Origin: Candidatus Marithrix sp. | Lineage (GTDB): Bacteria; Pseudomonadota; Gammaproteobacteria; Beggiatoales; Beggiatoaceae | Direction of reading: 5' to 3' | NCBI GenBank assembly: GCA_016744775.1 | Contig: JADGDS010000004.1 | Coordinates: forward strand, 186,001-250,000 | DNA length: 64,000 bases | Shown: positions 1-64,000 of the stretch, one piece after another | How positions within the stretch are numbered: the first letter of the stretch is position 1 | How the letters are laid out: each line of letters begins with the position of its first letter | The notes under the pieces: generated by a model | Database searches by the model: none | What the model was told of the DNA's origin: nothing | Seen by the model: only the letters and a program-made list of their open reading frames with translations | Program-made: the position numbers and the translations under genes

Positions 1-273
1 AGACGCTGCTTCAGTTGTAGTTTGTGGTAGCAGCATACGAGATTTTATTTCCATTAATAATGCAGCCATAAGTAAATATTCTGCCGCTAGTTCCAAATCT
101 AGTTCTTGCATTAAGTCAATGTATTCAACATATTGATTAGTAATATCTGCGATTGGAATATTAAGTATATCTAATTCTTGGGTTTGTATTAAATATAATA
201 ATAGATCTAAAGGACCTTCAAAGCTTTCAAGAAATACTTGCATAGCATTTGGCGGAATATAAAGATCCTTCAT
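1..273 (-). CDS. scpA: ScpA, segregation and condensation protein A (partial, C-terminus outside window)
   Basis: The first 91 residues of the kleisin ScpA, which bridges SMC heads with ScpB in chromosome condensation in the cytoplasm. Translating the minus strand from the ATG at 273 gives the family signature [12 protein letters not shown] near residue 18, then [15 protein letters not shown] and the helical stretch ending KSRMLLP. The ATG overlaps the trpS stop codon as ATGA, so the two genes are probably translationally coupled. The order site-2 protease, trpS, scpA is common in gammaproteobacteria. The rest of the gene lies beyond base 1. Confidence 0.93.
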
Positions 274-1481
274 TGATATTTTAAACCCATAACTTCTCTG
301 ACTTCGCTCAGGGTTTCACGAGCAGCAGCGCGTGCAACTTCACAACCCTCATTAATTATTGTTTGTACAGATTCTGGATCTTCAGTATAGCGTTGAATAC
401 GTTCTTGTATAGGTTTTAATTCTGTTATCACTGCATCTATTATTGGTTGTTTACATTCTATACAACCTATTTCAGCAGTTGTACAGCCGTTTTGTACCCA
501 TTTTTGAACACCTTCATTGGAATAAACTTGATGAAATTGCCAAACTGGACATTTTCTGGGATCACCGGCATCAGTGCGGCGTACCCGTGCCGGATCTGTG
601 GGCATGGTACGGATATTTTTTTCTATAACTTTAGGTTCATCACGTAATGCGATAGTGTTTTTATAGGATTTGGACATTTTTTGTCCATCCAAGCCGGGCA
701 TTTTAGAAGTTGGAGTTAATAAGGCTTTTGGTTCTATTAAAATTGTTTTAGTTTCGCCTTCTAAATAACCTAACAGACGTTTTTTATCTCCTAGATTTAT
801 ATTTTGTTGCTCATCTATTAAAGCTTTAGCGTTACTTAAAGCATCGTCATCACCTTGTTCTTTATAAAGTTTTCTTAAACGCTGATAATTTTTACCGATT
901 TTTTTACCCATTTTACGAATGGCTGCTTGTACTTTTTCTTCAAAATCTGCTTCGCGCCCGTAAAGATGGTTAAAACGTCGTGCTAATTCGCGGGTAAATT
1001 CTACATGAACGACTTGATCTTCGCCAACAGGTACTCTACTAGCCTTATAAAGTAAAATATCTGCCCCTTGTAATAAAGGATAGCCTAAAAATCCGTAAGT
1101 AGAAAGGTCTTTATTTTGTAATTTTTGTTGTTGATCCTTATAAGTTGGAATACGCTCTAACCAACTGAGAGGAGTTGACATTGATAATAATAAGTGTAAT
1201 TCCGCATGTTCAGGCACTTTAGATTGAATAAATAAAGTCGATTCACTCGGATTAAGACCTACAGCTAACCAGTCAATTATCATATCACTGACACTTTGAG
1301 CAATTATTTTAGAGTTATCATACTCAGTAGTTAATGCGTGCCAGTCTGCTACAAAAAAATAACATCGGTATTGATGTTGTAATTCTACCCAGTTGTTTAG
1401 TACACCGTGTAAGTGCCCTAAATGTAATTGTCCCGTTGGTCGCATACCAGATAAAACACGTTGCGATATAGACGAATCCAA
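270..1481 (-). CDS. trpS: Tryptophan-tRNA ligase
   Basis: Class I aminoacyl-tRNA synthetase that charges tRNA-Trp in the cytoplasm. The HIGH-type motif is HLGH at residues 20-23 (in [10 protein letters not shown]) and the KMSKS motif is intact in [10 protein letters not shown]. At 403 aa it is about 70 residues longer than E. coli TrpS. The extra sequence is a charged helical insert (about residues 165-255) ahead of KMSKS, a form known in several gammaproteobacteria. The start is supported by an AAGGAG just upstream on the minus strand. It lies 10 nt after the site-2 protease gene and overlaps scpA by 4 nt, so it sits inside one operon. Confidence 0.97.
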
Positions 1482-1491
1482 GAAAGTCTCC

Positions 1492-2151
1492 TTAATTTAA
1501 GTTAATAAAGATTAAATTTTGTAAAATTAATTGTATAAACCCAAGAAAATATTTCATAACTTGTTGCAGAACACCTGTTAAAAGTAACACAATTAATAAA
1601 ATTAAGCCAAAGGGTTCAAGTTTGCCAAATTTATCTGCCATATTTAGTGGTAACATTGCATGAACCACTCGTCCACCATCTAATGGTAAAATTGGTAATA
1701 AGTTTAATAACATTAATATAAAATTAATTATTACCCCTGCTTGACCTGCGTAAATAAAGAAAATTGCAGAATCATAACTTGAGTAAAAAAAGAAACCTAT
1801 ATTAATTATAATAGCCCAAAAAAATAGCATTAGCAAATTGGCTCCCGGGCCAGCGAGAGCAACTAATGCCATATCACGGCGAGGCTGGTTTAATTGTTGA
1901 AAATTAACAGGAACTGGTTTAGCCCATCCAAATACAAATCCAGTAGTCACCAATAACAATGATGGTAATATTACAGTTCCTATTGGATCAATATGTTTAA
2001 TCGGGTTGAGCGTAATACGCCCTAATTGATGAGCTGTATTATCACCTAATTTGAAGGCAGCCCAACCATGTCCAGCTTCATGTAGTGTAATAGCAAATAT
2101 GACTGGTAATATCCAAATTGCTACAAGTTGTAAAGTACTTAATTCATTCAT
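1492..2151 (-). CDS. Site-2 protease family (M50) membrane metalloprotease
   Basis: Small polytopic zinc protease of the S2P/M50 type (219 aa). The zinc-binding HEAGH lies at residues 24-28 within the first membrane helix, and the second catalytic motif LPLDGGR is near residue 155. Several hydrophobic helices fill the rest. It lacks the PDZ domain of RseP, so it belongs to the short family found beside trpS and scpA. Substrates of this subgroup are not established. It overlaps the yciO gene by 8 nt. Confidence 0.9.
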   Translation of the reverse strand: MNELSTLQLVAIWILPVIFAITLHEAGHGWAAFKLGDNTAHQLGRITLNPIKHIDPIGTVILPSLLLVTTGFVFGWAKPVPVNFQQLNQPRRDMALVALAGPGANLLMLFFWAIIINIGFFFYSSYDSAIFFIYAGQAGVIINFILMLLNLLPILPLDGGRVVHAMLPLNMADKFGKLEPFGLILLIVLLLTGVLQQVMKYFLGFIQLILQNLIFINLN

Positions 2152-2770
2152 TGCTTAACCAATCTATTAAACCTTTTCCTTGTCTGATAATTTTCGGAGG
2201 ATCACTAATTAAATCTACAACAGTTGTGGGTTTTAAACCACAATTATCTCCATCAATTATAAGATCTACATGTTTTTCTAATAATTCTCTAATTGTTTCT
2301 GGATCAGTTTCTGGCATTTCTTGTTCTGGCAAAATAACGGTAGAACTTATAATAGGTTCCCCTAATTCATTTAAAATGGCTTGAACAATAGGATGAGCAG
2401 GTACACGTAATCCAATTGTTTTTCGTTTTGGATTTTGTAAACGACGTGGTACTTCATGAGTAGCTTTAAGTATAAACGTATAAGGACCGGGGGTTAAGCT
2501 TTTCATCATACGAAAAGCGGTATTAGCTACTTTAGCATAGATTGCAATTTCAGATAAATCCTTACAAACTAAAGTAAAATTATGATCCTTATCGGTTTGA
2601 CGAATACGACTTATGCGTTCCATAGCAGCCTTATTACCTATAGAACAACCAAAGGCATAACAAGAATCAGTAGGATAGACACATAAGGCACCGGCACGAA
2701 TATTAGCAACAACTTCTTGAATATATCGTGCTTGTGGATTTTTTGGGTGAATAGTAATAAATTGACTCAT
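2144..2770 (-). CDS. yciO: YciO-type L-threonylcarbamoyladenylate synthase family protein
   Basis: Sua5/YrdC/YciO-superfamily protein (208 aa, as E. coli YciO). Members bind ATP, threonine and nucleic acid. TsaC/YrdC makes the t6A precursor of tRNA, while the YciO branch has a less certain role. Seen here are the PTDSCYAFGC nucleotide-binding segment, the RISRIRQTDKDH motif, LTPGPYTFIL and a final PTTVVDL. The fit is closer to YciO than to TsaC. It shares a 4-nt ATGA overlap with trmB upstream and precedes the site-2 protease gene, indicating tight operon coupling. Confidence 0.9.
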   Translation of the reverse strand: MSQFITIHPKNPQARYIQEVVANIRAGALCVYPTDSCYAFGCSIGNKAAMERISRIRQTDKDHNFTLVCKDLSEIAIYAKVANTAFRMMKSLTPGPYTFILKATHEVPRRLQNPKRKTIGLRVPAHPIVQAILNELGEPIISSTVILPEQEMPETDPETIRELLEKHVDLIIDGDNCGLKPTTVVDLISDPPKIIRQGKGLIDWLSNE

Positions 2771-3414
2771 ATTTTATTAACTTTGAAATCCCATACCTTA
2801 TGCCCTAGTTTTAAGCCGCGTCGTTCAAATTTTGTTAATGGGCGTATATCTGGACGAGGTATAAAACCGCCATTAAATAAAGGTGTCGCTTCTAATACTT
2901 CATTAATATGTTCAGCATAATTTTGCCAATCTGTAGCTATATAAAGCTCAGTATCTAATTTCATTACTGTTGCAAGTAATTTTAGAAATTCAATTTGTAT
3001 TAGTCGCCGTTTATGATGACGTTTTTTGGGCCAAGGATCAGGAAAAAATATATATACAGAATCTAAACATTTTGAAGGCAAATAATCTGTTAATATTTCT
3101 ACGGCATCAGCGCAAATGACTTTAACATTTGTCAATTGTGCTGCTTCTAATTCTATTAATAGATGACCAATGCCGGGATTATAAACATCAATACCTAAGA
3201 AATCATGTTCAGGATTATTTTTTGCCATACTAATTAAAGCATCACCCATACCAAAACCGATTTCTAAATGTTTAGGATTTGAACGTCCAAATATTTCTTC
3301 TAGTTTTAATACTTTTTTATCTAAATTAATACCATATTGGGACCATAATTTTTCACGCGCTCGCTTTTGTGATGCTGTTATACGCCCACTACGACTCACA
3401 AAACTACGAATCAT
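2767..3414 (-). CDS. trmB: tRNA (guanine-N7-)-methyltransferase TrmB
   Basis: SAM-dependent enzyme that makes m7G46 in tRNA (215 aa, close to the family length). The SAM site is [12 protein letters not shown]. It is followed by the acidic loop [12 protein letters not shown], the TrmB hallmark [14 protein letters not shown] and the C-terminal [12 protein letters not shown]. Its start overlaps the thiG stop codon by 4 nt and its stop overlaps the yciO start. Confidence 0.96.
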
Positions 3415-4193
3415 GTTTTTATAAGCCCATCTAATGGAGATGATGCGCTTGCATAACGTTTACGTGGCATACGCCCTGCTATATAAGCTTCATATCCAGC
3501 TTCAATCGCTTTTTTCATTGCTGATGCCATTAAAATTGGTTGTTTAGCTGCTGCGATGGCGGTATTCATTAATACTCCATCACAACCAAGTTCCATTGCT
3601 ATCGCAGCATCTGAAGCAGTGCCAACACCAGCGTCAACTAAAATTGGTACTTGTGCATTTTCGACAATAGTCATAATATTTAAAGGGTTTTGAATCCCTA
3701 AACCAGATCCAATTGGAGCCGCTAGTGGCATAACTGCAACACAACCTAATTCTTCAAAACGCTTTGCAATGATAGGATCATCATTAGTATAAACCATTAC
3801 TTGAAAGTCATCTTTAATTAAAATTTTTGCTGCTTCCAAGCTGGCAGTAATATCTGGATATAGTGTTTTTTGATCACCTAATACTTCAAGTTTGACTAAA
3901 TTATGACCATCAAGTAATTCTCGTGCTAAACGACAAGTGCGTACAGCATCTTCTGCGGTATAACAGCCAGCCGTATTAGGTAATATCGTATATTTATCAG
4001 GTGATATTACTTCTAATAAATTGGGTTCATTCGGCGTTTGACCAATATTGGTGCGTCTAATTGCGACTGTAACAATTTCAGCACCACTGGCTTCAATAGC
4101 AAGCCGTGTTTGTTCTAAGTCTTTATATTTACCAGTTCCTACTAATAAACGTGAATTATAAGTTTTATTTGCTATAGTTAATGTAGTTGACAT
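3411..4193 (-). CDS. thiG: Thiazole synthase ThiG
   Basis: Forms the thiazole phosphate of thiamine from deoxyxylulose 5-phosphate, dehydroglycine and ThiS-thiocarboxylate. Seen are LLVGTGKY near the N-terminus, the AIRRTNIG strand, the Schiff-base lysine in LVKLEVLGD and phosphate-binding [11 protein letters not shown] and [12 protein letters not shown] start at the ATG at 4193 ([10 protein letters not shown]), preceded by AAGGA at proper spacing. A start ten codons upstream would run into a C/G-rich repeat. No thiS lies beside it. thiE and thiD are 50 kb away in this window. Confidence 0.95.
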
Positions 4194-4211
4194 CTCATTC
4201 CTTATTGTGGT

Positions 4212-4293
4212 TAGCCCCCCCAACCCCCCTAAAGGGGGGGGAAAGAGGATGTATTTGCTAATTCATCCCCCCTTTAGGGGGTTAGGGGGCTTT
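4212..4293. repeat. C/G-run palindromic intergenic repeat
   Basis: Two C-run/TAAA/G-run arms (each palindromic around CCCCTAAAGGGG or its reverse) face each other across about 25 bp, so the whole segment can fold into a large cruciform. A related element lies at 29345-29382, so it is a dispersed family. It sits directly upstream of thiG. Confidence 0.8.
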
Positions 4294-4300
4294 ATATATC

Positions 4301-4315
4301 AGACCTGTCAGGTCT
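4301..4315. repeat. AGACCTGTCAGGTCT palindrome, single copy
   Basis: Short perfect palindrome. It is half of the longer AACCTGACAGGTT repeat family seen at 35508, 44519, 49766 and 56628. Confidence 0.7.
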
Positions 4316-4392
4316 TTTTCACTCCTAATTATGTGTAAATTAATTTGACACATACTGATGAAAATTTGACATATCAGCTGTGTCTAAAAATG

Positions 4393-4466
4393 GATACTCA
4401 TATGTATATGCTATAAAAACAATTGATTAGATTGTTGGCATCTATCTTGATATACATATGAGTATC
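4393..4466. repeat. 17-bp perfect inverted repeat with a 40-bp AT-rich spacer
   Basis: Arms 4393-4409 (GATACTCATATGTATAT) and 4450-4466 are exact reverse complements. The spacer holds a smaller AACAAT/ATTGTT stem. It could be a MITE-like element or a structured RNA. It lies between the thiG start and the ffh end, and no gene was seen here. Confidence 0.7.
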
Positions 4467-4503
4467 ACAATCAAACTAATCCTACCTAGTTTATATTGTG
4501 ACT

Positions 4504-4541
4504 AAGGCGCATCCACTGTTGGTCACAGTGAGATGTGCCTT
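4504..4541. terminator. Strong stem-loop 3' of ffh
   Basis: AAGGCGCATC-CACTGT pairs with ACAGTG-A-GATGTGCCTT around the loop TGGTC: about 16 bp with one bulge and one G-U pair. It starts 6 bp past the ffh stop codon. The U-run is weak on either strand, so intrinsic termination is likely but not certain. Confidence 0.6.
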
Positions 4542-4546
4542 TCTAT

Positions 4547-5911
4547 TTACCTTCTTCGTGTTCCCGGCAATGATTTATTTTTTAATCCACGCATCATATT
4601 TCCCACACCACCTTTTTTAGAAACTTTTTTCACCATTTTTTGCATTTGAGTAAATTGTTTTAATAAGCGATTTACATCTTGTATTTGTGTTCCTGAGCCA
4701 TTTGCAATACGCTTTTTACGAGAACCTTTTATAACCATTGGTAAACGCCGTTCATGTGGAGTCATAGAATTTATTATTGCTTCCATACGAATTATTTCTT
4801 GATCATTTAATTGTGACTTGGCTTGTTCAGGAATTTGTTCTAAACCGGGCATTTTATCCATCAAATTGGATACACCACCCATACTTTTCATTTGAACTAG
4901 TTGACTACGAAAATCTTCAAAGTCAAATCCTTTGCCCTTTTTTAATTTCTTCGCTAATTTATCAGCTTCTTTTTGATCAACAGTGCGTTCAACTTCTTCA
5001 ATTAAACTTAGTACATCACCTTGACCTATAATTCTTGAGGCTATTCTATCAGGATGAAATACTTCTAAAGCATCAGTTTTTTCACCCATACCGATAAATT
5101 TAATCGGTTTACCAGTTATATGACGTACTGATAATGCCGCTCCTCCACGAGCATCACCATCAACTTTGGTTAAAATAACCCCTGTTAAATCTAAGGCATC
5201 ATTAAAAGCTTTAGCTGTTTTTGCAGCGTCTTGCCCTGTCATGCTATCTACTACAAATAAAGTTTCAGTCGCTTGACAGGCAGCATGTAAACTTTTGATT
5301 TCAGTCATCATTTCATCATCAATATGAAGACGACCAGCGGTATCAATTATTAATACATCAATAAAATCTAAGCCAGCTTGTTTAACTGCATTTTTAGCAA
5401 TTTTAACTGGTTTTTGTGTAGTTTCACTAGCAAAAAATTTGGCACCAACGTCTTTAGCTACAGTTTCTAATTGTTGAATAGCGGCTGGGCGATATATATC
5501 ACAACTAGTTACCATAACTGATTTTTTATGGCGTTGCATCAACCAACGTGCTAGTTTTCCAACAGTAGTAGTTTTACCGGCACCTTGTAAACCTGCCATG
5601 AGTATAACCATTGGTGCCGGAACATTTAAATTGAGTTCATTCGATTCTGAACCCATTAATTGAGTCAGCTCATCGCGCACTACCTTAATCAGAGCTTGCC
5701 CCGGTGTCAGACTACCAATGACTTCTTGACCAATAGCCCGTTGCCTGACTTGTTCTATAAATTCTTTAACAACTGGTAAAGCTACATCTGCTTCTAATAA
5801 TGCCATACGTACATCACGTAGTGCATCTTTAATATTTTTTTCGGTTAAACGCCCCTGCCCACTTAAATTTTTTACCGTTTTGCTGAGACGTTCGCTAAGA
5901 TTATCAAACAT
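4547..5911 (-). CDS. ffh: Signal recognition particle protein Ffh
   Basis: SRP54 GTPase that binds 4.5S RNA and signal sequences and delivers nascent chains to FtsY (454 aa, full length). The N-terminal helical bundle is followed by the G1 motif GLQGAGKTT (about residue 106), the DTAGR G3 motif near 190, TKVDGDARGG and the GMGEK closing motif. The C-terminal M domain is methionine-rich, with GSGTQIQDVNRLLKQF. The stop and the ABC-F stop/start region abut: the ABC-F stop lies 1 nt from the Ffh ATG. No 4.5S RNA gene was recognised in the window. Confidence 0.97.
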   Translation of the reverse strand: MFDNLSERLSKTVKNLSGQGRLTEKNIKDALRDVRMALLEADVALPVVKEFIEQVRQRAIGQEVIGSLTPGQALIKVVRDELTQLMGSESNELNLNVPAPMVILMAGLQGAGKTTTVGKLARWLMQRHKKSVMVTSCDIYRPAAIQQLETVAKDVGAKFFASETTQKPVKIAKNAVKQAGLDFIDVLIIDTAGRLHIDDEMMTEIKSLHAACQATETLFVVDSMTGQDAAKTAKAFNDALDLTGVILTKVDGDARGGAALSVRHITGKPIKFIGMGEKTDALEVFHPDRIASRIIGQGDVLSLIEEVERTVDQKEADKLAKKLKKGKGFDFEDFRSQLVQMKSMGGVSNLMDKMPGLEQIPEQAKSQLNDQEIIRMEAIINSMTPHERRLPMVIKGSRKKRIANGSGTQIQDVNRLLKQFTQMQKMVKKVSKKGGVGNMMRGLKNKSLPGTRRR

Positions 5912-7735
5912 TTAAACCTCTTCTAGTGTTTCACTGGTTTCTAACCACAATAGTTCTGTGTGTTCTAACTGTTCAGTTAATTGTGCTTGTTTTTGAATAT
6001 ATTCTGTTAATTTTGCCTGATCATCATATAATAATGGATCTGCCAACAAGCTTTCTACTGCTTGTTTTTCATTACTTAATGTTTCTAATTTTTTTTCTAG
6101 GCTTTTTAAGCGGTTTTGTAAACTGCGACGCTGTTGACGTTGTGTATTATCTACACGTTTAGATGAAGATGATTTTTTTTCAGCGCGATGTTTTAGTAAC
6201 CATTGTTTATAATCGTTTAAATCACCATCAAAAACTGTAACGCGCTGCTCTGCCACCAGATATAATTGATCAGTTGTAGTGCTTAATAAATGACGATCAT
6301 GAGATACAATTACTAATGCACCAGCATAATCTTGTAATGCAAAAGTTAGTGCATGACGCATTTCTAAGTCTAAATGGTTGGTAGGTTCATCTAAAAGTAA
6401 AATATTAGGATTTTGCCACACTATTAAGGCTAAAGCTAAACGTGCCTTTTCTCCACCTGAAAAAGGTGCAATAGGTTCATACACTATATCTCCAACAAAA
6501 CCAAAGCTAGCTAAAAAAGTTCTAAATTTTTGTTCAGTTTCTTTATTATCAAGAGCTTGCAAATGTTGCAACGGGCTATCTTGAGAAGATAATTGTTCTA
6601 ATTGATGTTGGGCAAAATAGCCTATTTGCAAGCCATCTGCTAAACTGGAATCACCATTGATAGAATGAATTTTACCAGCTAATAATTTTATTAATGAAGA
6701 CTTACCGGCTCCATTAGGACCCAATAAACCAATACGTGATCCGGCTGAAATACGTAAAGTTATATTTTTTAAAATAGGAGTTTCTGTATAAGCTATACTT
6801 ACTTTGTCTAATAAAATTAAATTATTAGGAATACTTTCAGGTAATTTAAAACTAAAATTAAATGGTGATGCGACATGAGCAGGCGCAATTAACTCCATTC
6901 TTTCTAAGGCTTTTAGCCTGCTTTGCGCTTGTTTAGCCTTAGTTGCTTTATAACGAAAGCGTTCAACAAATGAATTTAGATGATTAATTTGACGCTGTTG
7001 TTTTTTATAACTAGCTTGTTGTAAAGCAAGTTGAGCCGCTCTTTGCTGTTCAAAAGATTCATAATTACCGGTATATAATTTCATAGAATGATTTTCTAGG
7101 TGAACGATATTATTAATAACGTTATTTAAAAAATCACGATCATGAGAAATTAATAATAAAGTGCCCGGATAATTTTTTAACCATTGCTCAAACCATAATA
7201 TTGCATCTAAATCCAAGTGATTAGTAGGTTCATCTAATAATAATAAATCTGAACGGCATATTAGAGCGCGTGCTAAATTTAAGCGCATTCGCCAACCACC
7301 AGAAAATTCTGCCACTGATTTATTAATATCAGTTTCAGCAAAACCTAAACCGTGCATCAATTGTGCAGCGCGTGCTTTTGCGGTATAACCATCAATAGCC
7401 TCTAATTGAGCATGTAAATTAGCATCATCTTGTGCTATTCTTAATTGTTTTTCAATATCTCGTAATTCTTGATCTCCATCTAATATATACTCAAGAGCAG
7501 ATGTTGAAACTGCGGGGGTTTCTTGAGCTACATGGGCAATGGTTAAATTAGTTGGTAAAATTAGATTACCTGAATCAGCTTGTAATTCATTACGTAGTAA
7601 TGCCAAGAAACTAGACTTACCACTGCCATTGGCACCGATGAAACCAAGTTTTTGTCCCTGATGTATAATAAGTTGTATGTTATTAAATAATATTTTCGTC
7701 CCTAATTGTAGGGATAAATTTTGGATGGTAATCAT
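5912..7735 (-). CDS. yheS: ABC-F family ATPase, YheS type
   Basis: Soluble duplicated ABC protein (607 aa) with two nucleotide-binding domains and no membrane part. ABC-F members act on the ribosome. Walker A motifs are GANGSGKSS (about residue 36) and GPNGAGKSS (about 340). Signatures are FSGGWRMR and FSGGEKAR, and Walker B is LLLLDEPTNHLDL twice. The interdomain linker carries the KATKAKQAQSRLKALERME signature, and the C-terminus is a coiled coil. The close match to YheS extends through PAHVASPF and GYFAQHQLEQL. Confidence 0.92.
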   Translation of the reverse strand: MITIQNLSLQLGTKILFNNIQLIIHQGQKLGFIGANGSGKSSFLALLRNELQADSGNLILPTNLTIAHVAQETPAVSTSALEYILDGDQELRDIEKQLRIAQDDANLHAQLEAIDGYTAKARAAQLMHGLGFAETDINKSVAEFSGGWRMRLNLARALICRSDLLLLDEPTNHLDLDAILWFEQWLKNYPGTLLLISHDRDFLNNVINNIVHLENHSMKLYTGNYESFEQQRAAQLALQQASYKKQQRQINHLNSFVERFRYKATKAKQAQSRLKALERMELIAPAHVASPFNFSFKLPESIPNNLILLDKVSIAYTETPILKNITLRISAGSRIGLLGPNGAGKSSLIKLLAGKIHSINGDSSLADGLQIGYFAQHQLEQLSSQDSPLQHLQALDNKETEQKFRTFLASFGFVGDIVYEPIAPFSGGEKARLALALIVWQNPNILLLDEPTNHLDLEMRHALTFALQDYAGALVIVSHDRHLLSTTTDQLYLVAEQRVTVFDGDLNDYKQWLLKHRAEKKSSSSKRVDNTQRQQRRSLQNRLKSLEKKLETLSNEKQAVESLLADPLLYDDQAKLTEYIQKQAQLTEQLEHTELLWLETSETLEEV

Positions 7736-7768
7736 TAAAATTATTCATGTTAATAGAGCGTTAGAATT

Positions 7769-10700
7769 ATGGCAAGAAATATAAAAGTTAAAGTTGCAAA
7801 AACTAAACATGGTACCAGAGTACAATCTCCAATGATTGTACATGAATCTTCAATTTTTTCATTTAAAACAGTTTTTTTAATGATTATATTGTTAGGATTA
7901 ATTGTATTAACTCATTTAGAATTAAAAGAACAATTTGTATTAAATAACATTATTGAACCAATTTTATCAGGAAATAAGTCAGTTCCTGAACCAGAAAAAA
8001 TTGAGGTAGCTTCTTCTACTTCAATGGGTTTTAATCAAAGGTTACAATCTGCAATAGATTCAGTTGAAAAAGTGTCTTTAATAGAACCACCAGTTCAAAC
8101 ATTTAAACCAGTAATAATACCAACTCCAACCGCTCAAACTAATGTAAAACCTATAGTAACAGCATCTGCTTCAAATGTAGTAACTAAGTATCATACTGTG
8201 GTTTCAGGAGATATATTATCTAATATTGCAAAAAAATATAAGGTTAATTACAAGGATATGGCAGCTTGGAATAATATTGCTTATCCTTATGCTTTGAAAT
8301 TAGGAGAAAAATTATCAGTTGTTGAACCTCCTAAAACTAAACCAGTTGCTGCTAAAGCTAAACCAACTTATCATATAGTCAAAAGCGGCGATTTTTTAGC
8401 TAAAATTGCAAAACAATATAAAGTCAATTACAAGGATTTAGCGCGTTGGAATAATATTCCTTATCCTTATGCTTTGAAGCTCGAACAAAAATTATTACTT
8501 TCTGAACCACCTAAATCTGAAGAACCAGAACCGGCTCCAGCCGTTGATAAATATCATATAGTAAAAAGCGGTGATTTTTTAGCTAAAATTGCAAAACAAT
8601 ATAAAGTTAATTACAAGGATTTAGCACGTTGGAATAATATTCCTTATCCTTATGCTTTGAAATTAGAACAAAAATTATTGCTTTCTGAACCAGCTAAATC
8701 TGAAGAACCAGAACCGGCTCCAGCCGTTGATAAATATCATATAGTAAAAAGCGGTGATTTTTTAGCTAAAATTGCAAAACAATATAAGCTTAACTATAAT
8801 GATTTAGCGCGTTGGAATAATATTCCTTATCCTTATGCTTTGAAATTAGAACAAAAATTATTGCTTTCTGAACCAGCTAAAACTGAAGAACCAAAACCAA
8901 CTGTGGTTGTAAGTGATAATGATAAAGATGGTATTCCTGATGATAAGGATTTTTGTCCTAATACTACCAGTGAAAATATTATTAAAGGAGTTGATAATAT
9001 GGGTTGTGTTATTCAGCTACCAGCTAAAACTGAAGAACCAGAACCAACTATGGTTGTAAGTGATAATGATAAAGATGGTATTCCTGATGATAAGGATTTT
9101 TGTCCCAATACAACAACTGATGAAATCATTAAAGGAATTGATGATATGGGTTGTGTTATTCAAGTGGAGGAAAAACAAGAAGTAGAAGCAAAGTCATTAG
9201 TTTCTGAAGCTGCCAAAACTGAAACACCAGCAGAAGAAAAAATTCCAGCCGTTGAGAAATATCATATAGTAAAAAGCGGTGATTTTTTAGCTAAAATTGC
9301 AAAACAATATAAAGTCAATTATAAAGACTTAGCGCGTTGGAATAATATACCTTATCCCTACGCTTTGAAACTAGAACAAAAATTATTAGTTTCTGAACCT
9401 CCCAAAAGCGAAGAACCAGAACCAGCTCCAGCTATTGATAAGCATCATATAGTAAAAAGTGGTGATTTTTTAGCTAAAATTGCAAAACAATATAAGGTCA
9501 ATTATAAAGACTTAGCGCGTTGGAATAATATTCCTTATCCTTATGCTTTGAAACTTGGACAAAAATTATTAGTTTCTGAACCTCCAAAAATTGAAGAACC
9601 AGAACCAGAACCAACTCAAATCATTGATAATGATAAAGATGGTGTTCCTGATGATAAAGATTCTTGCCTCAATACCACTACTGATGAAATTATTAAAGGA
9701 GTTGATAATATGGGTTGTGTTATTAAACAAGAACAAACATCAGAACAAACAGCTTATCATATAGTAAAAAGCGGCGATTTTTTAGCTAAAATAGCTAAAC
9801 GTTATGGAATTTCTTATAAAAAGATAGCTCGTTGGAATAATTTACCGCGCCCTTATGCTTTGAAATTAGGACAAAAATTAGTACTTTCTGAACCTATGGA
9901 TAAAGATCAAGATGATGTTCCTGATGATAAAGATCATTGCCCTAACACCACTATTGAAGAAATAGGTAAAGGTGTTGACGCAATGGGTTGCCCTTCTGCT
10001 GCTATTATTCCAAGTAATGAACCATTGTATCATCTTGTAAAAAGAGGTGAAAGTTTATTTAAAATTTCTAGACTTTATAAAATTTCCTATAAAGATCTTG
10101 CTAGTTGGAATAAAATTTCCATATCCTATCCCCTTAAACTTGGTCAAAAATTATTAGTTTCCAAACCTGTAGATTCATTTTTAAGTGTTGATACAGATGA
10201 AGATGGGATTAATGATGATAAAGATCGTTGCCCTAATAATACTGAAGAAGAAGTTATTACAGGAATTGATGAACAAGGTTGTGCTATTAAAATAGATGAT
10301 GATTTTGATTTTTCATTTCCATCTGAAAATAAAAAAAAACTTTCTAAACCAGTAGCAGAAGCCCCGGTATTTAATAGAAAAAAAAACTTATTTTTTCATG
10401 ATCGTTTAAGAGATGGTAGTTTAGGACCAGAAATGGCATGGATACCTGCTGGTTCATTTAAAATGGGTGATTTACAAGGAAGCGGTGATATAGATGAACA
10501 ACCTGTACATGAAGTATCTATTAAACGCTTTGCCAGTTCTCGTTATGAAATAACATTTTCAGATTATGATAAATTTGCAACAGCCACCAGACGAAAAAAA
10601 CCAAATGATGAAAATTGGGGCAGAGGGATTAGACCAGTGATAAATGTTAATTGGGAAGATGCCAGAGCTTATACCAACTGGTTAAGTCGTCAAACTGGAC

Positions 10701-11146
10701 ACAAATACCGTTTACCAACTGAAGCAGAATGGGAATATGCAGCTCGCGCTGGAACTAAAACTAAATATTGGTGGGGAAATAATATTGGGAGTAATAATGC
10801 AACTTGTAATAAATGTAATTCCCAATGGGGCTGGGATGCTCAACATATGACTGCACCAGTAGGTTCTTTTAAACCCAATCCATTTGGATTATATGATACA
10901 GTTGGTAATATTTATGAATGGACTTGTTCTGGATATGGAATAGAATCAAAAACAAAGAAAACAAAATACATACAATACAACGGCAAAGAACAGGTTTGTG
11001 CTGATAGAAAAACGAAAAATAAATTTAGAGTGATTCGTGGTGGGCATTGGTTAAGTGATCCAGAAGATAGTCGTGCCGCACACCGTTTTGAATCTTGGTT
11101 AGGTTATCGTGTTAATTTTATTGGGTTTAGAGTTGTAAGAGAATAA
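7769..11146 (+). CDS. Membrane-anchored LysM/TSP3-repeat protein with C-terminal formylglycine-generating-enzyme-like domain
   Basis: A 1125-residue envelope protein. A short basic N-terminus precedes one membrane helix (about residues 33-50). Then come eight LysM-like peptidoglycan-binding repeats, starting near residues 141, 201, 262, 323, 498, 559, 663 and 754. They are interspersed with five calcium-binding thrombospondin-type-3-like repeats (DNDKDGIPDDKD...C, the first near 383), each ending with a Gly-Cys. From about residue 886 there is an FGE-sulfatase/SUMF1-type domain (MAWIPAGSFKMGD, RLPTEAEWEYAARAG, GLYDTVGNIYEWTC, VIRGGHW). A periplasmic role at the cell wall is inferred. The catalytic state of the FGE domain is unknown. 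The start is divergent from the ABC-F gene with only 33 bp between. Confidence 0.88.
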   Translation: MARNIKVKVAKTKHGTRVQSPMIVHESSIFSFKTVFLMIILLGLIVLTHLELKEQFVLNNIIEPILSGNKSVPEPEKIEVASSTSMGFNQRLQSAIDSVEKVSLIEPPVQTFKPVIIPTPTAQTNVKPIVTASASNVVTKYHTVVSGDILSNIAKKYKVNYKDMAAWNNIAYPYALKLGEKLSVVEPPKTKPVAAKAKPTYHIVKSGDFLAKIAKQYKVNYKDLARWNNIPYPYALKLEQKLLLSEPPKSEEPEPAPAVDKYHIVKSGDFLAKIAKQYKVNYKDLARWNNIPYPYALKLEQKLLLSEPAKSEEPEPAPAVDKYHIVKSGDFLAKIAKQYKLNYNDLARWNNIPYPYALKLEQKLLLSEPAKTEEPKPTVVVSDNDKDGIPDDKDFCPNTTSENIIKGVDNMGCVIQLPAKTEEPEPTMVVSDNDKDGIPDDKDFCPNTTTDEIIKGIDDMGCVIQVEEKQEVEAKSLVSEAAKTETPAEEKIPAVEKYHIVKSGDFLAKIAKQYKVNYKDLARWNNIPYPYALKLEQKLLVSEPPKSEEPEPAPAIDKHHIVKSGDFLAKIAKQYKVNYKDLARWNNIPYPYALKLGQKLLVSEPPKIEEPEPEPTQIIDNDKDGVPDDKDSCLNTTTDEIIKGVDNMGCVIKQEQTSEQTAYHIVKSGDFLAKIAKRYGISYKKIARWNNLPRPYALKLGQKLVLSEPMDKDQDDVPDDKDHCPNTTIEEIGKGVDAMGCPSAAIIPSNEPLYHLVKRGESLFKISRLYKISYKDLASWNKISISYPLKLGQKLLVSKPVDSFLSVDTDEDGINDDKDRCPNNTEEEVITGIDEQGCAIKIDDDFDFSFPSENKKKLSKPVAEAPVFNRKKNLFFHDRLRDGSLGPEMAWIPAGSFKMGDLQGSGDIDEQPVHEVSIKRFASSRYEITFSDYDKFATATRRKKPNDENWGRGIRPVINVNWEDARAYTNWLSRQTGHKYRLPTEAEWEYAARAGTKTKYWWGNNIGSNNATCNKCNSQWGWDAQHMTAPVGSFKPNPFGLYDTVGNIYEWTCSGYGIESKTKKTKYIQYNGKEQVCADRKTKNKFRVIRGGHWLSDPEDSRAAHRFESWLGYRVNFIGFRVVRE
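8369..9900 (+). repeat. In-gene tandem repeats of LysM and TSP3 units
   Basis: LysM units recur with an exact 183-bp period (starts 8369, 8552, 8735; again 9260, 9443) and are nearly identical at DNA level. TSP3 units at 8915, 9062-9063 and about 9625 are likewise near-identical. Such identity implies recent duplication or gene conversion, with possible length variation between cells. Confidence 0.85.
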
Positions 11147-11180
11147 GATAAGATTATTGGTGACTGATAATCGGAGTTGC

Positions 11181-11194
11181 GGGGCTAAAGCCCC
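11181..11194. terminator. GC-rich hairpin between convergent genes
   Basis: GGGGCT-AA-AGCCCC lies between the LysM protein gene and the convergent DUF971 gene. There is no T-run. It resembles the small hairpin at 25212-25233 and may be a dispersed hairpin repeat serving as a bidirectional terminator. Confidence 0.45.
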
Positions 11195-11211
11195 ACTTCC
11201 TTTAATATTAA

Positions 11212-11580
11212 TTAGGCATATGTTGGACCGCGTTTTTGCCCAGCTTTTTCTAATTTATCCAAATATTGTTGCCACAATTTATCATGATTTTTACCTAGAT
11301 TATATAACCATTCCCAAGAATAAATTCCTGAATCATGATCATCATCAAAAAATAATTGTACGGCATAGGTACCAACAGGTACAATTTTATCAATATTTAC
11401 ATCAGCCTTACCAACTTGTAAGATTTCTTGCTCAGGTGAATGCCCACGCACTTCGGCTGAAGGTGAAGAAATTCTTAAATATTCACAGCTTAATTCAAAC
11501 TGTTCGCCATTATCAAAGCTGATTTCTAAAATCTTAGATTTTTTATGTAATTCTATATTAGTTGGGATTGGATTTTTCAT
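11212..11580 (-). CDS. DUF971 (gamma-butyrobetaine hydroxylase-like N-terminal domain) protein
   Basis: A 122-aa protein that is almost entirely a DUF971 domain. Typical features are PTNIELHKKSKILEISFDNG, the CEYLRISSPSAEVRGH segment and the C-terminal HDSGIYSWEWLYNLG. This domain is a zinc-binding module in gamma-butyrobetaine hydroxylases and also exists alone in proteobacteria. Its role alone is unknown, with iron-sulfur or ubiquinone connections proposed from gene neighbourhoods. Here it stands alone and convergent to the LysM gene. Confidence 0.85.
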   Translation of the reverse strand: MKNPIPTNIELHKKSKILEISFDNGEQFELSCEYLRISSPSAEVRGHSPEQEILQVGKADVNIDKIVPVGTYAVQLFFDDDHDSGIYSWEWLYNLGKNHDKLWQQYLDKLEKAGQKRGPTYA

Positions 11581-11604
11581 AATATCAAAGATAAGATCAA
11601 AAAC

Positions 11605-11706
11605 TCATTTTACAATAGCATACGTTCTAGCCATTTGATCAGCGCGGCGTAATGCTTCACAAATTTTATATTTTTGATTAAATTTGTTATAATTGCAAAT
11701 TATTTT
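11605..11706 (-). pseudogene. Stray copy of the 3' end of an endonuclease V gene
   Basis: Read on the minus strand, the last codons give KYKICEALRRADQMARTYA and a stop, matching KYRICEPLRRADHMARVYA at the end of the intact nfi gene at 18416-19069. Upstream the match continues at DNA level but loses frame. Only the tail of the gene is present. Confidence 0.75.
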
Positions 11707-11732
11707 AGACATCAAGTTAAGGAAACTAAATT

Positions 11733-12173
11733 ATGAATAAGTCATTTAAATTTTTATATTTTGTATTATGTGTAACAGCATCGAGTGCCTTTGCCAACAA
11801 TAATAATGCAGTTATTGGACAATGGCAAACTATAGATGATGTAACTGGTAAACGAAAATCTATTATCAATATCTATGATCAAGATGGCAAGATTTACGGC
11901 AAAATAACACGGTTGTTTCGATATGCTGGCGAAGATCAAGATCCGATTTGTGTAAAATGCAAAGATGAGCGTAAAAATAAAAAAGTCATGGGAATGATTG
12001 TTATAAAAGATTTAAAGAAAAGGGGCAATCAATGGTCTGGCGGTACAATCCTTGATCCTAAAAATGGGAAAACATACCGTTGTAAAATCTGGCTTGATGA
12101 AGGTAAACTGAAAGTCAGAGGCTATTTAGGTCTTTTCTTTAGAACCCAAACATGGCATAAAGTTAAAAGATAA
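11733..12173 (+). CDS. DUF2147 domain secreted protein
   Basis: A 146-aa exported protein. Residues 1-21 form a signal peptide ending SSAFA-NN. The mature part follows the DUF2147 pattern: IGQWQTIDDVTGKRKSIINIY, YGKITRLF, then CVKCKDERKN, MGMIVIKDLKK, GGTILDPKNGKTYRCKIWL and LKVRGYLGLFFRTQTW. DUF2147 proteins are small beta-rich envelope proteins of unknown biochemical function. AAGGAAAC lies ahead of the ATG. The gene stands alone at the border of the accessory region. Confidence 0.88.
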   Translation: MNKSFKFLYFVLCVTASSAFANNNNAVIGQWQTIDDVTGKRKSIINIYDQDGKIYGKITRLFRYAGEDQDPICVKCKDERKNKKVMGMIVIKDLKKRGNQWSGGTILDPKNGKTYRCKIWLDEGKLKVRGYLGLFFRTQTWHKVKR

Positions 12174-12331
12174 TGAATTTAAAATGAATCTATAAATTTA
12201 CGTTTTTTCTTTGAGACCCAATCTTCAAATGTTTATGACTTATCACTAAGAGCCACCGAAGAAGATTATATTGTGGATGCGGAAAAGTTTGGAAAGTAAA
12301 TTATTTTGTCCACCCAGTCTACGAAATAAAG

Positions 12332-12547
12332 CGTTTGAATGAATTAGAATTAGAGACTTGGCTGAATGAATATTCATTAGGGGAACTTTGGGAAAATAAC
12401 TAGCATAAGCCTGAAGCTATTAATGATAATAATTATCCATCTAAACATCTGGAACGAATTTGTGGAAAACACGGCTATCAAAAAACTATAGATGGTATTC
12501 AAACCAAAAGGCTGAATTTGGAACAAATGAAAACTAGGAGAAATTAA
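12332..12547 (+). pseudogene. Remnant of an AAA ATPase C-terminus followed by a DUF4276-like C-terminus
   Basis: One frame reads RLNELELETWLNEYSLGELW and then a stop, resembling the ATPase end at about 16823-16880 (QLKEWLSNYTIGDLW). After the TAG the same frame reads YPSKHLERICGKHGYQKTI and ends at 12547, which resembles tails of DUF4276 proteins from memory. The block sits just upstream of the adaptor/kinase gene, where block 15798-17509 has the intact ATPase-DUF4276 pair ahead of a kinase-gene copy. The rest of 12174-12331 holds nothing I recognise. Confidence 0.5.
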
Positions 12548-12553
12548 ACACTA

Positions 12554-12937
12554 ATGCCATTACCAACATTAATAAAATCCGGTTTAAGCACACTATTCAG
12601 CGATATTATAATTGAAAACAGTAGTAAAGCCTTTTCAATCCTTCATGAACACTTTACCTTTAGAGCTGATGAAATCTCTAAAGCTTATCAAGATAGTTAT
12701 GGCTATTCCATTACTGCCATTACCGTAGGTTTGGCTGCTCCTGAGCAGAAATTATTCTTTGTACAAAAGTATCTTTATTCTAAAATAACTCGCGATTTTG
12801 CTGATCCTATTGAGGATAATTATTTTCAGTCTTTTTTACAACAACAAACTCAGAAAGGCGAAGATTTACGCCAACAATTTATAAAGCAATTAAATAAGTT
12901 TATTAAATATAAGGATCAACTTTTTCAATTAAATTAG
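12554..12937 (+). CDS. N-terminal adaptor-like domain of the split kinase gene (5' piece before an in-frame TAG)
   Basis: A 127-codon piece, all helical, without transmembrane segments, beginning MPLPTLIKSGLSTLF. It stops at TAG (12935-12937). The reading frame continues open beyond the stop into the kinase gene, and the duplicate at 17510-18130 has GAG (Glu) at the same position. This is therefore the 5' part of one 868-codon gene broken by a G-to-T nonsense change. The domain resembles effector-associated death-like/adaptor domains that recruit partners in bacterial conflict systems. That naming is inference. The piece could be translated alone, or TAG could be read through at low rate. Confidence 0.7.
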   Translation: MPLPTLIKSGLSTLFSDIIIENSSKAFSILHEHFTFRADEISKAYQDSYGYSITAITVGLAAPEQKLFFVQKYLYSKITRDFADPIEDNYFQSFLQQQTQKGEDLRQQFIKQLNKFIKYKDQLFQLN

Positions 12938-13000
12938 TTTGAAGAGGAAGATTTAGCCGCTCTTATTAATTATCAAGGTTCTCTGGCTATTACTGACACT

Positions 13001-15160
13001 TTGTTAGATGAAATGAGGAAGTTGGCGCCATTGGATGATACTTTAGCCGCTTTTCTCAGTCACAAGGATTTGTTGGGTAAAGCGATCTTGTATTTTTTCC
13101 ACGATATTATTCGTCAAGATGATCGCGTTGCTAAAACTCAAGCCGCTTTGCAACAAGAAGGTTTAATTATATCGGTAAAAAATATCGAAACTGCTATCAA
13201 AACTGCATATGATGATTTTAATCAAGCCGCTGTTTCACAATCAACGCAATTGGTTGAAATAGCCCAGCAGTTGCAAAATTTACAAGCTTGGCAAAGGCGC
13301 AATGAGTTTTTAACTCAATTTAGTCAGCAATTTCCTGCTTGGCGCGAATTATTAAATCATCAAGTTGAACATTTGTTAAATGGCGTTGAACATGTGTTTG
13401 CAAAATTGGAGGAAGTACATGAGGATGTCATAGAAACCAAAGATTTAGCTGAACAAATTTTAGCTCAACTTTCCAAACTGATGGCAAGTCAAAATCTGTC
13501 TTCACAAATTAAGCCACGTGATGAGTTTACTCAGCATAATAGTCGCAGCCTAAAACAGATTGAGGAAGTTGCTTTACAATTTAAACAATTATCCACGAAT
13601 AATCCTGAATATAGCCGCGTCTCCAACATGATGGGTTCTACTCTTTCATCAATCGGCAACTTAGAACAAGCTGAACGTGTTTTTAGAAAAGCTATTGAAA
13701 ATACTAACAATAATGCGGAAAAAGCTTTAGGGCATTTTAATCTATTTAACGTTTACTTACGCCGCCAAACTTATCAACCGGCTTTAGCAGAATTACAAAC
13801 TGCTATTGAGCTAGATTCAGAACGATATGCTTTGCATGATATAAATAAAGGATATTATCCAATTGAACGCCTTTTAGGTGCCGGCGGTATGGGCTGTGTA
13901 CTGTTGTGCAAAAATAAAAATTGTTTGATAAAACAAGAGCGCGTTGTTGTCAAGTGTTTCTGGGAAACGCTTAAAGCTGATATTAATGAAGTCTTTAATG
14001 AGCCATTTAATATGAGTGACATTGCCGGTGATTTTGTACCAAAACCTTTGGATTATGGTTATGCAAATAATGCCAAAGGCGAAAGGGCTTATTTTGTAAC
14101 TGAATATATTGAGGGGGCGATAGATGGTGAAGCATGGCTGGAAAAATATGGTCCAATGGATTTAGAAACCACTTTAGAAGTAGGCTTACAAATCGCCAAA
14201 GGTTTACAATTGGCACATGATAATGGAATTTATCATTTAGACTTAAAACCAGCAAATCTATTATTTAAACAAACTGAATCGGGCATTGATCTTAAGATTA
14301 TTGATTTTGGTTTATCTCAAGTCGCCACATCTTTGAGTGAATTGGGCAAACAAAAAAGTAAAACGGGATTAAGCGTTTTTGGGCAAGCTGTATTAGGAGG
14401 TACTTTGGATTATTCGCCACCAGAACAACAAAGTTTTGCTCGCCACTGTGAACCTGATGCCAAAAATGATGTGTTTGCTTTTGGTGCTACTATGTATCGT
14501 TTATGTACGCAAAAAAGACCACGTCCGTTTAGAGAGCGCGATTTGCCTAATGTGCAAGCCTTGCGTGATTTATTATGTGATTGTGTTGAAGATGAGCGAG
14601 AAAATAGACCCGATTCGGCGCGTGAATTGGTGAGTCAATTAGAAGAAATTGCGGGTAAATCTGATGCTCAAAAACGCCAAGCTGAAATTGCTAAACAAAA
14701 GGCTGAAGAAGAACAGAAAAAACTATCATACCGCTATACAGACAATGGCGATGGCACTGTCACAGATAATAGAACTGGACTGATTTGGCTGAAAAAAGCC
14801 AATTGTTTTGGAAGACATAGTTGGAAAACAGCTATGGAAAGCGCGACCAAATTAGCTGATGGACAATGTGATCTTAGTGATGGTTCAAAAGCGGGTGATT
14901 GGCGTTTGCCTACTAGAGAAGAATGGGAAGCTATGGTGGATGATAGATATAACTATCCTGCACTTTCCAACGCTGCGGGAACAGGTCAGTGGAAGGAAGG
15001 TGATGCGTTCTCGGGCGTGCAGTTGGACAAGTACTGGTCGTCTTCGTCCTGCGCGAATGGCTCGGCCTTCGCTTGGAACGTGCCCCTCACCAGCAGCAAC
15101 GTGGACAACGGCAACAAGACGGTCACGCACTATGTGTGGCCAGTGAGAGGCGGAGTGTGA
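13001..15160 (+). CDS. Ser/Thr protein kinase with TPR-like N-part and C-terminal DUF1566 lectin-like domain (3' piece of the split gene)
   Basis: A helical part with NPEYSRVSNMMGSTLSSIGN and TPR-like pairs (about 13590-13830) precedes a Hanks-type kinase. The kinase has the glycine loop LLGAGGMGCV, VVVKCFW, the catalytic loop YHLDLKPANLL, DFG in IIDFGLS and GGTLDYSPPEQ. The usual HRD arginine is Leu. A Lys/Glu-rich linker leads into DUF1566 (YTDNGDGTVTDNRTGLIWL, GDWRLPTREEWEAMVD, YWSSS, final VWPVRGG), a C-type-lectin-like fold. From about 14974 the DNA jumps to about 60% GC with NNC codons, as in variable regions of diversity-generating retroelements. The start at 13001 is only the first Met after the nonsense codon and lacks a convincing ribosome site. 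The original start is 12554. Confidence 0.82.
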   Translation: MLDEMRKLAPLDDTLAAFLSHKDLLGKAILYFFHDIIRQDDRVAKTQAALQQEGLIISVKNIETAIKTAYDDFNQAAVSQSTQLVEIAQQLQNLQAWQRRNEFLTQFSQQFPAWRELLNHQVEHLLNGVEHVFAKLEEVHEDVIETKDLAEQILAQLSKLMASQNLSSQIKPRDEFTQHNSRSLKQIEEVALQFKQLSTNNPEYSRVSNMMGSTLSSIGNLEQAERVFRKAIENTNNNAEKALGHFNLFNVYLRRQTYQPALAELQTAIELDSERYALHDINKGYYPIERLLGAGGMGCVLLCKNKNCLIKQERVVVKCFWETLKADINEVFNEPFNMSDIAGDFVPKPLDYGYANNAKGERAYFVTEYIEGAIDGEAWLEKYGPMDLETTLEVGLQIAKGLQLAHDNGIYHLDLKPANLLFKQTESGIDLKIIDFGLSQVATSLSELGKQKSKTGLSVFGQAVLGGTLDYSPPEQQSFARHCEPDAKNDVFAFGATMYRLCTQKRPRPFRERDLPNVQALRDLLCDCVEDERENRPDSARELVSQLEEIAGKSDAQKRQAEIAKQKAEEEQKKLSYRYTDNGDGTVTDNRTGLIWLKKANCFGRHSWKTAMESATKLADGQCDLSDGSKAGDWRLPTREEWEAMVDDRYNYPALSNAAGTGQWKEGDAFSGVQLDKYWSSSSCANGSAFAWNVPLTSSNVDNGNKTVTHYVWPVRGGV
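14974..15157 (+). other. Candidate diversity-generating-retroelement variable region (VR)
   Basis: The last ~180 bp of the kinase/DUF1566 gene. Hand counts give 35/60 G+C in 15001-15060 and 37/60 in 15061-15120, against roughly a third in neighbouring DNA. From TGGTCGTCTTCG onward about half of the codons are NNC (TCC, TGC, GCC, TTC, CCC, ACC, AGC, GAC, AAC, GTC, CAC). That is the pattern expected when AAC codons of a template repeat are mutated at adenines. The 3' end is conserved-looking VWPVRGG, and a 9-bp hairpin follows 16 bp after the stop. No reverse transcriptase or template repeat is in the window, so it would have to act in trans. Confidence 0.7.
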
Positions 15161-15176
15161 CCCGTTTAATGCAAAA

Positions 15177-15199
15177 GCAACCCATTGTTTATGGGTTGC
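15177..15199. other. Hairpin immediately downstream of the candidate VR
   Basis: GCAACCCAT (15177-15185), loop TGTTT, ATGGGTTGC (15191-15199): a perfect 9-bp stem. Hairpin/cruciform elements just 3' of the VR are known target-site features of some diversity-generating retroelements. There is no T-run, so a terminator role is less likely. Confidence 0.6.
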
Positions 15200-15360
15200 G
15201 TGGCATTAGAACCTGCTAGACATAGCATGTTTAACTTAGGATATAAGGGAGATGAAAATCCTCCACTCTACATACAAGAGTAAGCCAATACCCCTAGTCA
15301 CTTTAAGAATTGTCTGCTTAATAGGCTAAAGCGGGGTGTAATGTAGCCAATAACTGGTTA
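15200..15360. other. Non-coding stretch with several possible stems, unassigned
   Basis: It is richer in GC than the flanks and has no reading frame of note. Short stems can be drawn (GGAG-ATGAAAATC-CTCC, CTC-TACATACAA-GAG, CCCC...GGGG across 15288-15335). It could be a structured RNA or a relic of a retroelement or intron. I cannot identify it. Confidence 0.3.
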
Positions 15361-15510
15361 TTTTCTCGTTCCCACGTTCCAGCGTGGGAACGCATGTGTC
15401 GGCGCTCCAGCGCCGAGTCATAGTAAAAATACTTGACGCTGGAGCGTCTGTACATGCATTAGCTTCGCTGACTTAGTATCCCACGCTGGAGCGTGGGAAC
15501 GAGAGAAAAA
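15361..15510. repeat. GTTCCCACG...CGTGGGAACG palindromic repeat cluster
   Basis: Outer arms TTCTCGTTCCCACG (15363) and CGTGGGAACGAGAGAA (15492) frame further palindromes built on CGTTCCAGCG, GCGCTCCAGCGCC and GACGCTGGAGCGTC. This type of REP-like array is non-coding and dispersed in many gammaproteobacteria. Confidence 0.8.
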
Positions 15511-15553
15511 TTATATCAATACTAATTTGATGTATTTTTTATTATTAAGTGAT

Positions 15554-15681
15554 GTTACGCACAACTTTTCTATCTGTGATATATCCTGTAGGTTGGGCTG
15601 ACGAAAGGAAGCCCAACAAATTCACAATTCTTCCACGATTCGTTGGGCTTCCTTTCGTCAGCCCAACCTACAATGCGTAAC
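15554..15681. repeat. MITE-like element with 31-bp perfect inverted repeats
   Basis: The arms at 15587-15617 and 15642-15672, built on TTGGGCTGACGAAAGGAAGC, are exact reverse complements around a 24-bp spacer. They are flanked by GTTACGC (15554) and GCGTAAC (15675). A single diverged arm lies at 18126-18158, where it cuts the duplicated adaptor gene. No transposase is present. Confidence 0.8.
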
Positions 15682-15797
15682 ATGAGTTATTAAACAAAAA
15701 TCACAGTTCAAAATACTGAAAATTAAAAGTTTTACCAAATAATATGGTATAATTTATAACAAATACGCTTGGAGATTGACAACAAAAAAAATATATA

Positions 15798-16898
15798 ATG
15801 AAACCTAAAAAACTAATCAAAAAACTAAAACTAAAAAATTTTCTATCCTATGGAAGTCAAGGAGAAGAGATTGAATTAGAAGCACTTAATGTCTTAATTG
15901 GTCCTAATGGTTCAGGTAAATCTAATTTCATTGAAGCCATTAGACTGATTAAGGCTATACCAAATGATTTTATGGTTCCAATTCGTCAGGGTGGTGGAAT
16001 TAATGAATTTCTTTTCAAAGGTACAAACGACATACCTACAGCAACACTTGATGTTATCTTAGATGAAGATGGGCATGATTATCAAATTTGTTTCACCGGC
16101 GCGAATCAAAGAGTTGAAATATTAAAAGAAATTATTGCTCAAACCGAAATTAATAAACAATATCATCTAGCCTCAGACCAATCCGTTATTGCTAAAGGAC
16201 TTAATCCTAATATCCCCGAAGTTAAAGAACTGCTTGTCAATCAAGAATTGTTCTTTCTAAAAAATAAATTTTCTGACATTGGAATTTATCGCAATTGGTA
16301 CTTGGGTCAAGCTTCAGCACTAAGAAAACCTCAACATACTGATTTACCAGAACATCCTCTTGAAGAAGATGGTAGTAATATTGGTCTGGTATTAAATAAC
16401 TTACAATACCAATTACCAAGTCAACAGATTTTACAACAATTTCAAAAATTCTATCATAATGTCGAAGAACTGAATATAAAAATTCAGGGAGGTACAGCAC
16501 AAATATTTATCCGTGAACAAGGTTTTAGTCAACCTATTCCAGCACCTCGTTTATCTGATGGAACATTACATTATTTATTTTTAATGGCTCTACTGCTTGA
16601 TCCTAATCCATATCCACTATTATGTATAGAAGAACCAGAACTGGGTTTGCATCCAGATATTTTACCAATTATTGCTGACATGTTAATTGAGGCATCACAA
16701 AGAACACAATTAATTGTTACAACCCATTCAGATATTTTAATATCAGCCTTATCCCCAGAATCAGTAGTAATTTGTGAACGAGATGATGAAGGTAGCCACT
16801 TGCGTCGTCTTGATCCAGAACAACTAAAAGAATGGCTATCCAATTATACTATTGGCGATCTTTGGTTAATGGGTGAAATCGGGGGAAGACAATGGTAA
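15798..16898 (+). CDS. AAA ATPase of the AAA_21/RecF-like class
   Basis: A 366-aa SMC/ABC-type ATPase of the kind found in phage-defence and toxin-like pairs. Walker A is GPNGSGKSN (about residue 34), preceded by LKLKNFLSYG. The ABC-signature-like RLSDGTLHYLFL lies near 255, Walker B IEEPELGLHP near 275 and the switch histidine in TTHSDILIS near 310. Its last codons overlap the DUF4276 gene by 7 nt. A TATAAT box (15748-15753) lies upstream. The pair probably works as one unit, with the ATPase sensing or gating the partner. That is inferred from related ATPase-TOPRIM pairs. Confidence 0.88.
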   Translation: MKPKKLIKKLKLKNFLSYGSQGEEIELEALNVLIGPNGSGKSNFIEAIRLIKAIPNDFMVPIRQGGGINEFLFKGTNDIPTATLDVILDEDGHDYQICFTGANQRVEILKEIIAQTEINKQYHLASDQSVIAKGLNPNIPEVKELLVNQELFFLKNKFSDIGIYRNWYLGQASALRKPQHTDLPEHPLEEDGSNIGLVLNNLQYQLPSQQILQQFQKFYHNVEELNIKIQGGTAQIFIREQGFSQPIPAPRLSDGTLHYLFLMALLLDPNPYPLLCIEEPELGLHPDILPIIADMLIEASQRTQLIVTTHSDILISALSPESVVICERDDEGSHLRRLDPEQLKEWLSNYTIGDLWLMGEIGGRQW

Positions 16899-17509
16899 AA
16901 GAAATTCGTATTTATATTGAGGGAGGTGGAAGTACTAAAAATACCAAATTATTGATACATCAAGGATTTAGTAAATTTTTTCGCGAATTAGCTCAAAAAG
17001 CAAGCAGCAAAAAAATAAGCTGGAAAATTATTTTATGTGGACCTCGTAACAATGCTTTTAGAGACTTCAAACTAGCTTTAAAAACACATCGAAAGGCATT
17101 TAATATATTACTAGTTGATGCTGAAGCATCTGTTATCAATAAGAAGGCTTGTCAACATCTTCAGAATCTTGAGAAATGGAATTTAGCCAATCTTGATGAT
17201 GATCAATGCCAGTTAATGGTACAAACTATGGAAGCTTGGTTAATTGCTGATATAAATGCTCTTAAAAAATTTTATGGACAAGGATTTAAAGAGAAATCAA
17301 TACCTAAAAATCCAAATGTAGAACAAATTGATAAACAGCAACTAGAACCGAGTTTAAAAGCAGCTACTCGTAAAACCAGCAAAGGAGAATATCATAAAAT
17401 ACAACATGCTTCCAAACTATTAGCATTATTAAATGTAGATAAAGTACGAGCAGCAGCACCACATTGTGATCGTATTTTTAAAGTTATCAATAAAATAATA
17501 GGTGGATAA
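16892..17509 (+). CDS. DUF4276 family protein (TOPRIM-like partner of the ATPase)
   Basis: 205 aa. The N-terminus IRIYIEGGGSTKNTKLLIHQGF carries the conserved glutamate-glycine motif, and NILLVDAEA supplies acidic residues of a TOPRIM-like metal site. MVQTMEAWLIADINALKKFYG is characteristic of DUF4276, and the end is Lys/His rich (TSKGEYHKIQHASKLL). The function is not established. TOPRIM partners of such ATPases act as nucleases in several defence systems, so an antiphage or toxin role is inferred. It is translationally coupled to the ATPase gene. Directly after its TAA the frame runs on into a truncated adaptor-gene copy. Confidence 0.8.
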   Translation: MVKEIRIYIEGGGSTKNTKLLIHQGFSKFFRELAQKASSKKISWKIILCGPRNNAFRDFKLALKTHRKAFNILLVDAEASVINKKACQHLQNLEKWNLANLDDDQCQLMVQTMEAWLIADINALKKFYGQGFKEKSIPKNPNVEQIDKQQLEPSLKAATRKTSKGEYHKIQHASKLLALLNVDKVRAAAPHCDRIFKVINKIIGG

Positions 17510-18130
17510 ATTTTAATATTAGGCGATATTCTAACTGATAACACTGATAAAGCCTTATCAATCCTTGAAGAACACTTTACCTTTAGAGCTGATGAAATCT
17601 CTAAAGCTTATCAAGATAGTTATGGTTATTCCATTACTGCCATCACCGTAGGTTTGGCTGCTCCTGAGCAGAAATTACTTTTTGTACAAAAATTTCTTCA
17701 TTCTAAAGTCACTCGCGATTTTGCTGATCCTATTGAGGATAATTATTTTCAGCCTTTTATACAACAACAAACTCAGAAAGGCGAAGATTTACGCCAACAA
17801 TTTATAAAGGAATTAAATAAATTTATTAAATATAAGGATCAGCTTTTTCAATTAAATGAGTTTGAAGAGCAAGATTTAGCCGCTCTTATTAATTATCATG
17901 GTTCTGTCGCTATCACTGATTTGCTGTTAGAAGAAATGCAGCAGTTCGCAACTGTGGATGAGAGTTTAGCGGCTTTTTTTTGTCAAAAGGATTTGTTGGG
18001 TAAAGCTATTTTGTATTTTTTCCATGATATTATTCGTAAAGATGATCGCGTTGCTAAAACTCAAGCGGCTTTGCAACAAGAAGGTTTAATAATATCGGTA
18101 AAAAATATCGAAACTGCTATATTTTTGTAG
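17510..18130 (+). pseudogene. Truncated second copy of the adaptor/kinase gene 5' region
   Basis: DNA and protein closely match 12606-13198 (roughly nine bases in ten by eye): SILEEHFTFRADEISKAYQDS, DFADPIEDNYFQ, QQQTQKGEDLRQQFIKELNKF, FEEQDLAALIN, DLLGKAILYFFHDIIRKDDR. The first 15 codons with the ATG are missing. The match ends at 18120, exactly where MITE-like sequence begins, and a stop follows. No kinase follows. Position 17849-17851 is GAG where the first copy has TAG. Confidence 0.82.
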
Positions 18131-18158
18131 CTTGGGCTGACGAAAGAAAGCCCAACAA
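18126..18158. repeat. Single arm of the TTGGGCTGACGAAAG repeat
   Basis: CTTGGGCTGACGAAAGAAAG and CCCAACAA match one arm of the element at 15587-15617 with few changes. It marks the 3' breakpoint of the truncated adaptor copy. Confidence 0.7.
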
Positions 18159-18187
18159 TGCCACTAATTCTTCTGGTTTATCTTTTT

Positions 18188-18224
18188 TCGCATAAACCCT
18201 AGCCATGTGATCAGCGCGAAGTAA
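18188..18224 (-). pseudogene. Second stray fragment of the endonuclease V 3' end
   Basis: GCATAAACCCTAGCCATGTG and ATCAGCGCG match the 3' end of the intact nfi gene at 18421-18455. It lies 200 bp downstream of that gene and is too short to code. The remaining bases to 18415 hold no feature I can support. Confidence 0.65.
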
Positions 18225-18415
18225 GTAGGATGTCAGGTCTGATACGAAGTCTATTGTTCTACTTTATCATAGCTTTAAATCCATAATTCTACTAACACCG
18301 ATTTATAATCAAATACAGGCAAAAAGTGTTTTTAGCATATAAGGAAGAAGAAAAACCACCAAAAGAAATTTCATCAAAAGCCATTTACGATATAAAAAGC
18401 TGTTTTAGTTCCATT

Positions 18416-19069
18416 TTAGTTTTTAGCATAAACCCTAGCCATGTGATCAGCCCGGCGTAATGGTTCACAAATTCTATATTTTGGACTTAATTGCAAAATA
18501 ATATTTATAGCAGTATTCAGATTTATTTTGTTACCAACACTCACAAAAACTGGCTTTACATTATCTTGAGTACGTAAAACTTTACCAACTATTTCTTGTT
18601 TTAAAAAAACTGGCAAAGAACTACTACGTTTCTCAGCCAAATTTCCCTGATATGGCAATAAACTACGTTTAGCACAACCAATAACAGGCAAATTAGTATG
18701 AACACCCAACCAACAAGCAACTCCAAAACGACGCGGATGAGCAATACCATGCCCATCTACGATTAATAAATCTGGATTTAAATTTAACTTTTTTTGTACT
18801 AACTGTATGATTTCTAACAGAGGTGGACCCTCTCTAAAGCAGAAAAATTGTGGAATATATTCCATATCGACGCTGGTTTTTTCTACATAAGTACCAATTA
18901 TTTCACCAGCATAAGTTTGAATATCCAAACCAACAAAAGCGATATTATTCTTATATTGAATATCTAAACTAAAAATCAGATCATTTGATTTGAATCTATG
19001 ATCTTCATTAGGAATAATAACCTGCTTTGCTAATTGCTGTTGTAAATTAGATAATTTCTTTAAATCCAT
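18416..19069 (-). CDS. nfi: Endonuclease V (deoxyinosine 3' endonuclease)
   Basis: Repair nuclease that nicks DNA 3' to deaminated adenine (217 aa, family length). Seen in order: the first metal aspartate in IFSLDIQYKN (E. coli has ADVGF there), YIPQFFCFREGPPLLE, the hallmark VDGHGIAHPRRFGVACWLGV, IGCAKRSLL, PVFVSVGNKINL and the final EPLRRADHMAR. It is divergent from the nuclease gene at 19079 with only 9 bp between the two ATGs, so each promoter must lie inside the other gene's 5' end. Two extra copies of its 3' tail are nearby. Confidence 0.95.
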   Translation of the reverse strand: MDLKKLSNLQQQLAKQVIIPNEDHRFKSNDLIFSLDIQYKNNIAFVGLDIQTYAGEIIGTYVEKTSVDMEYIPQFFCFREGPPLLEIIQLVQKKLNLNPDLLIVDGHGIAHPRRFGVACWLGVHTNLPVIGCAKRSLLPYQGNLAEKRSSSLPVFLKQEIVGKVLRTQDNVKPVFVSVGNKINLNTAINIILQLSPKYRICEPLRRADHMARVYAKN

Positions 19070-19078
19070 ATATTAAAC

Positions 19079-19939
19079 ATGACAAACAAAATTAAATTAA
19101 TCGAAAAATTCTTACCAAAGAAATACAAAAACCATCCAATTTGGATATCACTAACAATCCTAATAGGATTTATTCTATACCAATGTACTGACACTACTGT
19201 TCAACCTAATCTTCCACAATCCAAAGAACAACATATATACGCAGGGCAGCCAATAGCAACTAATGATCCAGATTCAATTAAACGCCTTGATCGTACTGGT
19301 TACGTAGTTGGTTATGATGAACAGCGCAAAAATCCAGCATGGGTAGCCTACCATTTAACAGCAATAGAACAAAAACCAACATCAAAGAGACCAAGTAAAT
19401 TTAAGACTGACAAAGATACAGAAGCAAAAGTATCACATAAAGATTACACCAAAAGCGGCTATGATCGAGGGCATATGGCACCAAACTATGGCATTTCCAC
19501 CCGTTATGGAAGAGAAGCACAACTAGAAACCTTCCTAATGTCAAACATTGTTCCCCAAAAGCCTAATTTAAATCGAGGCGTTTGGCGAGAATTAGAAATG
19601 AAAGTAGCAGATACAAAAGACGGCTTAGCAAATCGTTTCGATGGCGTATATGTAATAACTGGTCCAATCTATGACGATAAGATTGAAAAAATTAGTAAAA
19701 ACCAGATTGAAATTGAAATTCCAGATGGCTTCTATAAAATTATAGTAGATTTAGAAAACAATATTCCTCGCGCACTTGCGTTTATAATGCCACAAAATGT
19801 CAATCGCAAAGATGAACCAGAAAAATTCTTAACTAGCATCGACGAAATCGAAAAACAAACTGGCTTAGACTTTTTTTCAGACTTAGAAGATTCATATGAA
19901 TCTAAATTTGAAGCTAAAAAAGTTAAAGAAATTTGGTAA
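19079..19939 (+). CDS. Membrane-anchored or lipoprotein DNA/RNA non-specific endonuclease (NUC1 family)
   Basis: 286 aa. Residues 22-38 are hydrophobic and end ILYQC, so the protein is a signal-anchored or lipid-anchored envelope enzyme. The beta-beta-alpha-metal nuclease core is intact: DRGHMAP with the catalytic histidine (about residue 139), SNIVPQKPNLNRGVWRELE with the metal Asn, VITGPIYDD and IPDGFYKIIVD. Such enzymes degrade extracellular or periplasmic DNA and RNA. Its 3' end overlaps the convergent gene by 17 bp. Confidence 0.9.
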   Translation: MTNKIKLIEKFLPKKYKNHPIWISLTILIGFILYQCTDTTVQPNLPQSKEQHIYAGQPIATNDPDSIKRLDRTGYVVGYDEQRKNPAWVAYHLTAIEQKPTSKRPSKFKTDKDTEAKVSHKDYTKSGYDRGHMAPNYGISTRYGREAQLETFLMSNIVPQKPNLNRGVWRELEMKVADTKDGLANRFDGVYVITGPIYDDKIEKISKNQIEIEIPDGFYKIIVDLENNIPRALAFIMPQNVNRKDEPEKFLTSIDEIEKQTGLDFFSDLEDSYESKFEAKKVKEIW

Positions 19940-20657
19940 GCCGCTTAATAATTTTAAACCTATTATCAAAGCTATGTTTAACATTTTTAATTAAACCACT
20001 ATTTTCATGAATATCTGATTTTGTATAACCAATTGTGATATGTGGAAAAAACCATGTTGGATCAAATGCTTTTGGATTTCCACCATTATCCACAAATTCT
20101 CTAAATATTGTATGTCTTATCTTTCTAAGTTTAGTAGAGTCAACAATAAGAAAATATGTGGATTCAACTTTTCCATCAATTAACTGATTTCCTGATCCTA
20201 TGCCTAAGATTTCTAATTCAGTATTTTGAATTTCCATCTCTATTGCGATTTGATTAATCCGCTTCATAGATATATTAAATCTTAAATTATTTTTATATTC
20301 AGGAGGAGTTATCGTTGTTACGTGAGCTTCTCCATTGATATTCCAAGATGTCAAAAACTTTAAACGTTTTCCAATTTTATCTTCAATAATTTTACGTATT
20401 TTTTTAATTTGAGAATATTCAACATTAAGTGCTAATACATTTTTAAATGAATCTTCATCTCCAGTGTGGGTATGAAATGGCATTGATGATGTATTTTTAG
20501 TTTGAGCTGATATTTCTATTAATATTTTATCATTGTTTTGAGCCAAAATTTTAAAAGATGCAAGTGTTAATATAATTAAAAAAAATCTATAAAATGTTTG
20601 TTCATTATCATATTTTTGAAAGGTACCTACTTTACAAGTAGGTTTTAACCTATGCAC
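19923..20657 (-). CDS. Exported protein with two HxT motifs (2H phosphoesterase-like)
   Basis: 244 aa from a GTG. Residues about 21-40 form a hydrophobic export signal ending ILAQ. Two H-x-T motifs, HVT at 112 (GEAHVTTITPP) and HIT at 206 (FFPHITIGYT), lie about 95 residues apart, the arrangement of 2H phosphoesterases/RNA ligase-like folds that act on cyclic phosphates. The family and substrate are not certain. The start is also unsure: ribosome-site evidence is poor, and a frame change near 20600 would give an ATG. It is convergent with the nuclease gene. Confidence 0.65.
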   Translation of the reverse strand: MHRLKPTCKVGTFQKYDNEQTFYRFFLIILTLASFKILAQNNDKILIEISAQTKNTSSMPFHTHTGDEDSFKNVLALNVEYSQIKKIRKIIEDKIGKRLKFLTSWNINGEAHVTTITPPEYKNNLRFNISMKRINQIAIEMEIQNTELEILGIGSGNQLIDGKVESTYFLIVDSTKLRKIRHTIFREFVDNGGNPKAFDPTWFFPHITIGYTKSDIHENSGLIKNVKHSFDNRFKIIKRLTKFL

Positions 20658-20727
20658 CCTATATAAATATTTTATTATCTGATGATCCTTTTGGAAATAC
20701 TGGATGAAATCGATGCTAGGTTTGGTT

Positions 20728-21348
20728 TTAAAAAGGTTTTATTGCAGAGACCGAAATAACCATGCCTTGCAAATAATTTTTTGTTGTGATTTTTATCATT
20801 CCTGCTTCTTTGAATAAATCTGAAATATCACTCATTTTAATTTTTGGAGCTAGCTTGTGCCAAGCTCTCATTGCAGCAACAGAAAATCCTGAATCGCCAA
20901 CTGATGCTTGTAATGAACGTAAATTTTCATCATTAAATTTAGCTGAAGGTACAAGGATAGTAATCATACCTCCTTTTTTACAAGTACGAGTTAGTTCGTA
21001 AATTGCTTTGCTCTTCTCGGGTACAATATTAATAAGTGAAGCAGCAATAACTACATCAAAACAATTATTTTCAAAGGGTAAATCAAGCACATTTGCAATT
21101 GAAAAATCAATGTTGCTGTTGTTGGTTTTAGCAAGCTCAATCATCTTATTAGAAGAATCAACCCCTTTAGGAATATAGCCCAATTTCGCAATATATGAAG
21201 TTAAAGCACCCGTTGCACATCCTACCTCTAATACTTTACTTTTAATGGGAAAATTATGATCATCAATCCACTGATGTAGCGTATTCTTATACCAGTTTAA
21301 CTCATTAATTTTGTCAAAAAGTACAGCGGGTTTAAAGATAATCAACAT
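20728..21348 (-). CDS. Class I SAM-dependent methyltransferase
   Basis: Methyltransferase_11/25-type protein with SAM motif I VLEVGCATGA, an acidic GVDSSNKMIELAK loop, ANVLDLPFENNCFDVVIAAS and GGMITILVPS. I prefer the internal ATG at 21348 (MLIIFKPAVLFDKI), which aligns with the usual short N-terminus. An upstream start at 21393 would add 15 hydrophobic residues. The substrate is unknown. The gene is divergent from a broken HxlR-type regulator gene, which may once have controlled it. Confidence 0.8.
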   Translation of the reverse strand: MLIIFKPAVLFDKINELNWYKNTLHQWIDDHNFPIKSKVLEVGCATGALTSYIAKLGYIPKGVDSSNKMIELAKTNNSNIDFSIANVLDLPFENNCFDVVIAASLINIVPEKSKAIYELTRTCKKGGMITILVPSAKFNDENLRSLQASVGDSGFSVAAMRAWHKLAPKIKMSDISDLFKEAGMIKITTKNYLQGMVISVSAIKPF

Positions 21349-21484
21349 CTTAATTTGTATCTGAAAATAATATTTTTGCAGCCAGAAAATCATGCTTTTA
21401 ACTTTTTATTTTAAAATAAAGTTAAATTATAAGAATTAAGGTATACTTTTGCAAGTAATTACCAAAAGTATAGTAAGGAATATT

Positions 21485-21653
21485 ATGGATAGTTTAGCTA
21501 AAAATAAAGCTTGCAATGAAGAATGTCCTGTAAAAAAAACGGCTGAGATTATCGAGGGAAAGTGGACAACACTGGTTATATTCGGAAATTCAAAGGGCTT
21601 TAAAAGGTATCAGTCCCAAGGTGCTAACTAACCTTTTTCAGAAAAAGTTTTAA
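21485..21653 (+). pseudogene. Broken HxlR-family transcriptional regulator
   Basis: The 5' part reads CPVKKTAEIIEGKWTTLVIF, the HxlR winged-helix start. After a deletion and frame change, another frame gives ALKGISPKVLTNLFQKKF and a stop at 21651-21653. The middle of the HTH and the C-terminal half are gone, so it is not functional. Confidence 0.8.
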
Positions 21654-21667
21654 AAATAAAGGATAAA

Positions 21668-22337
21668 ATGATGAGCTATCAACCATCCTACCGTATCACT
21701 ACAAAAATAACCCATCTTCTCACTAATATTGCTGAAATATTAGTGAGATAAAATACATAGATTCAAAACTGAATACACCCAAACTACTCAAAATAAACCA
21801 GATCAAAACCATTGCTGGCACACTGCAAATAGAGGGTAATAGTTTTTCAGAAGAAAAAGTATCTGCTGTATTGGAAGGGAAAAGAGTATTAAGTACACCC
21901 AAAGAACTAGCCTAAGTGCAAGGGGCAATTGCTGTTTATGAGCAGTTTCCGTACTACGATTGTTATAATATAGATCATTTGCTCAAGGCACATCAATTGA
22001 TGATGGGGCAAATATTAACCCATGCTGGACACTTTCGCACACAACCTGTTGGTGTGTATGGAAAAGAAGGTGTGACTCATATTGCACCACCAGCAAATAT
22101 GGTATCAGGCTTAATGGCTGAACTGTTTGACTGGTTGCAACAGTCAGCAGAACATCCTTTAATAATTGGAAACCTCTGTTTCAAACTATACCTGTGGAAA
22201 GTGTGATCAGGGATTATCAACAGGATTATTATCATGCACTACAACAATCAGGCAATGATGGAGAAAGTACTATTTTTATAGAGTTTATGTTGCAGGTTAT
22301 TTTGGAATCCATCCAACAGGTAACAGATAGTATATGA
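21668..22337 (+). pseudogene. Broken Fic-family gene, catalytic core deleted
   Basis: Pieces in order, in different frames: YQPSYRITTKITHLL; TIAGTLQIEGNSFSEEKVSA (which contains the inhibitory S/T-x-x-x-E-G-N-type motif) then a stop after TPKELA; LLKAHQLMMGQILTHAGHFR; HIAPPANMVSGLMAELFDWL; and finally KPLFQTIPVESVIRDYQQDY to the TGA at 22335-22337. The segment that should hold the HPFxxGNGR active site is missing between HPLI and KPLF. It has at least two frame changes, one nonsense codon and one deletion. Confidence 0.85.
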
Positions 22338-22349
22338 AATATAATGCTT

Positions 22350-22898
22350 TTATCCAACTAAATCAATTCGTTCTTCAATATTTAATGTCTTGCGTGGAAT
22401 TAAAATCGTAGTGCAATCTTGCCGTTCATCTGCACATAATCCTTGAATTAAGCTATTTAGGTGTTCCATATAGGCGCGATTTAGGGCTGCTTTGCCTGTT
22501 TCATATACTAATGGTATTGCTGGTTGTACTATTATTAGTTTGTTAAAGTATTGATTGCATACTTTAAAGCATTTGTTGATGTAGGTTTCTAATTGGGGGT
22601 AATCGACTTCAGTATCGCCTTGAATTTCTGCTAGTGTGTAAGCCATGAAATCTATGGGAGTTCGATCTGTGATGAAGGGTTTGGTTTCTGTTTGCCAAAT
22701 TGTAATAGCGGCTTCTATTACATGGTGTTGAATCCATAGGCGGGTTTTAAAATCTAGCGGCTCAGATGGATCTAAGCCGTGTTGTGCAAATACTGCACTA
22801 GTGCTAGTTTTAACAAATTTGATTTGATTTTGTTTGGCAATTGCTGCTGCTAATGTTGTTTTGCCAGTTCGATGACTTCCACAAATTCCTATATTCAT
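22350..22898 (-). CDS. P-loop NTPase (AAA_28-like kinase fold)
   Basis: 182 aa beginning [21 protein letters not shown], a classic Walker A, followed by an ITDRTPIDFMAY segment like those of small-molecule kinases and NadR-type ATPases. I start at the ATG at 22898, whose A is shared with the mltG TAA (TAATG coupling). The longer form would begin at a TTG. In many gammaproteobacteria this place after mltG is held by thymidylate kinase (tmk), but this protein lacks tmk signatures. The substrate is unknown. Confidence 0.75.
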   Translation of the reverse strand: MNIGICGSHRTGKTTLAAAIAKQNQIKFVKTSTSAVFAQHGLDPSEPLDFKTRLWIQHHVIEAAITIWQTETKPFITDRTPIDFMAYTLAEIQGDTEVDYPQLETYINKCFKVCNQYFNKLIIVQPAIPLVYETGKAALNRAYMEHLNSLIQGLCADERQDCTTILIPRKTLNIEERIDLVG

Positions 22899-23965
22899 TA
22901 GCGGCGGCAAGCTTCACAACTTGGACGTTTTCTACACCAGCGTTTATGACTTGGTGATTGTTTTGTTAGTAGATATTTTATCACAGCACAATCATGTTCT
23001 TTTAAGTTTGAAGAAAAATGATGGTAGCCTTTATTGCCTTTTGCAACAAAATATAGGGTATTTCCTTCGCTAGGATGTAGAGCGGCTTCTATGGCTGCAA
23101 TTCCGGGCATTGCGATAGGAGTTGGAGGTAATCCTTTGTATTTATATGTATTATAAGGGCTATCAACTTTTAAATCTCGTTTGTAAATTTTGCCATCATA
23201 AGCTTCAGAGAGTGCATAAATAACCGTTGGATCAGTTTGTAGTAACATCCGTTTTTTTAAGCGTCGTATAAATACGCCTCCAATTAATGGGCGTTCTTCA
23301 GCAGCAGCGGTTTCTTTTTCTATTAGGGATGCTAATATTAGTGCTTCATATGGAGTTTTTAATGGTAGATTATCATCTCGTTTTTTCCAAGCGGCTTCTA
23401 ATTTTGTTTGCATCACTTTATAAGCTCGCTTTAAAAGCGTAACATCGGTAGTATTGCTGGTAAAAATATAAGTATCTGGATAAAAACGCCCTTCTGGATG
23501 CTGATTTGCAAATCCAAGTTTTGCCATGATTGTATCATTATCATCCAAGGTTTGAATTAGTTTCGGATGTTTACGTATTGCGGCTAAAACTTGTTTGAAA
23601 TTCCAACCTTCAGGTATGGTTAATTTATATTTAACTGTCTTACCAGCAATCATTTTATCTAATAGTTGCTGGGGGCTAATACCAACATTTATCAGATACT
23701 CTCCGGCTTTAATTTTATTAGCCTTTTTTTCCCAACGCGCTAAATTTACCCATAATAATGCAGTTGGATAATTTATTATTTTTTTATCCATTAAGTTCAT
23801 GGCAACGGTGCGCAAGGTGGTATTAGGTTCAACCATATGATGTACATCTTCAGATAATGCAATCGACATATGAAGTTTATTTTTATAAACCCAATAACCA
23901 CCTCCTGCTATCGCGCTAAATATTAGAATTATGAATAAGAAGATAAAGAGTAGAAATTTTAACAT
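22898..23965 (-). CDS. mltG: Endolytic transglycosylase MltG
   Basis: YceG-type enzyme that cuts nascent glycan strands and ends peptidoglycan synthesis, anchored by one N-terminal helix (residues about 3-27). It contains a LysM-like segment, then the YceG domain with [35 protein letters not shown] with the catalytic Glu, [27 protein letters not shown] and [12 protein letters not shown]. Oddly, the C-terminus ends in a basic tail with three cysteines ([14 protein letters not shown]) that is not typical. It overlaps fabF by 7 nt. Confidence 0.95.
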
Positions 23966-25200
23966 TTCTTAAACACTAAACTACCATTAGTTCCGCCAAA
24001 TCCAAAGGAATTTGACACTGCTATTTCAATTGTCATTTCTTTCGCTTGGTTTGCTACATAATCTAAGCCTTCACATTCTGGATCAATATTCTGTAGATTA
24101 ATTGTCGGTGGTGCAACTTGATCGCGAATACTTAAAATACTGAATATGGCTTCTAAGCCTCCTGCTGCTCCTAATAAATGTCCTGTCATGGATTTGGTAG
24201 AGCTTACTGCTAAATTTTTAGCATGATCGCCAAAGGCTTTTTTTATTGCTAATGTTTCTACTTTATCACCTGCTGGAGTTGAGGTGCCATGTGCATTTAT
24301 ATAGTTTACTTGTTCTGGATTTATTTGTGCATCTTTTAAGGCATTTAACATGCAGCGTCGTGCGCCATCGCCATCTTTAGGCGGTAATGTCATGTGATAT
24401 GCGTCACCACTCATACCTGAACCTATTAATTCTGCATATATTTTAGCACCGCGCTGTTTTGCAGTTTCGTATTCTTCTAATACTAAAACGCCAGCACCAT
24501 CACCTAATACAAAGCCATCACGATCAATATCCCAAGGGCGGCTAGCTGTTTCTGGATCGTCATTACGGGTAGATAATGCACGAGCTGCTCCAAAGCCACC
24601 CATTCCCATTTCTGAACTTGCCATTTCGGCACCACCAGCAATCATAACGTCTGCATCACCATATTTAATTAAGCGAGCAGCATTTCCAATATTATGAGTT
24701 CCTGTGGAACAAGCTGTCACAATGGCATAATTTGGACCTTTTAAGCCATATTTCACTGATAAATTACCAGAAATCATATTTATAATATTAGCAGGTACAA
24801 AAAATGGGGATATTTTACGTATTCCAGCTTTTAAATAGGCATTATGACCTTTTTCAATTCCGGGTAATCCGCCTATTCCTGCACCAATTGCTACACCAAT
24901 TCGTTCAGCATTAGTTTCTGTTATTTCTAATCCTGCATCTTCAATAGCTTGAGTCGCAGCAGCAATTCCATAATGGATAAATGGATCCATTTTTTTTGCA
25001 TCTTTAGCTGACAAATATTGTTTGACATCAAAACCTTTGATTTGCCCTGCTATTTGACTAGGAAAACTAGAAATATCAAAATTGGTGATTTTTGCAATAC
25101 CACTTTTTCCTGCTAATATAGCTTCCCAACTTTCTTTTACGCTTAAGCCTACAGGGGAAACTGCGCCTAAACCAGTAATTACTACACGTCTTTTAGTCAC
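23959..25200 (-). CDS. fabF: 3-oxoacyl-ACP synthase II (FabF)
   Basis: Beta-ketoacyl-ACP synthase II that elongates fatty acids (413 aa). The catalytic triad is Cys in [11 protein letters not shown], His in [11 protein letters not shown] and His in [13 protein letters not shown]. The C-terminus is [14 protein letters not shown]. It follows acpP in the fab operon, separated by a small hairpin. It overlaps mltG. Confidence 0.97.
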
Positions 25201-25211
25201 GATATTTATGT

Positions 25212-25233
25212 TGTAGGGGCTTAATCCCCTACA
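25212..25233. repeat. TGTAGGGG/CCCCTACA hairpin between acpP and fabF
   Basis: Perfect 8-bp stem with loop CTTAAT. No T-run on the minus strand. It could act as an RNA stabiliser or attenuator that sets acpP above fabF levels, or be a small dispersed repeat. Confidence 0.55.
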
Positions 25234-25245
25234 TATTTTATATGA

Positions 25246-25482
25246 TTATTTTTGATGTGCTTGTATGTACTCAACTGCTTCTTTTACAGTGGTAATTTTT
25301 TCTGCGTCTTCATCTGGAATTTCACATCCAAATTCTTCTTCTAGTGCCATTACTAATTCAACTGTATCAAGAGAATCTGCACCTAAATCATCAACAAAAG
25401 AGGAATCAGTTTTAACTTGATCTTCTTGAACACCTAATTGTTCTACAACTATGCCTTTTACTTTTTCTTCAATACTACTCAT
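25246..25482 (-). CDS. acpP: Acyl carrier protein
   Basis: 78-aa acidic carrier of fatty-acyl intermediates. The phosphopantetheine serine lies in the canonical [17 protein letters not shown] strong ribosome site, AAAGGAGAAA, precedes the ATG. The 15 nt covering it (25488-25502) are exactly the reverse complement of the CU-rich motif of candidate sRNA unit 2. Confidence 0.97.
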
Positions 25483-25503
25483 TTTATATTTCTCCTTTAT
25501 GTG

Positions 25504-26235
25504 TTATGACATATACATGCCACCATTGACATGTATGGTTTCACCTGTAATATAGCCAGATGCTTTTGAGGCTAAAAATACTACTGCACTTGCAATATCA
25601 TTCACACTTCCAACACGGTTAAGTGGAATATTTTTTAACATTGCTTCTTCTTGTTTTTCTATCAATTCACGTGTCATATCGGTTTCAATAAAACCCGGTG
25701 CAACTGTGTTGACTGTAATATTACGACTACCAACTTCTTTTGCAAGTGATTTACTAAATGCTATTGTACCGGCTTTTGCCGCTGCATAATTTGTTTGCCC
25801 TGCATTTCCAGTTAAACCGATTATACTGGTAATTGTAATTATACGTCCATGTCGCGCTTTTGTCATTGGGCGCAATACGGCTTTGGATAGGCGATATACT
25901 GAACTTAAATTTGCATCAATTACTGCATTCCAGTCATCGTCTTTCATGCGTACAAATAATGCGTCACGAGTAATTCCGGCATTGTTGACTAGAATGCTCG
26001 GACTTTGTATTTCATCAAATAATTTTTTGATGCTATCAGTGTTTGTAATATCTAGTACTTTGCCTTCACCTTGATAATCACTTAAATATTCAGTGATGCT
26101 ATCTGCGCCGGCAGAGCTAGTTGCGGTTCCAATCACAAAGGCACCCGCTTGGGCTAAAGCTAAGGCAATTCCTTTACCTATTCCACGACTAGCTCCTGTT
26201 ACTAAGGCTATTTCTCCATTTAAATCTAAATTCAT
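25504..26235 (-). CDS. fabG: 3-oxoacyl-ACP reductase FabG
   Basis: NADPH-dependent SDR reductase of fatty-acid synthesis (243 aa). The Rossmann motif is TGASRGIGKGIA (about residue 14), NNAG is in ILVNNAGITRD, the catalytic Ser is in ITITSIIGLTGN and the Tyr/Lys pair in NYAAAKAGTIAFSK. The C-terminus is ITGETIHVNGGMYM. It overlaps fabD by 4 nt. Confidence 0.97.
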   Translation of the reverse strand: MNLDLNGEIALVTGASRGIGKGIALALAQAGAFVIGTATSSAGADSITEYLSDYQGEGKVLDITNTDSIKKLFDEIQSPSILVNNAGITRDALFVRMKDDDWNAVIDANLSSVYRLSKAVLRPMTKARHGRIITITSIIGLTGNAGQTNYAAAKAGTIAFSKSLAKEVGSRNITVNTVAPGFIETDMTRELIEKQEEAMLKNIPLNRVGSVNDIASAVVFLASKASGYITGETIHVNGGMYMS

Positions 26236-27140
26236 GCTGCTGTCTCTAAAGCTTGTTCTAGTGTTTTTGCAGTTGTTTGACGCGAAATGCGTTTATTTAA
26301 GCCTGTTAATACTTTGCCAGCTCCGCATTCAATTAATGTGGTAACTCCTTCTGCAATCATCTTTTCAATTGTTGCAACCCATAGCACTGGATTATATAAT
26401 TGCTCTACTAAAGCTGTAGCAATATCAGATGCTTGGGTTTTTATGGAAGTATCTACATTGTGAATTACGGCAATTTTTGGCACTGTTATAGTAACATCTT
26501 TTAATCGTTCTGCCATTTTTTCAGCTGCGGGTTTCATTAAGCTACTATGAGATGGAACACTTACAGGTAATTTAATTGCCTTTTTTGCACCAATCTTTTT
26601 GGCTTCTGCAACTGCGGCTTCAACTGCGGCAGTATTCCCAGCAATAACAACTTGCCCGGGTGCGTTAAAATTCACTGCTGAAACAACTTGTTTTTGAGCT
26701 TTACAAACTGCAATGACTTGTTCATCTTTTAAACCTAAGATAGCTGCCATTGCACCTTCACCTTCTGGCACAGCCGCTTGCATAAAACGCCCACGATCTT
26801 GGGCTAAACTAACTGCATCTTCATATGCTAATGCGCCTGCACAAACTAAGGCACTATATTCACCAAAGCTATGCCCTGCCATAAAGCTAGGTTCAGTACC
26901 ACCTTGATTTTGCCAAATACGCCATAAAGCCACACTGGCAGCTAATAAAGCTGGTTGAGTTTTTTCGGTTTGATTTAAAGCTTCTTTTGGACCATTTTGA
27001 CTTAGTTTCCATAAGTCATAATGTAAAATATCACTTGCTTGTTCAAAGGTTTGTTGCACTATTGGGTAAGTTGCGTTTAAATCAGCTAACATTCCGACTG
27101 ATTGAGAACCTTGCCCGGGAAAAATAAATGCGTGTGTCAT
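26232..27140 (-). CDS. fabD: Malonyl-CoA-ACP transacylase FabD
   Basis: Loads malonyl groups on ACP (302 aa). [11 protein letters not shown] at the N-terminus, the catalytic Ser in [12 protein letters not shown] (about residue 92) and the His in [12 protein letters not shown] (about 200) are all present. It overlaps fabH and fabG by 4 nt each. Confidence 0.97.
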
Positions 27141-28096
27141 AATTTAATTAAAGCTGCTCCCCAAGTAAATCCTCCACCTATTGCTTCTAATAACATTGTA
27201 TCCCCACGTTTAATACGTCCATCACGTACTCCTACATCTAATGCTAATGGCACTGATGCTGCGGATGTATTACCATGTTCTGATACTGTTAATATTACTT
27301 TTTCTATAGGTAGATTTAATTTTTTGGCGGTAGCGGATATAATACGAATATTTGCTTGATGAGGAATTAACCAGTCAATATCACTAGTATTTAATTGATT
27401 TTTACTTAAGACTTCGTCAACAAGTTTTCCTAATATTTTAACTGCAAATTTGAAAACTTCATTACCTTTCATTTCAGTAAAAGGATTACCTTCAAGTTTG
27501 CCTTGTGTAACTGTAGCCGGAACAGTTAATTTATCTTTATGGGAACCATCAGCATGTAAACTAGTAGATAATATACCGGGTTCTGAACTAGCTTCTAATA
27601 TCACTGCACCAGCACCATCACCAAATAATACACAGGTATTACGATCTGTCCAATCTACTAAGCGCGAAAAAACTTCAGCACCTATAACTAAAGCCCGTTT
27701 GACACTGCCTGTTTTGATAAATTTATCAGCAATGCTTAATCCATAAATAAAACCACTACAAACAGCTTGTACATCAAATGCAGCCGCATGATTATTCCCT
27801 AATCGTTCTTGTAGAAGGCAGGCGGTACTAGGAAAAATTCGATCCGGCGTAGTAGTAGCTACAATGATTAAATCTAATTCAGAAGCATCAAGATTAGCTG
27901 CTTCTAATGCGCGACGAGCGGCTTGTTCTGCTAAATCAGTGGTTCCTTGATCAGCAGCAGCTAAATGACGATTACGTATGCCTGTGCGTTCTACGATCCA
28001 TTGATCGCTGGTTTCTACCATAGATTCTAATTCAGCATTAGTTAAGATTCTATCTGGTAAATAACCACCGGTTCCAATAATACGAGAATAACTCAC
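27137..28096 (-). CDS. fabH: 3-oxoacyl-ACP synthase III FabH
   Basis: Condenses acetyl-CoA with malonyl-ACP to start fatty-acid synthesis (319 aa). Active-site Cys in [13 protein letters not shown] (about residue 112), His in [11 protein letters not shown] and Asn in [15 protein letters not shown]-terminal [13 protein letters not shown] is typical. It overlaps plsX and fabD by 4 nt. Confidence 0.97.
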
Positions 28097-29124
28097 TCAG
28101 TTTGCCTTTTTTCGTTTAACAAGGTTTCTAATTGTTGGCTAATTTTTGATGGAACGTTTTTTTCTACTTCAATTATTGCTTCTCTAATGGCATAACTAAA
28201 TGATAATACATCAGCACTACCATGACTTTTGATAACAATACCACGTAAACCTAATAAACTTGCCCCATTATAACGACGCGGATCAATTTTATTACGTATA
28301 TTTTTTAATATAGGCAAACAAATTAATGCTGCCAAGCGTGTCAGCCAATTTTTATTAAAACTTTGTTTAACATAATGACTGATCATTTTAGCCACACCTT
28401 CAGTGGTTTTTAAAGAGACATTACCAACAAAACCATCACATACTACTACATCAACAGTGCCTTTGTTAATATCATCACCTTCAACAAAACCAATATAATT
28501 AATACTTGGAATAGCATTTAAGCGTTTTGCTGCTGCTTTAATTTGTTCATTGCCTTTTATTTCTTCTTCGCCAATATTTAATAATCCAATACGTGGATTA
28601 GCTAAATTATCCACGGCTTCAGCTAATACTGAACCCATGATTGCGAATTGAAATAATTGTTCGGCACTGGTGTCAATATTAGCACCTAAATCAAGTACAT
28701 GAGTAGTTTTTTCTTCCATATTAGGTATTGCACTAATAATTGCAGGGCGATCAATACCGGGTAGAGTTTTTAGTACATAACGAGCAGTTGCCATTAATGC
28801 ACCAGTATTACCAGCACTAACACAAGCATCTGCTTCACCTTGCTTAACTAAATTAATAGCAACGCGCATAGATGAATCTTTCTTATAACGTAAGGCACGC
28901 GAAGGAAGTTCATCCATTTCTACTAGTTGTGTAGCATGGCAAACAGATAAGCGTTGTTGTATTTTAGTAGCTTGTTGGCTTAGTAAAGGTGTTATCACCT
29001 TTTCATCACCAACAAGAATTAATTCTACATTATCAAATTCTGCTAATATTTGTGCAGCGGCTGGAATAACAATAGATGGTCCATGATCACCACTCATCGC
29101 ATCTAATGCAATACGGAGTGTCAA
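28093..29124 (-). CDS. plsX: Phosphate acyltransferase PlsX
   Basis: Makes acyl-phosphate from acyl-ACP for phospholipid synthesis (343 aa). The family start [12 protein letters not shown] is followed by [44 protein letters not shown] and [16 protein letters not shown]. It lies between rpmF and fabH with 4-nt overlaps on both sides, the classic order. Confidence 0.97.
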
Positions 29125-29306
29125 CTATTATCATCCTTAGTTGTAATGATTTTACGTCCTTTATAATAGCCAGATGGACTAATATGATGACGGAGATGTT
29201 CTTCTCCTAATGTGGGTTCAATGGATAAAGTTGGTCCCTTTAAACTATCATGAGAACGGCGCATACCGCGTTTAGAACGGGTTTTACGATTTTGTTGGAC
29301 TGCCAT
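29121..29306 (-). CDS. rpmF: 50S ribosomal protein L32
   Basis: 61-aa basic ribosomal protein: [20 protein letters not shown], then the L32 tail [15 protein letters not shown]. It lacks the zinc cysteines found in some L32 forms. It is first of the rpmF-plsX-fab block. Confidence 0.97.
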
Positions 29307-29344
29307 ATTATATATATATTCCTGTTATAAATTTATTTTATAAA

Positions 29345-29382
29345 AAATCCCCCCCTTTGAAAAAGGGGGGTTAGGGGGGATT
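29345..29382. repeat. C/G-run palindromic repeat between yceD and rpmF
   Basis: AAATCCCCCCCTTTG faces AAAGGGGGGTTAGGGGGGA. It belongs with the element at 4212-4293. It sits across the yceD stop codon, separating yceD from rpmF, which are normally co-transcribed. Confidence 0.7.
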
Positions 29383-29876
29383 TAATTTTTTAAATTTTCT
29401 AAAATTTTAAATGGGTTTGGTTTAAGATCTTCTGGATCTGCTTTTAAAGTTTTATATTGATTTGAAGAACAATCTGTATGATAACTTACAATAGGTAATG
29501 CTAACAATAGTTCATCTTCAATCATATTATATAATGAAGTTTCAGGATTTGTAAGTATTAAAGCCTCATAATTATCAGGTACTTCTTGATCTTCATTATT
29601 TAATATGATTAATGCAACTTTAGTCTCAATTGGTAATGACATTACTTGCAAACAACGTTGACATAACACATTTAAGGTTGTTTGGATATTGCCTGTAATA
29701 ATTGGACGATGTTGTTCATTAATTGTGAAATGCCAATCAATTTCGACTGTTCCGTCTTGATTATATAGACTATCATGTAATCTTGACATTTCTGCTAGAT
29801 CAACATTTCCTTTTAAATGACAATTTTGTAAAGTAAAACGCTTTGTATCAATAAAGTTGGGTAATTTCTCTAACAT
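29382..29876 (-). CDS. yceD: YceD family protein (DUF177)
   Basis: 164 aa, in its usual place upstream of rpmF. It has the YceD pattern: N-terminal LPNFIDTKRF, the two-Cys segment LNVLCQRCLQVMSLPI, acidic DNYEALILTNPETSLYNMIEDELLLALPIV and the second cysteine site HTDCSS. YceD-type proteins are linked to 23S rRNA processing or accumulation. The mechanism is uncertain. Confidence 0.9.
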   Translation of the reverse strand: MLEKLPNFIDTKRFTLQNCHLKGNVDLAEMSRLHDSLYNQDGTVEIDWHFTINEQHRPIITGNIQTTLNVLCQRCLQVMSLPIETKVALIILNNEDQEVPDNYEALILTNPETSLYNMIEDELLLALPIVSYHTDCSSNQYKTLKADPEDLKPNPFKILENLKN

Positions 29877-29909
29877 TTAATGTATGTATTATATAATAAA
29901 TAAAAAAAT

Positions 29910-30491
29910 ATGTCAAAAACTTTAGTACTTGCTTCAACATCTCCATTTAGAAAAGAAATTCTGAGTCGCCTTCATATCCCTTTTGAAACTTTTGCACCAT
30001 TGGTTGATGAAACGCCGCTTGAAAATGAATCTCCAACTCAATTAGTAACTCGTTTATCTATATTAAAAGCCAAATCTGCGCAATCAGAATATCCACAAGC
30101 TTTAATTATAGGATCTGATCAAGTGGCAGTTATAGATAATACCATTTTAGGTAAACCGGGTAATCATGAACAAGCGGTTAAACAATTGAATCAGGCTTCT
30201 GGTAAACAAGTAGATTTTTTAACAGGATTATCAGTAATTAATACTGAAACTGATAAAATTCAAACGGATATGGTACATTTTAGTGTGAAATTTCGTCCAC
30301 TGACAAGCACACAAATAGAAAATTATCTAAAAGTAGATAAGCCTTATAATTGTGCCGGTAGTTTTAAATCAGAAGGTTTAGGTATAGCCTTATTAGATAG
30401 AATGATTGGTAGTGATCCCACATCAATAATAGGTTTACCTTTAATTCGTCTGGTTCGTATGCTTGAAGTAGAGGATTTGTTAATTATTTAA
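29910..30491 (+). CDS. yceF: Maf-family nucleotide pyrophosphatase (YceF type)
   Basis: House-cleaning pyrophosphatase (193 aa). LVLASTSPFRKEILSRL at the start, LVTRLSILKAKS, the catalytic Asp in IIGSDQVAVID, GKPGNHEQAVKQL, the LTGLSV strand and the AGSFKSEGLGIALLDRMIGSDPTSIIGLP region are all present. The YceF branch (m7GTP preferred) fits its place beside yceD, from which it is divergent. It overlaps the SPOR gene end by 4 nt. Confidence 0.93.
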   Translation: MSKTLVLASTSPFRKEILSRLHIPFETFAPLVDETPLENESPTQLVTRLSILKAKSAQSEYPQALIIGSDQVAVIDNTILGKPGNHEQAVKQLNQASGKQVDFLTGLSVINTETDKIQTDMVHFSVKFRPLTSTQIENYLKVDKPYNCAGSFKSEGLGIALLDRMIGSDPTSIIGLPLIRLVRMLEVEDLLII

Positions 30492-31000
30492 TATTTTCTA
30501 ACAATCGCATTAATACCGTTGGTTTTTAATTTCGCGCTGGTTTGATTTAAGTTATTTAAATCTGTAAATGGTCCAATTTGTACTCGATACCAACGCCCTT
30601 TGTCAGTCAAATTAGTTTTTGCAATTTTAACTTCTATACCAAATGATTCTATATGTCTTTTTAAACCTTCGGCAAGTTGTTCTTCTCTATAAGAGCCAAC
30701 TTGTAATAAATATCTACCGGGATTTGTTACTAATGACGGTGCTAATTTATTAGTAGATTGTGTTTTTCTGGCTTCAGTTTTTATTACTGAAGGATAATAA
30801 AACTCAAATCTTCCACTACTATATGGCAATGGTTGTTCAGGCGCTGATGATGATATTTGTGTTTTATCAGCGGCTTTTTCAGGAGCTATTTTTGGTAAAA
30901 AATATAAAAATGATACAAATACCCCTATTAAAAGCCCAACTAATAACCAAGTCCAACCCGGTGGAGAATTTTGTTGTGTACGTCGATTTCTAGTTGCCAT
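30488..31000 (-). CDS. SPOR domain membrane protein (FtsN-like)
   Basis: 170 aa bitopic protein: a short cytoplasmic N-terminus (ATRNRRTQQNSPPGW), one helix (about residues 17-34), a variable periplasmic linker, and a C-terminal SPOR domain (RYLLQVGSYREEQLAEGLKR...RWYRVQIGPFTDLNNL) that binds denuded peptidoglycan at division sites. The location next to argS is the same as for FtsN-like genes in several gammaproteobacteria. It lies 2 nt after argS. Confidence 0.88.
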   Translation of the reverse strand: MATRNRRTQQNSPPGWTWLLVGLLIGVFVSFLYFLPKIAPEKAADKTQISSSAPEQPLPYSSGRFEFYYPSVIKTEARKTQSTNKLAPSLVTNPGRYLLQVGSYREEQLAEGLKRHIESFGIEVKIAKTNLTDKGRWYRVQIGPFTDLNNLNQTSAKLKTNGINAIVRKY

Positions 31001-31002
31001 AG

Positions 31003-32706
31003 TTACATTACCTCTGGTGCTGTTACACCTATGATGGTTAAACCATTACGTAATACTTGTTGTATCGCGGCAATTAAACTTAAACGAGCATTACATAAGT
31101 CTTGATCATCTATTAAAATTTTATGTGCATCATAAAATGTATGGAAATCTTGTGCTAGATCACGTAAATAATAAGCTAGTTGGTGTGGTTCATAGGCGGC
31201 TGCTGCGTTTTCTATGATTTCTGGATAACGTGATAATGTCACAAATAAAGCTTGTTCATGTTTGTTTTTTAGCAGTTCTAAATTTGCCTTTTCATGGTTT
31301 ATATTATCTAGTTTACGAAATACACTTGATATTCGTGCGTGTGCATATTGTATATAATAAATTGGATTTTCATTCGATTGAGATTTAGCTAATTCTAAAT
31401 CGAAGTTTAAATGCTGTTCAGATTTACGTTGTATATAAAAAAAGCGAGCAGCATCAGTTCCAACTTCTTGACGTAATTCACGTAAAGTTACAAATTCCCC
31501 ACTACGAGTGGACATTTGTAAACGTTCTGTTCCACGATATAGGGTTGCAAATTGTACTAATAATACTTTTAAACGTTCTGCATCCATGCCAAGCGCAGTC
31601 ATTGCCGCTTTGACTCTTGCCACATAACCATGATGATCTGCACCCCAAATATTAATTATTTTATCAAAATTACGTTCAAATTTATTTAAATGATAGGCAA
31701 TATCTGAAGCAAAATAGGTGAATTGTCCATTATCACGAACCAGCACTCGATCTTTTTCATCACCGAAACTAGTGGATTTAAACCATAAAGCACCATCTTT
31801 TTTATAGGTGTGTTCTGCTAAACGATCAATACAATTAGTTAAAGTTGATTCAGAAAACCATTGATCATAAACAACACCAAATTGCTCTAAATCAAGGCGA
31901 ATATTTTCTGTAATTACATCTAAAGCGCGTTGAAAAATTATTTTATATGCACTGTCACCTAGCAATTGTTGACAACGTTGAATTAAACCATCAATATGTA
32001 ATTCTTTATCAGCAACATCTGGAAGATTATCAAATACTACATTGGTGTTATGTCGCCATATATCGCCTTGTTCACGATGAAGACTAGCCGCTATATCCCA
32101 AATATAATCTCCTTGATAGGCATTAGCAGGAAAGTTTAAACTTTCTCCAGCCAATTCTAAATAACGTAACCAGACGCTGGTTGCCAAAATATCCATTTGT
32201 CTGCCAGCGTCATTAATATAATATTCCTTATGCACTTTATAGGAAACGGCAGTTAATAAATTGGCTAATGCGGCTCCATAAGCGGCACCACGTCCATGTC
32301 CAACATGTAATGGTCCAGTAGGATTGGCAGAAACAAATTCAATCATTACTGATTGCCCAGCACCAATATTACTTTGTCCATATTTATCTTTGTTTTCGAG
32401 TATATTTTTTATTATATTAGAATAAGCTTGTGGCGTTAAAAATACATTGATAAACCCCGGACCAGCTATTTCAAATTTTTTTATAGCTGGATCATTATGA
32501 TCTAAGTATTGGATAATTTTTTCCGCCAACTTACGTGGAGGCATAGCAGCAGTTTTCGCTAAAATTAAAGCGGCATTACAAGCAAAATCTCCATGACTTT
32601 TATCACGGGTTCTTTCTATAGAAACACTAATGGTTTCAGGGATTATGTCTTGATTTTTTAATTCAGTTAATGCTTGAGTAAAAAGATTGCTTATATATTG
32701 TTTCAA
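31003..32706 (-). CDS. argS: Arginine-tRNA ligase
   Basis: Class I synthetase for tRNA-Arg (567 aa). The HIGH-type motif is in ANPTGPLHVGHGRGAA. The KMSKS-like site is the lysine-free MSTRSGEFV, as usual in ArgRS. An N-terminal Add-1 domain (DKSHGDFACNAALILAK) and a C-terminal anticodon-binding DALR domain (IQYAHARISSVFRKL) are present. The upstream region to 32949 has no gene. A TATAAT (near 32809) in it could belong to a promoter for the hemerythrin gene. Confidence 0.97.
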   Translation of the reverse strand: MKQYISNLFTQALTELKNQDIIPETISVSIERTRDKSHGDFACNAALILAKTAAMPPRKLAEKIIQYLDHNDPAIKKFEIAGPGFINVFLTPQAYSNIIKNILENKDKYGQSNIGAGQSVMIEFVSANPTGPLHVGHGRGAAYGAALANLLTAVSYKVHKEYYINDAGRQMDILATSVWLRYLELAGESLNFPANAYQGDYIWDIAASLHREQGDIWRHNTNVVFDNLPDVADKELHIDGLIQRCQQLLGDSAYKIIFQRALDVITENIRLDLEQFGVVYDQWFSESTLTNCIDRLAEHTYKKDGALWFKSTSFGDEKDRVLVRDNGQFTYFASDIAYHLNKFERNFDKIINIWGADHHGYVARVKAAMTALGMDAERLKVLLVQFATLYRGTERLQMSTRSGEFVTLRELRQEVGTDAARFFYIQRKSEQHLNFDLELAKSQSNENPIYYIQYAHARISSVFRKLDNINHEKANLELLKNKHEQALFVTLSRYPEIIENAAAAYEPHQLAYYLRDLAQDFHTFYDAHKILIDDQDLCNARLSLIAAIQQVLRNGLTIIGVTAPEVM

Positions 32707-32969
32707 AGTTGACTCTCAATAAGTAGTAAAAAAATTATAATGAATAGTATTCACGAACTTTGCCATATATATGATGTAAAAAGCTGGATAACAATCATGG
32801 ATATTGTTATAATAGTATATTGTACTAGTTGGGTAGGAATTTTATATAGGCTTTCTTAAAAGTGACCATTTTAATTAAGTCAAGGATATCTATTAACCCC
32901 CATACTAAAAATAAGTACTAATTTCAGAATAAAGTTAGTATTTATAAAGTGCAAAAAAGGAGAAGTAAA

Positions 32970-33449
32970 ATGGCTTTGATAACATGGTCTAATGAGTATT
33001 GCGTAAATATTAATGAGATTGATGAAGAGCATCAAGAACTAATTAATTTAATTAATAATCTTGAAGATGCTTATAAAGCTTGGCAAATTAAGCTGGTAGA
33101 TCATAGTTTATTCAGATGGTATTTTAATGAATTTACTATGTTTATGAATTATCATTTTCAAACTGAAGAAAGAATTTTCAAGGAGCGTAATTATCGCAAT
33201 CTTGATTACCATGAAAATGAATATGATATTTTGTCAACTAAGTTATTAGAAACACAAAAAAATATAGCTAAAGCTGAAATGTTTGCTGCTGAAGAAATAA
33301 TCAATTTTATTACTCATTGGTTAAATCAACATATTTTAAGCATTTTTCAAATGCAAGCTCAAACTCATGCAAAGATACAAAAGACACCAACTGAAAAATC
33401 ACGATTTGATGTATTAGATGATTTTGGTGAATTATTGACTCCAGCTTAA
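32970..33449 (+). CDS. Bacteriohemerythrin-like protein lacking two iron ligands
   Basis: Four-helix hemerythrin-domain protein (159 aa). Such proteins bind O2 at a di-iron site and are common in microaerophiles. The start is the ATG at 32970 (MALITW), with AAAAAGGAGAAG just upstream. Expected ligands H21 (DEEHQ), H62 and E66 (YHFQTEE), H81 (DYHENE) and H121 (NQHI) are present. The usual second His of HxxxH is Tyr85 and the usual Asp of HIxxxD is Phe126. The iron site may therefore be changed, mononuclear or lost. A strong terminator and the sRNA-like array follow directly. Confidence 0.85.
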   Translation: MALITWSNEYCVNINEIDEEHQELINLINNLEDAYKAWQIKLVDHSLFRWYFNEFTMFMNYHFQTEERIFKERNYRNLDYHENEYDILSTKLLETQKNIAKAEMFAAEEIINFITHWLNQHILSIFQMQAQTHAKIQKTPTEKSRFDVLDDFGELLTPA

Positions 33450-33465
33450 AATTAAGCATTACATG

Positions 33466-33512
33466 ATGGTGAAGTTTAAATAAGGATTGCGCTGAAACTT
33501 CACCATTTTTTT
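33466..33512 (+). terminator. Intrinsic terminator of the hemerythrin gene
   Basis: ATGGTGAAGTTT (33466-33477) pairs perfectly with AAACTTCACCAT (33495-33506), followed by seven T. This 12-bp stem ends the upstream transcript before the sRNA-like array. Confidence 0.9.
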
Positions 33513-33527
33513 CTATTTGTAAGTTCA

Positions 33528-33543
33528 TGGTATATTATATGCT
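33528..33543 (+). promoter_or_regulatory. Sigma-54-like -24/-12 element, unit 1
   Basis: TGGTATATTATATGCT: GG at 33529-33530 and GC at 33541-33542 with exactly 10 nt between, the invariant sigma-54 spacing. The match to TGGCAC-N5-TTGC is partial. Confidence 0.5.
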
Positions 33544-33552
33544 TAATATTGT

Positions 33553-33604
33553 GTGCATTCCTCCTTTATGTTTTAACCTTTCTTAGCCGAAAGGTTTTTT
33601 TTTT
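33553..33604 (+). ncRNA. Candidate sRNA, tandem unit 1
   Basis: Motif ATTCCTCCTTTATGT (33557-33571) followed by the stem AACCTTTC/GAAAGGTT (33575-33582/33589-33596) and ten T. CCTCC is the anti-Shine-Dalgarno core. The 5' end is estimated 11-12 nt after the -12 GC. The predicted length is about 50 nt and there is no reading frame. Confidence 0.7.
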
Positions 33605-33617
33605 ATTTTATAAATTA

Positions 33618-33633
33618 TGGTAATAATATTGCA
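33618..33633 (+). promoter_or_regulatory. Sigma-54-like -24/-12 element, unit 2
   Basis: TGGTAATAATATTGCA: GG at 33619-33620 and GC at 33631-33632, 10 nt apart, with a perfect TTGCA half. The best match of the four. Confidence 0.6.
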
Positions 33634-33642
33634 TATATTTAA

Positions 33643-33705
33643 CATGTACATTTCTCCTTTATGTACTCACTTAGCCCCTTAATTATTCTAGTTAAGGGGT
33701 TTTTT
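33643..33705 (+). ncRNA. Candidate sRNA, tandem unit 2
   Basis: Motif ATTTCTCCTTTATGT (33650-33664), then the stem CCCCTTAA/TTAAGGGG (33675-33682/33692-33699) and six T. The motif is the exact reverse complement of the acpP ribosome-site region (15 of 15 nt). Confidence 0.7.
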
Positions 33706-33738
33706 ATTGTCTATTATTTGTGTTTAGGTGATAATTAT

Positions 33739-33754
33739 TGGAATGAATATTGTA
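33739..33754 (+). promoter_or_regulatory. Sigma-54-like -24/-12 element, unit 3
   Basis: TGGAATGAATATTGTA: GG at 33740-33741, TTGT in place of TTGC, same 10-nt spacing. Confidence 0.45.
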
Positions 33755-33763
33755 TATTTTAAT

Positions 33764-33823
33764 GACTGCATTCCTCCTTTATGTAATTTAGCCGTTCTCT
33801 CATAGATTGAACGGTTTTTTTTT
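33764..33823 (+). ncRNA. Candidate sRNA, tandem unit 3
   Basis: Motif ATTCCTCCTTTATGT (33770-33784), identical to unit 1, then the stem CCGTTC/GAACGG (33792-33797/33809-33814) and nine T. Confidence 0.7.
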
Positions 33824-33838
33824 GCTAACATAAAAAAG

Positions 33839-33854
33839 TGGAATATATTTTGAA
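33839..33854 (+). promoter_or_regulatory. Sigma-54-like -24/-12 element, unit 4
   Basis: TGGAATATATTTTGAA: GG at 33840-33841, TTGA in place of TTGC, same 10-nt spacing. The weakest match. Confidence 0.4.
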
Positions 33855-33863
33855 TATATTTTA

Positions 33864-33923
33864 TTATTGACTTCTCCTTTTTGTGTGGTTTTGCCTTTCA
33901 CTTTCGTGAAAGGCTTTTTTTTT
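33864..33923 (+). ncRNA. Candidate sRNA, tandem unit 4
   Basis: Motif ACTTCTCCTTTTTGT (33870-33884), then the 9-bp stem GCCTTTCAC/GTGAAAGGC with loop TTTC (33893-33914) and nine T. CTTCTCCTTTTT is the reverse complement of the ribosome site of the upstream hemerythrin gene (12 nt). Its terminator also lies just past the end of the convergent M48 gene. Confidence 0.68.
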
Positions 33924-33928
33924 GCCTA

Positions 33929-34729
33929 TTATCCGCAGCGCGGTTTTCTTCCAGTAGCTTGAGCTTGATTATAATTTCTCATAGCTTTAGGCATTGCCTG
34001 ATTTAAGCGGCTAATACGAGTTTGCCCAGATGGATGGGTTGATAAAAATTCTGGAGGCTTAGCACCGCCTTTACTCATATTCTGCCATAATCTTACACTT
34101 TCTTTAGGGTCAAAACCTGCCGCTGACATTAAGTATAATCCATGTTCATCAGCTTCACTTTCATGAGCACGACTAAAAGGTAACATTACTCCAAATTGGG
34201 CACCTAAACCTAATGCGCTCATTATCATTTGGTTTTTACCAGAATTAGCATTACCACCTCCTAATAATACTTGTTGAGCTATACCTAACCCTTGTTTTAA
34301 AGCAAAACTTTGAGAAGCGCGTTCATTACTATGTTTAGCAAGCACATGAGAAACTTCATGCCCTATTACAGCGGCTAATTGGTTTTGATTTTCAGAAATA
34401 TCTATTAAACCAGTATGTACACCGATTTTATTACCCGGCACAGCAAAAGCATTTGCTGAATCATCTTTAAATACTACTACTTCCCATTGATCAGCTGGTA
34501 AATTAGCGGCAGTTAAAATTGCATCCGCAATACAACGAACATAACGATTAATGGTAGAGTCTTTTTCTATTGGTAATTTTTTCTTATAAGTTGCAAAACT
34601 TTGTGCGCCCGCTGCACTTAATTGATTATCTGGTAGCATCATCATTTGTCTACGCCCTAAAGGGGATGTAGCACAACTAACTAATACTAACAGTGTTATT
34701 GTTGCCATAAAGGCTGGTTTTAGTTTCAT
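33929..34729 (-). CDS. M48 family zinc metalloprotease lipoprotein
   Basis: 266 aa. A signal peptide with lipobox VLVSCATS (Cys19) makes it a periplasmic lipoprotein. Zinc site HEVSH is in AAVIGHEVSHVLAKHSNERA, and the third ligand glutamate in RAHESEADEHGLYLM. WEVVVFKDDSANAFAVPGNKIGVHTGL is typical of the LoiP/YcaL group, which degrades outer-membrane and periplasmic proteins. It has no TPR part as in BepA. It is convergent with the sRNA-like array. Confidence 0.92.
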   Translation of the reverse strand: MKLKPAFMATITLLVLVSCATSPLGRRQMMMLPDNQLSAAGAQSFATYKKKLPIEKDSTINRYVRCIADAILTAANLPADQWEVVVFKDDSANAFAVPGNKIGVHTGLIDISENQNQLAAVIGHEVSHVLAKHSNERASQSFALKQGLGIAQQVLLGGGNANSGKNQMIMSALGLGAQFGVMLPFSRAHESEADEHGLYLMSAAGFDPKESVRLWQNMSKGGAKPPEFLSTHPSGQTRISRLNQAMPKAMRNYNQAQATGRKPRCG

Positions 34730-34845
34730 TAGATTTTCCTTTTAAAAGAATTAAACATAGTTATTATACTATATAAGTTATAATTTCCTAGTCATAAGAT
34801 AAAGTTCCATACAGTATCTATGGGATTGGGAACTTGAAGTTATAG

Positions 34846-35055
34846 GTTAATCAAGAGTTACAACAATTTAATTCTGCACAATTATTGTTTTCTGGTGGAG
34901 TCGTTCATATTACTCATTTACCTCAATACCATGAATATACTTTTTTGGTATTTGTAGGCACTGATGCAGATGAATTAAATTTATTAAATTTTCACAGAAA
35001 GAAACATCTGGATGAGATATATGCTTTTTTGGATCACTTATTAACAAGTGCTTAA
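34846..35055 (+). pseudogene. Open frame without a start codon, probable gene remnant
   Basis: 70 codons open between TAG (34843) and TAA (35053-35055): QLLFSGGVVHITHLPQYHEY and EIYAFLDHLLTSA, preceded by sequence that looks coding in another frame (YLWDWELEVI). There is no ATG or good ribosome site. I do not recognise the family. The other bases in 34730-34845 hold only the AT-rich M48 promoter region. Confidence 0.4.
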
Positions 35056-35065
35056 ATATATAATT

Positions 35066-35485
35066 ATGAAAATATTACAATACTTAAAATTTACACTATT
35101 AGTTTTAGCATTAACTGCTTGTAACAATGAGACTTCTTCTTATACTAACGTCTCTAATGCTGATTTAAAAAAATTGATGGCTAATGGTGCTGTCTTAATA
35201 GATGTTCGCACTGCTTCAGAATGGAAACATACTGGTGTTATTGCAGGCAGTAAGAATATTAGTTTAGTTTTAAATAACAATAGGATGAATCCAGATTTTG
35301 TGCCTCAATTACAAAAGCTTGTTAAAACAAATGATCATGTAATTTTAATGTGTCGTAGTGGTGGGCGTAGTCGTGCTGCTAGTGAATTGCTCATTAGCAA
35401 ATTGGGTTATAAAAATGTTTATAATGTCCAAAGTGGTATGATGGGATGGATTAAAGAAGGTAATCCTGTTGTTGCGCCTTTATAA
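35066..35485 (+). CDS. Rhodanese-like domain lipoprotein
   Basis: 139 aa from the ATG at 35066. The signal peptide ends with lipobox LVLALTAC, so it is an envelope lipoprotein. One rhodanese domain: VLIDVRTASEWKHTGVIAGS, then the active-site loop MCRSGGRSRAA with the catalytic Cys intact, and NVYNVQSGMMGWI. It probably binds or moves sulfane sulfur in the periplasm, which suits a sulfur-oxidising cell. The pathway is not shown by neighbours. Confidence 0.88.
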   Translation: MKILQYLKFTLLVLALTACNNETSSYTNVSNADLKKLMANGAVLIDVRTASEWKHTGVIAGSKNISLVLNNNRMNPDFVPQLQKLVKTNDHVILMCRSGGRSRAASELLISKLGYKNVYNVQSGMMGWIKEGNPVVAPL

Positions 35486-35507
35486 ATAAATGCTGTTAAA
35501 TCAAAAA

Positions 35508-35534
35508 AACCTGACAGGTTTTGAAAACCTGTCA
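35508..35534. repeat. AACCTGACAGGTT-type palindromic repeat
   Basis: AACCTGACAGGTTTTG followed by AAAACCTGTCA. It lies between the convergent rhodanese and porin genes, where it can form a bidirectional hairpin. Confidence 0.8.
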
Positions 35535-35542
35535 TCCTAGTC

Positions 35543-36517
35543 TTAGAATTTTTGTATAACACCCAATACTAAACCATCACGATCTTGAAGTCTTGCATCA
35601 TCATAATCTACAGCAGTATATATTAAAGTCAAAGTTGTTTGTGGTAAAACATCATAGAAACCACCTAAAGTAAAGCCATCACCAGTGGCGTTCCAAGCTT
35701 TGCTTGATATACCTTCTGAAACTTTACCATAAGAAGCTGCTAATTTGGTTTGAGGGTTTAATTGGTATGATCCATTAACATGGTAAAATGATGTACTATC
35801 ACTATTACCAGCAAAATCAACTGATTCATAAGATGCACTAATAGTTATTTGATCAATAAATACTGAACCGTAAATACGTGTTGCGTTTTCAGCACCATCA
35901 GAAGCAGCAATAACACGAGTATCATCAAGTTGTAAGTGAGATGCACCAACTTTGAACATTTTTGTAGTGTATTCTGCGCCAATACCAAAATCGTGATCAT
36001 CTTCAGCAGTATCATCAATACTGGCAGTGGCATTAAATGTTAAACCACCCGCAAATTTAGGTGAATAATAGGCGAGAGAGTTATTTGTAAATCCGTTGTT
36101 TAAGCTAGAATAACCGTAGTTAGAACCACCATTATATGGTCCAGCACTTGTATCATAAAATGGATCTTGTTTAAGACCAGCCATTTTATATGGTGTAGAT
36201 AAACGACCGTATATTGCTTTACCAAAACTACCTTTCAAACCAGCAAAGTAGAAACGACTAGATAATGCTTCACCATCAGCATCATTATTCGCGCCCATTT
36301 GTAAATGGTAAATACCTTGTAATCCATCTTTAAGTTCTGTCGCGCCTTTGATACCCACACGTGAAGCATTGTTTACAAATTCAGTACTACTGCCATCCGC
36401 ACCGAAATCACCTATATTTAATGAGCCACGGAAATTACCATAAATTGTTCCGTCGAATGCTAGAGCAGGTATTGTACAGATGGTTCCTAATGCGGCTGCT
36501 ATTAACTTTGTTTTCAT
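35543..36517 (-). CDS. Gram-negative porin (general porin family)
   Basis: 324 aa outer-membrane beta-barrel. The signal peptide ends PALA-FDGTIYG. Beta strands include GTIYGNFRGSLNIGDFG and RVGIKGATELKDGLQGIYHL, a loop-3-like acidic segment follows, and the protein ends with the C-terminal phenylalanine (VLGVIQKF) needed for barrel assembly. It is divergent from pstC with 202 bp between, which raises the possibility that it is a phosphate-starvation porin. Substrate specificity cannot be read from sequence. Confidence 0.9.
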   Translation of the reverse strand: MKTKLIAAALGTICTIPALAFDGTIYGNFRGSLNIGDFGADGSSTEFVNNASRVGIKGATELKDGLQGIYHLQMGANNDADGEALSSRFYFAGLKGSFGKAIYGRLSTPYKMAGLKQDPFYDTSAGPYNGGSNYGYSSLNNGFTNNSLAYYSPKFAGGLTFNATASIDDTAEDDHDFGIGAEYTTKMFKVGASHLQLDDTRVIAASDGAENATRIYGSVFIDQITISASYESVDFAGNSDSTSFYHVNGSYQLNPQTKLAASYGKVSEGISSKAWNATGDGFTLGGFYDVLPQTTLTLIYTAVDYDDARLQDRDGLVLGVIQKF

Positions 36518-36681
36518 ATTGACTACCTTTTGAATTCAGATTAAAAAGTGTAACAATCAAGTAGTGAAAAAAGCAACTTCATTTTTGATTTTTTTAGCAA
36601 GATGTTAGAGATATATGATGCTTTTTAGTTTAGTATTGTTGTAAATATGTAACGATGTTTGTTTATTTATAGTTACATTTA

Positions 36682-36701
36682 ATATTGTTGTCATAATAAT
36701 T
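36682..36701 (+). promoter_or_regulatory. Pho-box-like element upstream of pstC
   Basis: ATATTGTTGTCATAATAATT contains TTGTCAT, close to the PhoB half-site CTGTCAT. The second half is weak. The same 20 nt occur upstream of pstA (40711-40730). Confidence 0.5.
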
Positions 36702-36719
36702 GAGTATATATTATAGGAT

Positions 36720-38954
36720 ATGAATACTAATTCTCAAAAAGCTAAACGCCGTCGTAAATGGCGTATGTTGAAAGATCAAATCGCTAAATATAGTATGACT
36801 TTGGGCGGTATCAGCATTATTATTGCGATCACTCTTATTTTCTTTTATTTATTGTATGTAGTATTGCCGCTGTTTTTGCCGGCAAGTATGAATCATATTG
36901 TACAATTTAGTAACCCTGATTCTTCTATATATATTGCCAGTGAAGAAAAAAATGAGCTTGGTGTTAGTTTTACCAATGACGCTGATGTGGTTTTTTTTAG
37001 TTTGAAGGATGGTAAGGTGATTTCTAAGTATAAAATTGCCATACCTGATGATACTTCAATAACTAGTTTTGCTGTGGCTGATCCTGCTACTGATATTGTG
37101 GCTTTTGGCTTAAATGATGGGCGAGCTGTGGTGGTGAAGCATGATTATAAAATCACTTATCCTAATGATGTTCGTGTTATTACTCCTCATATTAAGTATC
37201 CTTTTGGTAAGGAAGCAATTGTAGTTGATGAGAAGCAGCGTGCTTTAACTCATCTGGATATTCAGTTAAAAGGTGCAAAAAATACTTTGGCGGCTATTAC
37301 TGCTGATAATAATTTGGTATTAGCTACTTTTACTAAAAAAGAATCGTTTTTAGGTGAATCTGGTGATTTTGAACGTACTTATAATAGTGTATTAGCTTTA
37401 CCATCAATATATGTAAGTTATTTGTTGTTAGATAAAGAACAAAAAATAATTTATCTAGCTGATCAAAATGGTCAAATTACTCATATTGATATTAGTACTA
37501 AGACTCCTAAAATTTTACAGCGTCTGCGTGTAGTAGATGTAAATACTAAAATTACTGCATTGGAATTTCTGACTGGAGATATTTCATTATTAGTAGGTGA
37601 TTCTAAAGGGCACATTACTCAGTGGTTTCCAGTGCGTGATAAGAATAATAATCATATACTGACTAAAATTCGTGAATTCAATGATCAGTCTGCCCCTATA
37701 ATTTCAATTGCTACTGAAGAGCGTCGTAAAGGTTTTGTAGCCGCTGATAATAATGGTCAAGTTGGTATCTATCATTCAACTGCACATCGTACAGTAATGT
37801 TGGAAAAAGTTACTGATGCTGGTATTAAAAATATTTCTATATCTCCACGCGCTAATAGATTGTTAGTAGCTGACAATAATAATCAGTTTCATGTTTGGAA
37901 TTTAGATAATAAACACCCTGAAATTTCATGGTCAGCATTATGGGGTAAAGTATGGTATGAGAGTTATGAATCCCCTGATTATGTGTGGCAATCATCTTCT
38001 GCAAATAATGATTTTGAGCCTAAATTTAGTTTAGTACCTTTGGCTTTTGGTACTTTAAAAGCGGCATTTTATGCGATGCTAATTGCAATACCAATTGCGG
38101 TATTTGGTGCAATTTATACAGCTTATTTTATGGCTCCTAAAATGCGTTCCATAGTAAAACCTAGCATTGAAATTATGGCGGCTTTACCTACTGTGATTCT
38201 TGGATTTCTTGCGGGTTTATGGTTAGCACCAATAATGGAAAAGAATTTACCGGGATTCTTTATGTTATTATTGTTATTACCAATTATTGTATTAGTGTTT
38301 GCTTTTATAATGCATCATTTGCCAAAATCAATTAAACATAAAATTTCTACAGGTTGGCAATCAGCTTTATTGATTCCAATTATATTATTGGTAATATGGT
38401 CAGCTTTTAGTTTAAGTTATCCAGTCGAAGTTTGGCTTTTTGATGGTAATATGCCAAATTGGTTGACCAATACGCTTGGTGTTGATTTTGATCAACGTAA
38501 TGCACTAATTGTTGGGATTGCAATGGGTTTAGCGGTAATTCCTAATATTTTTTCAATGGCAGAAGATGCGGTATTTAGTGTGCCTAAACATTTAACGATT
38601 GGTTCATTAGCTTTAGGTGCTACGCCTTGGCAAACTATGATACGAGTAATTATACTGACAGCAAGTCCGGGTATTTTTTCCGCGATTATGATAGGTATGG
38701 GAAGAGCTGTCGGTGAAACTATGATTGTATTAATGGCAACTGGTAATACTCCTATTATGGATTTTAATATTTTTGAAGGTTTACGTACTTTATCAGCAAA
38801 TATTGCTGTAGAAATGCCAGAAGCTGAAGTAGCTAGTACACATTATAGAATATTATTTTTATCTGGTTTAGTTCTGTTTGTTTTTACTTTTTTCTTTAAC
38901 ACAATAGCAGAAGTTGTTCGTCATCGTCTGCGACGTAAATATAGTTCATTATGA
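36720..38954 (+). CDS. pstC: Phosphate ABC transporter permease PstC, long form
   Basis: Inner-membrane subunit of the high-affinity phosphate importer (744 aa). One N-terminal helix (about residues 26-55) is followed by a ~380-residue periplasmic WD40/beta-propeller-like region, then the permease core from about residue 440. The EAA loop is [26 protein letters not shown] (shown by parts [12 protein letters not shown] and ASPGIF), and GRAVGETMIVLMATGN is conserved. The long form is known in gammaproteobacteria. No pstS lies in the window. Confidence 0.92.
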   Translation: MNTNSQKAKRRRKWRMLKDQIAKYSMTLGGISIIIAITLIFFYLLYVVLPLFLPASMNHIVQFSNPDSSIYIASEEKNELGVSFTNDADVVFFSLKDGKVISKYKIAIPDDTSITSFAVADPATDIVAFGLNDGRAVVVKHDYKITYPNDVRVITPHIKYPFGKEAIVVDEKQRALTHLDIQLKGAKNTLAAITADNNLVLATFTKKESFLGESGDFERTYNSVLALPSIYVSYLLLDKEQKIIYLADQNGQITHIDISTKTPKILQRLRVVDVNTKITALEFLTGDISLLVGDSKGHITQWFPVRDKNNNHILTKIREFNDQSAPIISIATEERRKGFVAADNNGQVGIYHSTAHRTVMLEKVTDAGIKNISISPRANRLLVADNNNQFHVWNLDNKHPEISWSALWGKVWYESYESPDYVWQSSSANNDFEPKFSLVPLAFGTLKAAFYAMLIAIPIAVFGAIYTAYFMAPKMRSIVKPSIEIMAALPTVILGFLAGLWLAPIMEKNLPGFFMLLLLLPIIVLVFAFIMHHLPKSIKHKISTGWQSALLIPIILLVIWSAFSLSYPVEVWLFDGNMPNWLTNTLGVDFDQRNALIVGIAMGLAVIPNIFSMAEDAVFSVPKHLTIGSLALGATPWQTMIRVIILTASPGIFSAIMIGMGRAVGETMIVLMATGNTPIMDFNIFEGLRTLSANIAVEMPEAEVASTHYRILFLSGLVLFVFTFFFNTIAEVVRHRLRRKYSSL

Positions 38955-38963
38955 AAAATTGGT

Positions 38964-38995
38964 AGGGGCAATCCTTTATGGTTGCCCTTATATTT
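38964..38995 (+). terminator. Terminator after pstC
   Basis: GGGCAATCC pairs with GG-TTGCCC around TTTAT, followed by TTATATTTTTT. It would end pstC mRNA before the inserted gene pair. Confidence 0.65.
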
Positions 38996-39055
38996 TTTAA
39001 TGAAATTAGATGAAAATGGCTCTAAAGTAAGGTTTAGTTACACAAAAATTTCAGG

Positions 39056-40090
39056 ATGCTAGAAAAAATAAAGTTCGAGAAATTTACAGCTTTTGAAAGT
39101 TTAGAAATTCCGCTATCTAGCGGAATTAATATTTTTATTGGAGCAAATGGCACCGGCAAAACTCATATTCTCAAAGCGGTTTATGCAACATGCGATATAA
39201 CAAAAAGTCAAAAATCTTTGGCGGAAAAGACTAATCGTGTCTTCTTACCGTTTGGTGAACAAATTGGTCGCTTAGTAAAAAGAGCTAGAGCTAGTAGAAC
39301 TGGATATTTTGAGCTAACTCGCCGAGTCGAGGATATAGATAAATCTCTTACAATACGACTATCTTTAACCAATCACACCAAAGAACCAGAAAAAGCTACT
39401 ATATCAGGAACCCATAAACAATGGCTACAACATCCATTAGAATCAGTTTATATTCCGGTTAAAGATATGATGGCGAATGCTCCTGGCTTTAGATCCCTTT
39501 ATAATCTCCGCAATATTCACTTTGAAGAAGTTTATGCTGACATAATTGATAGGGTATTTTTAGGGTCTTTACGCGGTCCAACTGATAGCAGACGTAAAAA
39601 ACTGTTGGATATTTTACAGCGATCTATGGATGGCAAGATTATCAGCAAAAATGAAGAATTTTTCCTAAAAAACAAACAAGGCGAATTAGAATTTACCTTA
39701 TTAGCCGAAGGTATTCGTAAATTAGGATTGCTTTGGCTATTGATTCAAAACGGAATTCTTCTTAATGGTTCTATACTTTGTTGGGATGAACCAGAAGCCA
39801 ATCTCAATCCTAAACTAATGCGTACTGTTGTAGAAATTCTTCTAGAACTTCAGCGTCTTGGCGTTCAAATATTGCTCACAACTCATGATTACGTAGTTCT
39901 AAAAGAATTTGATTTACAAGCGAAAAACACTGATAAGCTTGTATTTCATAGTCTCTATAGAAATACAGGCGAGATAGAAATTGCATCTACCGATAATTAT
40001 TTAAACATTGCTCCAAATGTCATTGATGATACCTTTGGAGACATTGTTGATCGGGAAATTAAAAAATCTATGGCTAATCTTGGGAAATGA
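39056..40090 (+). CDS. AAA/ABC-type ATPase (AAA_21-like), inserted in the pst operon
   Basis: 344 aa. FEKFTAFESLEIPLSSGINIF leads into Walker A GANGTGKTH (about residue 33). The signature-like LLAEGIRKLGLLWLL lies near 218, Walker B LCWDEPEANLNP near 240 and the switch His in LLTTHDYVVLKE near 280. It is a SMC-like ATPase of the kind paired with nucleases in defence modules. It overlaps the next gene by 4 nt (ATGA). It has no part in phosphate transport that I can see, and its position splits pstC from pstA. Confidence 0.88.
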   Translation: MLEKIKFEKFTAFESLEIPLSSGINIFIGANGTGKTHILKAVYATCDITKSQKSLAEKTNRVFLPFGEQIGRLVKRARASRTGYFELTRRVEDIDKSLTIRLSLTNHTKEPEKATISGTHKQWLQHPLESVYIPVKDMMANAPGFRSLYNLRNIHFEEVYADIIDRVFLGSLRGPTDSRRKKLLDILQRSMDGKIISKNEEFFLKNKQGELEFTLLAEGIRKLGLLWLLIQNGILLNGSILCWDEPEANLNPKLMRTVVEILLELQRLGVQILLTTHDYVVLKEFDLQAKNTDKLVFHSLYRNTGEIEIASTDNYLNIAPNVIDDTFGDIVDREIKKSMANLGK

Positions 40091-40626
40091 AGATAGAAGC
40101 AGATGGATTTTCTTTCGATTTCACCGATGCGCTTGATGCTTTTGTTTTTGATGAAAAAGATAAGAAAAAACCCCACTACCACGGTTTATCTCAAGCCATG
40201 AAAGCGGTAGATATTATAGTTGAGTTGGATAACGACTACTTGTTCATTGAAATAAAGGATTTTCATGCGCCAGATGACTACAACTTTCAAACTGCTGTAG
40301 ATGATGAACAGAAAAAGGAAAGGCGTAGTCGTTTCAATCATCTACGCGAAGTACTCAAATACAAATATCGCGACACATGGTTCTACCGATGGGCTGAAAA
40401 TAAGACTGATAAGCCCATCCGATATTTATGTCTATTGACGCTTGATAATGCTCAGATTTCGGTGTTGAATAAAGAACTGCGTAAGCAATTACCCGTAGGT
40501 AAGGCTGGAAAACACTGGAACCGTGAAATAGCTCGCTCTTGCGTTGTAGTTAATATAGAACGATGGAATCGTAATTTCCCAAATTGGCAGCTGGTTCGGC
40601 TTATAAACCCACCTGAAATAACTTAA
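40087..40626 (+). CDS. PD-(D/E)XK-like putative nuclease partner of the ATPase
   Basis: 179 aa. The segment KAVDIIVELDNDYLFIEIKDF has Asp followed 14 residues later by E-I-K, the core of PD-(D/E)XK nucleases. The rest is charged and helical (EQKKERRSRFNHLREVLKYK), with C-terminal IERWNRNFPNW. The family is not recognised by name. The tight coupling to an AAA ATPase suggests a two-gene defence-type unit, with this protein as the effector (inference). Confidence 0.65.
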   Translation: MKIEADGFSFDFTDALDAFVFDEKDKKKPHYHGLSQAMKAVDIIVELDNDYLFIEIKDFHAPDDYNFQTAVDDEQKKERRSRFNHLREVLKYKYRDTWFYRWAENKTDKPIRYLCLLTLDNAQISVLNKELRKQLPVGKAGKHWNREIARSCVVVNIERWNRNFPNWQLVRLINPPEIT

Positions 40627-40710
40627 CAAGGTTTGATTACAAACTTTATTTCATTCATAAATACTCTGTTATTTATAGCATCATAAAAAATGAATGGGCT
40701 GCTATCGTTC

Positions 40711-40730
40711 ATATTGTTGTCATAATAATT
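40711..40730 (+). promoter_or_regulatory. Pho-box-like element upstream of pstA
   Basis: Exact copy of the 20 nt at 36682-36701. It would let pstA-pstB-phoU be transcribed separately from pstC despite the inserted genes. The rest of 40627-40803 is AT-rich with no gene. Confidence 0.5.
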
Positions 40731-40803
40731 TATTATATGTAGTAATGTACAATATATTAATTTTGAGTTTAAAAGTATGAAAATTTATAGGTAACGTCAT
40801 TTT

Positions 40804-42438
40804 ATGAAAAATTGGTGGAAAAGTGGTGACCCTTGGATATGGTTGACAGCGGCTTCTGTCACTTTGAGTATTCTTGCGGTTGTAGGTTTATTATTTCTTA
40901 TAGCAGTCAATGGTTTAGGGCATTTTTGGCCTAAACCTGTTCTTGAAGCAGATTATGAATCCAGTCATCTAATAGGTGAAATTTATGATCAAGAAACTGT
41001 TGCAGCGTCACAATTAGCAGCAAGTGGTCTTACATTTGATTCTGATAGAGTCACTCGTTATTTATTGAAAACCGGTAATCGTGATTTATTTGGTTCTGAT
41101 TTTCATTGGTTAATTGCCGATCAATTTAAAAATAAACAATATCCTAAAGATTTAATGGTAATCGAACGCCGTGAATGGGGTAATTTTTATGGTTATTTAG
41201 TCGCAGTTAAGGAAAATGGCAAAGTTATTAGTGAAGGAAAAGCCGCTTGGAATGAATTGCAAAAGCGTCTAAAACGTACTTTAAAAATTTATGGTTGGAT
41301 TCGTGAAATTGAAAAGTCTAAAATTGGTAGTATTAACGCCTCTTTAGAAGATTTACGTTTAGATAAGCGGCGTTTGGAATTGGATCATGATAATGATCCA
41401 AAAAAACTAGCAGCAATAGAAACTCAAAAAGCCGCTTTATTAGCGCGTTCTGAAAAGTTTAACAAAAAGTTAAGGCAGTTATATTTTGCCATGAATCGTG
41501 ATAGTTTAACCGCGAAAGTTATGGATGGGCGTGTTGCTGATATTCCTCTGGCAAAAATTGTACATGCCTACCGCCCTAATGCTATGTCTCTAATGGATAA
41601 AATCCAATTTTATGGCATGAAAATATGGGAATTTTTAAGTGATGATCCTCGTGAAGCAAATACAGAAGGTGGTATTTTTCCTGCGATTTTTGGTACGGTT
41701 ATCATGGTTATTTTAATGTCAATTATTGTTACACCAATTGGTGTTATTGCAGCCATATATTTGCATGAATATGCAAAACAAGGCTGGCTTACAAGAACTA
41801 TTCGTATTGCAGTCAATAACTTAGCAGGGGTGCCTTCAATTGTTTACGGGGTTTTTGGCTTAGGCTTTTTTGTCTATTTTGTAGGTTCCAATATAGATGA
41901 ATGGTTTTTTTCGACAGCTTTGCCAGCCCCTACATTTGGTACGCCGGGAATTTTATGGGCTTCATTAACTTTAGCATTATTAACCGTGCCAGTTGTAATA
42001 GTATCAACTGAGGAAGGTTTATCGCGGATTCCACGCTCTATTCGTGAAGGTAGTTTAGCTTTAGGCGCAACTAAAGCAGAAACTTTATGGCGTACAGTGT
42101 TACCAATGGCAAGCCCTGCTATGATGACAGGTTTAATTTTAGCTATTTCCCGCGCTGCTGGTGAGGTTGCACCTTTGATGTTAGTAGGGGTAGTAAAATT
42201 AGCACCTTCATTAGCAATAGATGCGCAAGCACCGTTTTTACATTTAGATCGCCAATTTATGCACTTAGGATTTCATATTTATGATGTTGGTTTTCAAAGC
42301 CCTAATGTGGAAGCTGGCAGACCATTGGTGTATGCAACTGCGTTTTTATTAGTAGCAGTGATTATTATTTTAAATTTAGCTGCAATTTGGATACGTAATA
42401 ACTTGCGCGAAAAATATAAGGCATTGGAAACCGCATAA
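40804..42438 (+). CDS. pstA: Phosphate ABC transporter permease PstA, long form
   Basis: 544 aa. An N-terminal helix (about residues 14-38) is followed by a ~230-residue periplasmic, partly coiled-coil insert ([21 protein letters not shown]), then the permease core from about residue 285: [34 protein letters not shown], the EAA loop [20 protein letters not shown] and [16 protein letters not shown]. It pairs with PstC. It overlaps pstB by 1 nt (TAATG). Confidence 0.94.
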
Positions 42439-43253
42439 TGAGTAAAATTGATATATCCTCAATTCATAGAGGTAAAAAAACAAACAATTTTGAGAATGAA
42501 ACCATTACTCTTAAAGTTGAAGATTTAAATTTATTTTATGGCGAAAAACAAGCCTTAAACCATATTAATATGCAGATTCCACAAAGGCGTGTAACTGCTT
42601 ATATTGGACCAAGTGGCTGTGGTAAATCTACCTTGTTACGTTGCTTTAATCGGATGAATGATTTGGTAGATAGTGCTCGTATTGAGGGTAAAATATTATT
42701 AGATAATAATAATATTTATGATGATGATATAAATGTTGCTGATTTACGACGACGTGTTGGAATGGTATTCCAAAAACCAAATCCATTCCCTAAATCTATC
42801 TATGAAAATGTTGCTTATGGTTTGCGTCTTCAGGGTATAAATAGTCGCCGTATATTAGATGAAGTAGTAGAAAAATCTCTTAAAGGTGCCGCTTTATGGA
42901 ATGAAGTTAAGGATAGGTTAAATGATAATGCCTTGGGTTTATCTGGTGGGCAACAGCAACGTTTAGTTATTGCAAGAGCAATAGCCATCGAGCCAGAAGT
43001 ATTATTATTAGATGAACCAGCATCGGCACTAGATCCAATTTCTACACTGAAAATTGAAGAATTAATCAATGATTTAAAATCTGATTATACAATAATCATT
43101 GTTACCCATAATATGCAACAAGCTGCGCGTGTCTCTGATTATACCGCCTTTATGTATCTTGGAGAATTAATAGAGTTTGGAGATACTAGCACATTATTTA
43201 CTAATCCAAGTAAAAAACAAACGGAAGATTATATAACGGGGCGTTATGGCTAA
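42438..43253 (+). CDS. pstB: Phosphate ABC transporter ATP-binding protein PstB
   Basis: Energises phosphate import (271 aa). Walker [27 protein letters not shown]-loop [21 protein letters not shown], signature [16 protein letters not shown], Walker [13 protein letters not shown] and H-loop [17 protein letters not shown]. The C-terminus [10 protein letters not shown] is the PstB hallmark. The stop overlaps the phoU start by 8 nt. Confidence 0.97.
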
Positions 43254-43953
43254 ACAAGAAACCAGAAAACATATATCTCATTCCTTTGATATAGAATTAA
43301 ATGATTTAAAGAATAAAGTTCTTAGCATGGGTGGTTTAGTCGAAGAGCAATTAGCAAATTCTATTACTGCTTTGATTAAACATGATATTGAATTGGCTGA
43401 ACAAGTTTATAATAATGATTATAAAATAAATGCTTTAGAAGTATCACTTGATGAAGAAAGTACACGTATCTTAGCCATTCGTCATCCTGCTGCCAGCGAT
43501 TTACGTTTAGTTATGGCTATCATAAAAACAATACCTGATTTAGAAAGAATTGGTGATCAAGCAGAACGTATTGCCCATATGACTTTGCAAATGCAAGGTG
43601 AAACTCCAGCAAAATATTTTGTTGCTATGAGTCATTTAGGTGAATATGTGCGACAAATGTTACATAATGCCTTAGATGCTTTTGCGCGTGTTGATGTAGA
43701 TATGGCAGTAAAAGTAATGCACGATGATTTAAAAGTTGATCAAGAATATGATAATATTAGTCGTCAACTCATTACTTATATGATGGAAGATCCTCGTATC
43801 ATTCCAATAGCATTAAATATATTATGGTCAGCGCGTAGTCTTGAACGAGTAGCCGCACATGCACGTAATATTTGTGAGTATATTATATATTATGTAAAAG
43901 GTAAGGATATTCGTCATATTAGTTTAGATCAGCTTAAAGAAGAAACCTCTTAA
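43246..43953 (+). CDS. phoU: Phosphate signalling regulator PhoU
   Basis: Two three-helix PhoU repeats (235 aa). Metal/PhoR-linked motifs are [43 protein letters not shown] and the matching second-repeat [27 protein letters not shown]. It restrains the Pho regulon when phosphate is ample, working through PstB and the sensor kinase. It is the last gene coupled to pstB. Confidence 0.96.
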
Positions 43954-44028
43954 GCCTTGCTGTTATCCTGTTAAGTTGTACACCTCTTGCATAGTAGATA
44001 AATTCTCAGCAATTACAGGATAACAAAC

Positions 44029-44388
44029 ATGTCTAAAATTTTACTCATAGAAGATAATGAAATGAATCGTGATATGCTCATGATTCGTTTACAGCATAAA
44101 GGTTTTGAAGTTATAACAGCCGTTGATGGTGAGCAAGGCGTTAATATGGTTTATAGTGAGCAACCAGATTTAATTTTAATGGATCTGAGTTTGCCTATTA
44201 AAGATGGTTGGGTTGCTACCAAGGAAATTAAAGAATCACCGGAAATCCAACATATACCTGTCATTGCATTGACGGCTCATGCTATGAGCGGCGATAAAGA
44301 ACAGGCTATTGCCGCTGGTTGTGATGATTATGAACCTAAACCTATTGAATGGAAACGCTTATTAAAGAAAATAGAAACTTTTCTTTAA
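44029..44388 (+). CDS. Single-domain response regulator
   Basis: 119-aa CheY/DivK-like receiver domain. Acidic pocket EDNEMNRD, phospho-acceptor Asp in DLILMDLSLP, switch Thr in VIALTAHAMSGD and Lys in YEPKPIEWKRL (the usual KP is preserved as PKP). It has no output domain. Closest in pattern to DivK-type regulators often beside phosphate or hybrid-kinase genes. The partner kinase is not in the window. Confidence 0.92.
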   Translation: MSKILLIEDNEMNRDMLMIRLQHKGFEVITAVDGEQGVNMVYSEQPDLILMDLSLPIKDGWVATKEIKESPEIQHIPVIALTAHAMSGDKEQAIAAGCDDYEPKPIEWKRLLKKIETFL

Positions 44389-44399
44389 TCTTTAATGTT

Positions 44400-44462
44400 T
44401 TTTGGAGTTCAAAGCAAAGCTTTGTTGGCCGCATTTACAAAGCTTTGCTTTGAACTCCAAAA
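44400..44462. repeat. 26-bp perfect inverted repeat between convergent genes
   Basis: The arms 44400-44425 and 44437-44462, each running from TTTTGGAGTT into an inner AAAGCAAAGCTTTG palindrome, match without a mismatch around an 11-nt loop. It is a bidirectional terminator or a MITE-like unit. Confidence 0.8.
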
Positions 44463-44518
44463 TATTTGATAATTTTTTATCAAAGTTATGAGTGTAATAT
44501 TGTAAATAATTAGTCCAA

Positions 44519-44551
44519 AGACCTGACAGGTTTTTAAAACCTGTCAGGTCT
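44519..44551. repeat. AGACCTGACAGGTT-type palindromic repeat
   Basis: AGACCTGACAGGTTTTT pairs with AAAACCTGTCAGGTCT. A member of the family also at 4301, 35508, 49766 and 56628. Confidence 0.85.
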
Positions 44552-44560
44552 GAAAACAAA

Positions 44561-45865
44561 TCATTCAGCACCAATAATAAACATATTTTTCTTTCCTTCC
44601 CGTGTAGGAAAGGCACTCACCTTATTAATATCACAATCATATTCCACATAAACCCCATTTACATTACCAACATTCATATTAAATGGTGGTTTGCCCTCTA
44701 ATGTTAATATTTCACCGGGATTTCTAATTCCTTCATATAGTTTTTTGTTGTTGTCATCACTAATTCTAATCCATGAACGTTTCTTAAAATGTACACATAG
44801 TGTTTGTGATACTATTGGTGGTTTTACTACTGTTATTTTTACTGGTTCTTTTGGTGGTGGTATAATAGCTGGAGTTTTAACTGGCTCAGGTACAACAACT
44901 GGAGTTTTAACTGGCTCAGGTACAACAACTGGTGTAGGAATATTATGATTGTTGATAGAAAATTGCCATGAAATTATACCCATAAAAATTATTATTATGG
45001 TAATAATAATGGTTCCTAAAATAATTAATACATTATTATTCTTCGATTCATTCTTTGCAGCTATAGTTTCATTTTGCTTATCATTTATAAACCTTGTTAA
45101 TTCTTTTTCACGTTTACCATAATTTTTTAATGTTTCTCTTAAATTCATTAAGGTTTGTTCTTTGATGATTAATTCGTGTTTAAGCCCTGAAACTTCTTGT
45201 TGATATTTATCGACTGTTGCTAGTGCATTTTTTTCATTTTCAAGACGCTGATTTAAAATCTCTTCTTGTTTAATTTTAGCTGTAAGTTGTTGTTGTAAGG
45301 TTTCTATCTCTTGATCGCGTTCTTGTAAAAGTTGTTCCTTTTTTTCTACAACTTTTTTTAAATCAACAGAAGCTGGAGCTTTTACCGCTTTTGGATTACG
45401 ACGAACTGGTTTTTTTACAACTTTTTTAACACTTTCTTCAAAATGTGCTGTGCGATAATGAGCTAAAGCAGTTTCTAAATCTCCTGCTTTACGAGCATCA
45501 TCACCACGCCGCTGCCAAATTTTTTGCCATGCGTTTATTGCTTCTTGTTGTTTTGTATCTAATTTAAATATTTGCTGATATAGTGTAATTTGTTCATTTT
45601 CATTATCAGCTTGTTTTGCTAAGATTAATAAAGTTTTAATTAAATGTGATTGTGCCGCTTGTGGCTGAAACTGATATAATTTTTCTAAAATTTCACGCGC
45701 CTCAGCGGCTTCTCCTTGCTCTAATAACATATCTGCTAATAATTGTGTAGCATTTATATTATGAGGATTTGAAGCAATTTCTTGACGCAAAGACGTAATA
45801 GCTTTGTTAAAAACAACAGTTTTATTTTTACTATAAAAATATTTTATATTATTTAGTATGTCCAT
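44561..45865 (-). CDS. TPR / coiled-coil / single-TM protein with RodZ-type C-terminal domain
   Basis: 434 aa. The N-terminal TPR-like part (about residues 20-140: LLADMLLEQGEAAEAREILEK) is followed by a basic hinge, a long coiled coil (about 165-270, rich in EKKEQLLQERDQEIETL), one membrane helix (about 277-300), a Pro/Val-rich linker with PVVVPEPVKT repeated, and a C-terminal beta domain like RodZ/DUF4115 (KRSWIRISDDNNKKLYEGI, PPFNMNVGNVNGVYVEYD). It probably spans the inner membrane as a morphogenesis or envelope scaffold. It is divergent from aceE with 21 bp between. Confidence 0.7.
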   Translation of the reverse strand: MDILNNIKYFYSKNKTVVFNKAITSLRQEIASNPHNINATQLLADMLLEQGEAAEAREILEKLYQFQPQAAQSHLIKTLLILAKQADNENEQITLYQQIFKLDTKQQEAINAWQKIWQRRGDDARKAGDLETALAHYRTAHFEESVKKVVKKPVRRNPKAVKAPASVDLKKVVEKKEQLLQERDQEIETLQQQLTAKIKQEEILNQRLENEKNALATVDKYQQEVSGLKHELIIKEQTLMNLRETLKNYGKREKELTRFINDKQNETIAAKNESKNNNVLIILGTIIITIIIIFMGIISWQFSINNHNIPTPVVVPEPVKTPVVVPEPVKTPAIIPPPKEPVKITVVKPPIVSQTLCVHFKKRSWIRISDDNNKKLYEGIRNPGEILTLEGKPPFNMNVGNVNGVYVEYDCDINKVSAFPTREGKKNMFIIGAE

Positions 45866-45886
45866 ATTTATTATATAGGAGTTTTA

Positions 45887-48535
45887 ATGATAGCTGACAT
45901 AGATCCCTTAGAAACACAGGAATGGTTAGAAGCTTTAGAAGATGTATTAGCTACAGATGGTGCTGATCGTGCCCATTATTTATTAGATCAATTGATTGAT
46001 AAAGCGCGTCGTTCTGGTGCGTATATACCACATAGTGCTAATACCGCTTATCTTAATACTATATCTACAAATCAAGGTGAAACTAGCCCCGGTGATTCTA
46101 ATCTGGAATGGAAAATTCGTTCATTAGTGCGCTGGAATGCAATGGCTATGGTAGTTAAAGCCAATCGTATTAGTACGGAATTAGGTGGACACATTGCCAG
46201 TTTTGCCTCAGCGGCTACATTATATGATGTAGGCTTAAATCATTTTTTTCATGCTAAATCAGAAAAGTCTGGTGGTGATTTAGTTTATTTTCAAGGACAT
46301 TCAGCACCGGGCTTTTATGCACGCGCTTTTTTAGAAGGTAGGATTACTGAAGAGCAAATGACCAATTTCCGCCAAGAAGTTGGTGGTAATGGCTTATCAT
46401 CTTATCCACATCCTTGGTTAATGCCAGATTTTTGGCAATTCCCTACAGTTTCTATGGGACTAGGTCCTATTATGGGAATTTACCAAGCTCGCTTTATGAA
46501 ATATTTACATGATCGTGGTATTGCTAATACAGAAGGACGAAAAGTATGGGTATTTACTGGTGATGGTGAAATGGATGAACCAGAATCTTTGGGTGCAATT
46601 TCACTAGCCGCGCGTGAAAAACTTGACAACCTAATTTTTGTGGTTAATTGTAATTTACAACGTCTCGATGGTCCAGTTCGCGGTAATTCTAGTATTATCC
46701 AAGAATTAGAAGGTGATTTCAGAGGTGCTGGTTGGAATGTCATTAAAGTCATTTGGGGTTCTAAATGGGATCCATTATTAGAAAAAGATACTAAGGGTTT
46801 ATTAAAAAAACGCATGGAAGAATGCGTTGATGGTGAATATCAAAGCTATAAAGCCAAAGGTGGTGCCTATACTCGCGAACATTTTTTTGGTAAATACCCC
46901 GAATTAAAAGAAATGGTTAAAGATTTAACCGATGATGAAATTTGGCGTTTAAATCGTGGTGGGCATGATCCACGTAAAGTTTATGCCGCTTATGCCTCTG
47001 CTGTAAAACATAAGGGTCAACCTACAGTAATTTTAGCCAAAACTGTTAAAGGTTATGGCATGGGATCCGCTGGTGAAGGGCAAAATGCTACTCATCAACA
47101 GAAGAAGATGGATGAAGAATCCATGCGAGCATTTCGTGATCGCTTTAATATTCCTGTTTCAGATGAACAAGTTGCTCAAGCCTCATTTTATAAACCACCC
47201 GCTGATAGCCCAGAAATGCAATATTTGCATAAACAGCGAACCGCTTTAGGTGGTTATTTACCTAACCGCACACAAAATGCAACTTCTTTACCAGTACCAG
47301 ATTTAAGTATCTTTAATGCGATGCTAAAAAGTACTGGTGAACGTGAAATGTCAACCACTATGGCTTTTGTGCGCATGTTGACAGCACTTACCCGTGATAA
47401 AAATATGAGTAAGTACATTGTACCAATTATTCCTGATGAAGCACGAACCTTTGGTATTGAAGGCATGTTTCGACAACTAGGAATTTATTCTTCACAAGGG
47501 CAATTATATGATCCACAAGATTCTGATCAATTAATGTATTATCGAGAAGATAAAAAAGGTCAAATTCTTGAAGAAGGTATTTGTGAAGCCGGTGCAATGT
47601 CATCATGGATAGCCGCTGCCAGTGCCTATACCAATCATGATATAAACATGGTGCCATTTTATATTTATTACTCCATGTTTGGTTTCCAACGCATTGGTGA
47701 TTTAGCATGGGCTGCTGGCGATATGCAAGCACGCGGATTCTTAATTGGTGCAACTGCCGGGCGTACTACCTTAGCAGGAGAAGGCTTACAACATCAAGAC
47801 GGGCACGGCATGATGTTAGCAGCAAATATACCTAACTGTGTAGCTTATGACCCTACATTTGCTTATGAAATGGCAGTGATTATTCATGACGGCTTACGTC
47901 GCATGTATGAAAAACAAGAAAATATTTTCTACTACATCACAGCGATGAATGAAAACTACACTCATCCAGCAATGCCAGAAGGTGTAGAACAAGATATTAT
48001 CAAAGGCATGTACTTGTTTAAACAAGAAACTAGCGATGCTCCAAAAGTTCAACTCCTAGGTAGCGGCACAATTTTACGTGAAGTAATCGCTGCTGGCACA
48101 CTATTAGCTGAAGATTTTGGAATATCTGCTGATATTTGGAGTGTCACTAGTTTTACTGAATTAGCGCGTCAAGGTACAGATGTTGAACGCTGGAATATGT
48201 TACATCCAGAAGATACTGCTCGCACTTGCCACATCAGTGATTGTCTTAAAGATACAAAAGGTCCAATTGTCGCAGCTACTGACTATGTCAGAGCCTACCC
48301 AAATCAAATTCGTTTTTGTATTCATCGCCCTTACTATGTATTAGGCACAGATGGCTATGGACGTAGTGATACACGTAAAAATTTACGTCACTTCTTTGAA
48401 GTGAATCGTTATTATATAACTCTGATGGCACTTAAATCTTTAGCAGATGAAGGAACAATACCTACAAGTAAAGTCTCTGAAGCTATTACAAAATATAACT
48501 TAGATATAAATAAACCTAACCCAATTACAGTTTAA
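45887..48535 (+). CDS. aceE: Pyruvate dehydrogenase E1 component, homodimeric type
   Basis: Thiamine-diphosphate enzyme that decarboxylates pyruvate and acetylates the E2 lipoyl group (882 aa, full length). GHIASFASAATLYDVGLNHFF, the ThDP motif TGDGEMDEPESLGAI...NLIFVVNCNLQRLDGPVRGN (shown in parts), KGYGMGSAGEGQNATHQ, and C-terminal TTLAGEGLQHQDGHG and VTDY-type YVRAYPNQI. It is followed 11 nt later by aceF. lpd is not in the window. Confidence 0.97.
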   Translation: MIADIDPLETQEWLEALEDVLATDGADRAHYLLDQLIDKARRSGAYIPHSANTAYLNTISTNQGETSPGDSNLEWKIRSLVRWNAMAMVVKANRISTELGGHIASFASAATLYDVGLNHFFHAKSEKSGGDLVYFQGHSAPGFYARAFLEGRITEEQMTNFRQEVGGNGLSSYPHPWLMPDFWQFPTVSMGLGPIMGIYQARFMKYLHDRGIANTEGRKVWVFTGDGEMDEPESLGAISLAAREKLDNLIFVVNCNLQRLDGPVRGNSSIIQELEGDFRGAGWNVIKVIWGSKWDPLLEKDTKGLLKKRMEECVDGEYQSYKAKGGAYTREHFFGKYPELKEMVKDLTDDEIWRLNRGGHDPRKVYAAYASAVKHKGQPTVILAKTVKGYGMGSAGEGQNATHQQKKMDEESMRAFRDRFNIPVSDEQVAQASFYKPPADSPEMQYLHKQRTALGGYLPNRTQNATSLPVPDLSIFNAMLKSTGEREMSTTMAFVRMLTALTRDKNMSKYIVPIIPDEARTFGIEGMFRQLGIYSSQGQLYDPQDSDQLMYYREDKKGQILEEGICEAGAMSSWIAAASAYTNHDINMVPFYIYYSMFGFQRIGDLAWAAGDMQARGFLIGATAGRTTLAGEGLQHQDGHGMMLAANIPNCVAYDPTFAYEMAVIIHDGLRRMYEKQENIFYYITAMNENYTHPAMPEGVEQDIIKGMYLFKQETSDAPKVQLLGSGTILREVIAAGTLLAEDFGISADIWSVTSFTELARQGTDVERWNMLHPEDTARTCHISDCLKDTKGPIVAATDYVRAYPNQIRFCIHRPYYVLGTDGYGRSDTRKNLRHFFEVNRYYITLMALKSLADEGTIPTSKVSEAITKYNLDINKPNPITV

Positions 48536-48546
48536 AAGGAAACGCA

Positions 48547-49755
48547 ATGTCAATTCAAGAGATTAAAATTCCTGATATTGGTGATTTCAAAGATGTACCA
48601 GTCTTAGAAATCTTAATCAGCAGTGGTGATAGTGTTGAGCTTGAACAATCTATAATGACTTTAGAAAGTGACAAGGCAACACTAGATATACCATCACCAA
48701 GTGCAGGCATAGTTAAAGAGCTGAAAATCAAAGAAGGAGATAAAGTCTCTAAAGGCATGGTCTTTATGACTATGGAAATTACAGCAGATTCAGATTCAGC
48801 ACCAGCAGTTGAAGAAACAGTTAAAGAACCAGAACCAGAACCAGTTGTTGAAAAAGTTGAAGAAAAACAAGAAGTAGATGATTTTAGTGCTGGTCCAGCG
48901 GTTAGAAAACTAGCCCGAGACTTAGAAATTGATTTAACTCAAATCAAAGGAACAGGGCGTAATGGCAGAATTTTAAAAGAAGACATAAAACAAGCCATAA
49001 AAACATCATCAAGTTCAGAAGGTATTCCAACAATTCCAGCGATTGACTTTAATCAATTTGGAGAAACTGAAACTACTCCATTAAGTAGAATCAAAAAAAT
49101 ATCAGGAACCAGCCTACACCGTAGCTGGCTAAATATACCTCATGTAACTCAATTTGACGAAGCTGACATTACAGAACTAGAAAAATTCCGTAAAGAACTA
49201 GCACCAGAAGCTCAAAAGCGCGAACTAAAAGTTACACTATTATCCCTATTAATGAAAGCTACAGTAGTAGCATTAAAACAATTTCCAGACTTTAATGCCT
49301 CACTGGATACAAACCAAGAAAACCTGATACTGAAAAAATATTACCATATTGGTGTAGCAGTAGAAACACCTAATGGCTTAATGGTTCCAGTAATCAAAGA
49401 CGTAGATAAAAAAGGCATATTTGAATTAGCGGCTGACTTAACAGAACTAAGTAAAAAAGCACGCGACGGCAAATTATCACCAGCCGAAATGCAAGGAGCA
49501 TCATTTACAATAAGCAGCCTAGGCGGCATAGGAGGCACAGCATTTACACCAATAGTAAATGCACCAGAAGTTGCAATACTAGGCGTATCACGTTCAAAAA
49601 TGCAACCAATCTACCAAGATGGCGAATTTGTACCGCGCCTAATGCTACCATTATCATTATCATATGATCATAGAGTAATAGACGGAGCCGCTGGAGCAAG
49701 ATTCACTCGCCACCTAAGCTTCTTACTCTCAGATGTTCGACATTTATTGCTTTAA
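48547..49755 (+). CDS. aceF: Dihydrolipoamide acetyltransferase (E2 of pyruvate dehydrogenase)
   Basis: 402 aa. One lipoyl domain with the lipoyl lysine in LESDKATLDIPSP (about residue 42), an acidic Pro/Glu linker, a peripheral-subunit-binding domain (AGPAVRKLARDLEIDLTQIKG), a second linker and a catalytic domain ending in the active-site motif SYDHRVIDGAAGARF. E. coli has three lipoyl domains, so this is the short form. The 3' half uses A-ending codons heavily. It forms an operon with aceE. Confidence 0.95.
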   Translation: MSIQEIKIPDIGDFKDVPVLEILISSGDSVELEQSIMTLESDKATLDIPSPSAGIVKELKIKEGDKVSKGMVFMTMEITADSDSAPAVEETVKEPEPEPVVEKVEEKQEVDDFSAGPAVRKLARDLEIDLTQIKGTGRNGRILKEDIKQAIKTSSSSEGIPTIPAIDFNQFGETETTPLSRIKKISGTSLHRSWLNIPHVTQFDEADITELEKFRKELAPEAQKRELKVTLLSLLMKATVVALKQFPDFNASLDTNQENLILKKYYHIGVAVETPNGLMVPVIKDVDKKGIFELAADLTELSKKARDGKLSPAEMQGASFTISSLGGIGGTAFTPIVNAPEVAILGVSRSKMQPIYQDGEFVPRLMLPLSLSYDHRVIDGAAGARFTRHLSFLLSDVRHLLL

Positions 49756-49765
49756 ACCATAAAAA

Positions 49766-49806
49766 AACCTGACAGGTTTTAAAAACCTGTCAGGTTTAAA
49801 ACCTGT
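49766..49806. repeat. AACCTGACAGGTT-type palindromic repeat (1.5 copies)
   Basis: AACCTGACAGGTTTT, then AAAACCTGTCAGGTTT, then a further AAACCTGT half. It lies between the aceF stop and the HEPN-like gene and may terminate aceEF. Confidence 0.85.
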
Positions 49807-49816
49807 GAGTATTATA

Positions 49817-50230
49817 ATGTACGGAGAACTACTAAAAAAATTTGAAAATATTGAAAACTTAGCTGGTAAAGCATGGCAACACGGTTTAAACCTAGACTTA
49901 ATAGAACAAACAAAGATAAAAGACTGTTCTATGCACTGTTTTCATTACCAGCAAATGTTTGAAATGTTATTCAAACATTTACTACAAACAAAAAGCAAAT
50001 ATGGCTCTTATTCACATAGTCATAAATTACATAAACTATTAGAAGAACTAATAGAATATACCAACTTTAGAACCAATAAATCTAAATATAGAATGGCATT
50101 GCAAGTGATAACTGTTTGTGCAGAAGAATATAGATACAACTTCCTAATAGACTGTGAAGCCTATCAAGAAAGTATAGAAATAAGCAATGAACTACTAAAA
50201 GAATTATTAAAATTTGAAGTTACCACTTAA
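49817..50230 (+). CDS. HEPN-like helical protein
   Basis: 137 aa from the ATG at 49817. All-helical, with ENLAGKAWQHGLNLDLIEQT, SMHCFHYQQMFEMLFKHLL and SHSHKLHKLLEELI, the layout of HEPN/MNT-type proteins, where a helix bundle binds or cuts RNA. A clear R-x4-6-H RNase motif is missing: only EEYRYNFLID appears, so ribonuclease activity is doubtful. No nucleotidyltransferase partner is adjacent. The ribosome site is poor. The assignment rests on pattern only. Confidence 0.55.
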   Translation: MYGELLKKFENIENLAGKAWQHGLNLDLIEQTKIKDCSMHCFHYQQMFEMLFKHLLQTKSKYGSYSHSHKLHKLLEELIEYTNFRTNKSKYRMALQVITVCAEEYRYNFLIDCEAYQESIEISNELLKELLKFEVTT

Positions 50231-50234
50231 AACT

Positions 50235-50759
50235 TCATAAGAACAGAGAAATTTTTGAATGGAATTGAGGATTTAAACCGGCAGATTCCTTAGCAATATT
50301 TAGCTGCATGTTTGCATTTGCTATTTCCATAAGAGAAGCTTCAATATATTTACGTTGTTTTTGTTCAAACCATTTTAAAACTTTTGCCAAATGCCAAATA
50401 GCAAATTTTCCTTCATGAATTGGTGTAGGGAAAGTAAGGTCATCTGTTAGAATAAGTTTTCTCATATCTTGGCAAGAAAATCCTAATATTTCAGCCATAT
50501 CATAAATACTAACCAAATCCGGCGTTGCTTCAACTAGCCTTGCATCTGGTATTACACTCTTTACTTCTTTTATTGCTGTGAGTATAGCTTCATAAGCATT
50601 ATTAGCTTCTCGAAAAAACTGAAAAGCTATTCTGCCTTTTTGACCTATTCCAATTAAAGCATCATCACAACCAACTTTGCCTAACAACTCTATATAAGAT
50701 TCAGCTTCTGAATTAGTATTAGATAAAGAGAATTTAAGTGTAAAATCAAATTGTTTCAT
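50235..50759 (-). CDS. Helix-turn-helix protein paired with a HicA-like gene
   Basis: 174 aa. The N-terminal half resembles a HicB-like or ACT-like alpha/beta fold (FDFTLKFSLSNTNSEAESYIELLGKVGCDDALIGIGQKGRIAF). The C-terminal half has a MerR/AlpA-like helix-turn-helix (VSIYDMAEILGFSCQDMRKLIL and FPTPIHEGKFAIWHLAKVLKWF, each an inferred HTH part). It lies 3 nt after the HicA-like gene and would act as antitoxin and repressor if the pair is a toxin-antitoxin module. Confidence 0.6.
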   Translation of the reverse strand: MKQFDFTLKFSLSNTNSEAESYIELLGKVGCDDALIGIGQKGRIAFQFFREANNAYEAILTAIKEVKSVIPDARLVEATPDLVSIYDMAEILGFSCQDMRKLILTDDLTFPTPIHEGKFAIWHLAKVLKWFEQKQRKYIEASLMEIANANMQLNIAKESAGLNPQFHSKISLFL

Positions 50760-50762
50760 AAT

Positions 50763-51023
50763 TTACTCCTCAAAATAATCATTCTTTCGAGCTGTACAAT
50801 TATCAACAACTCTCCGAATTTGTTTAGCATGGTTGGTAGCATTTTTAGGTGTACTCCATATACTAGAAACACAGAAATCACCACAATGACACTGCTTGTC
50901 ATTGAATGGACAATAAATTTTTCCCCAAGCATGACTTCCTCCAACTTCAACCCTCCAACCTTGCGCTTCGGCATAAACTAAAGCATTTTCAATTTCTTTT
51001 TTAGAGTGTTTCTTTCGTGCCAT
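50763..51023 (-). CDS. HicA-like small protein with a four-cysteine insert
   Basis: 86 aa. RVEVGGSHAWGKIYCP carries the HicA-type G-x-S-H with the catalytic-type histidine of the dsRBD-like RNase fold. IWSTPKNATNHAKQIRRVVD follows. Four cysteines in between (YCPFNDKQCHCGDFC) may bind zinc, which standard HicA lacks. It is the first gene of a two-gene unit with an HTH partner, the order of hicAB. Function as a toxin is inferred. Confidence 0.6.
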   Translation of the reverse strand: MARKKHSKKEIENALVYAEAQGWRVEVGGSHAWGKIYCPFNDKQCHCGDFCVSSIWSTPKNATNHAKQIRRVVDNCTARKNDYFEE

Positions 51024-51054
51024 AATAAGGTGATATTCATCTAATATTTAATGT

Positions 51055-52353
51055 TTAAAACTTCATTCCAACCCCAAGAACAAGTTCATATTGAGACATT
51101 TCTAAATAACCTGTTTGTGGTCCAGTATTTGGATTACTGCCATCTAATTTCTCATTAGGCATATAACTAAATGCAAAATTCAATTCCATTTTTTCTGAAA
51201 TTGGTGTAGTCAATCCAAAAGAATAATGTGTTCTGACAACAGCAGGGGCAAGAGTATTAAATAAACCTTGTGTACCGGAAAATGGTTCACTAGCATGACT
51301 ATAACCAGCACGAAGTGTTAGTTTTGGACTATATTCCCATTGCACTCCAAACTTATAAACATTCATATCTTCCCATCCAAATCCTAGCCCATCATCAGTA
51401 CCCAATAAAGTTTGTCCGGGCATGAAAATTAGATCAGAAGAATTAGACATCGACTTAACACCACTATATTCAATACGTTGATAATCAAAAGCTAATGTTA
51501 CAGATGGAACCACTTGATACGCTACACCTAAATTAAAAGTTGCAGGAATATCAAAACTACCTTCTTCAGCAAAAAGTCCCTTATAATCATCAAATTCCGT
51601 CATTAACAACTTAGTTTGATAAGAAGCTCCTAAAGTCAAAGTATCCGTAATTTTTCCTAACCAACCAATACGCACGCCACCCCCGTAAGATAAATCATGT
51701 CCATTATTTGTTACTTTATTAGGATGATTTGAAAACATAGTAAAAGGCTGTAAACCTTGAGCTTCAAAAGCTTGAATGGCTAAAATTGGAGTAATACCAA
51801 CAGAATGTTGTGCATTGATTTTTATCGAATAAGTGACTCCAATAAACATTTGCATCAGATCAATACCAGTCGGCGAAGAAGCCATACTTGAAGGCATCAT
51901 AGGATTACCAAAATTTCTAAATATTGCACTATCGTATTCGCTATTCATTCCACCATTACCATAAACTGCAACACCAATAGAACTTTGATCATCTAACATA
52001 TAATTATATCCAAAATGAGGAATTACAAATAAATCATTAGTGCTATCGTAAGTAGCTGCTGGAATTGAAGCTGGACCATTAGGTGGTCCAATTGGCGAAG
52101 CATCATTATTAGCTGTAAAACTTCGTGAAGGCGAAAATAAAGCAAAACCATAATCCATACGATCACCAACATGAACCAAAGAGGCAGGATTAGTTGCAGC
52201 ACACATAGTACCTACAGTCATTGCTGTACAGGCACCTGCCATGGATTTAGATTTAGCACCATAACCATGTGAAAAATAGCCATTAGTGGCATAAAGATTG
52301 GATGATAATAAAATTATCATCACAGACATTAGTTGTTTTTTATATATTTTCAT
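51055..52353 (-). CDS. Outer-membrane transport protein, FadL/TodX family
   Basis: 432 aa from the ATG at 52353. The signal peptide ends SSNLYA, then TNGYFSHGYGAKSKSMAGAC with the FadL-type N-terminal hatch, NPASLVHVGDRMDYG, repeated barrel strands (VTLAFDYQRIEYSGVKSMSN, LTLRAGYSHASEPFSG) and terminal MKF. The family takes up long-chain fatty acids or hydrocarbons through the outer membrane. A longer start at a GTG (52410) would put extra residues before the signal peptide, so I chose the ATG. Confidence 0.92.
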   Translation of the reverse strand: MKIYKKQLMSVMIILLSSNLYATNGYFSHGYGAKSKSMAGACTAMTVGTMCAATNPASLVHVGDRMDYGFALFSPSRSFTANNDASPIGPPNGPASIPAATYDSTNDLFVIPHFGYNYMLDDQSSIGVAVYGNGGMNSEYDSAIFRNFGNPMMPSSMASSPTGIDLMQMFIGVTYSIKINAQHSVGITPILAIQAFEAQGLQPFTMFSNHPNKVTNNGHDLSYGGGVRIGWLGKITDTLTLGASYQTKLLMTEFDDYKGLFAEEGSFDIPATFNLGVAYQVVPSVTLAFDYQRIEYSGVKSMSNSSDLIFMPGQTLLGTDDGLGFGWEDMNVYKFGVQWEYSPKLTLRAGYSHASEPFSGTQGLFNTLAPAVVRTHYSFGLTTPISEKMELNFAFSYMPNEKLDGSNPNTGPQTGYLEMSQYELVLGVGMKF

Positions 52354-52424
52354 AATTATGTTAGTCTTTTTATAAAAAAAACTATCATAACTAAGTATTA
52401 AAAAAAACACAACTATATAAGTTA

Positions 52425-52865
52425 TTAATAATATACTAAATTATCAAGTATTTCATTTTTATATTTCTGCTCTAAAACCGGGCTAATTTTAATAGCAGCA
52501 ATAACCTGCTCTTGCGACTCAGTACTAATAAACCCTTTAATTTGTCGCATATCAGCCTGTACCTGAGTTAAAATATCATTCAAAGAAAATTGCCTACAAA
52601 CTTCACGACAATCTACATAAGAATCATGTGTTAAAAAGAAATTTTGGTTAGCCTTTAATCGAGCTTGACACTGATTTAAATAATTTCTACTCCTTACATA
52701 TGGATGTATTCTGGAATTAACCATAAAAAGTAAGGGTTGTGGCTCAATACTGACAATTAAAAAATATTTATTTTTTGGTGGTGTAGTAAATTTACAATAT
52801 AGACGAATAATTTGCCACGGCAAGATCTTTTCTCGAAGACTTCTCTCTCGTTGTTTGTTATTCAT
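52425..52865 (-). CDS. Putative toxin partner of the Panacea-domain protein
   Basis: 146 aa, not recognised with certainty. The N-terminal part (LPWQIIRLYCKFTTPPKNKYFLIV) has the look of a PemK/MazF-like SH3 barrel start, and the C-terminal half is helical (VQADMRQIKGFISTESQEQV). It lies 124 bp downstream of a Panacea-domain antitoxin-like gene on the same strand. Panacea genes are paired with very diverse toxins. The role is inferred from this pairing. Confidence 0.5.
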   Translation of the reverse strand: MNNKQRERSLREKILPWQIIRLYCKFTTPPKNKYFLIVSIEPQPLLFMVNSRIHPYVRSRNYLNQCQARLKANQNFFLTHDSYVDCREVCRQFSLNDILTQVQADMRQIKGFISTESQEQVIAAIKISPVLEQKYKNEILDNLVYY

Positions 52866-52926
52866 AAAAAACCCCTAAAAAAGCCACAAGTTATAATACT
52901 CATGGCTTATATAATATACCCCTAAT

Positions 52927-52984
52927 TAATTACAATAAAATCGTAGATTCATTGTAATTATGAGGCGACAATCTTAGAATTGTC
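52927..52984. promoter_or_regulatory. Two inverted repeats in the panA-toxin gap (possible operator)
   Basis: TAATTACAAT (52927-52936) mirrors ATTGTAATTA (52951-52960), and GACAAT (52967-52972) mirrors ATTGTC (52979-52984). Tandem dyads between the two genes suggest a regulated promoter for the downstream gene. Confidence 0.4.
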
Positions 52985-52989
52985 AACAT

Positions 52990-53469
52990 TTATAAGGGAT
53001 AGCAGGGTTCACATAGATAATCAAGCAAAGAATCAGCATCTGAAAAACTAGCAACAATTTGTTCAATGTTTATATAATCATTTTCACCAACTGATTGCCA
53101 AGATAAATCCTTACTTAATTCTTGAAATGATAATTGACTAGCCTGTTTTAAACATTCTAAATCAGACTCACTGAAATAATCGAGATGAGCGGCACGTAAA
53201 GGATGAACTAAAAACTCATCTTCAACTATAAAAACTTGTTTAGCATCTACATTTTTTAAAAGCTTATACATGCCACTAGGCACTGGCGCATTTTTCATAG
53301 CAATATAACTATCACCGCAAATAAAACGTCCATATTTTTCTAAATGTTGTTTATCAGCAAAATACATGATTTTGCAAATACGATGAAAACTTGGTTGCTC
53401 AATAGAAGCTGCAATATATAAAATTACTTCTATTGCTTTTTCAGTATTAAATACAAAAGGATGTTTCAT
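52990..53469 (-). CDS. Panacea (SocA/DUF4065) domain protein
   Basis: 159 aa. Pattern of the domain: FNTEKAIEVILYIAASIEQPSFHRICKIMYFADKQHLEKYGRFICGDSYIAMKNAPVPSGMYKLL (seen as parts ICKIMYFADKQHLEKYG, GDSYIAMKNAPVPSGMY). Panacea-domain proteins act as antitoxins or protease adaptors in many toxin-antitoxin pairs. The gene is followed by a small unknown gene that would be the toxin. It is divergent in role from the hemL operon just upstream. Confidence 0.85.
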   Translation of the reverse strand: MKHPFVFNTEKAIEVILYIAASIEQPSFHRICKIMYFADKQHLEKYGRFICGDSYIAMKNAPVPSGMYKLLKNVDAKQVFIVEDEFLVHPLRAAHLDYFSESDLECLKQASQLSFQELSKDLSWQSVGENDYINIEQIVASFSDADSLLDYLCEPCYPL

Positions 53470-53498
53470 AATTGTTGCCTTTCTTAAGGTTTATACAA

Positions 53499-54779
53499 TT
53501 ATAAATTTGCTAACACTTGTTTAGCAACATTTAAAGTGGTGTCAATATCTTCTTGACTATGAGCTGACGAAATAAAACCTGCTTCAAACGCAGAAGGGGC
53601 TAAATAAATGCCCTGTTCTAACATAGAATGAAAGAACTTCTTAAAACGTTCAACATCACAATTATTTACTTGATCAAAATTACTAACAGTTTCTACATTA
53701 GTAAAAAATAAACCAAACATACCACCTATAGATACACCAGTCATTGGAACCCCTGCCTCTTTAGCAATTTCTAACATACTAGTAACAAAGTTTTGAGTTT
53801 TAATACTTAAGTCATCATAAAAATTAGCTTCAGAAATAATATCTAAACTTGCTAAACCCGCTGCCATTGCGATAGGATTGCCAGATAAAGTACCAGCTTG
53901 ATATACAGCACCTAATGGAGCTATATGTTCCATAATATCGCGCCTACCTCCAAAAGCTCCAACTGGCATTCCACCACCAATTACCTTACCTAATGTAGTC
54001 AAATCTGGTTTAATATTATAATAGGCTTGCGCTCCACCTAGTGCTACACGAAAACCCGTCATAACTTCATCGAAAATTAATAAGCTACCATATTTATCAC
54101 AAACCTCTCTTAAACCTTCTAAGAAACCGGCTACAGGTAAAACACAATTCATATTACCTGCTACTGGCTCAACGATAATTGCAGCAATCTGTTCACCTAC
54201 TTCTGCGAATACCTGCTGAACTTGATCTATATCATTGTAATTTAAACTAATTGTTTGTTCTGCGAGAGCAGCAGGAATACCCGGGCTATTTGCTAAACCC
54301 AAAGTCAGTACACCTGAACCAGCTTTGACTAACAAGGAATCAACATGTCCATGATAACAGCCAGTAAACTTCACAATTTTATCACGCCCAGTATAGCCAC
54401 GTGCCAATCGTATTGCAGTCATGGTTGCTTCAGTACCAGAATTAACCATACGTACCATTTCTATAGAAGGCACGATTTCACAGACTTTATCTGCAAGTTG
54501 CGTTTCAATAACAGTCGGGGCACCAAAACTCAAACCATTAACAATGGCTTCTTCTACAGCTCTTAACACCTTCGGGTGAGAATGACCAGCTATCATTGGT
54601 CCCCAAGAACCAACATAATCAATATAAGCTTTATTATCAGTATCATACAAATAAGCACCTTTCGCTCGTTGAATAAAAACAGGAGTTCCACCGACTCCTT
54701 TAAAAGCGCGAACAGGCGAATTTACACCACCGGGAATATGTTTTTGAGCTGCGAGAAAATTTTGATGGGATGTTATCAT
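53499..54779 (-). CDS. hemL: Glutamate-1-semialdehyde 2,1-aminomutase
   Basis: PLP enzyme that forms 5-aminolevulinate for haem (426 aa). [16 protein letters not shown] at the start, [44 protein letters not shown], the PLP lysine in [18 protein letters not shown] and [15 protein letters not shown]. It overlaps the thiE stop codon by 4 nt (thiE is upstream), an order thiD-thiE-hemL seen in several gammaproteobacteria. Confidence 0.97.
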
Positions 54780-55393
54780 ATATTATAAGTTGTTGAATAA
54801 TTATAAGCTTGAGCGGAAGCCTCTACATCTACCTGTCCAAAAACACCATCTATTACCGCCACATAATCAGCACCGGCTTTAATTACAAGATTAGCATTAC
54901 TAGGAGTTATACCTCCAATAGCAACAATTGGACAAGATAGTTGTTGACGTGCCTCCGATAATAGTTTTAAGCTACATGAAGTAGCTTTTGGTTTGGTGCG
55001 AGACTTAAAAAAACGGCCAAATGCCACATAATCCGCACCGGAATTAACTGCTCCTTTTGCTAAGGAGAGTTGGTTATAACAAGATACTCCAATAATAGCT
55101 TTATTGCCAAGTCTGGCACGAGCCATCGAAATATCTGTATCATTTTTGCCTAAATGTACGCCATTAGCTCCAATTTGTTGCGCAAGTGCAACATCATCAT
55201 TAATTAATAAAGGGACTTTATATTTTTGACAGAGCTTAAGTAGTGCTTGCGCTTGTTCAAAACGCCGCTGTTGATCGTGACTTTTATCACGATATTGAAT
55301 AATTTTCGCTCCACCAATTATGGCTTTTTCTACTGTTTCTATAAAAAAATCTTGTTTTATCAGCTTGTTGTCTGTGATTGCGTAAAGTTGCAT
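54776..55393 (-). CDS. thiE: Thiamine-phosphate synthase ThiE
   Basis: Joins HMP-diphosphate and thiazole phosphate (205 aa). Diphosphate and substrate motifs: [65 protein letters not shown] and [13 protein letters not shown]. It is about 10-20 residues shorter at the N-terminus than some homologues. Its start lies inside the end of thiD (34-nt overlap), which implies translational coupling. Confidence 0.95.
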
Positions 55394-56151
55394 GAATTAA
55401 TTAAACGATTAGGTAAAGCCTGCCCCTTTCCGGGATGAAAACCCTTTTCTAAACTATGCCAAGTATAAACTTGTGCTTTATATACAGCTTCTAGCATCTC
55501 AACTCCTTGTGCTAAAAACCCAGCTAAACTTGATGCAAAAGTGCAACCAGAACCATGATAAGAATATGCCAAGCGTCGCCATTGCCATGATTCTGGCTTT
55601 TTATCCTGACTATATAAAGTATTAATCACAGTATCAGTATCCTCATGAGTACCAGTAATACAAACCGATTGGCATCCATAATCAATTAATTGTGCCGCTG
55701 CCAGATTTAAACAATCCATATTTGTTAAACAACGCGCCTCAATACTATTTGGAGTGATAACAGTAGTTAAAGCCAATAGTTGCTTATAAACCGGATTTTT
55801 AACCAAAGATTTACCACCACCAGCGGATAAAACTGGATCAAACACCACAATCATTTGAGGATATTTTAACAAAACCTGTTCTACTGCCTCAATAATTTCA
55901 ACACTAGGCAATAAACCTATTTTACAAACACCAATTGACATATCACTTAAAACAGCCTCAGCCTGCGCTATAACTTGTTCTCCAGATAAGTGAAAATTCT
56001 CAATGACATTGCATGTATCTTGCACAGTAACACAAGTCACAACAGGAGCTGTATGACAACCAATACTAGCAAGTGTTTGAATATCAGCACCTATCCCAGC
56101 ACCACCTGAAGGATCATTACCAGCAAATACTAAAACTATGGGGGTTTGCAT
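55360..56151 (-). CDS. thiD: Hydroxymethylpyrimidine/phosphomethylpyrimidine kinase ThiD
   Basis: Ribokinase-fold kinase acting twice on HMP in thiamine synthesis (263 aa). FAGNDPSGGAGIGADIQTLASIGCH at the N-terminus, VVFDPVLSAGGGKSL, ITPNSIEARCL and the catalytic anion hole HGSGCTFASSLAGFLAQG. It carries a slightly extended C-terminus that overlaps thiE. Confidence 0.95.
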   Translation of the reverse strand: MQTPIVLVFAGNDPSGGAGIGADIQTLASIGCHTAPVVTCVTVQDTCNVIENFHLSGEQVIAQAEAVLSDMSIGVCKIGLLPSVEIIEAVEQVLLKYPQMIVVFDPVLSAGGGKSLVKNPVYKQLLALTTVITPNSIEARCLTNMDCLNLAAAQLIDYGCQSVCITGTHEDTDTVINTLYSQDKKPESWQWRRLAYSYHGSGCTFASSLAGFLAQGVEMLEAVYKAQVYTWHSLEKGFHPGKGQALPNRLINSCNFTQSQTTS

Positions 56152-56200
56152 TACAATTTTTTGCTATACTCAGGGTTTTTTAAAAACCAAAGGAAATTAA

Positions 56201-56611
56201 ATGAAGTTATCGATGATATCATATATACCACTCTTTTTAGTCATGTTAATTGTATATTACATTATGACTTTATCAGGCGTGGATTTTAATGCAGCAGATA
56301 AATTATTTGAAATAAGTTTACCGTCTGGAGCAGAATGGGCATTAACATCTAGTAATTTATTTATACTATTTTGTGTAATAGTATTATTTGTAGAAATCAT
56401 TAAAGCAACACGATCTGGATCTGCAACCATTTTTGAAAATGGACTATCAATAATAGTGTTTATTGTATGTTTAATGCTTTTTATGCTTTATGAACCAATG
56501 GGAACTTCGGTTTTTTTAATTATGACTTTAATGTCATTACTAGATTCAATTGCTGGATTTACGATTACAGTCATAGCAGCACGACGTGATTTTAATGTGA
56601 ATCCTGGCTAA
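56201..56611 (+). CDS. Four-helix inner-membrane protein, function unknown
   Basis: 136 aa with four predicted membrane helices (about residues 5-24, 48-66, 83-101, 106-127) and a short acidic periplasmic loop (GVDFNAADKLFEISLPSGAEW). The second loop has KATRSGSATIFENG. AAAGGAAAT precedes the ATG. Similar small membrane proteins exist in gammaproteobacteria, but I cannot name a function. It stands alone between divergent/convergent minus-strand operons. Confidence 0.75.
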   Translation: MKLSMISYIPLFLVMLIVYYIMTLSGVDFNAADKLFEISLPSGAEWALTSSNLFILFCVIVLFVEIIKATRSGSATIFENGLSIIVFIVCLMLFMLYEPMGTSVFLIMTLMSLLDSIAGFTITVIAARRDFNVNPG

Positions 56612-56627
56612 TTAAAAACATAATTTA

Positions 56628-56658
56628 AACCTGACAGGTTTTTAAAACCTGTCAGCTT
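56628..56658. repeat. AACCTGACAGGTT-type palindromic repeat
   Basis: AACCTGACAGGTTTTT then AAAACCTGTCAGCTT. It reaches the stop codon of the permease gene and sits between two convergent genes. Confidence 0.8.
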
Positions 56659-57419
56659 TAATTACGAATTTTATAACCAATATGTAATAACCACAAACAA
56701 ATCAGACTAACCGCTACAAAAAATACACTGACAATCATCAAACTAATGCTAATATCGACTTCAGAAACGCCAAAAAATCCATAACGAAAACCATCTATCA
56801 TATAAAAAAACGGATTATAATAAGACAACTGTTCCCAAAATTCTGGCAAATTCTCAATTCTATAAAATACACCACTCAAAAATGTCAGAGGTAAAATAGC
56901 AAAATTTTGAAATGCTGAAATATGATCCCACTTATCAGCCCATACCGAAGCTATCACACCTAACGCACCTAAGACACCACTACCTAAAAGAGCAAATATT
57001 AACAATATAGAAACACTATAAAGAGGCAATGTCACAAAAAATAATGCCGCTACCCAAACACCTAAACCGACTAATAAACCTCTAACTATAGACGCACCGA
57101 CAAAAGCTAAATAAAATTCACCGCTTGACAATGGTGGCAATAACATAAAAACTATGCTACCAGTCATTTTAGATTGAAACAAACTAGAAGAACTATTAGA
57201 AAAAGCATTTTGAATAAGGCTCATCATAATTAAACCGGGCACTAAAAACGCGATATAACTAATACCCGGATAAACTTGAACATGTTCCTCTAAAACAGAA
57301 CCAAACACCAACAAATACAACAAGACAGTAATAACAGGCGTTAAAATAGTCTGTACACCGACTTTTACAAAACGCCAAACTTCCTTAGCAAATAAAGTGT
57401 ATAAACCATACCAATTCAT
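56658..57419 (-). CDS. ABC-2 type transporter permease (YadH-like)
   Basis: 253 aa, six membrane helices. It starts with the amphipathic NWYGLYTLFAKEVWRFVKVG and contains PVITVLLYLLVFGSVL, FLVPGLIMMSLIQNAFSNSSSSLF and FLSGVFYRIENLPEFWEQLSYYNPFFYMIDGFRYGFFG, the ABC-2 hallmark (in parts). It forms an exporter with the next ATPase. The substrate is unknown. The position after mlaB matches a gammaproteobacterial lipid/envelope operon. Confidence 0.92.
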   Translation of the reverse strand: MNWYGLYTLFAKEVWRFVKVGVQTILTPVITVLLYLLVFGSVLEEHVQVYPGISYIAFLVPGLIMMSLIQNAFSNSSSSLFQSKMTGSIVFMLLPPLSSGEFYLAFVGASIVRGLLVGLGVWVAALFFVTLPLYSVSILLIFALLGSGVLGALGVIASVWADKWDHISAFQNFAILPLTFLSGVFYRIENLPEFWEQLSYYNPFFYMIDGFRYGFFGVSEVDISISLMIVSVFFVAVSLICLWLLHIGYKIRN

Positions 57420-58330
57420 GCTTTTTCTTTACCAGTTAAACTCAGAAATACATCCTCTAAACTAGCTTCTTTAATATGTAAATCAGAGAAACGAATATTA
57501 GCAGCTAACAAGCCTTCTAATATAGATCCAATTTCATCCTGAGTTTTATGTAAACGCAAAACTAATTGATCATCAATAAAAGACTCAACTTTTGCCTTTA
57601 TCAAACTAGGTAAATTACTAATGTCACTATTATTCAGACTAATACACAAAAACCGATCAGAAGCACGCGCCAATAATGCCGCTTTAGTATCCAACGCGAC
57701 CAATTTACCATTATCAATAATAGCAAGCTTCTCACATAAAGCCTCAGCTTCCTCAAGATAATGAGTAGTTAAAACAATAGTATGACCATTTTCATGTAAC
57801 TGCTTAATGAATTTCCACAAAACTTGGCGTAACTCAACATCCACACCCGCAGTAGGTTCATCCAATACAACAACATCTGGTTTATGTACCAAAGCCTGAG
57901 CGATTAACACCCTGCGCTTCATACCCCCAGATAATTCCTGTAAATTAGTATTAGCTTTATCACTCAGATTTAAGATTTCCAACAACTCCTCAATCCAAGC
58001 AGATGACTTACAACCAAAATAACCAGCCTGCAAACGCAACATTTCACTAACAGTAAAAAAAGGATCAACCACCAACTCTTGTGGAACTACACCCAAACAT
58101 TGTCGCGCCTGTCGCCAATTACGCACAACATCATAACCCATAACACTTACCGAACCGCTACTGGCACGAACTAAACCCGCTATAATATTGATTAAAGTAG
58201 ATTTTCCTGCACCATTTGGTCCAAGCAAGCCAAAAAAACTGCCCTTCGGGATTTCAAAATCAACTTCCGAAAGAGCAGTTAAATTACCAAACTGCTTATG
58301 TAATTGTGAAATTTTAACAGCTGCTTGCAT
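57416..58330 (-). CDS. ABC transporter ATP-binding protein (YadG-like)
   Basis: 304 aa. Walker A GPNGAGKST, Q-loop VVPQELVVDPFF, signature LSGGMKRRVLIAQALV, Walker B VVLDEPTAGVDVELR and H-loop TTHYLEEAEAL. The C-terminal ~80 residues are an accessory domain of ABC-2 exporters. It overlaps the permease by 4 nt and the STAS gene by 17 nt. Confidence 0.93.
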   Translation of the reverse strand: MQAAVKISQLHKQFGNLTALSEVDFEIPKGSFFGLLGPNGAGKSTLINIIAGLVRASSGSVSVMGYDVVRNWRQARQCLGVVPQELVVDPFFTVSEMLRLQAGYFGCKSSAWIEELLEILNLSDKANTNLQELSGGMKRRVLIAQALVHKPDVVVLDEPTAGVDVELRQVLWKFIKQLHENGHTIVLTTHYLEEAEALCEKLAIIDNGKLVALDTKAALLARASDRFLCISLNNSDISNLPSLIKAKVESFIDDQLVLRLHKTQDEIGSILEGLLAANIRFSDLHIKEASLEDVFLSLTGKEKA

Positions 58331-58610
58331 TAGAATTAATCAAATCCTGTAGCCCACTCACTGCCGCAATACTAAGCAATTGCATAGGAATATTATTAAA
58401 ACTGATTAAATTGTCGAATTTAAGCCATTCTATTAACAATGCCAAACCAGCACTATCTGTATGAGTAATTTCTGATAAATCTATAATTTTAGGCGGAGTA
58501 TCTTTAACCAACTCATTAAACTCCAACAATAACTGATCAACTGTACTAAAACTTAACTCACCAGATACCCACCACCTATTAGTTTCATCACCAACTCTAA
58601 TTTGGCTCAT
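58314..58610 (-). CDS. mlaB: STAS domain protein MlaB
   Basis: 98-aa cytoplasmic STAS domain: WWVSGELSFSTVDQLLLEF and IIDLSEITHTDSAGLALLIEWL, with the conserved Asp-Ser-Ala-Gly turn. MlaB stabilises the MlaFE ABC complex in phospholipid transport. It abuts mlaC (1-nt overlap). Confidence 0.88.
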   Translation of the reverse strand: MSQIRVGDETNRWWVSGELSFSTVDQLLLEFNELVKDTPPKIIDLSEITHTDSAGLALLIEWLKFDNLISFNNIPMQLLSIAAVSGLQDLINSNASSC

Positions 58611-59188
58611 TAACTTGCCCGATTTTTATCATTAATTTTCCCAATTAAACCCTTCATACCCATACGTCTAATATCACGACCAAATTCTGTACGATAAGTG
58701 GTTACTAAACTAATTCCCTCAACTATAACATTATAAACTTTCCATTTACCTTTGCGTTTATACATAACATAATCAATATTTACTGATGCTGAACCATTGC
58801 TTCTATAAACCTTACTATGTACAGTTGCTCTTCTTGCATTTTTTCTAGTAGAAGAATAATCAATCTTTTTAACCATACCTGCCGCTTCAGCTAAAGCATT
58901 AGAATATGTACGTATTAACAAATCACGAAAGGCATTAGTAAAACCTGTTCTTTCAGCTTTTTTGGCTCGTCTCCAATTTTTACCTAAAACTAATCTTGAC
59001 ATTTTACGAAAATTAAAAACACCCTTCACTATATCTTTAACAGCAACAGGATTTTTAAGTAAATACGGATTATTTAATACCCTTTCAGTAGTTCTCTTTA
59101 TTACAGTTTCCGCACTAATAGCCAATGCTGATTGAGCTGTTACCATAAACATACACATTAACGCCATACCGGCAAATACTTTTTTCAT
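58610..59188 (-). CDS. mlaC: Periplasmic phospholipid carrier MlaC
   Basis: 192 aa from the ATG at 59188 (MKKVFAGMALMCMFMV), which gives a clean signal peptide ending SALA and a good AGGA site. The mature part follows the Tol-tol-Ttg2/MlaC family: KNPVAVKDIVKGVFNFRKMSRLVLGKNWR, FTNAFRDLLIRTYSNALAE and KVYNVIVEGISLVTTYRTEF (in parts). It shuttles phospholipid between the outer-membrane MlaA and inner-membrane MlaFEDB complexes. Confidence 0.92.
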   Translation of the reverse strand: MKKVFAGMALMCMFMVTAQSALAISAETVIKRTTERVLNNPYLLKNPVAVKDIVKGVFNFRKMSRLVLGKNWRRAKKAERTGFTNAFRDLLIRTYSNALAEAAGMVKKIDYSSTRKNARRATVHSKVYRSNGSASVNIDYVMYKRKGKWKVYNVIVEGISLVTTYRTEFGRDIRRMGMKGLIGKINDKNRAS

Positions 59189-59204
59189 ATTATTAATTCC
59201 TAAA

Positions 59205-59693
59205 TTAGTTAGTTTGCTTCTTTGTGCCATTCTCAGCACTATTATATAAAAATTTACCAATCAATTGTTCTAAAATTACAGCTGATTGAGTTAAACCTGA
59301 TTCTATTTTAGCATTATCAGCTAAATATTCCTCCTCAGCACCAGCCTCTAAACCAATATATTGTTCACCAAGTAAACCGGCTGTCAAAATACTGGCAGAA
59401 GTGTCTGTAGGAATTTTATGATACTGCTTATCAATCTGCATAGTAACAACTGCCTCATAGTTTTCATTATCAAAACTAATGTTACTAACCCTGCCGATAC
59501 GCACTCCACCCATTTTGACTGGTGATTTAATTTTTAAGCCACCAATATTGTCAAAACTAGCGATAACAGAATAACCATCTTCTATAAACAAATCACCCAG
59601 ATGACTTACCTTAATGGATAACATAAATAAAGCGGCAAATCCTAAAACGACTAAAATACCGACCCAAATTTCTATAGTTTTTTTTATTTGCAT
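59205..59693 (-). CDS. mlaD: MCE-domain protein MlaD
   Basis: 162 aa. One N-terminal helix (residues about 7-27), then a single MCE domain (YSVIASFDNIGGLKIKSPVKMGGVRIGRV) and TAGLLGEQYIGLEAGAEEEYL, ending with a hydrophobic helix that forms the hexamer pore. Usually mlaF and mlaE precede it. Here it is the first gene of the operon, 91 bp from divergent dksA. Confidence 0.93.
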   Translation of the reverse strand: MQIKKTIEIWVGILVVLGFAALFMLSIKVSHLGDLFIEDGYSVIASFDNIGGLKIKSPVKMGGVRIGRVSNISFDNENYEAVVTMQIDKQYHKIPTDTSASILTAGLLGEQYIGLEAGAEEEYLADNAKIESGLTQSAVILEQLIGKFLYNSAENGTKKQTN

Positions 59694-59784
59694 ATTGATT
59701 CTCTGAATGTTGATAATTTCAATTAATTATAATTTAATTTTGATATATGATGCCATATTTAATCATTAATTAAAGGATATAACT

Positions 59785-60207
59785 ATGTCTAATACAAATG
59801 TTTCTACACCAAATTTTATTCCTTATGAATTAAATAGTGAAGAAGAATACATGTCTAATCCACAACTTGAACACTTTAAAGAAATTTTATTAAAGTGGAA
59901 AAAAAATCTAATTGTTGATATGGAGCGAACTTTACACCACATGCAAGATGATGCCTCTACTTTTCCTGATCCTACTGATCGCGCCTCACAAGAAACAGAA
60001 TATTCAATAGAATTACGAACGCGAGATAGAGAACGTAAATTGATCAAAAAAATTGATCAAACACTTATCTTAATAGATAATAAAGATTATGGATATTGTA
60101 GTAATTGCGGTATCGAAATTGGCTTACGTCGTTTAGAAGCTAGACCAACTGCAACAATGTGTATTGATTGTAAAACTCAAGACGAACTACGAGAAAAATA
60201 TAAATAA
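59785..60207 (+). CDS. dksA: RNA polymerase-binding transcription factor DksA
   Basis: 140 aa. A coiled coil whose tip has the conserved Asp-x-x-Asp-Ala/Ser region (DDASTFPDPTDRASQETE) enters the polymerase secondary channel, and a zinc finger with four cysteines (YCSNCGIEIGL ... CIDCKTQ) follows. It works with ppGpp in the stringent response. AAGGATATAAC precedes the ATG. It overlaps folA by 1 nt (TAATG). Confidence 0.96.
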   Translation: MSNTNVSTPNFIPYELNSEEEYMSNPQLEHFKEILLKWKKNLIVDMERTLHHMQDDASTFPDPTDRASQETEYSIELRTRDRERKLIKKIDQTLILIDNKDYGYCSNCGIEIGLRRLEARPTATMCIDCKTQDELREKYK

Positions 60208-60689
60208 TGCTAAGTTTATGTGTAGCAATAGATGAAAATGGTTTAATAGGTAACAATAATGCCTTACCTTGGCATTTACCTGCCGATTTAAAACATTTTC
60301 GTAAACTTACAATGGGCAAACCCATCATTATGGGGCGTAAAACATATGAATCAATTGGTCATGCCTTACCCGGGCGTTTAAATATAGTATTAACTCACAA
60401 ACCAAATTTAAACCTTGAAAATTGTACTGTTATGCACACTATTAAGGAAATACTGTCTTTTAGTAAAAACACAGATGAATCTGTGGTAATAGGTGGTGCA
60501 AAACTATATGAATCTTTATTACCACAAATACAACGCATGTATATAACAAAAATACATGCTAAATTTGTAGGAGATACTTATTTTCCTCACTATCAATCAA
60601 CTGAATGGCGACAAGTTGAAACACAAACTTATTCAGCAGATCAGAAAAATTCCTATAGCTATAGTTTTCTTATATTGGAACGTATATGA
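60207..60689 (+). CDS. folA: Dihydrofolate reductase
   Basis: 160 aa chromosomal-type DHFR. LCVAIDENGLIGNNNALPWHLPADLKHFRKLTMGKPIIMGRKTYESIG contains (in parts) the substrate Asp, the Met20-type loop and the NADPH site GRKT. VVIGGAKLYESLLP is the second cofactor motif. Co-transcription with dksA is implied by the overlap. It overlaps the next gene by 4 nt. Confidence 0.96.
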   Translation: MLSLCVAIDENGLIGNNNALPWHLPADLKHFRKLTMGKPIIMGRKTYESIGHALPGRLNIVLTHKPNLNLENCTVMHTIKEILSFSKNTDESVVIGGAKLYESLLPQIQRMYITKIHAKFVGDTYFPHYQSTEWRQVETQTYSADQKNSYSYSFLILERI

Positions 60690-61438
60690 AAATTCACAGA
60701 TTACTTTTATTAGTTTTATTAATATTTTCACCAACAATATTTGCAGTACCACCATATTTAGGTATTAGTGTCGCAGAAAATTTAGCTTTTAATAGAAATT
60801 CTTGTTTGTCTGCGGCAAAAACCGTTCTTAATAATGAAGGTTTTAGAGATATAGAACAATATGCAAGTATTGCCACAGTATTTGCCGCTTATAGAAAGAC
60901 TAATCCATATCATTATAAAGCGGTAGTGAAATGTTTAGTAAATTCAGGTGTCATTATAGTCACAACAGCAGCACAAGTTTCAAGAAATGCTAGACAAAAA
61001 GCTGAAAGGATAAGATATAAAATTCAAAGACAACAAGGCATTAAACGAAAAATAAAAAAAGCACAAGAATGTAAAACCATAGAAAAACCTGCGCCAAAAA
61101 ATGAATTTCAACAACTAAAACTGTTTAGTTTGTCTAAGAAAAAACCTGAAAAAACTACTAATTTTAAGGATAAACATCATAAAAATGTTACAGTAGGTGA
61201 AACTTTCACTGTGCTATGTCGTGGTGCCTGCTTGCAACAAGCAGAACGATCATTAAGAAAATCAGAATTTTATAATGATTATGATTTTGATGATGATGCA
61301 GTTTTTGGAAGAAGTAATGATAATTATTATGCATCAATTCAGTGCTTAATTAGTGAAAGCAGAGTTCTTTTCAAAGTTAGTGGTAAACAATCTAAAATCA
61401 GAAATAATTTACTAGAAACATTATATAAGAATTTTTAA
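60686..61438 (+). CDS. Secreted protein with two related cysteine-bearing domains, function unknown
   Basis: 250 aa. Signal peptide residues 1-20 end TIFA. Two segments look alike: residues about 38-95 (SCLSAAKTVLNNEGF ... VVKCLVNSGVIIVTTAA) and about 172-235 (ACLQQAERSLRKSEF ... SIQCLISESRVLFKVSG). Each has a Cys, a helix, and a second Cys before a hydrophobic strand, so there is likely one disulfide per unit. Between them is a Lys-rich linker. I do not recognise the family. It overlaps folA by 4 nt and is followed at once by nifA. Confidence 0.7.
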   Translation: MKIHRLLLLVLLIFSPTIFAVPPYLGISVAENLAFNRNSCLSAAKTVLNNEGFRDIEQYASIATVFAAYRKTNPYHYKAVVKCLVNSGVIIVTTAAQVSRNARQKAERIRYKIQRQQGIKRKIKKAQECKTIEKPAPKNEFQQLKLFSLSKKKPEKTTNFKDKHHKNVTVGETFTVLCRGACLQQAERSLRKSEFYNDYDFDDDAVFGRSNDNYYASIQCLISESRVLFKVSGKQSKIRNNLLETLYKNF

Positions 61439-62956
61439 ATGTCAACAAATGTTCGTACAGCTTTAATTGAAGCAGAATTAGAAGCTTTATTTAGAGTTGG
61501 TCAAGTATTAAGCCGCTCTTTTAATTTAGAAGAAACTCTACAAAATGTCTTACATGTATTACATGATTATACAGGTATGCACTATGGTATGGTTGCTTTA
61601 AGTGATGATTATGGAGCTTTATCCATTTGTGCTGTATATTCCGGTAATAAACATGCACCTAATACACTACAATACAAACCCGGAGAAGGTGTAATTGGTT
61701 TAATACTAGAATCTAGTAAACCATTTATTCTGGAACGTCTTGCTGATGAACCTCGTTTTTTAGGGCGTTTAGGGCTTTATGATCCTAATTTACCTTTTAT
61801 TGGTATGCCTATAATTATAGGAGAAGAAAAACCTTTAGGAGTTTTTACTGCCCAACCAAATATTAACAACGATGGCTTATTAGATGAACGTGTACGTTTC
61901 ATGAAAATGGTCACTCAACTAGTTGCACAAATGGTACGTTTAGCTAATCAAATTGAACGTGAGCGGCGCGATTTAACTGATGAACGTGATCATTTACGTC
62001 GTGTAGTCAGCAATAACTACGGTTTAAAAAACATTATTGGTCATTCTACAGCTATGAAACGTGTGTTTGAATTAGTACGACAAGTAGCTAAATGGGATAC
62101 CACAGCTTTAATTCGTGGCGAATCTGGAACCGGTAAAGAATTGATTGCTCATGCAATTCATTATAATTCACCACGTAATAATAATGAATTTATAAAACTT
62201 AATTGTGCCTCATTACCTGAAAATTTACTAGAATCAGAATTATTTGGACATGAAAAAGGAGCCTTTACCGGAGCGACTCAACAATATAAAGGGCGATTTG
62301 AACGAGCTAATGGAGGCACATTATTTTTAGATGAAATTGGTGATATATCTCCAAAGTTTCAAGCCAAATTATTACGAGTATTACAAGAAGGTGAACTAGA
62401 AAGAGTTGGCGGTAATCGTACTATAAAAGTAGATGTACGTTTTATTACAGCTACTCATGTAGATTTAGAAGCAGAAGTTAAAGCTGGTAAATTTCGCGAA
62501 GACTTATATTATCGTTTGAATGTAATACCAATTACATTACCCGCTTTAAGAGAACGCATTGAAGACATTCCAGAATTATCAACATTTTTATTAAAAAAAT
62601 TAGCAAAAAAACAAAATCGTAAATTAAAGATAACTGAAAATGCAATTCGTATTTTAATGCGTCATAATTGGTCTGGCAATGTACGTGAATTAGAAAACTG
62701 TTTAGAACGAGCTGCAATTATGTCAGAAGACAATTGCATTGATAGCGAAATCATGAATGTTATTGGATTCAAAGAATCATTCAAGGATGATAATTTTCAG
62801 GAGAATTTTGATACATTAGATGAACCAGAACGTGTGATTGCAGCTTTGAAACAAGCAGGATGGGTACAAGCTAAAGCCGCAAGACTATTAAATATGACAC
62901 CGCGTCAAATTGCTTATCGTATTAAAATATATAAAATAAAATTACAAAATTTCTAA
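61439..62956 (+). CDS. nifA: NifA-type sigma-54-dependent transcriptional activator
   Basis: 505 aa. N-terminal GAF domain (about residues 20-165: [22 protein letters not shown]), central AAA+ domain with Walker A GESGTGKE (about 223), [13 protein letters not shown] (the GAFTGA loop contacting sigma-54), Walker [12 protein letters not shown] and [11 protein letters not shown], and a C-terminal Fis-type HTH ([20 protein letters not shown]). That last motif and the GAF layout match NifA, which switches on nitrogenase genes under N limitation. No nif structural genes are in view. It begins 1 nt after the preceding stop. Confidence 0.85.
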
Positions 62957-62959
62957 TAA

Positions 62960-62977
62960 TCACCCCGAAAGGGGTGA
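62960..62977. terminator. Hairpin between convergent nifA and the edge gene
   Basis: TCACCCC-GAAA-GGGGTGA: a 7-bp stem with a stable GAAA loop, 4 bp after the nifA stop. No T-run. Possibly a shared bidirectional terminator. Confidence 0.6.
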
Positions 62978-62986
62978 CTAAATCGC

Positions 62987-64000
62987 TTATTTAGCAGCTA
63001 CACTAGCTGTATGCGTACCAAACTTATCAAAAGTCATTTGAACGCATTCACCCGGATTACTAGCAACACTATCAGCACCGATAAAATTAAATTGCTGAGC
63101 ATCTCCATTTACTGCTATGCAAAGAGTACCTTCTCCCTCAAAAGTATAATCTAAATTAGTACCGTTACCAGTTACTGCCATTAATTTAGCACGCATTGGT
63201 AGATATTCAATATGAGTTACTACATCTTGTGTGCTACCTAACTCAATAGTATAAGTACGACCATCATTTACAAGAAAAACTTTATCTTGATTGTAAGCAT
63301 ACCAATTTACAACATTTTTAATTACTTGCCCTTCTGCTAACCCTACTTGTAAGGCAAATTTACCAATATTATGACTATCTACTTTAGCAGTAATAGCACC
63401 ATTATCTCTATTTATGGAAAGTTTAACATCTTTGAAAGTCTCAATACGTTGAGCTAAATCGGCTGAAGTTGTAAATTCAGTAAAATCATTAAAAGTCATC
63501 GCAATAGTACTATCAAACATTTCAACAGTATATCCAGAACCAGTTACTGGATCAGTACTAACAGTTGGTCCATAATCATGCCAAGGCCAATGAATAATAG
63601 GTAAATTAGCATGACGCACTAAAGCAGAATATTCATTTTGCCAATGCAATATAGCTTCATCAGCTGTTAATGGTACAGGAACAGGAGGATTACCAACAGG
63701 CACACCAAACTCAATCAAAGTAAAATCAAAACTCATATTAGGGCTAAGATAAACCTTCTTGGATTCAGGACTTAAATAACCAAATGCACTTGGATAACCA
63801 GCTCCACGACCAGAATAACCACCGGATAAATAATCCAAATATTGAACTATTTCATTAGCTGTATTTTCATTCTCAGGCGCACCGGGTACAGCAGCACCAC
63901 GTATTTTTTGACCTCGCCAAGTATTCTCAGACATATTATTGACAATTTCATTCATAGATTGATTGAATTCAAATTCAACTTCGCTTGGAGCCAATAAATC
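62987..64000 (-). CDS. Large extracellular-type protein, possible polysaccharide-deacetylase-like (partial, N-terminus outside window)
   Basis: At least 338 residues, open through the window edge, so the start is unseen. Seen are NEIVQYLDYLSGGYSGRGAG, ADEAILHWQNEYSALV and LPIIHWPWHDYGPTV, with clustered His/Trp/Asp that could form a sugar or metal site. The last ~120 residues look beta-rich, with one Cys pair (GEGTLCIAVNG ... GECVQMTF). The HWPWHDYG segment recalls carbohydrate deacetylases, but I am not sure. The C-terminus is convergent with nifA. Confidence 0.45.
   Translation of the reverse strand, partial: DLLAPSEVEFEFNQSMNEIVNNMSENTWRGQKIRGAAVPGAPENENTANEIVQYLDYLSGGYSGRGAGYPSAFGYLSPESKKVYLSPNMSFDFTLIEFGVPVGNPPVPVPLTADEAILHWQNEYSALVRHANLPIIHWPWHDYGPTVSTDPVTGSGYTVEMFDSTIAMTFNDFTEFTTSADLAQRIETFKDVKLSINRDNGAITAKVDSHNIGKFALQVGLAEGQVIKNVVNWYAYNQDKVFLVNDGRTYTIELGSTQDVVTHIEYLPMRAKLMAVTGNGTNLDYTFEGEGTLCIAVNGDAQQFNFIGADSVASNPGECVQMTFDKFGTHTASVAAK

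Follow-up and report, generated by a model that had tools for sequence, protein, structure and literature searches.

Architecture of the kinase-lectin gene

The window, i.e., the whole stretch of DNA analyzed here (64,000 nucleotides of a Candidatus Marithrix sp. contig, JADGDS010000004.1, assembly GCA_016744775.1), contains a bacterial kinase-lectin gene on the forward strand at 12554-15160 (Table 1). Its reading frame is divided by an in-frame TAG, which had been missed in a preliminary description of this DNA and which separates the N-terminal 127 aa from the remainder. At this codon none of 29 aligned relatives and paralogs has a stop, the commonest residues being Q and E, and no ATG start was found immediately 3′ of the TAG in the downstream frame. 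The TAG might be an assembly error. At 17654-18130, the N-terminal part of the gene is duplicated in truncated form, with E at the equivalent codon.

Profile searches with the downstream frame yielded matches to Pkinase (4e-26) and Lcl_C (7e-21), and the encoded protein ends with VWPVRGGV. The lectin domain was modeled by AlphaFold with a pLDDT of 94.8. The best PDB match of this model was the C-terminal domain of Legionella Lcl (E 1e-4), with weaker matches to eukaryotic C-type lectins; the domain is accordingly a ligand-binding scaffold of the C-type-lectin kind found in DGR targets. The same genome also contains an intact kinase paralog of 895 aa (L252 1118-3805, on contig C3), in which the kinase is joined to an FGE-type lectin with a decayed variable region (VR), so that one kinase type bears two different variable lectin types within this genome. 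Directly downstream of the kinase-lectin gene, at 15798-17509, lies an AAA_21 ATPase and DUF4276 pair that matches HEC-01A/HEC-01B (PADLOC; 479 and 268 bits), a candidate defense system, and the gene therefore stands in a defense-like neighborhood.

Table 1. Features at the kinase-lectin locus, in positions of the window.
Feature	Position	Strand	Remarks
N-terminal piece of the kinase-lectin gene, 127 aa	12554..12937	+	ended by in-frame TAG 12935-12937
Open frame with TPR-like region, Ser/Thr kinase and Lcl_C/DUF1566 C-type lectin, 740 codons	12938..15160	+	
Protein kinase domain	13862..14638	+	PF00069, residues 309-567; motifs VVVK, HLDLKPAN and DFG all present
Lcl_C (DUF1566) C-type-lectin-like domain	14753..15148	+	profile match, fold model, structure match
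DGR variable region (VR)	14999..15154	+	hypervariable codons from about 15023 to 15130; VR homology, alignment, codon entropy
Conserved VR 3′ end TATGTGTGGCCAGTGAGAGGCGGA, likely initiation-of-mutagenic-homing segment	15131..15154	+	conserved alignment columns; role presumed
GGCGGA, the 6 nt before the intron junction (putative IBS1)	15149..15154	+	complementary to EBS1 UCCGCC
5′ remnant of group II intron, 205 nt, beginning GTGTGACCCG...	15155..15359	+	94% identical to the start of the longer copy in a congener (G027)
9-bp inverted repeat (hairpin)	15177..15199	+	within the intron remnant; noted in the preliminary description
MITE-like palindromic repeat TTTTCTCGTTCCCA...GGGAACGAGAGAAAA	15358..15510	.	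starts where the intron remnant ends

A DGR-type variable region at the 3′ end of the gene

Within the frame 12938-15160, the GC content per 60 bp remains at 0.27-0.45 until about position 14977, and the last three blocks have values of 0.57, 0.65, and 0.58. The corresponding GC3 values are 0.70-0.85 in these three blocks vs. 0.10-0.45 upstream. DNA searches of 43 genomes from the same family, to which an order-level search added none beyond the family, identified about 70 homologous VRs of the VWPVRGG type in 19 of these genomes. Among the 35 ungapped full-length VRs, the 17 codons assigned as AAC-derived showed a mean entropy of 1.65 bits at both position 1 and position 2 and of 0.70 bits at position 3 (Wilcoxon p about 1e-5), the third position being nearly fixed as C. 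For codons lacking a template adenine, the values at the three positions were 0.36, 0.25, and 0.64 bits, respectively. All four bases occur at the mutable positions, A being the commonest. Ordinary coding drift changes codons mostly at position 3, and adenine-directed mutagenesis of AAC codons results in the opposite.

Since the AAC codons were assigned from the VR family itself, independent support comes from another locus, L217 (JAAELQ010000248.1), a GTDB metagenome-assembled genome (MAG) contig that was found with a pattern for the predicted template. It contains a target whose product ends with VWPVRGGQ, small accessory-like ORFs, a template repeat (TR), and, starting directly after the TR, a reverse transcriptase (RT) frame of the IGNLT type. 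VR and TR of this locus differ at 19 of 48 adenines and at only 1 of 103 other positions. When the VR of the window was compared with this foreign TR, 21 of 46 adenine and 16 of 92 non-adenine positions were found to be different (p = 5e-4). A TR of the VWPVRGG type was found in L217 only. By sequence comparison, the match shows that VRs of this type are made by a DGR; it does not say which DGR made the one in the window.

The sharp GC step within an AT-rich gene might also be explained by ordinary recombination, by which a 3′ end would have been imported from a GC-rich organism without any DGR, and it is in line with such an import that the one template found for VRs of this type sits in a GC-rich MAG. 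However, transfer does not yield variation at codon positions 1 and 2 next to a third position that is nearly fixed as C, and the L217 template and its own VR are, with one exception, mismatched at adenines only. In addition, the gene at 7769-11146 in the same window, which encodes an FGE-type lectin, was found to be without such a pattern on reading its sequence. We therefore regard an import as extremely improbable. Taken from the comparative evidence, the kinase-lectin gene ends in a genuine DGR variable region of ~150 bp, in which substitutions concentrate at the positions of template adenines. This VR differs from the family consensus at 3 of 75 fixed non-adenine columns, which is among the fewest of the family, and thus it has probably been rewritten recently.

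These results bear out much of the preliminary description, which had reported a GC jump with a 3′ end rich in NNC codons in an AT-rich gene, an adenine-templated VR of the DGR type, a DUF1566/C-type-lectin fold, and the fusion of a kinase to this variable lectin. It had also named variation at other than template adenines as evidence against a DGR, and the comparative variation does concentrate at these adenines.

Lcl_C genes elsewhere in the genome (C4:2941-3783, C4:298612, and C3:8713) were considered as carriers of VRs of the same type, and remained unmatched in the VR searches. The gene at 7769-11146 encodes a LysM-repeat protein with an FGE-sulfatase domain, for which no DGR signature was seen by eye, in contrast to the VR of the kinase-lectin gene.

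The sequence following the variable region

The 9-bp inverted repeat behind the VR had been interpreted in the preliminary description as the hairpin of a DGR target site, and VWPVRGG as the end of the protein. Both are present in the sequence; nevertheless, the hairpin turned out to be part of the 5′ stump of a group II intron and not a target-site feature that directly follows the VR, and the final V together with the stop codon is derived from the intron as well (GTG TGA, with the TGA at 15158-15160). The native end of the protein in the family is GGQ followed by a stop, encoded by intron-free VR ends that read GGCGGACAATAG.

The identity of the intron follows from a longer copy in the congener G027 (L116 1934-3782), which lies 3′ of a VR in a different, secreted-looking protein. 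This copy contains domains V and VI at 3706-3782 (RF00029, 58.5 bits), which are absent from the truncated copy of the window, and a decayed ORF for an intron-encoded RT (IEP), of which the window has none. The 5′ exon/intron junction of this intron lineage reads GGCGGA/GTGTGACCCGTTTAATGC. At its 3′ end, L116 reads TTTAAT/CAATAGATACTTTGA with a clean exon junction, in agreement with the 5′ GTGYG and 3′ AY ends of group II introns, its first bases being mutated to ATGTG where the other copies have GTGTG. The copy in the window is without an intron 3′ end. Removal of the L116 intron joins GGA to CAATAGATACTTTGA, which gives GGA/CAATAG, as at intron-free VR ends. Judged from these alignments, intron identity and exact junction are shown for the stump in the window. 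The rest of the intron is lost at the MITE-like repeat that starts where the stump ends.

Alternatively, the sequence after the VR could be an element belonging to the DGR, such as a target-site hairpin or a regulatory RNA. It follows VRs exclusively, it forms a stable hairpin, and two further VRs carry only its first 13 nt, all of which would fit such an element. On the other hand, the L116 copy runs into a decayed intron ORF and domains V and VI, its junction restores the native VR end, and 44 VRs end natively without this sequence, so that we consider a DGR-associated element very unlikely. The 3′ flank of these 44 VRs differs from that of the intron-bearing ones, and in 11 of them a GGGG...CCCC repeat was found 20-49 nt after the VR.

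Palindromic MITE-like repeats are present at 15358-15510 and 15587-15672, and those of the TCTCGTTCCCA type also follow VRs in related genomes (L153, L174, L137, and L175). A search of the window with Rfam yielded only palindromes that match miRNA models below the cut-off, namely the MITE-like repeat.

Target specificity of the intron

A query consisting of the initial 627 nt of the intron retrieved five sizeable copies from the 43 genomes, located in the window and in G027, G029, G030, and G033. All five are located at VR ends and share the same junction, of which a few bases have been lost in G033. The host genes differ in architecture: according to fold names assigned by eye, their products are kinase-lectins and secreted proteins as well as one caspase-like and one fibronectin-like fusion. 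Searches of the plasmid records yielded no match to the 5′ part of the intron.

A putative EBS1, UCCGCC, was identified at intron nt 339 in L116 and at nt 337 in another copy (L154). It is complementary to the GGCGGA preceding the junction; the stump in the window ends upstream of this position. A match of 6 nt would arise by chance about 0.15 times in 630 nt, but the position of the motif is plausible, and one of two computed folds places it in a loop. No EBS2/IBS2 pairing was found with the motifs tried. Each of these pieces is modest singly; taken together, they make homing to VR ends the best reading of the sequence data, with EBS1 pairing as its presumed means. It thus appears somewhat more probable than the contrary that a group II intron lineage has specialized on DGR targets, its guide recognizing the constant 3′ end of the VRs, and that one retroelement parasitizes the sites of another. 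In the literature searched, which comprised open-licence papers only, no report of group II introns at DGR VR ends was found.

Search for the reverse transcriptase and the template

The assembly of the Candidatus Marithrix genome (G000) is 98.4% complete and consists of 11 contigs. A search with the RVT_1 profile detected no DGR RT in it; the only two matches are group II intron RTs of 611-631 aa with a QGG-type motif and a C-terminal HNH region. Likewise, DNA searches of the assembly with the VR, the gene end, and the inferred template revealed no TR, so that both components are absent from the assembly that carries the VR. Nor was a template for VRs of the VWPVRGG type found in any of the 43 family genomes, despite their ~70 VRs of this kind, and searches of 50,697 phage and 72,556 plasmid records gave no match either. 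Exact-pattern matches from IMG/VR were rejected as template since they belong to other lectin types.

In the congener G027, a DGR composed of an RT carrying IGNLTSQ, an FGE-type TR, and a target is set between two flanking genes. These genes adjoin in G000 (C11:89204-89288, about 84 bp apart, 93% identity), and the DGR cassette is therefore absent at the syntenic site. Because its template is of the FGE type, the G027 DGR was rejected as source of the VR in the window. G000 does contain six FGE-type VR matches without a template, two of which differ from the G027 TR at 14 of 28 and 20 of 28 adenines and at 5 of 88 and 7 of 88 other positions, respectively. Hence, VRs of two template types are present in the genome, and machinery is present for neither. 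DGRs with RT, template, and VRs, of the FGE and DUF1566 types, are found in four family genomes (L145, L146, L147, and L149).

The preliminary description had assumed that the VR is diversified in trans at present, and it had named the lack of a near-identical template in the genome as an outcome speaking against its interpretation; with no template and only the two group II intron RTs in the assembly, this part of it is not supported. The RT or the template might possibly be located on an unbinned plasmid or in an assembly gap, and a VR still active in trans, served from a plasmid, a phage, or a gap outside the assembly, would agree with its low decay (3 of 75 departures), which argues for machinery acting not long ago, and with the good preservation of two of the six FGE-type VRs. 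The ~70 same-type VRs without a template in the family would also hint at a carrier that is systematically missed; their distribution is equally compatible with a mobile carrier outside the sampled genomes and with repeated loss. Against present activity stand the lack of a DGR RT in a 98.4% complete assembly, the empty site of the congener's DGR, the lack of a template match among the phage and plasmid records, and the stop codon in the target gene. Present activity in trans is thus unlikely, although it retains a real chance, and we judge the VR of the window to be an orphan, recently diversified and not demonstrably active.

Proposed history of the locus

The explanation that we prefer, and consider probable, is that of an orphan DGR variable region whose machinery was lost or only transiently present, frozen in a gene interrupted by a stop codon and followed by an intron stump at its end. 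According to this explanation, an AAC-rich template RNA would have been reverse-transcribed with random bases placed opposite the template adenines, and the product pasted into the ligand-binding segment of the lectin, so that each lineage would bear a different binding face on what may be a kinase-coupled sensor. As the genome contains neither RT nor template, the last rewriting of the VR would be due to machinery since lost or only transiently carried, and the VR would now persist as a frozen variant.

A DGR would keep the 3′ end constant across all its VRs because it needs this segment to start homing. Constant VR ends would thereby offer a repeated and conserved site for the intron in the final codons of many genes, at which an insertion is nearly costless. 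A mobile group II intron whose EBS1 guide loop base-pairs with the invariant final nucleotides of the VR may then have inserted between the GGA and CAA codons. Since the intron brought its own in-frame stop (GTG TGA), the insertion would have changed one residue only, and a later deletion together with the MITE-like repeat would have removed the remainder of the intron.

The locus illustrates how misleading a hypermutation signature together with a hairpin can be when seen in a single genome: the VR is real, the hairpin belongs to another retroelement, and the machinery is missing. It also provides a testable case of a group II intron that homes to the invariant end of DGR target sites. If true, VR ends would be a landing site that is present in multiple copies, always preserved, and nearly harmless, as it lies at the last codon and the intron supplies the stop. 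Finally, the many same-type target genes across the family, with a template in no sampled genome, raise the question where the template resides.

Comparison with known systems

Remote DGR targets that combine a kinase with a CLec domain are known from cyanobacteria (Vallota-Eastman et al., 2020; PMC7517822). As in the window, a C-terminal CLec VR is fused there to a Ser/Thr kinase, and the targets are scattered away from the RT. The cyanobacterial template and RT are, however, present in the same genome, whereas here neither was found, and the VR is followed by the stump of a group II intron.

CLec sensors in conflict systems have been described for Thiohalocapsa PB-PSB1 (Dore et al., 2024; PMC10907252). 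CLec sensors, multicellular gammaproteobacteria, incomplete loci, targets in trans, and MITE-like repeats that degrade parts of DGRs are common to both cases, and a kinase is among the target domains listed for that organism. In contrast to the present genome, every class in Thiohalocapsa PB-PSB1 has one complete locus left in the genome. That study does not use the term group II intron.

In the target site of the BPP-1 DGR (Guo et al., 2011; PMC3240598), too, the constant 3′ segment of the VR precedes an inverted repeat. There, the hairpin belongs to the target itself and is found within the first 24 bp downstream of the VR, whereas the one described here is that of the inserted intron. Numerous group II introns encoding RT and HNH regions have been found in a sulfur bacterium, Ca. 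Thiomargarita nelsonii (Flood et al., 2016; PMC4853749). Compared to these, the intron lineage of this study was seen only at the ends of DGR VRs, with a putative EBS1 that matches the constant VR end.

Follow-up and report, generated by a model that had tools for sequence, protein, structure and literature searches.

The window, a 64,000-nt stretch of a Candidatus Marithrix genome, contains an array of four units that looks, judging by its sequence, like a set of short RNAs that is new and specific to its lineage. The best explanation of the array, and one that we consider quite probable from its sequence and from analogy with described RNAs, is a set of four paralogous, RpoN-driven small RNAs that would cover the ribosome sites of mRNAs. 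Each RNA (~50-65 nt) would be transcribed separately, by RpoN (sigma-54) RNA polymerase acting with an enhancer-binding protein on the unit's own -24/-12 promoter, as sequence and conservation suggest, and would end at an intrinsic terminator. A CU-rich anti-Shine-Dalgarno (anti-SD) stretch near the 5' end, predicted in units 1-3 to sit in the loop of a small hairpin, would by analogy base-pair with mRNAs at their SD regions and keep ribosomes from loading, and the bases flanking it would give a preference for some mRNAs. We infer RpoN dependence, expression, blocking of ribosome-binding sites (RBSs) and Hfq independence of the units. That the array consists of small RNAs with anti-SD motifs had been proposed in a sequence-only reading of this DNA, and promoter elements, folds, relatives and conservation all support the proposal.

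The four units lie on the + strand, and in each (~50-65 nt) a sigma-54-like -24/-12 element is followed by an anti-SD stretch and then by a terminator. The pattern TGG-N8-(T/A)TG occurs in 4/4 units, 33-36 nt before CTCC. In unit 1, the element at 33528-33543 (TGGTATATTATATGCT; 15/16 identical in the sister species) is followed by an RNA at 33554-33604, with the anti-SD loop UCCUCCUUU and a terminator at 33575-33604; here and in the other units, the RNA start is putative. Unit 2 has its element at 33618-33633 (TGGTAATAATATTGCA) and its RNA at 33644-33706, which is predicted to form the hairpin GUACAU-UUCUCCUUU-AUGUAC and then a terminator. The element of unit 3 is at 33739-33754 (TGGAATGAATATTGTA) and its RNA, an anti-SD hairpin plus terminator, at 33765-33823. 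Unit 4 (element at 33839-33854, TGGAATATATTTTGAA; RNA at 33866-33923, CUCCUUUUUGU) also ends in a terminator. Units 1 and 3 share the hairpin plan of unit 2, with the stem GCAU/AUGU; unit 4 has a weak first hairpin, and many relatives have a weak one or none. For the terminator stem, 98.1% of cells pair, and four of the seven pairs are changed on both sides.

Upstream of the array is a gene for a hemerythrin-domain protein (PF01814; 32970-33449, + strand), and a gene for an M48 peptidase lipoprotein (PF01435; 33929-34729, - strand) is convergent with it. This setting bears on whether the repeated motif might be an attenuator or a protein-binding repeat, with no sRNA genes at all. Intergenic repeats with terminators would suit such an element, but each of the units comes with a separate conserved promoter element and terminator, and no same-strand gene directly follows the array because the M48 gene is convergent; we regard this explanation as extremely unlikely.

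As for the proposed sigma-54 promoters, the features of a sigma-54-dependent sRNA gene were found: the -24/-12 element in 4/4 units, and rpoN and enhancer-binding proteins in the window genome, which has seven strong sigma-54-activator domains. One of the seven is in the window itself, in a GAF and sigma-54-activator protein at 61439-62956 that appears NifA-like by eye and is a possible activator candidate. In the ≤250 nt upstream of 12 arrays, we found no match to general patterns for NtrC-, LuxO- or GlrR-type sites. A sigma-70 consensus scan of the region gave 20 sites against 11.2 expected, with a placement relative to the units that is inconsistent by eye. There was no match to Hfq (PF17209) in the window genome (98.36% complete), with a profile that detected Hfq in 5/14 control genomes; since no Hfq gene was found, the usual RNA-pairing helper may be missing.

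The array is also present in a sister species of the same genus, Ca. Marithrix sp. Canyon 246 (NZ_MCBX01000003.1), whose genome is ~92% identical to the window genome. Identity between the two is high in the -24/-12 elements (62/64, 97%), from +1 through the seed (78/82, 95%) and in the linker plus terminator (147/155, 95%), and falls to 27/40 (68%) in the -11 to -1 stretch and 52/134 (39%) in the spacers. Elements and RNAs are thus kept and spacers have diverged, as they should if sigma-54 promoters precede RNA genes, and on this sequence comparison the array looks genuine. Two side observations came from comparing the genomes. The sister's hemerythrin gene by the array (G001:C34, ~176,300-178,400; L008/L172) is interrupted by a reverse-transcriptase-like ORF, in what looks like a group II intron insertion, and window positions 8200-10290 contain internal repeats, perhaps of a repetitive protein gene, that align to the sister genome in many ways.

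Relatives were sought with two models, R1 (RNA only) and R2 (promoter plus RNA). R1 matched 19/57 genomes at E ≤ 0.1, all of them in the family. By hand count, 14 of the 18 R1 matches outside the genus for which sequence was fetched (E ≤ 0.05; one additional match, its sequence not fetched, was left out) have an upstream sigma-54 score of at least 10, compared with 13/329 control CTCCTY sites; the four that lack it are one unit in G003, one in G027 and two in G005. R2 found units in 21/42 family genomes and, among 369 genomes of the class, only in the window genome and in two further members of the family, with no non-family genome matched under strict filters by which weak relatives could be lost. 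The invariant GG/TG columns of alignment A3 arise partly by construction, since its 22 units were chosen with a sigma-54 score filter.

The R2 search also revealed a fifth unit elsewhere (G000:C7:134907-134990, - strand; CTCCTTAATGT), which is solitary and of sigma-54 type, and one unit in the sister genome (G001) that we take to be its orthologue. By eye, the fifth unit sits between a TPR-like ORF and a TerB-like ORF, and a similar TerB-like ORF adjoins a unit in G310 (L225). An M48 peptidase gene adjoins units, as in the window, in seven genomes (G015, G018, G019, G026, G032, G035 and G310), so that this neighbour recurs in several other genera; the G019 unit is without a clear -24/-12 element at its reported start. 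A survey of 80 M48 loci from named genomes gave units at E < 1e-5 in Marithrix, two Parabeggiatoa and two Thiotrichaceae, and the sole further match (E 0.32) is taken as chance.

No Rfam family matched the array at its gathering cut-off. The closest resemblance is to RF02278, the Betaproteobacteria toxic small RNA, whose members are described in the available text of the sources as ncS03, ncS05, ncS27 and ncS62 of Burkholderia cenocepacia (PMC5688073, PMC4603805) and S17 of Bordetella pertussis (PMC11722255). The B. cenocepacia members are presented there as RNAs with two hairpins, whose CU-rich unpaired regions are predicted to cover RBSs, and growth slows when one of them is overexpressed (PMC5688073, PMC4603805). 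As far as these sources describe the family, the likeness extends to the length of ~60 nt, the two hairpins, the CU-rich anti-SD loop, the terminator and the several copies per genome. The two-hairpin plan (~60 nt, anti-SD loop, terminator) is seen in units 1-3, and in unit 4 with a weak first hairpin; the UCCUCCUUU loop of unit 1 also occurs in gammaproteobacterial RF02278-like matches.

The units could on these grounds be ordinary RF02278 toxic or double-hairpin sRNAs, and units 3 and 4 do align with the full length of the model, at 22.5 and 20.0 bits (none are listed for units 1 and 2). These scores are far below the cut-off of 50, however, and the 5' single-stranded CUCCUCC that precedes hairpin 1 in the model is absent, its positions being deleted or substituted in the alignment; few nucleotides precede the anti-SD loop from the putative starts. 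RF02278-like sequences are widespread below the cut-off (82/274 genomes of the class at E ≤ 0.001, 2 above the cut-off); none of the 24 scorable relatives among 30 fetched loci has a sigma-54 score of at least 10 (best 9.1). Another genome of the class (G296:C3:217943-218301) has three RF02278-like double hairpins in tandem, spaced by ~150 nt and below the family cut-off, and RNAs of this type may extend well beyond Betaproteobacteria. The array thus differs from RF02278 in its sub-threshold scores, its lack of the 5' CUCCUCC, its sigma-54-like promoters and its tandem arrangement, with R2-type units in one family only, and ordinary membership is very unlikely. Judged by structure, the Marithrix units probably work like RF02278 RNAs, while scoring below its membership cut-off and differing in promoter.

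Three other systems share some of these properties. The alpha-r14/NfeR1 and cuckoo RNAs also repeat an anti-SD motif in the unpaired portions of their hairpins and act on RBSs, and NfeR1 is reported to be Hfq-independent; these RNAs differ in having three hairpins in one RNA, an CCUCCUCCC motif and an alphaproteobacterial distribution, and the available text mentions no sigma-54 drive for them (PMC10746234). The Vibrio Qrr sRNAs are likewise several paralogous sRNAs under sigma-54 (PMC10162802, PMC3352281). At the array, by contrast, there is no Rfam match, and a LuxO-type site was not found upstream. Qrr sRNAs are also longer than the array units, and of another structure. In the accessible descriptions of enterobacterial GlmY/GlmZ, there is a sigma-54 link (glmY) and glmS is a target, but GlmZ activates glmS, whereas the array pairing would cover the glmS SD (PMC7073468, PMC6075780). 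We claim no sequence similarity between the array and GlmY/GlmZ.

Which mRNAs the units might pair with was approached from the gene for acyl carrier protein, acpP (25246-25482, - strand; PF00550, E 2.1e-17). The sequence-only reading had noted a 15-nt identity between its SD region and unit 2, and the identity is exact: ATTTCTCCTTTATGT occurs at 25488-25502 (+ strand), as the complement of the acpP SD region (ACATAAAGGAGAAAT on the coding strand), and at 33650-33664 (+ strand) in unit 2. The acpP site, 5 nt before the start codon at 25482, matches over exactly 15 nt, with a mismatch at both flanks. An exact genome-wide pattern search found ATTTCTCCTTTATGT at these two places only. With one mismatch allowed, the argF RBS, units 1 and 3 and the RBS of a ccoO-like gene (named from its N-terminus) also match, as do two further sites with no start codon downstream.

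The same reading had held that half of the match is forced by the SD core and that the outer ACAT and AAAT are not, which is incomplete, as these bases sit in unit 2's own stem arms. In the predicted fold GUACAU-UUCUCCUUU-AUGUAC, the loop is formed by the anti-SD core and the arms contain ACAU and AUGU, so that the 15-nt stretch covers the loop and parts of both arms. Because the anti-SD loop is held by the unit 2 stem, a match beyond the SD core runs into self-pairing bases.

On this basis, the acpP match may be a product of chance, in which an SD core with AT-rich flanks meets the self-complementary stem of unit 2 and the real targets are elsewhere; we consider this fairly likely. In a shuffle null of the columns flanking the SD, over 721 sampled genes, the mean number of RBSs with at least 15 nt of complementarity to any of the four units is 0.04 (observed, 1), which scales to ~0.15 such matches per genome of ~2,500-2,900 genes (both figures are our own estimates). 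This expectation, the constraint of the stem and the lack of conservation described below all favour chance. Against it, four of the 721 RBSs have at least 13 nt, where the same type of null has a mean of 0.37 and reached the observed number in 0/300 shuffles. Two of these four are in the window that had already been searched in the sequence-only reading, none are among 265 fresh genes, and one, a 14-nt match to unit 3 (L133), does not span the SD core GGAG. The test used a simple ORF caller that chose starts by SD strength, on 864 kb of sampled sequence with the window included; argF, outside the sampled stretches, was added by hand. Long RBS matches as a class may therefore be enriched or selected, but the acpP match itself, mildly unusual and picked by eye, is weak and not decisive evidence of targeting.

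The converse possibility is that acpP is a dedicated target of unit 2, and that, in this species, repression of AcpP ties lipid synthesis to the RpoN signal. In its favour, acpP has the only perfect copy of ATTTCTCCTTTATGT outside the array, pairs with unit 2 at -20.2 kcal/mol (rank 3 of 350 sampled genes; rank 5 for the best of the four units) and pairs over 11 nt with units 1 and 3 as well. Unit 2 is identical from +1 to the seed end in the sister (23/23), yet the sister's acpP leader, gtcataaggagaaaatataaaATG, is without the ACATAAA block and the match is gone; it is also absent in 20/20 other family genomes examined, and acpP was rejected as a conserved target. Moreover, argF is complementary to unit 2 over an equal 15 nt, offset by one base (TACATAAAGGAGAAA), with the better energy of -23.1 kcal/mol. 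A dedicated acpP target is thus improbable, and the suggestion that fatty-acid synthesis is a particular target of the array was not borne out, with acpP surpassed in energy by both argF and glmS and placed third, at a length that argF equals, when ranked against the ribosome sites of sampled genes for unit 2. The 15-nt match is species-specific and is probably not what maintains unit 2. Regulation of acpP in this one species may nevertheless occur, since acpP can physically pair with units 1-4.

Of the other candidate partners, glmS is the best supported within the genus, if modestly. Its RBS shares 14 nt of complementarity with unit 1, and its energy with unit 2, -23.4 kcal/mol, is better than that of acpP. 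The 14-nt match, AAAACATAAAGGAGTTAATATG, is identical in both Marithrix genomes and the bases just upstream differ; one conserved 14-mer is modest evidence because the genomes are ~92% identical. Within the family, only the two Marithrix genomes show the complementarity, which is not kept outside the genus, and glmS was accordingly rejected as a family-wide target. The exact 11-nt core of argF is absent from the exact matches in the sister species. The RBS of the hemerythrin gene upstream of the array pairs over 13 nt with unit 4, a pairing rejected as conserved because this RBS differs in the sister, and unit 5 matches the ccoO-like oxidase gene over 11 nt. We would place acpP after glmS and argF, as one of many possible partners.

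It is conceivable, if rather doubtful, that each paralogue has its own flagship mRNA (glmS for unit 1, acpP and argF for unit 2, hemerythrin for unit 4 and ccoO-like for unit 5), in an Hfq-free, sigma-54-driven battery. In that case, a single RpoN signal would bring down several proteins of biosynthesis and respiration at once in large sulfur bacteria. More generally, where an anti-SD loop is set on a self-complementary stem, long RBS complementarity is weak evidence of targeting. In the open-licence literature, we found no sRNAs described in large sulfur bacteria, including Marithrix. If the four paralogous RNAs work as proposed, they would add to the anti-SD double-hairpin sRNAs a lineage-specific group under sigma-54 control, from large sulfur bacteria that are difficult to grow in culture.
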